DNA of 12,044 nt. Source: Caulobacteraceae bacterium. GTDB taxonomy: Bacteria > Pseudomonadota > Alphaproteobacteria > Caulobacterales > Caulobacteraceae. The notes below the pieces were generated by a model. The model was not told the origin of the DNA, made no database searches, and worked only from the letters and a program-made list of their open reading frames with translations. The translations under genes and the position numbers were made by a program. The DNA lies in assembly GCA_947479185.1 (NCBI GenBank), contig CANJYY010000047.1, forward strand, positions 1-12,044, given 5' to 3'. Shown here in pieces: positions 1 to 12,044 of this stretch (positions are counted from its first letter, which is position 1; every line of letters starts with the position of its first letter).

Positions 1-161
1 ATCTGGTAGCAGAGGCTCTTGCCGCCGCCGGTCGGCAGCACGGCCATGGCGCTGCGGCCGGCGCGGCTCTCGCCGATCACCTGGCCCTGCATGCCGCGGA
101 AGTCCGGGTGGCCGACAACGCGGCGCAGGATTTCGCGGGCGGGGGCGAGGGAATCGGTCAC
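1..161 (-). CDS. recQ: ATP-dependent DNA helicase RecQ, N-terminal fragment (runs off the left edge)
   Basis: Only the first 53 codons are inside the window. The reverse strand, from a GTG at 161, reads VTDSLAPAREILRRVVGHPD and then FRGMQ followed by VLPTGGGKSLCYQ. The FRxxQ element (residues 21-25) matches the RecQ Q-motif region. PTGGGKS (about 43-49) is the Walker A P-loop, with K48 as the nucleotide-binding lysine; the TGGGKSLCYQ form is typical of RecQ. RecQ is a 3'-5' superfamily 2 helicase that unwinds recombination and stalled-fork intermediates. No ATG or GTG lies in frame just upstream, so GTG 161 is the likely start. The gene is divergent from the penicillin-binding protein gene. 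The helicase core, zinc-binding and HRDC regions lie outside the window and cannot be judged. Confidence 0.88.
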   Translation of the reverse strand, partial: MTDSLAPAREILRRVVGHPDFRGMQGQVIGESRAGRSAMAVLPTGGGKSLCYQ

Positions 162-329
162 CGCCCGCTTATGGCGGCTGGGCGCGCCCTTGCTAACCCC
201 TTGCGCAAGTTCTGCATGGACAGGCCGCGAAAAGGGCGTGTTCATTGCCCATCAACCATGGACAAGGCATCAGGACCGAGACGCCCGCCCCGGGGCGTCG
301 CGGCATTTTCCACAGGCAGCGACGGCGAC

Positions 330-2276
330 ATGGCGAACGAACAGGGCGTCACGCGGACACCCCTCCAGGCGTTCCTCTACTGGGGGGCGGTCGCCGGCGT
401 CTGGGGGCTGATCTTCCTGGTCGCCTTCTTCGCGGTGTTCGCCACCGACCTGCCCGACGTGTCGAAGCTGAACTCGGTCACCCGCCAGCCGTCGATCTCC
501 TATCTCGACCGGTCCGGGGCCCTGATCGCCGTGCGCGGCAGCCAGTACGCGCCGCCGGTCGATCTGGACAAGCTGCCCGACTATGTCCCCAAGGCCTTCA
601 TCGCCATCGAGGACCGGCGCTTCTACTACCACCCGGGCTTCGACCCGCTCGGCATCAGCCGGGCGATGGTCAAGAACGTCTCCTGCTGGTGCGTCGCGGC
701 CGGCGGCTCGACGATCACCCAGCAGCTGGCGCGCAACCTGTTCCTGACGCTTGACCAGACCCCGCGCCGCAAGGCCCAGGAGTTGATCCTGGCCGTCTGG
801 CTGGAGATGAAGTTCAGCAAGAAGCAGATCCTCGCCCTCTATCTGAACCGCGTCTATTTCGGCGCCGGGGCCTATGGCATCGAGGCCGCGGCCCAGCGCT
901 ACTTCAACAAGCCCGCCTCGCGCCTGACGCTGGGCGAAGCCGCCCTGCTGGCCGGGATGATGAAGGGCCCGTCGCGCTACAGCCCGGTCTCCGCCACCGA
1001 ACGCGCCGCCCGCCGGGCGACCATCGTGCTCGACGAAATGGTCCGCACCAGGGCCATCACCAAGGACGAACGGGCCGAGGCCTTCCGCAACCCCGTGCGG
1101 GTCTCGTCCGTGCTGGCCAACCAGCGCGCCCAGTATTTCACCGACTGGGTCGACGCCCAGGTGCGGTCCCTCGTCGGCGAACCGACCGAGGACCTGATCG
1201 TCGAAACCACGCTCGACCTGCCGATCCAGGCCGCCGCCGAGTCCGCGGTGCGCGCGGGCGTCAGCGGCGCGCGCGGCCAGGGCGTGCAGCAGGCGGCCCT
1301 GGTGGCCATCGACGGCGAGGGCCGCATCCGCGCCTATGTCGGCGGGGCCGACTATTCCGAAAGCCAGTTCGACCGGGCGACCAGCGCCCGCCGCCAGGCG
1401 GGGTCCGCCTTCAAGCCGTTCGTCTATCTCGCCGCCATGGAAGCGGGACGCACCCCGGCCGTGGTGGTGACCGACGAGCCGGTCAGCATCAACGGCTGGC
1501 AGCCGCGCAACTACTCCGGCAAGTACCTCGGCCCGATCACCCTGCAGACGGCGCTGGCCCAGTCGGTCAACACCGTCGCCGCGCGGCTGGCCGACGAGGT
1601 CGGCACCGGCAACGTCGCGGCCGTGGCCCGGCGCCTCGGCATCACCAGCAAGATCCAGCTCGATCCGTCGATGGCGCTCGGCGCCGTCGAGGTCAGCCCG
1701 CTCGAGATGGCCCAGGCCTACGCCGCCTTCTCCAACGGCGGCTTCCTCGCCAAGGGCTACGGCATCCAGCGCATCCGCACGGCCAACGGCCGGGTGCTCT
1801 ATGACCGCAATCTCGAGAAGCGCCCGCGCAAGTCCGTCATCGGCTCGCCGTCGCTGCAGTACATGAACCAGATGATGCGCGAGGTCGTGATCAGCGGCAC
1901 CGGCAAGCGCGCCCGGGCGCCGAACTACGACATCGCCGGCAAGACCGGCACCACCAGCGATTACCGCGACGCCTGGTTCGTCGGCTACACCGGCGGCTTC
2001 GTCACGGCGGTCTGGACCGGCAAGGACGACAACAAGCCGATGAAGGGCGTGACGGGCGGCGGCGCGCCGGCGACCATCTGGCGGTCATTCATGGGGCAGG
2101 CCCTGCCCCGGCTGAAAGCCCAGGCCATCCCCGGCGGCTATGTGCAGGTCGATGCGCCGCACGATGCGATCGGCGACATCCTCTCGACGCTCGGCATGGG
2201 CGACGGCGCCGAAAAGCCCGCGACGCCCCAGCCGCAGGCTCCCGCGCCGAAGACGCCGGACGAGATTCCGTATTAG
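330..2276 (+). CDS. Class A penicillin-binding protein (PBP1A-type glycosyltransferase/transpeptidase)
   Basis: This 648-aa bifunctional peptidoglycan synthase is anchored in the inner membrane with its catalytic part in the periplasm. A short cytoplasmic tail is followed by one membrane helix (about 15-38). The GT51 domain shows motif 1 EDRRFYYHPGFD with catalytic E94, motif 2 GGSTITQQLARN (125-136), motif 3 RKAQE with E151, and motif 4 ALYLNRVYFGAGAYGIEAAA. The transpeptidase has SAFK (nucleophile S359, K362), SVN (412-414) and KTGTT (538-542). The C-terminus is a Pro/Ala-rich tail. The length is short for class A PBPs, with no obvious extra domain. The frame is open back to 108, but an upstream ATG at 258 would add 24 codons rich in A/T-ending codons, including AGA, unlike the rest of the gene, so ATG 330 is preferred. 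Caulobacter encodes several class A PBPs and I cannot say which paralogue this is. It converges with the next gene, 9 bp stop to stop. Confidence 0.93.
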   Translation: MANEQGVTRTPLQAFLYWGAVAGVWGLIFLVAFFAVFATDLPDVSKLNSVTRQPSISYLDRSGALIAVRGSQYAPPVDLDKLPDYVPKAFIAIEDRRFYYHPGFDPLGISRAMVKNVSCWCVAAGGSTITQQLARNLFLTLDQTPRRKAQELILAVWLEMKFSKKQILALYLNRVYFGAGAYGIEAAAQRYFNKPASRLTLGEAALLAGMMKGPSRYSPVSATERAARRATIVLDEMVRTRAITKDERAEAFRNPVRVSSVLANQRAQYFTDWVDAQVRSLVGEPTEDLIVETTLDLPIQAAAESAVRAGVSGARGQGVQQAALVAIDGEGRIRAYVGGADYSESQFDRATSARRQAGSAFKPFVYLAAMEAGRTPAVVVTDEPVSINGWQPRNYSGKYLGPITLQTALAQSVNTVAARLADEVGTGNVAAVARRLGITSKIQLDPSMALGAVEVSPLEMAQAYAAFSNGGFLAKGYGIQRIRTANGRVLYDRNLEKRPRKSVIGSPSLQYMNQMMREVVISGTGKRARAPNYDIAGKTGTTSDYRDAWFVGYTGGFVTAVWTGKDDNKPMKGVTGGGAPATIWRSFMGQALPRLKAQAIPGGYVQVDAPHDAIGDILSTLGMGDGAEKPATPQPQAPAPKTPDEIPY

Positions 2277-2285
2277 GGCCCGCTC

Positions 2286-3029
2286 CTACCCCCGCCCCAC
2301 GGCCTGAAGCCGCGCACCCTCGCGCTTGAGCCAGACCCGGTGCGGGGCGGGATCACCATTGAGCTCGCGCACCAGCGCCCAGAACCTGGGGCCGTGGTTG
2401 GCCTCGATCAGGTGCGCGCATTCGTGGGCGGCGACGTAGTCGGCGACCTCGGCGGTCGCCAGCGCCAGCCGCCAGCTGTAGCGGATCGAGGCCGGTCCCC
2501 GGACGCTGGCCGGCCGGCAGGAGCCCCAGCGGCCGCGCGCGTCGGTGATGGCGATCTTCGGCAGGGGCTGGTTCAGCGCCGCGCTGTGCACGGCGGTGCG
2601 CTCCGTCAGCCAGCGACGCGCCTCGAGCTTGACCAGCCGCAGCACCCGGTCGCTGAAGGCCGCGTCGTCGGGCGCGGAGATCGCGGGACCTTCTGTGTCG
2701 GCCCCCGGGATGAGCCGCGCGCGACCCGTTCCGGCGACCAGACGCACCGTCGCCCCGAACAGGCTGATCTCCATGCCCGGCCGCAGCGGCGTGGTCTGCG
2801 GCAGGTCAGCCAGCTGGCTGGCGATCCAGTCGACGCGCTCGTGGGCGAAGGCGACCGCCTCGTCGAGGCGGCGGGCGCTGGGGGCGATGGCGATGGCCTC
2901 GCGCTTGACCCGGTCGACCCGCAGGCTGATCCGCCGCGCCCGGGCGTTGACCGACAGGCGCACCGGATGACCGGCCGCCTCGATGCGGTCGCCATGGCTG
3001 AAACGGGGCCGGTCGAAGAGCTTCATCAT
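2286..3029 (-). CDS. YgjP/SprT-like zinc metallopeptidase (DUF45, M48-type domain)
   Basis: The protein has 247 aa. Its C-terminal half carries the zincin signature HECAH (H202, E203, H206) followed by NHGPRFW with H212, and it is preceded by the RWGSC element (167-171) that typifies the YgjP-like metallopeptidase family (DUF45). The N-terminal half is beta-rich, with arginine-rich segments of the ARRISLRVDR type, as usual in this family. No signal peptide is visible, so it is probably a cytoplasmic zinc protein. The physiological substrate of the family is not established. Two tandem ATGs (3029 and 3026) are possible starts and neither has a strong ribosome-binding site. It lies 40 bp downstream of phaZ on the same strand and could be co-transcribed, though no functional link is evident. 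Confidence 0.87.
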   Translation of the reverse strand: MMKLFDRPRFSHGDRIEAAGHPVRLSVNARARRISLRVDRVKREAIAIAPSARRLDEAVAFAHERVDWIASQLADLPQTTPLRPGMEISLFGATVRLVAGTGRARLIPGADTEGPAISAPDDAAFSDRVLRLVKLEARRWLTERTAVHSAALNQPLPKIAITDARGRWGSCRPASVRGPASIRYSWRLALATAEVADYVAAHECAHLIEANHGPRFWALVRELNGDPAPHRVWLKREGARLQAVGRG

Positions 3030-3069
3030 CCCGTGCTTAGGACGGCGCGGCGGCCGCGAAAAGCCGGTT

Positions 3070-4320
3070 TCAGAAGTCTGGGTCCATCTCGCGGATGAAG
3101 GCCTGCACCTTGGGGAAGATCTCTTCCTTGAAACGCCTGCCGTTGAACACGCCGTAGTGGCCGACGCCTTCCTGGACGTGGTCCAGCTTCATCGCGGCGG
3201 GAATGTTCGGACACAGGTCGTGGGCCGCCTGGGTCTGGCCGATGCCGGAGATGTCGTCGAGTTCGCCCTCGACGGTCATCAGCGCGATGTCGGTGATCGC
3301 CGCCGGCTCCACGAGCCGCCCGCGATGCATCAGCTCGCCCTTGGGCAGGGCGTAGGACTGGAACACCTTGTCGATGGTCTGGAGGTAGAACTCCTCGGTC
3401 AGGTCCATCACGGCGAGATACTCGTCGTAGAAGGCCAGGTGCTTGTCGGCGCTGTCGCCGTCGCCGGCGACGAGGTTGTCGAAGTAGCGCCGGTGGGCGG
3501 CCTTGTGGCGGTCCATGTTCATCGACATGAAGCTGGCCAGCTGCACGAAGCCCGGATAGACGCGCCGGCCCGCGCCCGGATAGGGCGCCGGCACGGTGTA
3601 GATCATGCTCGACTGGAACCAGGTGAACGGCCGTTCCTCGGCCAACTTGTTGGTCACGGTCGGCGACAGGCGCGCATCGATGGGCGAGCCCATGAAGGTC
3701 ATGCTGCGCGGGCGATAGGCGTTGTCGTCCTGGGCCATCAGGGCCGCGGCGGCGAGCACCGGCGGGCCGGGCTGGCAGACGGCCACGACGTGGGCCCGGT
3801 GGCCGAGGGCCTCGAGCATCTGCTGGACGTGGTCGATGTAGTCGTCGAACTCGAAGCGGCCCTCCATCATCGGCACGTCCCGGGCGTTGGACCAGTCGGT
3901 GATGAACACGGCGTGGTCGGGCGCGAAGGCCTCGACCGTGCCGCGCAGCAGGGTGGCGTAGTGGCCGGACATCGGCGCGACGATCAGCACCGCCGGGTCC
4001 AGCTGCAGCTTGCCCGCGCGGCGCATGTCGGCCATGTCGCGGTCGAACTGGATCAGGCGGCACCAGGGGCTTTCCCAGACCACCGTCGGGCGGACCCGCA
4101 CCTTGTGGTCGTTGACGGTGATCTCGTCGATCATCCAGTCAGGCTTGCCATAGCGCCGCGTGACGGTGGCGTAGAGATCGGCGCCGGCGGAGATGCGGCG
4201 GCCGAGCGCCGAGTTGCGGGCGGGATTGAGCGGCGACGACCACCAGTCGCGGGTCACGCGCGCGGCGGCGCGCATGGGCGATGCGGCGTGGTAGTTCGCC
4301 TCGTGCAGGGCGTAAAGCAT
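3070..4320 (-). CDS. phaZ: Intracellular polyhydroxyalkanoate (PHB) depolymerase
   Basis: This 416-aa cytoplasmic enzyme hydrolyses native intracellular PHB granules to release hydroxybutyrate units. It is an alpha/beta hydrolase of the cysteine-nucleophile PhaZ class. The usual lipase box is replaced by VCQPGPP with C182 as nucleophile. The acid is probably D355 (EGELDDISG; D356 is possible) and the base H388 (EGVGHYGVF). Spacing and residue numbers closely resemble the Ralstonia PhaZa1 type. The N-terminus MLYALHEANYHAASPMRAAA is typical of the family, and there is no signal peptide, as expected for an intracellular enzyme. A GAGG ribosome-binding site precedes ATG 4320. The 70-bp gap to sco holds a plausible -10 and a TGC-rich dyad of the PhaR type, so phaZ probably has its own PHB-responsive promoter. 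Confidence 0.95.
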   Translation of the reverse strand: MLYALHEANYHAASPMRAAARVTRDWWSSPLNPARNSALGRRISAGADLYATVTRRYGKPDWMIDEITVNDHKVRVRPTVVWESPWCRLIQFDRDMADMRRAGKLQLDPAVLIVAPMSGHYATLLRGTVEAFAPDHAVFITDWSNARDVPMMEGRFEFDDYIDHVQQMLEALGHRAHVVAVCQPGPPVLAAAALMAQDDNAYRPRSMTFMGSPIDARLSPTVTNKLAEERPFTWFQSSMIYTVPAPYPGAGRRVYPGFVQLASFMSMNMDRHKAAHRRYFDNLVAGDGDSADKHLAFYDEYLAVMDLTEEFYLQTIDKVFQSYALPKGELMHRGRLVEPAAITDIALMTVEGELDDISGIGQTQAAHDLCPNIPAAMKLDHVQEGVGHYGVFNGRRFKEEIFPKVQAFIREMDPDF

Positions 4321-4333
4321 CGAACCTCGTTCG

Positions 4334-4351
4334 TTGTGCAGCGCAGCATAA
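4334..4351 (-). promoter_or_regulatory. Putative phaZ promoter with PhaR-like TGC-rich operator
   Basis: On the plus strand the site reads TTGTGCAGCGCAGCATAA, an imperfect TGC/GCA dyad. On the minus (phaZ) strand it contains TATGCT (4345-4350), a reasonable -10, with a weak GACTTC -35 about 17 bp upstream. The dyad therefore overlaps the -10 and lies just ahead of the phaZ start. PhaR repressors of alphaproteobacteria bind TGC-rich dyads in front of phasin and PHB genes. The assignment rests on resemblance only. Confidence 0.4.
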
Positions 4352-4390
4352 CACGACGCGGCTTAACGAAGTCCAGCCCCAATCGGCACG

Positions 4391-4996
4391 CTAGTCGCCG
4401 CGCATCGCCCTGCGGATCTGGTCGGCCATCTGGTCCGGGGTCAGACCATAGGCCAGGACGCGGTCGAACCGGCCCCGCGGGGTCATCAGATAGGCCACCG
4501 TCGAATGGTTGACCTGGTAGTCGGGACCGTCGCCGTCGATCTGGTAGACGACACGGTAGGCCTTCGCCGCGGCCGCCACCTGCTCGGGCGTGCCGGTCAG
4601 GCCCAGCGTTCCCTCGGGCATGGCCTGGGCGTCGAGCCAGGCCTTCATCTTGGCGGGCGTGTCGCGGCCGGCGTCGACCGAAACGAAGACGATGCGCAGG
4701 TCCTTGCCCTTGGGACCCAGCTGATCGACGGCCGTGCGCAGCGCCTGCATCGTCGTGGGGCAGACGTCGGGACAGTAGGTGTAGCCGAAGAAGACCACGC
4801 TCCATTTGCCCTTCAGCGCGGTCTGGTCGACCGGCCTGCCGTTCTGGTCGACCAGCTGGAACGGGCCGCCGACGACATCGGCGGTGGGCGCGGGCCGGAA
4901 CACGCCGGCGCTCAGGGCGAGGAATCCGGCGACCAGCAGGCCCAGGGCGCAGAGTACGATCAGCAACAGGCGATTGCGCGGCAAGGGACTCTCCAT
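4391..4996 (-). CDS. senC: Sco1/SenC/PrrC-family copper chaperone
   Basis: The protein has 201 aa, with an N-terminal hydrophobic anchor (about 9-33, no lipobox) and a periplasmic thioredoxin-like domain. The copper-binding CPDVCP motif (C75, C79) and the distal histidine H164 in VNHSTVAYL are all present, giving the complete Cu ligand set. The surrounding FFGYTYCPDVCPTT and SVDAGRDTP elements are diagnostic. Sco proteins deliver copper to, or reduce, the Cu(A) site of cytochrome c oxidase subunit II; in Rhodobacter the SenC/PrrC members sit beside the RegB/RegA redox regulators. Here the gene is divergent from regB with 41 bp between start codons, which supports the SenC-type assignment. It lies 70 bp upstream of phaZ on the same strand, though phaZ seems to have its own promoter. 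Confidence 0.95.
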   Translation of the reverse strand: MESPLPRNRLLLIVLCALGLLVAGFLALSAGVFRPAPTADVVGGPFQLVDQNGRPVDQTALKGKWSVVFFGYTYCPDVCPTTMQALRTAVDQLGPKGKDLRIVFVSVDAGRDTPAKMKAWLDAQAMPEGTLGLTGTPEQVAAAAKAYRVVYQIDGDGPDYQVNHSTVAYLMTPRGRFDRVLAYGLTPDQMADQIRRAMRGD

Positions 4997-5037
4997 CAGG
5001 GCTCGCCATCGGCGCGGCTTGAGGCCAAGCTGGCGTC

Positions 5038-6480
5038 ATGGCTTTGACATCCGCACTGGCGACAACCGCAGAGCAGGAGCCCGGACTCGATAGGCCGGGC
5101 CGACCGGCCGCGCAAGGCTGGGACGCCCTCTGGCCGGCGGGCGTGCCGCGCCGCGGTCGGCTGCGCGTCCGGGCCCTGACCAACCTGCGCTGGGTGGCCG
5201 TGGCGGGACAGACGATCACCGTCGTCGTCGTGGCCTATGTACTCGACCTGCCGACGCCCCAGGCGGCCTGTTTCGCCCTGATCGCCCTGTCGGCCTGGCT
5301 CAATGTGCTGGTCACCCTCGCCACCTCCGGGCAGCGGCTGGCGACCGACGGCGAGGCGGCCGCCCACATCGCTTTCGACATCCTGCAGATGTCGGGGCTG
5401 CTGTATCTGACCGGCGGCATCGTCAATCCCTTCTCCCTGCTGCTGATCGGGCCGGCGACCCTGGCGGCGGCCACCCTGCCGCTGCGCCACACGGTGGGGA
5501 TCGCCCTGCTGGCGATCGCCGCCTGCGTGTTTCTCGCCGTGACCGCGCTGCCGCTGCCGTCGCCGGACGCCGAACCGTTCAACCCGCCGATGCTCAACCG
5601 GATCGGGGCGGTCATGGCCCGGGTGCTGGGCATCTCGTTCACCGCCGCCTACGCCTGGTACGCCGCGCAGGAAGCGGCCCGCATGGAACTGGCGCTCGAC
5701 ACCGCCCACACCGTGCTCGCCCGCGAGCAAAGGCTTTCAGCCCTGGGCGCCCTGGCGGCGGCGGCGGCGCACGAACTGGGCACGCCGCTGGCGACCATTT
5801 CGATCGTCGCCAAGGAGATGGTCCGCAACACCCCCGACGGCCTGCTCAAGGATGACGCGGAACTGCTGATCACCCAGGCGGAACGCTGCCGCGACATCCT
5901 GCGCCAGCTGACCCGGACGCCCGAGGCCGCCGACGCCGTGCATGAGCGGATGTCCCTGCTGCAGGTGGTCCAGGAGGCCATCGCCCCGCACGCCCGACGG
6001 CCCGACGTGCGCGTCGAGGCGGTCGTGTCGGGCCCACACGACGAGCCCGCGCCGGAGATCTGGCGGCTGGCCGAGATCCTTCACGCCCTGACGGCCTTCG
6101 TCGAGAACGCGGTGGACTTCGCGCGGTCGGAAATCCTCGTCACCGCCCGGTTCGACGCACGGCACATCGCCATCGAGGTGCGCGATGACGGCCCGGGCTT
6201 CGCGCCGGAGGTCTTGCTAAAACTCGGCGAGCCCTATGTTACCAGCCGGCCGGGCGCCGAGACCATGCGCAGCGGCCATGTCGGCATGGGCCTCGGCTTC
6301 TTTATCGCCAAGACCCTGCTGGAACGGACAGGCGCCAATGTCGATTTCCGCAATGGCCGGCACGGCGGCGCGGTTATTACCGCGCGCTGGCGGCGGGAAG
6401 CGATCGAGGCCCCCTCGGAACCTGACGTTTTCTCTGACCACGGAACGCCTGAAGTGGCGTACAAGGGCGCGACAGAATGA
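5038..6480 (+). CDS. regB: Redox-sensing histidine kinase RegB/PrrB/ActS family
   Basis: The protein has 480 aa. The N-terminal half is a membrane domain of about six helices (about 50-210) carrying GGIVNPF (126-132), the GGxxNPF quinone-binding motif of RegB. The DHp H-box is AAAHELGTPLATI with phosphoacceptor H245. C284, in ERCRDIL 39 residues later, matches the redox-active cysteine of the RegB redox box. The ATPase domain has an N-box FVENAVDFA, G1 DDGPGF and G2 GMGLGFFIAKTLLERTGA. RegB autophosphorylates under reducing or low-oxygen conditions and signals to RegA; quinone and cysteine oxidation dampen it. The ATG at 5038 has no strong ribosome-binding site but starts 41 bp from divergent sco. 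regA follows after 45 bp, so the two probably form an operon. Confidence 0.96.
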   Translation: MALTSALATTAEQEPGLDRPGRPAAQGWDALWPAGVPRRGRLRVRALTNLRWVAVAGQTITVVVVAYVLDLPTPQAACFALIALSAWLNVLVTLATSGQRLATDGEAAAHIAFDILQMSGLLYLTGGIVNPFSLLLIGPATLAAATLPLRHTVGIALLAIAACVFLAVTALPLPSPDAEPFNPPMLNRIGAVMARVLGISFTAAYAWYAAQEAARMELALDTAHTVLAREQRLSALGALAAAAAHELGTPLATISIVAKEMVRNTPDGLLKDDAELLITQAERCRDILRQLTRTPEAADAVHERMSLLQVVQEAIAPHARRPDVRVEAVVSGPHDEPAPEIWRLAEILHALTAFVENAVDFARSEILVTARFDARHIAIEVRDDGPGFAPEVLLKLGEPYVTSRPGAETMRSGHVGMGLGFFIAKTLLERTGANVDFRNGRHGGAVITARWRREAIEAPSEPDVFSDHGTPEVAYKGATE

Positions 6481-6525
6481 CGCGATCTTTTCAATCGTCG
6501 CGGGAACAGTGAACAGGGTGACGTC

Positions 6526-7083
6526 GTGACCGACCTTTCCGAGCTGATCGCGGCGCTCGATGACCGCAGCCTGCTGGTTCTCGATGACGACTTGGCGCTG
6601 CGGACGCGCCTGAGCCGGGCGCTCGAGCAGCGCGGCTTCGACGTCCGCATGGCTGCGGGCGTTGCCGAAGCGCTGGAGTTGGTCAAGGCGTCCGCGCCGG
6701 CGTTCGCGGTGCTCGATATGCGGCTGGACGACGGCACGGGCCTCAAGGTGGTCCAGGCGATCCGCGACGCCCGGCCCGACTCCCGCGTGATCATGCTGAC
6801 CGGCTACGGGAACATCGCCACCGCCGTGGCGGCCGTTAAGGCCGGGGCGGTCGACTATCTGGCCAAGCCGGCCGACGCCGACGACGTGGCCCGCGCCCTG
6901 CTGGCCGCCGGCGATCACCTGGCCGCGCCGCCGGACAATCCGATGAGCGCCGACCGCGTCCGCTGGGAGCATATCCAGCGGGTCTACGAACTGTGCGGCC
7001 ACAACGTCTCGGAAACGGCGCGCCGCCTGTCGATGCATCGACGCACCCTGCAGCGCATCCTGGCCAAGCGCGCCCCGCGGTGA
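6526..7083 (+). CDS. regA: Redox response regulator RegA/PrrA/ActR family
   Basis: This 185-aa two-domain regulator pairs with RegB encoded 45 bp upstream. The receiver domain has the acidic cluster DDD at 20-22, phosphoacceptor D64 in FAVLDMRLDDGTG, a switch threonine in IMLTGYG, and the conserved lysine in DYLAKPAD. The output is a compact Fis-type helix-turn-helix whose end, ETARRLSMHRRTLQRILAKRAPR (about 163-185), is almost invariant across the RegA family. In relatives, phosphorylated RegA controls respiratory oxidases, carbon and nitrogen fixation and photosynthesis genes. The start is a GTG preceded by AGGGTG (about 6515-6520), a usable ribosome-binding site. Two REP-like hairpins begin directly after the stop. 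Confidence 0.96.
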   Translation: MTDLSELIAALDDRSLLVLDDDLALRTRLSRALEQRGFDVRMAAGVAEALELVKASAPAFAVLDMRLDDGTGLKVVQAIRDARPDSRVIMLTGYGNIATAVAAVKAGAVDYLAKPADADDVARALLAAGDHLAAPPDNPMSADRVRWEHIQRVYELCGHNVSETARRLSMHRRTLQRILAKRAPR

Positions 7084-7088
7084 AGAGC

Positions 7089-7116
7089 GGGGACAGGCAC
7101 TTCAGTGCGTGTCCCC
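7089..7116. repeat. REP-like hairpin 1 (GGGGACA...TGTCCCC)
   Basis: Arms GGGGACAGGCAC (7089-7100) and GTGCGTGTCCCC (7105-7116) pair with a single mismatch around the loop TTCA. The GGGGACA/TGTCCCC ends are shared with hairpin 2. This resembles REP elements mobilised by REP-associated (Y1) transposases, and no transposase gene is present here. It lies 5 bp after the regA stop and may also act as a 3' processing or termination element. Confidence 0.65.
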
Positions 7117-7137
7117 ATCAGCTTCGGCAAAGCGGAA

Positions 7138-7169
7138 GGGGACACGTACCGAAGACGGTACATGTCCCC
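7138..7169. repeat. REP-like hairpin 2 (GGGGACA...TGTCCCC)
   Basis: Arms GGGGACACGTACC (7138-7150) and GGTACATGTCCCC (7157-7169) pair with one mismatch around a 6-nt loop. It is the second unit of a pair in the same orientation, separated from hairpin 1 by 21 bp. It sits between the converging ends of regA and mmcB, ending 2 bp before the mmcB stop, so it could serve as a bidirectional 3' element. Confidence 0.65.
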
Positions 7170-7171
7170 GA

Positions 7172-7603
7172 TCACCCCCTGAACGCCGCCAGCCTTGCGA
7201 ACGCCAGGGTCAGGGCCTTGCGCCGGGCGGCGACCAGCGGCGTCCAGCCCGGCTCGCGCACCACCGCCCCGCCAAAGCCGTCGGCGACGATCAGCCCGGG
7301 TTCGGGCGGGATCAGGACATGCGGAAAATCGGGCGACACGGCGAAGAAGAAGGCGTCGCAATACGGCGCGTACTCGGCCCACTTGCGGTCGGTCAGATAG
7401 TCCTCGGCGCTCGACTTGACCTCGACGATGACGATCTCGCCCTTTGGCCCCAGCGCCATCAGGTCGGCGCGCCGGCCGTTGGGCAGCCCCACCTCGGCCA
7501 GCGGCGCATAGGCCATCTCCGCCAGCAGCCGCGCCGCGCCGCGGGTCACGGCCAGGGTGGTCTCCGGGCGGGAGATGGTGACAAGGGTCAGGGCGACGTC
7601 CAC
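7172..7603 (-). CDS. mmcB: MmcB family DNA repair protein (predicted nuclease fold)
   Basis: The protein has about 143 aa. Core elements are TLAVTRGAARLLAEMAY, then VGLPNGRRADLMAL, then IVIVEVKSSAEDYLTDRKW, then CDAFFFAVSPDFP. These match the MmcB family, first named in Caulobacter as a mitomycin-C-protective, SOS-linked repair factor. RRADL followed by EVK resembles a PD-(D/E)xK nuclease core, so a structure-specific nuclease role is plausible but unproven. The start is uncertain. The frame is open to a TTG at 7663, but that overlaps the T-tract of the terminator of the upstream gene. GTG 7603 gives a family-typical N-terminus with about 20 residues before the conserved TRG segment. I see no LexA-type box upstream, although family members are damage-inducible. 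Confidence 0.88.
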   Translation of the reverse strand: MDVALTLVTISRPETTLAVTRGAARLLAEMAYAPLAEVGLPNGRRADLMALGPKGEIVIVEVKSSAEDYLTDRKWAEYAPYCDAFFFAVSPDFPHVLIPPEPGLIVADGFGGAVVREPGWTPLVAARRKALTLAFARLAAFRG

Positions 7604-7659
7604 GGCCGCATTGATGTTCCGGTTTCGTTCGTTGTCAAGGCGGGGCCAGGCTTCAGAAC

Positions 7660-7691
7660 GCAAAACGCCCCGCCGTTGGAGGCGGGGCGTT
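7660..7691 (-). terminator. Rho-independent terminator of the ferritin-like gene
   Basis: A perfect 11-bp stem, AACGCCCCGCC (7664-7674) with GGCGGGGCGTT (7681-7691), encloses a 6-nt loop. Read on the minus strand, the stem ends in TTTT followed by G, a short U-tract. It lies about 25 bp beyond the stop codon at 7716 and just ahead of mmcB, so it separates the two transcripts. Confidence 0.88.
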
Positions 7692-7715
7692 CGCGGGTCC
7701 GTCCAAACGGAGACC

Positions 7716-8843
7716 TTACTCGGCGGCGATGCTGACCGGCTTGTGCTCGCGGTCCTTGAAGTTGATCGCCTGCAGGTAACGGATGCCGTCCTCGGCGATG
7801 TCGTCGCCGACCATCCGGTCGCCTTCCATCTTCAGCTCTTCCAGGTCGACATACATGCCGTAGAAGGCCTTGGTGCGGTCGGTGATGATGCCGGCGTTGA
7901 GCAGCGTCTTGACCAGCACGCGGAAGATGTTGGTCTGTTCCTTCATGCTCTCGCGACGGATGTCGTCGGTCATGATCTGGGCGAACTCGGCGATGACCTT
8001 GTCGGGGTCGAGGCCGAAGCTCTCGTACAGGTCCCGCTGCTGGTTGGGGCCGACCAGGTTGAACAGCACGGCCTGGAAGCAGTGGGCCGCCCAGTCCTCG
8101 ATGATCGCGTGTTCCTCGGGGCTCAGCTTGGGGATCGTGCGATCGGCCCAGATCTTCCCGAACTTGTGGTGGAAGGCCTCGTCGGTCATGACCAGCTGCA
8201 TCAGCTTCTTGCCGACCGGGTCATTGAGCTTGTTGTAGAAGGTGGCGAAGGCGCCCATGGCCAGGCCCTCGACCAGCATCTGCATGCCGATGATCTTCTT
8301 GTAGACCTCCGGCGCGCCGATGATCTCGACCAGCAGGGCCTTCAGCGTCGGGCCGCACTCGACCGGCTTGCCCCAGCGCGCCTTGACGTATTTGGCGAAG
8401 GCCGTGACGTGGCGGGCTTCCTCGCGGGTCTGGTTGGCGGCATATTCCTGCGCGCCCTGGTCCTTCAGCACGTGGCAGAGGCTGGCCGACAGGTTCAGCG
8501 CGCCCTGCTCGCCGTGCAGGATCGAGGAGAAGTTGCGCAGGGTCGACTCGTTGATGAAGCGGATGCGCTCCAGCGGGTCGGACAGGTGGTTGGAGACGTA
8601 GTCAGTGGCCAGGGCCACGACCATGTCCTCGGGAACGAGGGCCTGGTTGACCATGTCGAAGGGCTCGTCGAAGTCGATGTAGTCCTTGTCCAGCGGATCC
8701 CAGAAGTGGTCGTGGGTCGCGGAGATGATCTTGTCGAAGGCCGTGGAGCGGTTGTTGTAGCGGTCGAGCTCGAGCATCGACTCGAAATCGTCCGGCGCAA
8801 CCGCGTCGTACATGGCGTCCTTGGTGATGTTCTTGTCGCTCAT
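7716..8843 (-). CDS. Ferritin-like di-iron carboxylate protein of unknown substrate
   Basis: This 375-aa soluble protein has a complete four-helix-bundle di-iron ligand set: E112 (HGEQGAL), E142xxH145 (REEARHVTAFA), E192 (LVEGLAMG) and E222xxH225 (TDEAFHHKFG). This is the E/ExxH/E/ExxH layout of the ferritin-like oxygenase, oxidase and ribonucleotide reductase R2 superfamily. It is too long for a ferritin or rubrerythrin and has no rubredoxin CxxC pairs. An AurF-like N-oxygenase, desaturase or other O2-activating enzyme is possible. I recognise it only as a ferritin-like domain protein, so the reaction is unknown. Start ATG 8843 follows a clear CGGAGGAC ribosome-binding site about 11 bp upstream; the 22 additional in-frame codons up to 8909 are excluded because they lie beyond this site. 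It is monocistronic, with its own terminator and a palindromic operator candidate upstream. Confidence 0.85.
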   Translation of the reverse strand: MSDKNITKDAMYDAVAPDDFESMLELDRYNNRSTAFDKIISATHDHFWDPLDKDYIDFDEPFDMVNQALVPEDMVVALATDYVSNHLSDPLERIRFINESTLRNFSSILHGEQGALNLSASLCHVLKDQGAQEYAANQTREEARHVTAFAKYVKARWGKPVECGPTLKALLVEIIGAPEVYKKIIGMQMLVEGLAMGAFATFYNKLNDPVGKKLMQLVMTDEAFHHKFGKIWADRTIPKLSPEEHAIIEDWAAHCFQAVLFNLVGPNQQRDLYESFGLDPDKVIAEFAQIMTDDIRRESMKEQTNIFRVLVKTLLNAGIITDRTKAFYGMYVDLEELKMEGDRMVGDDIAEDGIRYLQAINFKDREHKPVSIAAE

Positions 8844-8900
8844 CGCGGGGGTCCTCCGGCCAGTCGGGTAAACGGGCCCGTTGCAGCCGGACCTCGTGCA

Positions 8901-8917
8901 GGTGAACACTGTCCACC
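8901..8917 (-). promoter_or_regulatory. 17-bp palindromic operator candidate upstream of the ferritin-like gene
   Basis: GGTGAACACTGTCCACC is a dyad with half-sites GGTGAACA and TGTCCACC around a central C; 7 of 8 pairs match. It lies 58 bp upstream of the ATG at 8843. On the minus strand, TTGACC (8930-8935) forms a good -35, and the 17-bp-spaced -10 position (ACAGTG, 8907-8912) falls inside the palindrome. That position suits a repressor. The shape resembles TetR-family operators, and no regulator gene lies in the window. Confidence 0.5.
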
Positions 8918-8993
8918 TTTGCGAATGCGGGTCAATTGAAAAGTGACGGGGGCGTCAAGTTCTGAACGGAAGTTAACGATGGGGGCGGATGCA

Positions 8994-9020
8994 GGGGCTA
9001 GGGGCTAGGGGCTAGGGGCT
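8994..9020. repeat. Tandem GGGGCTA heptamer array (about 3.9 copies)
   Basis: Four G4 tracts, each separated by CTA, run uninterrupted from 8994 to 9020. The sequence fits the G-quadruplex pattern with four-layer stacks and 3-nt loops. A diverged inverted copy CTAGTCCCTA (9052-9061) matches TAGGGGCTAG (8999-9008) at 9 of 10 positions, so a stem-loop could form instead. It lies between the SWIM gene stop and the ferritin-like promoter, where it could limit read-through on the minus strand. Confidence 0.85.
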
Positions 9021-9077
9021 GGCAAGTAGAGTGCGCGTTTGCCGCAGGCGACTAGTCCCTAAGCACTGGTCCCTTCT

Positions 9078-9509
9078 TCAGCCGACCTCTTCCCCCTCGA
9101 GTTCGCGCAGCAGCGCCGGGTCACGGCGGGCGCGGTCGACCAGATCCGGGCCGTCATCGCGCCCTTCCATCTCCAGCAGGTCGGCCAGGCGGGACAGCCG
9201 GCCGGCGGCGGCCTCGAGCCCGGCGTCATCGGTGTCGAGCACGGTGAACACGGTCGCCACCACATGCTTGCAGCGCAGGCCGCCGTCGGCGAAGTCGGGA
9301 CAGGTGCAGCGGGCGTCGGACGCATTCCGGGCCGAGACCTCGACCACGTAGGCGATGCCGCGTTCGCCGGTCACATGGGCGAGCACCCCCGACGGCGAAA
9401 CCTCGACCAGATCGACCCAGCCCTTGGCGGCATAGGCTTCGCCGCGCATGACCCGGGCCTCGGGCATGTCACGGCAGACGGCGTCGTAGTCGAACTCGGG
9501 CGCGATCAT
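9078..9509 (-). CDS. Small SWIM zinc-finger protein
   Basis: This 143-aa protein has a CxCx9CxH SWIM motif: C68 and C70 in RCTCPDF, then C80 and H82 in LRCKHVVATVF. SWIM fingers bind zinc and mediate DNA or protein contacts, for example in SWI2/SNF2 ATPases, MULE transposases and MEK kinase partners. Here the finger stands alone with an N-terminal beta-rich segment (about 20-60) and an acidic helical tail ending LEGEEVG, so it may be an adaptor. The start ATG 9507-9509 overlaps the TGA of a 9-codon upstream reading frame (ATGA), suggesting translational coupling. It is the last gene of a three-gene minus-strand group and 51 bp after the YCII-like gene. Function unknown. Confidence 0.85.
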   Translation of the reverse strand: MIAPEFDYDAVCRDMPEARVMRGEAYAAKGWVDLVEVSPSGVLAHVTGERGIAYVVEVSARNASDARCTCPDFADGGLRCKHVVATVFTVLDTDDAGLEAAAGRLSRLADLLEMEGRDDGPDLVDRARRDPALLRELEGEEVG

Positions 9510-9535
9510 GGGGCCTGCCTATCCGATTCGTTCAT
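9506..9535 (-). CDS. Possible 9-residue upstream ORF coupled to the SWIM gene
   Basis: The frame reads MNESDRQAP followed by a TGA whose last two bases lie inside the SWIM start codon (ATGA overlap, 9506-9509). GGAG sits about 8 bp ahead of its ATG, a better ribosome-binding site than any directly before the SWIM ATG. It could be a re-initiation leader that sets SWIM translation. No peptide function is implied, and chance cannot be excluded for so short a frame. Confidence 0.35.
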   Translation of the reverse strand: MNESDRQAP

Positions 9536-9560
9536 GCTTTGTCTCCGTTTGCGCCGCGCA

Positions 9561-9857
9561 TCAGTCATCGCGGGGCAGCGCCCTGATCTCGACGGTGCCC
9601 CCGGCGTCATAGACCGGGTTGCCCGCCAGCAGCCGGGCGGCATGCTCCAGATCGTCCGCCTGGACCCGGATGAAGCCGGCGAGGTGCGACGACAGCGGCC
9701 CCGGCGCGGCCGTCGCGCGACGGGTGACGCCACCGCCGATGGCGCTGCCGCCTTCGAACAGGCCCAGCGATCGCAGGCCGGCCAGGTAGGAGCCCCAGGC
9801 CTCGTCATCGACCGGCGAGGCCGTGTCGTCATGCATCAGCAACAGGAAGTCGGCCAT
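9561..9857 (-). CDS. YCII-related small protein
   Basis: This 98-aa protein begins MADFLLLMHDDTASPVDDEA, includes a YLAGLRSLGLFEGGSAIGGG stretch, and ends with AGFIRVQADDLEHAARLLAGNPVYDAGGTVEIRALP. This is the layout of the YCII/DGPF family: a ferredoxin-like fold with an N-terminal LLxxHD strand, a GxL-type turn and a C-terminal EIRPL-like strand. Family members include dimeric proteins near sigma factors and some dehalogenase-like or muconolactone-isomerase-like enzymes, so no reaction can be assigned. ATG 9857 lies 5 bp after the zincin stop, indicating an operon with the flanking minus-strand genes. Confidence 0.82.
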   Translation of the reverse strand: MADFLLLMHDDTASPVDDEAWGSYLAGLRSLGLFEGGSAIGGGVTRRATAAPGPLSSHLAGFIRVQADDLEHAARLLAGNPVYDAGGTVEIRALPRDD

Positions 9858-9862
9858 GCCCC

Positions 9863-10267
9863 TCAATCCGCCCCCTCGATCGTGTCGATATCGTCATCGG
9901 AAAGGCCGAAATGGTGGCCGATCTCGTGCACCAGCACATGGGCGATCAGCTCTTCGAGCGTGACATCGCCGCGCTCGGCCCATTCGTCGAGGATCGGCCG
10001 GCGATAGAGGAAGACCATCGAGGGCTGGACCCCGGAATCGAGCACCGAGCGGCGCGACAGGTCGACGCCCTGGTAAAGGCCGGTCAACTCGAAGGCATCC
10101 TCGATCTCCAGATCCTTCAGCACCTCCTGCTCGGCGAAGTCGGCGATGCGGATCACCGCGTCGCCGGCCAGCCGCCGGAACGGGTCGGGCAGGGCGTCGA
10201 AGGCCGATCGCGCGATGGCCGCGAAATCATCCAGGGAGGGTGCGAGGGCGGCCGGAGGAAAGCTCAT
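9863..10267 (-). CDS. Minimal zincin-like metallopeptidase
   Basis: This 134-aa protein consists mostly of one small zinc-peptidase domain. HEIGHHFGLSD (H114, E115, H118, D124) is a HExxHxxGxxD motif near the C-terminus, where the aspartate is the expected third zinc ligand. An upstream PSMVFLYRRPILD segment and a VTLEELIAHVLVHE helix fit the minimal metallopeptidase family (TTHA0227-like, DUF1025). No signal peptide is present, so it is probably cytosolic; substrates are unknown. A longer frame reaches 11182, but that part is antisense to divL and low-complexity, so ATG 10267 is chosen. It is the first gene of the minus-strand trio and is divergent from divL across 94 bp. Confidence 0.88.
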   Translation of the reverse strand: MSFPPAALAPSLDDFAAIARSAFDALPDPFRRLAGDAVIRIADFAEQEVLKDLEIEDAFELTGLYQGVDLSRRSVLDSGVQPSMVFLYRRPILDEWAERGDVTLEELIAHVLVHEIGHHFGLSDDDIDTIEGAD

Positions 10268-10341
10268 CGCCACAAGATGACGCAGCCGGGCGCGCTTCGC
10301 CAGTCGCCGCCCGGCCCGGCCTCGCCTATCGTGTGCGCGCC

Positions 10342-10365
10342 ATGATTCGGGCGGGTTATAAATGA
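10342..10365 (+). promoter_or_regulatory. divL start region: GANTC site and 7-codon upstream frame
   Basis: An ATG at 10342 opens MIRAGYK and ends at TGA 10363-10365, overlapping the divL ATG 10362-10364 (ATGA). The frame contains GATTC (10344-10348), a GANTC site methylated by CcrM in Caulobacter-type bacteria, 14 bp before the divL start. No clear ribosome-binding site precedes either start, so divL could be translated by coupling or from a leaderless or weakly led transcript. No confident -35/-10 was found in the 94-bp divergent spacer. Confidence 0.35.
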
Positions 10366-12044
10366 CGCAGATGCAATTGATCGTCGCCGCCACGGCGGGC
10401 GCCGTCTGCCTGGCGATCTGCGCGGTGCTGTGGGCGCTGGTGCAACGCCGGGCGATGGACTGGCGCCTTCGGGTGATGCAGGACCGGCTCGAGGCCGTCG
10501 AAGGCCGCGCCGCCGCCGCCCAGGCCTCGGCCGAGGCCTTCGACAGCAGCCTGCTGGTGATCGACGACGGCCGCGCCCTGCTGGCCTCCGGCGAGGAGAA
10601 CCTGGAGGCCTGCGCGGCGGCCTTCGGCCTGACCGGGGCCGATCCGCAGGGCATGGTCAACGCCATCATGCGCGCCGATCCCGACCATGCCGCCCGGCTG
10701 CGCGCCCTGTTCGAACGCGGCGAGCCCTGCGCCTTCGAGGCCCGCGGGCCCCGGGGCGTTGTCTCGGTCGAGGGCCGCGCCGCCGGCGCCCTGGCCTGGC
10801 TGCGGCTGACGGCCGTCGGGACCGATGAGACCGCCCTGCCGAGCGCCGCGCGCCTGGCCGCCTTCCTCGACGCCCGGCCCGAGCCGGCCTGGATCGCCGG
10901 AGCGGACGGCGCCGTACAGTGGGCCAACAAGGCCTGGCTGACCGCGGTCAGCGCCCGCGACGCCGGCGACGCCGCCAGCCTGGGTCTGTCTCTCGACAAG
11001 GGGGCCGACGCCATCGCCAGCGAGGCGGCCAACCTCGGCCTGCGCCGCGAGACGACCCGCTGGATCTCGCTCGGCGGCCGCCGCCGGTCGCTGAAGATCA
11101 CCGCCGAGCCGCTCGACGGCGGCGGGGTCGCGGTCTGGACCACCGACGCCACCCAGGCCGAGGAGATCCAGGACGCGCTCAAGCGCCACGTCGCCGCTCA
11201 CGACGAAACGCTGAACCACATCGCCGAGGCGGTGGCCATCTTTGGCCCGACCCGCCGGCTGTCGTTCCACAACACCGCTTTTTCGGACCTGTGGGGCCTC
11301 GACCCCGCCTGGCTGGCCGAGCGGCCGACACACGGGGAGATCCTCGACCGGCTGCGCCAGCGCCAGCGGCTTCCCGAGACGCCCGACTACGCCAAGTGGA
11401 AGGCCGCCGAGCTGGCCCGCTACGAGACCCTCGGACCCCAGCCTGACGACCGCTGGACGCTGCCCGACGGCCGCACCCTGCGGCTGATCCGCCAACCGCA
11501 CCCGATGGGCGGCCTGCTGCTGCTCTATTCGGACATCACCGGCGAGGTGCGGCTGCGCGCCCAGTACAACGCCCTGATCCAGGTGCAGCAGGCGACGCTC
11601 GACAAGCTCAACGACGCGGTCGTGGTGTTCGGCTCCAACGGCCGGCTGCGGCTGCACAACGAGGCCTTTGCCCGCTTCTGGGCCATCGGCGAGGACGACC
11701 TGGTCGAGGGGGTCAACTTCGAGCGGGTCGTCGAACTGTGCGTGCCGCGCCTGCACGACATGGCCTTCTGGGGCGAACTCAAGGGCCGGGTCGGCGATCC
11801 CGATCCCGAAGCCCGCGCCCCGACCGCGGGCGAGATCCGCAACGCGCTCGGCCGCATCGTCGCCTGGCAGACCCGGCCGCTGCCCGACGGCGCGACCCTG
11901 ATCGCCTTCGCCGACATCACCGACGCCCGCCAGCTGGAAGGCGCCCTGGCCGACCGCGAGGCGGCCCTCGACAGCGCCGAGCGGCTCAAGCGCGAGTTCG
12001 TCGGCAACGTCTCCTATGAACTGCGCACGCCGCTGACGACGATC
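10362..12044 (+). CDS. divL: Cell-cycle pseudo-histidine kinase DivL, 3' end outside the window
   Basis: 561 codons are present and the frame is still open at the window end. Order: an N-terminal membrane helix (about 5-26), a coiled-coil linker (27-58), and four PAS-like modules at about 58-155, 168-260, 285-390 and 415-520, the last two ending LLYSDITGEV and IAFADITDAR. The start of the DHp helix follows. The H-box reads FVGNVSYELRTPLTTI, where Y552 replaces the phosphoacceptor histidine. Caulobacter DivL has tyrosine at the equivalent position (Y550) with a similar length before it, making the assignment strong. In Caulobacter, DivL binds phospho-free DivK and stimulates the CckA kinase, which drives CtrA activation at the new cell pole. 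The ATPase domain (about 200 more residues expected) lies outside. ATG 10362 is chosen because the membrane helix starts there; there is a GANTC site upstream. Confidence 0.93.
   Translation, partial: MTQMQLIVAATAGAVCLAICAVLWALVQRRAMDWRLRVMQDRLEAVEGRAAAAQASAEAFDSSLLVIDDGRALLASGEENLEACAAAFGLTGADPQGMVNAIMRADPDHAARLRALFERGEPCAFEARGPRGVVSVEGRAAGALAWLRLTAVGTDETALPSAARLAAFLDARPEPAWIAGADGAVQWANKAWLTAVSARDAGDAASLGLSLDKGADAIASEAANLGLRRETTRWISLGGRRRSLKITAEPLDGGGVAVWTTDATQAEEIQDALKRHVAAHDETLNHIAEAVAIFGPTRRLSFHNTAFSDLWGLDPAWLAERPTHGEILDRLRQRQRLPETPDYAKWKAAELARYETLGPQPDDRWTLPDGRTLRLIRQPHPMGGLLLLYSDITGEVRLRAQYNALIQVQQATLDKLNDAVVVFGSNGRLRLHNEAFARFWAIGEDDLVEGVNFERVVELCVPRLHDMAFWGELKGRVGDPDPEARAPTAGEIRNALGRIVAWQTRPLPDGATLIAFADITDARQLEGALADREAALDSAERLKREFVGNVSYELRTPLTTI

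Follow-up and report, generated by a model that had tools for sequence, protein, structure and literature searches.

Background

The closest described protein is DivL of Caulobacter crescentus, which, according to the accessible part of PMC4211667, binds DivK~P and lacks both kinase and phosphatase activity. The same partial text reports that DivL constructs with three and two PAS domains (from residues 152 and 281) bind DivK~P specifically; that the substitutions R553A, T557N, Y562A and H579E each disrupt the interaction with DivK; that the Y550H form retains DivK~P binding and becomes loaded with phosphate when DivK~P and ATP are supplied; and that DivL homologues throughout the alpha-proteobacteria keep Tyr550, except for Ala in Magnetospirillum magneticum. 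Three further papers describe two kinds of DivL orthologue, one that has a kinase domain and one that lacks it and occurs where there is no DivK (PMC2877005), a short DivL together with a degenerate long DivL in Rhodobacterales (PMC9430884), and a wider conservation of divL, with two homologues in some genomes (PMC8116508). The word tyrosine is absent from the available text of PMC2877005, and the accessible portions of the DivL literature, mostly open-access and including these three papers, yielded no mention of a His-bearing DivL and no work on DivL together with Sneathiella.

A divL gene at the contig end

The window, i.e. the whole stretch of DNA analysed here, is the entire contig C47 (12044 bp) of a 410-contig genome assembly, G000, that is 73.8% complete. 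The ORF reading of the window places divL at 10362..12044 on the + strand, where a frame opens with ATG at 10362 and runs without a stop to the last base, 12044, giving the first 561 codons; since the window is the whole contig, the missing C-terminus of DivL reflects the end of the assembly and not a stop codon. The H-box, NVSYELRTPL, spans codons 549-558 (12006..12035, + strand), and codon 552 is TAT (12015-12017), which gives Y552 in FVGNVSYELRTPL. The initial annotation had singled out this tyrosine at the phosphoacceptor position; its coordinates and codon hold on re-reading, and the residue is common to the homologues. A 562-aa frame opposite divL is, we infer, a by-product of high G+C.

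A protein search with the window protein returned 1625 matches, the best 120 of which were taken for alignment. The closest is P0001, a complete protein of 773 aa from a Caulobacter sp. MAG that is 93% identical along the full 561 residues; these best 120 of 1625 also include several Phenylobacterium proteins bearing the name 'cell cycle protein kinase DivL'. Among PDB sequences the top match is 4q20, 'Sensor protein DivL', over residues 523-561 with an E-value of 6.7e-11; the next, an ordinary kinase, has 0.052. Alignment with Caulobacter DivL, a check proposed in the initial annotation, gives 69% identity to the C. vibrioides T5M6 protein (385 of 559 aligned residues), with the Tyr column shared and the aligned pairs Y552=Y550, R555=R553 and T559=T557. 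The earlier statement that the numbering agrees with Y550 of C. crescentus is right as to the column, where Y552 falls opposite Y550 in both C. vibrioides strains compared (T5M6 and DSM 9893), but there is an offset of 2.

Tyr occupies the Y552 column in 119 of these 120 homologues; in the remaining one, P0015, the sequence is out of frame at this point. All 80 of the named genome loci (the top 80 of 156) have a Tyr H-box, with the codon TAC in 62 and TAT in 18. One could still suppose that the TAT is a misread His codon, CAT, one base away, and that the gene encodes an ordinary PhoR-type sensor kinase, the H-box region drawing weak PhoR-type matches from NCBIfam; yet the homologues and the named loci carry Tyr, in the latter mostly as TAC, the PhoR match lies far under its curated cut-off (34.6 vs 334.2 bits), and the best matches of the window protein are Tyr-bearing DivL proteins instead of PhoR-type His kinases. 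A sequencing error at codon 552 is ruled out by the Tyr of the homologues, and the PhoR-type reading, with Tyr and not His at the site, has practically no chance of being correct. The gene is almost certainly the divL of a Caulobacter-like bacterium, interrupted where the contig ends, and its product is most likely a membrane-anchored pseudokinase acting through DivK~P and CckA; as such it is an ordinary DivL orthologue, a known protein, and nothing beyond that. One of the named loci, L088, has an extra, unrelated His H-box on the opposite strand.

A search of G000 with full-length P0001 gave 41 matches, among which the window is the sole close one (the runner-up is 38% identical), and the rest of the C-terminal part of divL was not found in this assembly. 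About 210 C-terminal residues are absent, including the ATPase domain and the positions of Y562 and H579, and the C-terminal DHp/CA core with its N, G1, F and G2 boxes falls beyond the contig end; its state in the source genome is assumed from relatives. HisKA and HATPase_c both appear in the Pfam listing of 118 of the 120 listed relatives (P0015 has neither and P0098 lacks HATPase_c), both are there in full-length P0001, P0040 and C. vibrioides DivL, and P0001 keeps the equivalents of Y562 and H579 as Y564 and H582. The two domains in the relatives, together with a reading frame that is open through the contig's final base, argue against a natural truncation to the PAS part of the kind seen in the short Rhodobacterales DivL, a reading that the DHp domain of only about 20 residues in the window would favour and that we consider extremely improbable.

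Domain architecture and the first two PAS modules

The order of transmembrane segment, coiled coil and PAS modules that had first suggested DivL is borne out by hydropathy, the AlphaFold2 helix and Pfam matches to PAS_7 and PAS_4; the features below are all on the + strand. The N-terminal transmembrane segment (10377..10433) is the best 19-residue hydrophobic stretch, from residue 6; behind it a long helix extends to roughly residue 59 (helix 3-59 in the AlphaFold2 model). This model of the window protein (mean pLDDT 82.2, pTM 0.38) has four PAS-like modules: PAS-A, residues 63-152 (10548..10817), which is drawn from AlphaFold2 secondary structure and is Pfam-invisible; PAS-B, residues 162-262 (10845..11147), which has a PAS-like order of strands and helices in AlphaFold2; PAS-C, residues 290-391 (11229..11534), supported by Pfam PAS_7 (284-397), AlphaFold2 and a fold search; and PAS-D, residues 419-518 (11616..11915), supported by Pfam PAS_4 (413-523; PAS_7 when scanned alone), AlphaFold2 and the fold search, which was run with the whole model and covers mainly residues 172-546, PAS-A barely. 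The signal helix and the start of the DHp (HisKA) helix follow at residues 520-561 (11919..12044), with a partial, sub-threshold HisKA match at 543-561 and the 4q20 match at 523-561. Arg555 (12024..12026) and Thr559 (12036..12038), the DivK-docking residues within reach of the window, are both present and align with R553 and T557, whose role is described in the accessible part of PMC4211667.

Compared with the DivL of C. crescentus/vibrioides (4q20), the window protein shares the order of transmembrane segment, helix, PAS and DHp, the Tyr at the phosphoacceptor site and the R553/T557 residues; it differs in its numbering (+2), in its missing C-terminal part and in its first two PAS modules, which are 62% (PAS-A) and 54% (PAS-B) identical to those of C. 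vibrioides, against 78% for PAS-C and 73% for PAS-D. These two modules had been called degenerate, and their divergence possibly new. When each module is scanned alone against Pfam, no PAS family matches PAS-A of either the window protein or C. vibrioides DivL, and for PAS-B both proteins show sub-threshold PAS matches only (PAS_8, 12.0 bits in the window vs 18.3 bits in C. vibrioides); 'degenerate' is a fair description of what Pfam returns, but the suggested novelty is not supported, as C. vibrioides DivL is alike.

That PAS-A and PAS-B have decayed, sense or bind nothing and form a lineage-specific novelty is very unlikely. Their poor Pfam scores, with PAS-B below its C. vibrioides counterpart, and their lower identity to C. 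vibrioides speak in favour, as does the specific binding of DivK~P by C. crescentus DivL from residue 281, without PAS-A and PAS-B (PMC4211667, available in part); because this construct still binds, the two modules may be dispensable for DivK~P binding. On the other side, C. vibrioides DivL has the same Pfam pattern; the AlphaFold2 model, which supplies the PAS modelling suggested in the initial annotation, predicts a PAS-like strand and helix order at both 63-152 and 162-262; and invariant columns of the 121-row alignment make up 27% of residues 54-150 and 18% of residues 151-280, while mean identity to the window over 119 homologues is 77% for PAS-A, 75% for PAS-D and 64% for PAS-B, the lowest of the four.

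The cell-cycle circuit

The initial annotation had placed this genome within the CckA-DivK-CtrA circuit. CckA has one match in G000 (1021 bits vs an NCBIfam cut-off of 1000), and so does CtrA (409 bits vs a cut-off of 350, with a Rhodobacter-type NCBIfam model); each of the two models passes its cut-off in 1 of 14 control genomes. DivK was sought in 16 genomes with a C. crescentus DivK sequence as query and a threshold of E 1e-25; 15 of them matched, including the same-genus G571 (one match, 93% identity), and G000 gave no match at this threshold, an absence that says little since the assembly lacks a quarter of the genome. Of the proposed circuit, CckA and CtrA are in place, and the search of this 74% complete genome found no DivK. 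The window gene extends the set of DivL sequences by one and is in keeping with a Caulobacter-like bacterium that has the CckA-CtrA pathway.

By analogy with the C. crescentus work, from which the DivK~P sensing, the CckA control and the absent kinase activity of the window DivL are inferred, the four PAS modules and the helix would relay signals to the DHp/ATPase core. This predicted core could not autophosphorylate, because Tyr replaces His, and would instead dock the response regulator DivK~P; docking would switch the kinase/phosphatase balance of CckA and, via ChpT, CtrA activity.

The residue at the phosphoacceptor site across the class

The His-bearing relatives that emerged from a class-wide survey matter more than the window gene itself. 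The survey query was residues 54-530, the PAS part with the H-box excluded, so that Tyr played no part in selection. With its own genome counted, the searches found a match in 228 of 385 genomes drawn from the class and in 198 of 200 from the order, and a sample of 158 loci was read: the window (L105) and 157 loci from 155 genomes. The latter comprise 129 loci from the class search (the 29 of L106-L134 and 100 more), in which L185 and L233 are second matches of one genome, and 28 more from the order search; L274-L276 were added afterwards. Across the 158 loci, the Y552 column holds Tyr in 140, His in 6 (L207, L210, L239, L248, L252 and L258), Phe in 2, Val, Thr, Arg and Glu in 1 each, and is unassignable in 6. 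The three further genomes of the L248 genus (L274-L276) also have His, making four of four of this genus in the sample. Judged from these sequences, Tyr is not universal among the DivL relatives of the class.

Phe (L110, L219), Val (L217), Thr (L130), Arg (L243) and Glu (L255) at the site add to the Ala reported for Magnetospirillum. In L202 the frame stops directly after FIANVS, at the expected Tyr, through either a real truncation or an assembly error. Five loci (L182, L183, L198, L213 and L233) end ahead of any transmitter domain and are probably short Rhodobacterales-type DivL or other PAS proteins.

A protein search with L275 returned 4165 matches; the closest among the best 120 of these are from Sneathiella, and the 120 divide into 60 with His (P0121-P0179 and P0188) and 60 with Tyr (43-54% identity). 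The His forms include P0169 from Sneathiella sp. HT1-7 and P0179 from Oceanibacterium hippocampi. Two DivL-like proteins carry unexpected labels, P0035 Parcubacteria and P0188 the brown alga Discosporangium; both probably come from mis-binned or associated bacterial DNA.

The Sneathiella relatives (L248, L274-L276, P0121 and others), found by PAS-only similarity with one clear copy per genome, resemble the window DivL in their PAS part, and L275 was shown to have HisKA and HATPase_c. They are unlike DivL in having His for Tyr and a length of about 695 aa, and those whose sequence was read out have Asn in place of T557.

Origin of the His-bearing forms

A quick tree of 85 rows (20 His, 64 Tyr and 1 Val), built without the H-box and without an inferred root, requires four changes by parsimony to account for the His rows, three of them forced by well-supported branches, and places the Sneathiella/Oceanibacterium His group inside Tyr-type relatives. 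A tree of 151 rows, which omits seven rows without Y/H/F/V/T/R in the column and one over-short Tyr row, gives the same change counts, with His forms nested in Tyr types; it is because of this nesting that the change is read, on an unrooted tree, as running from Tyr to His. A single His clade of all 20 rows is rejected (p-AU 1.3e-121), as is a single clade of Sneathiella/Oceanibacterium and L210 when six long or decayed rows are left out (p-AU 0.00035); the trees are quick ones and the groups were named post hoc, after the first tree, which weakens both p-values.

It is unlikely that the His-bearing proteins are mere paralogues of DivL. The His loci were chosen by PAS residues only, and the top PAS match of each of the nine His genomes has an E-value of 3e-46 to 6e-67, the next being 4.5e-11 or weaker (two genomes have none listed). 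A Tyr-type H-box pattern that recovers 136 of 139 Tyr-type loci is found in none of the 11 non-Tyr genomes scanned with it, which include six of the nine His genomes (all but G041, G168 and G265), and the His forms are nested within Tyr types on the trees. The His form may also be a replacement that followed the loss of DivL. A DivK match at 73-78% identity is present in nine of nine His genomes.

A downstream tsaE was tried and rejected as a synteny mark of DivL: a TsaE-like P-loop is found in none of the 80 named loci (75 with room for it), whereas one comes next in 26 of the 131 Tyr-type loci of the survey that leave room for it, and in 3 of the 6 His loci.

The ATP site of the His forms

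Tyr at 550 is taken as a mark of DivL, yet some relatives carry His together with an apparently complete ATP site. By eye, the N, G1, F and G2 boxes are kept in L248, L274-L276 and L210, and G1 and G2 are not recognisable in L207, L239, L258 and L252. Motif scans gave a similar picture, with no motif in L252, L207 and L239 and only an N-like match in L258. The N, G1 and G2 motifs are all there in 14 of the 16 rows of Sneathiella/Oceanibacterium and L210, the other two lacking N only, and in 55 of the 60 His rows among the best 120 of the 4165 L275 matches, where P0137, P0155 and P0161 miss one motif and the short P0178 and P0188 miss all. Tyr forms, too, can have an incomplete ATP site: of the 64 Tyr rows, 47 have all three motifs, 11 lack N only and 6 lack G1 or G2. 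Asn at the T557 position occurs in the Sneathiella forms and L210 and also in the Tyr-type L188, L241 and L250, and since Tyr-type relatives share it, it is by itself no sign of lost DivK binding.

The Sneathiella-type His forms may be candidates for restored kinases, and L207, L239, L258 and L252, if inactive, would be so by another route. Whether the pseudokinase state of DivL is reversible, with His regained at least twice from Tyr ancestors, an active Sneathiella form and ATP-decayed others, is on motifs and tree shape an even call, and a reversal of DivL function may be offered as a candidate reading. If it is true, the Sneathiella DivL, with ATP-site motifs in most of the listed forms and DivK kept, would once more work as a histidine kinase, coupled to DivK and supplying the DivK/CckA circuit with phosphate, and in a few other genomes His would have returned with a decayed ATP domain, leaving a protein inactive through a different lesion. 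The His forms would then be natural experiments on whether kinase loss is essential to DivL function, and would also bear on how evolution turns a pseudokinase back into a kinase.

Neighbouring genes

The other genes on the contig leave the DivL reading unchanged. They encode, in order, a PBP1A-family transpeptidase (about 351-2276, +), a YgjP-like metallopeptidase (2286-3029, -), PhaZ (3070-4320, -), SCO1/SenC (4391-4996, -), RegB/PrrB (5038-6480, +), RegA/PrrA (6526-7083, +), an MmcB-like protein (7172-7663, -), a 397-aa AurF-like protein (7716-8909, -), a SWIM protein (9078-9509, -) and a Zincin_1 metallopeptidase that is divergent from divL (from 9863, start uncertain, -). The 397-aa protein has AurF and aldehyde-decarbonylase matches, sub-threshold only, and is perhaps a ferritin-like di-iron protein. 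The RegB/PrrB-RegA/PrrA redox pair (5038-7083, +) is complete, with both members over their NCBIfam cut-offs (ActS_PrrB_HisK, 535 bits; ActR_PrrA, 305 bits).
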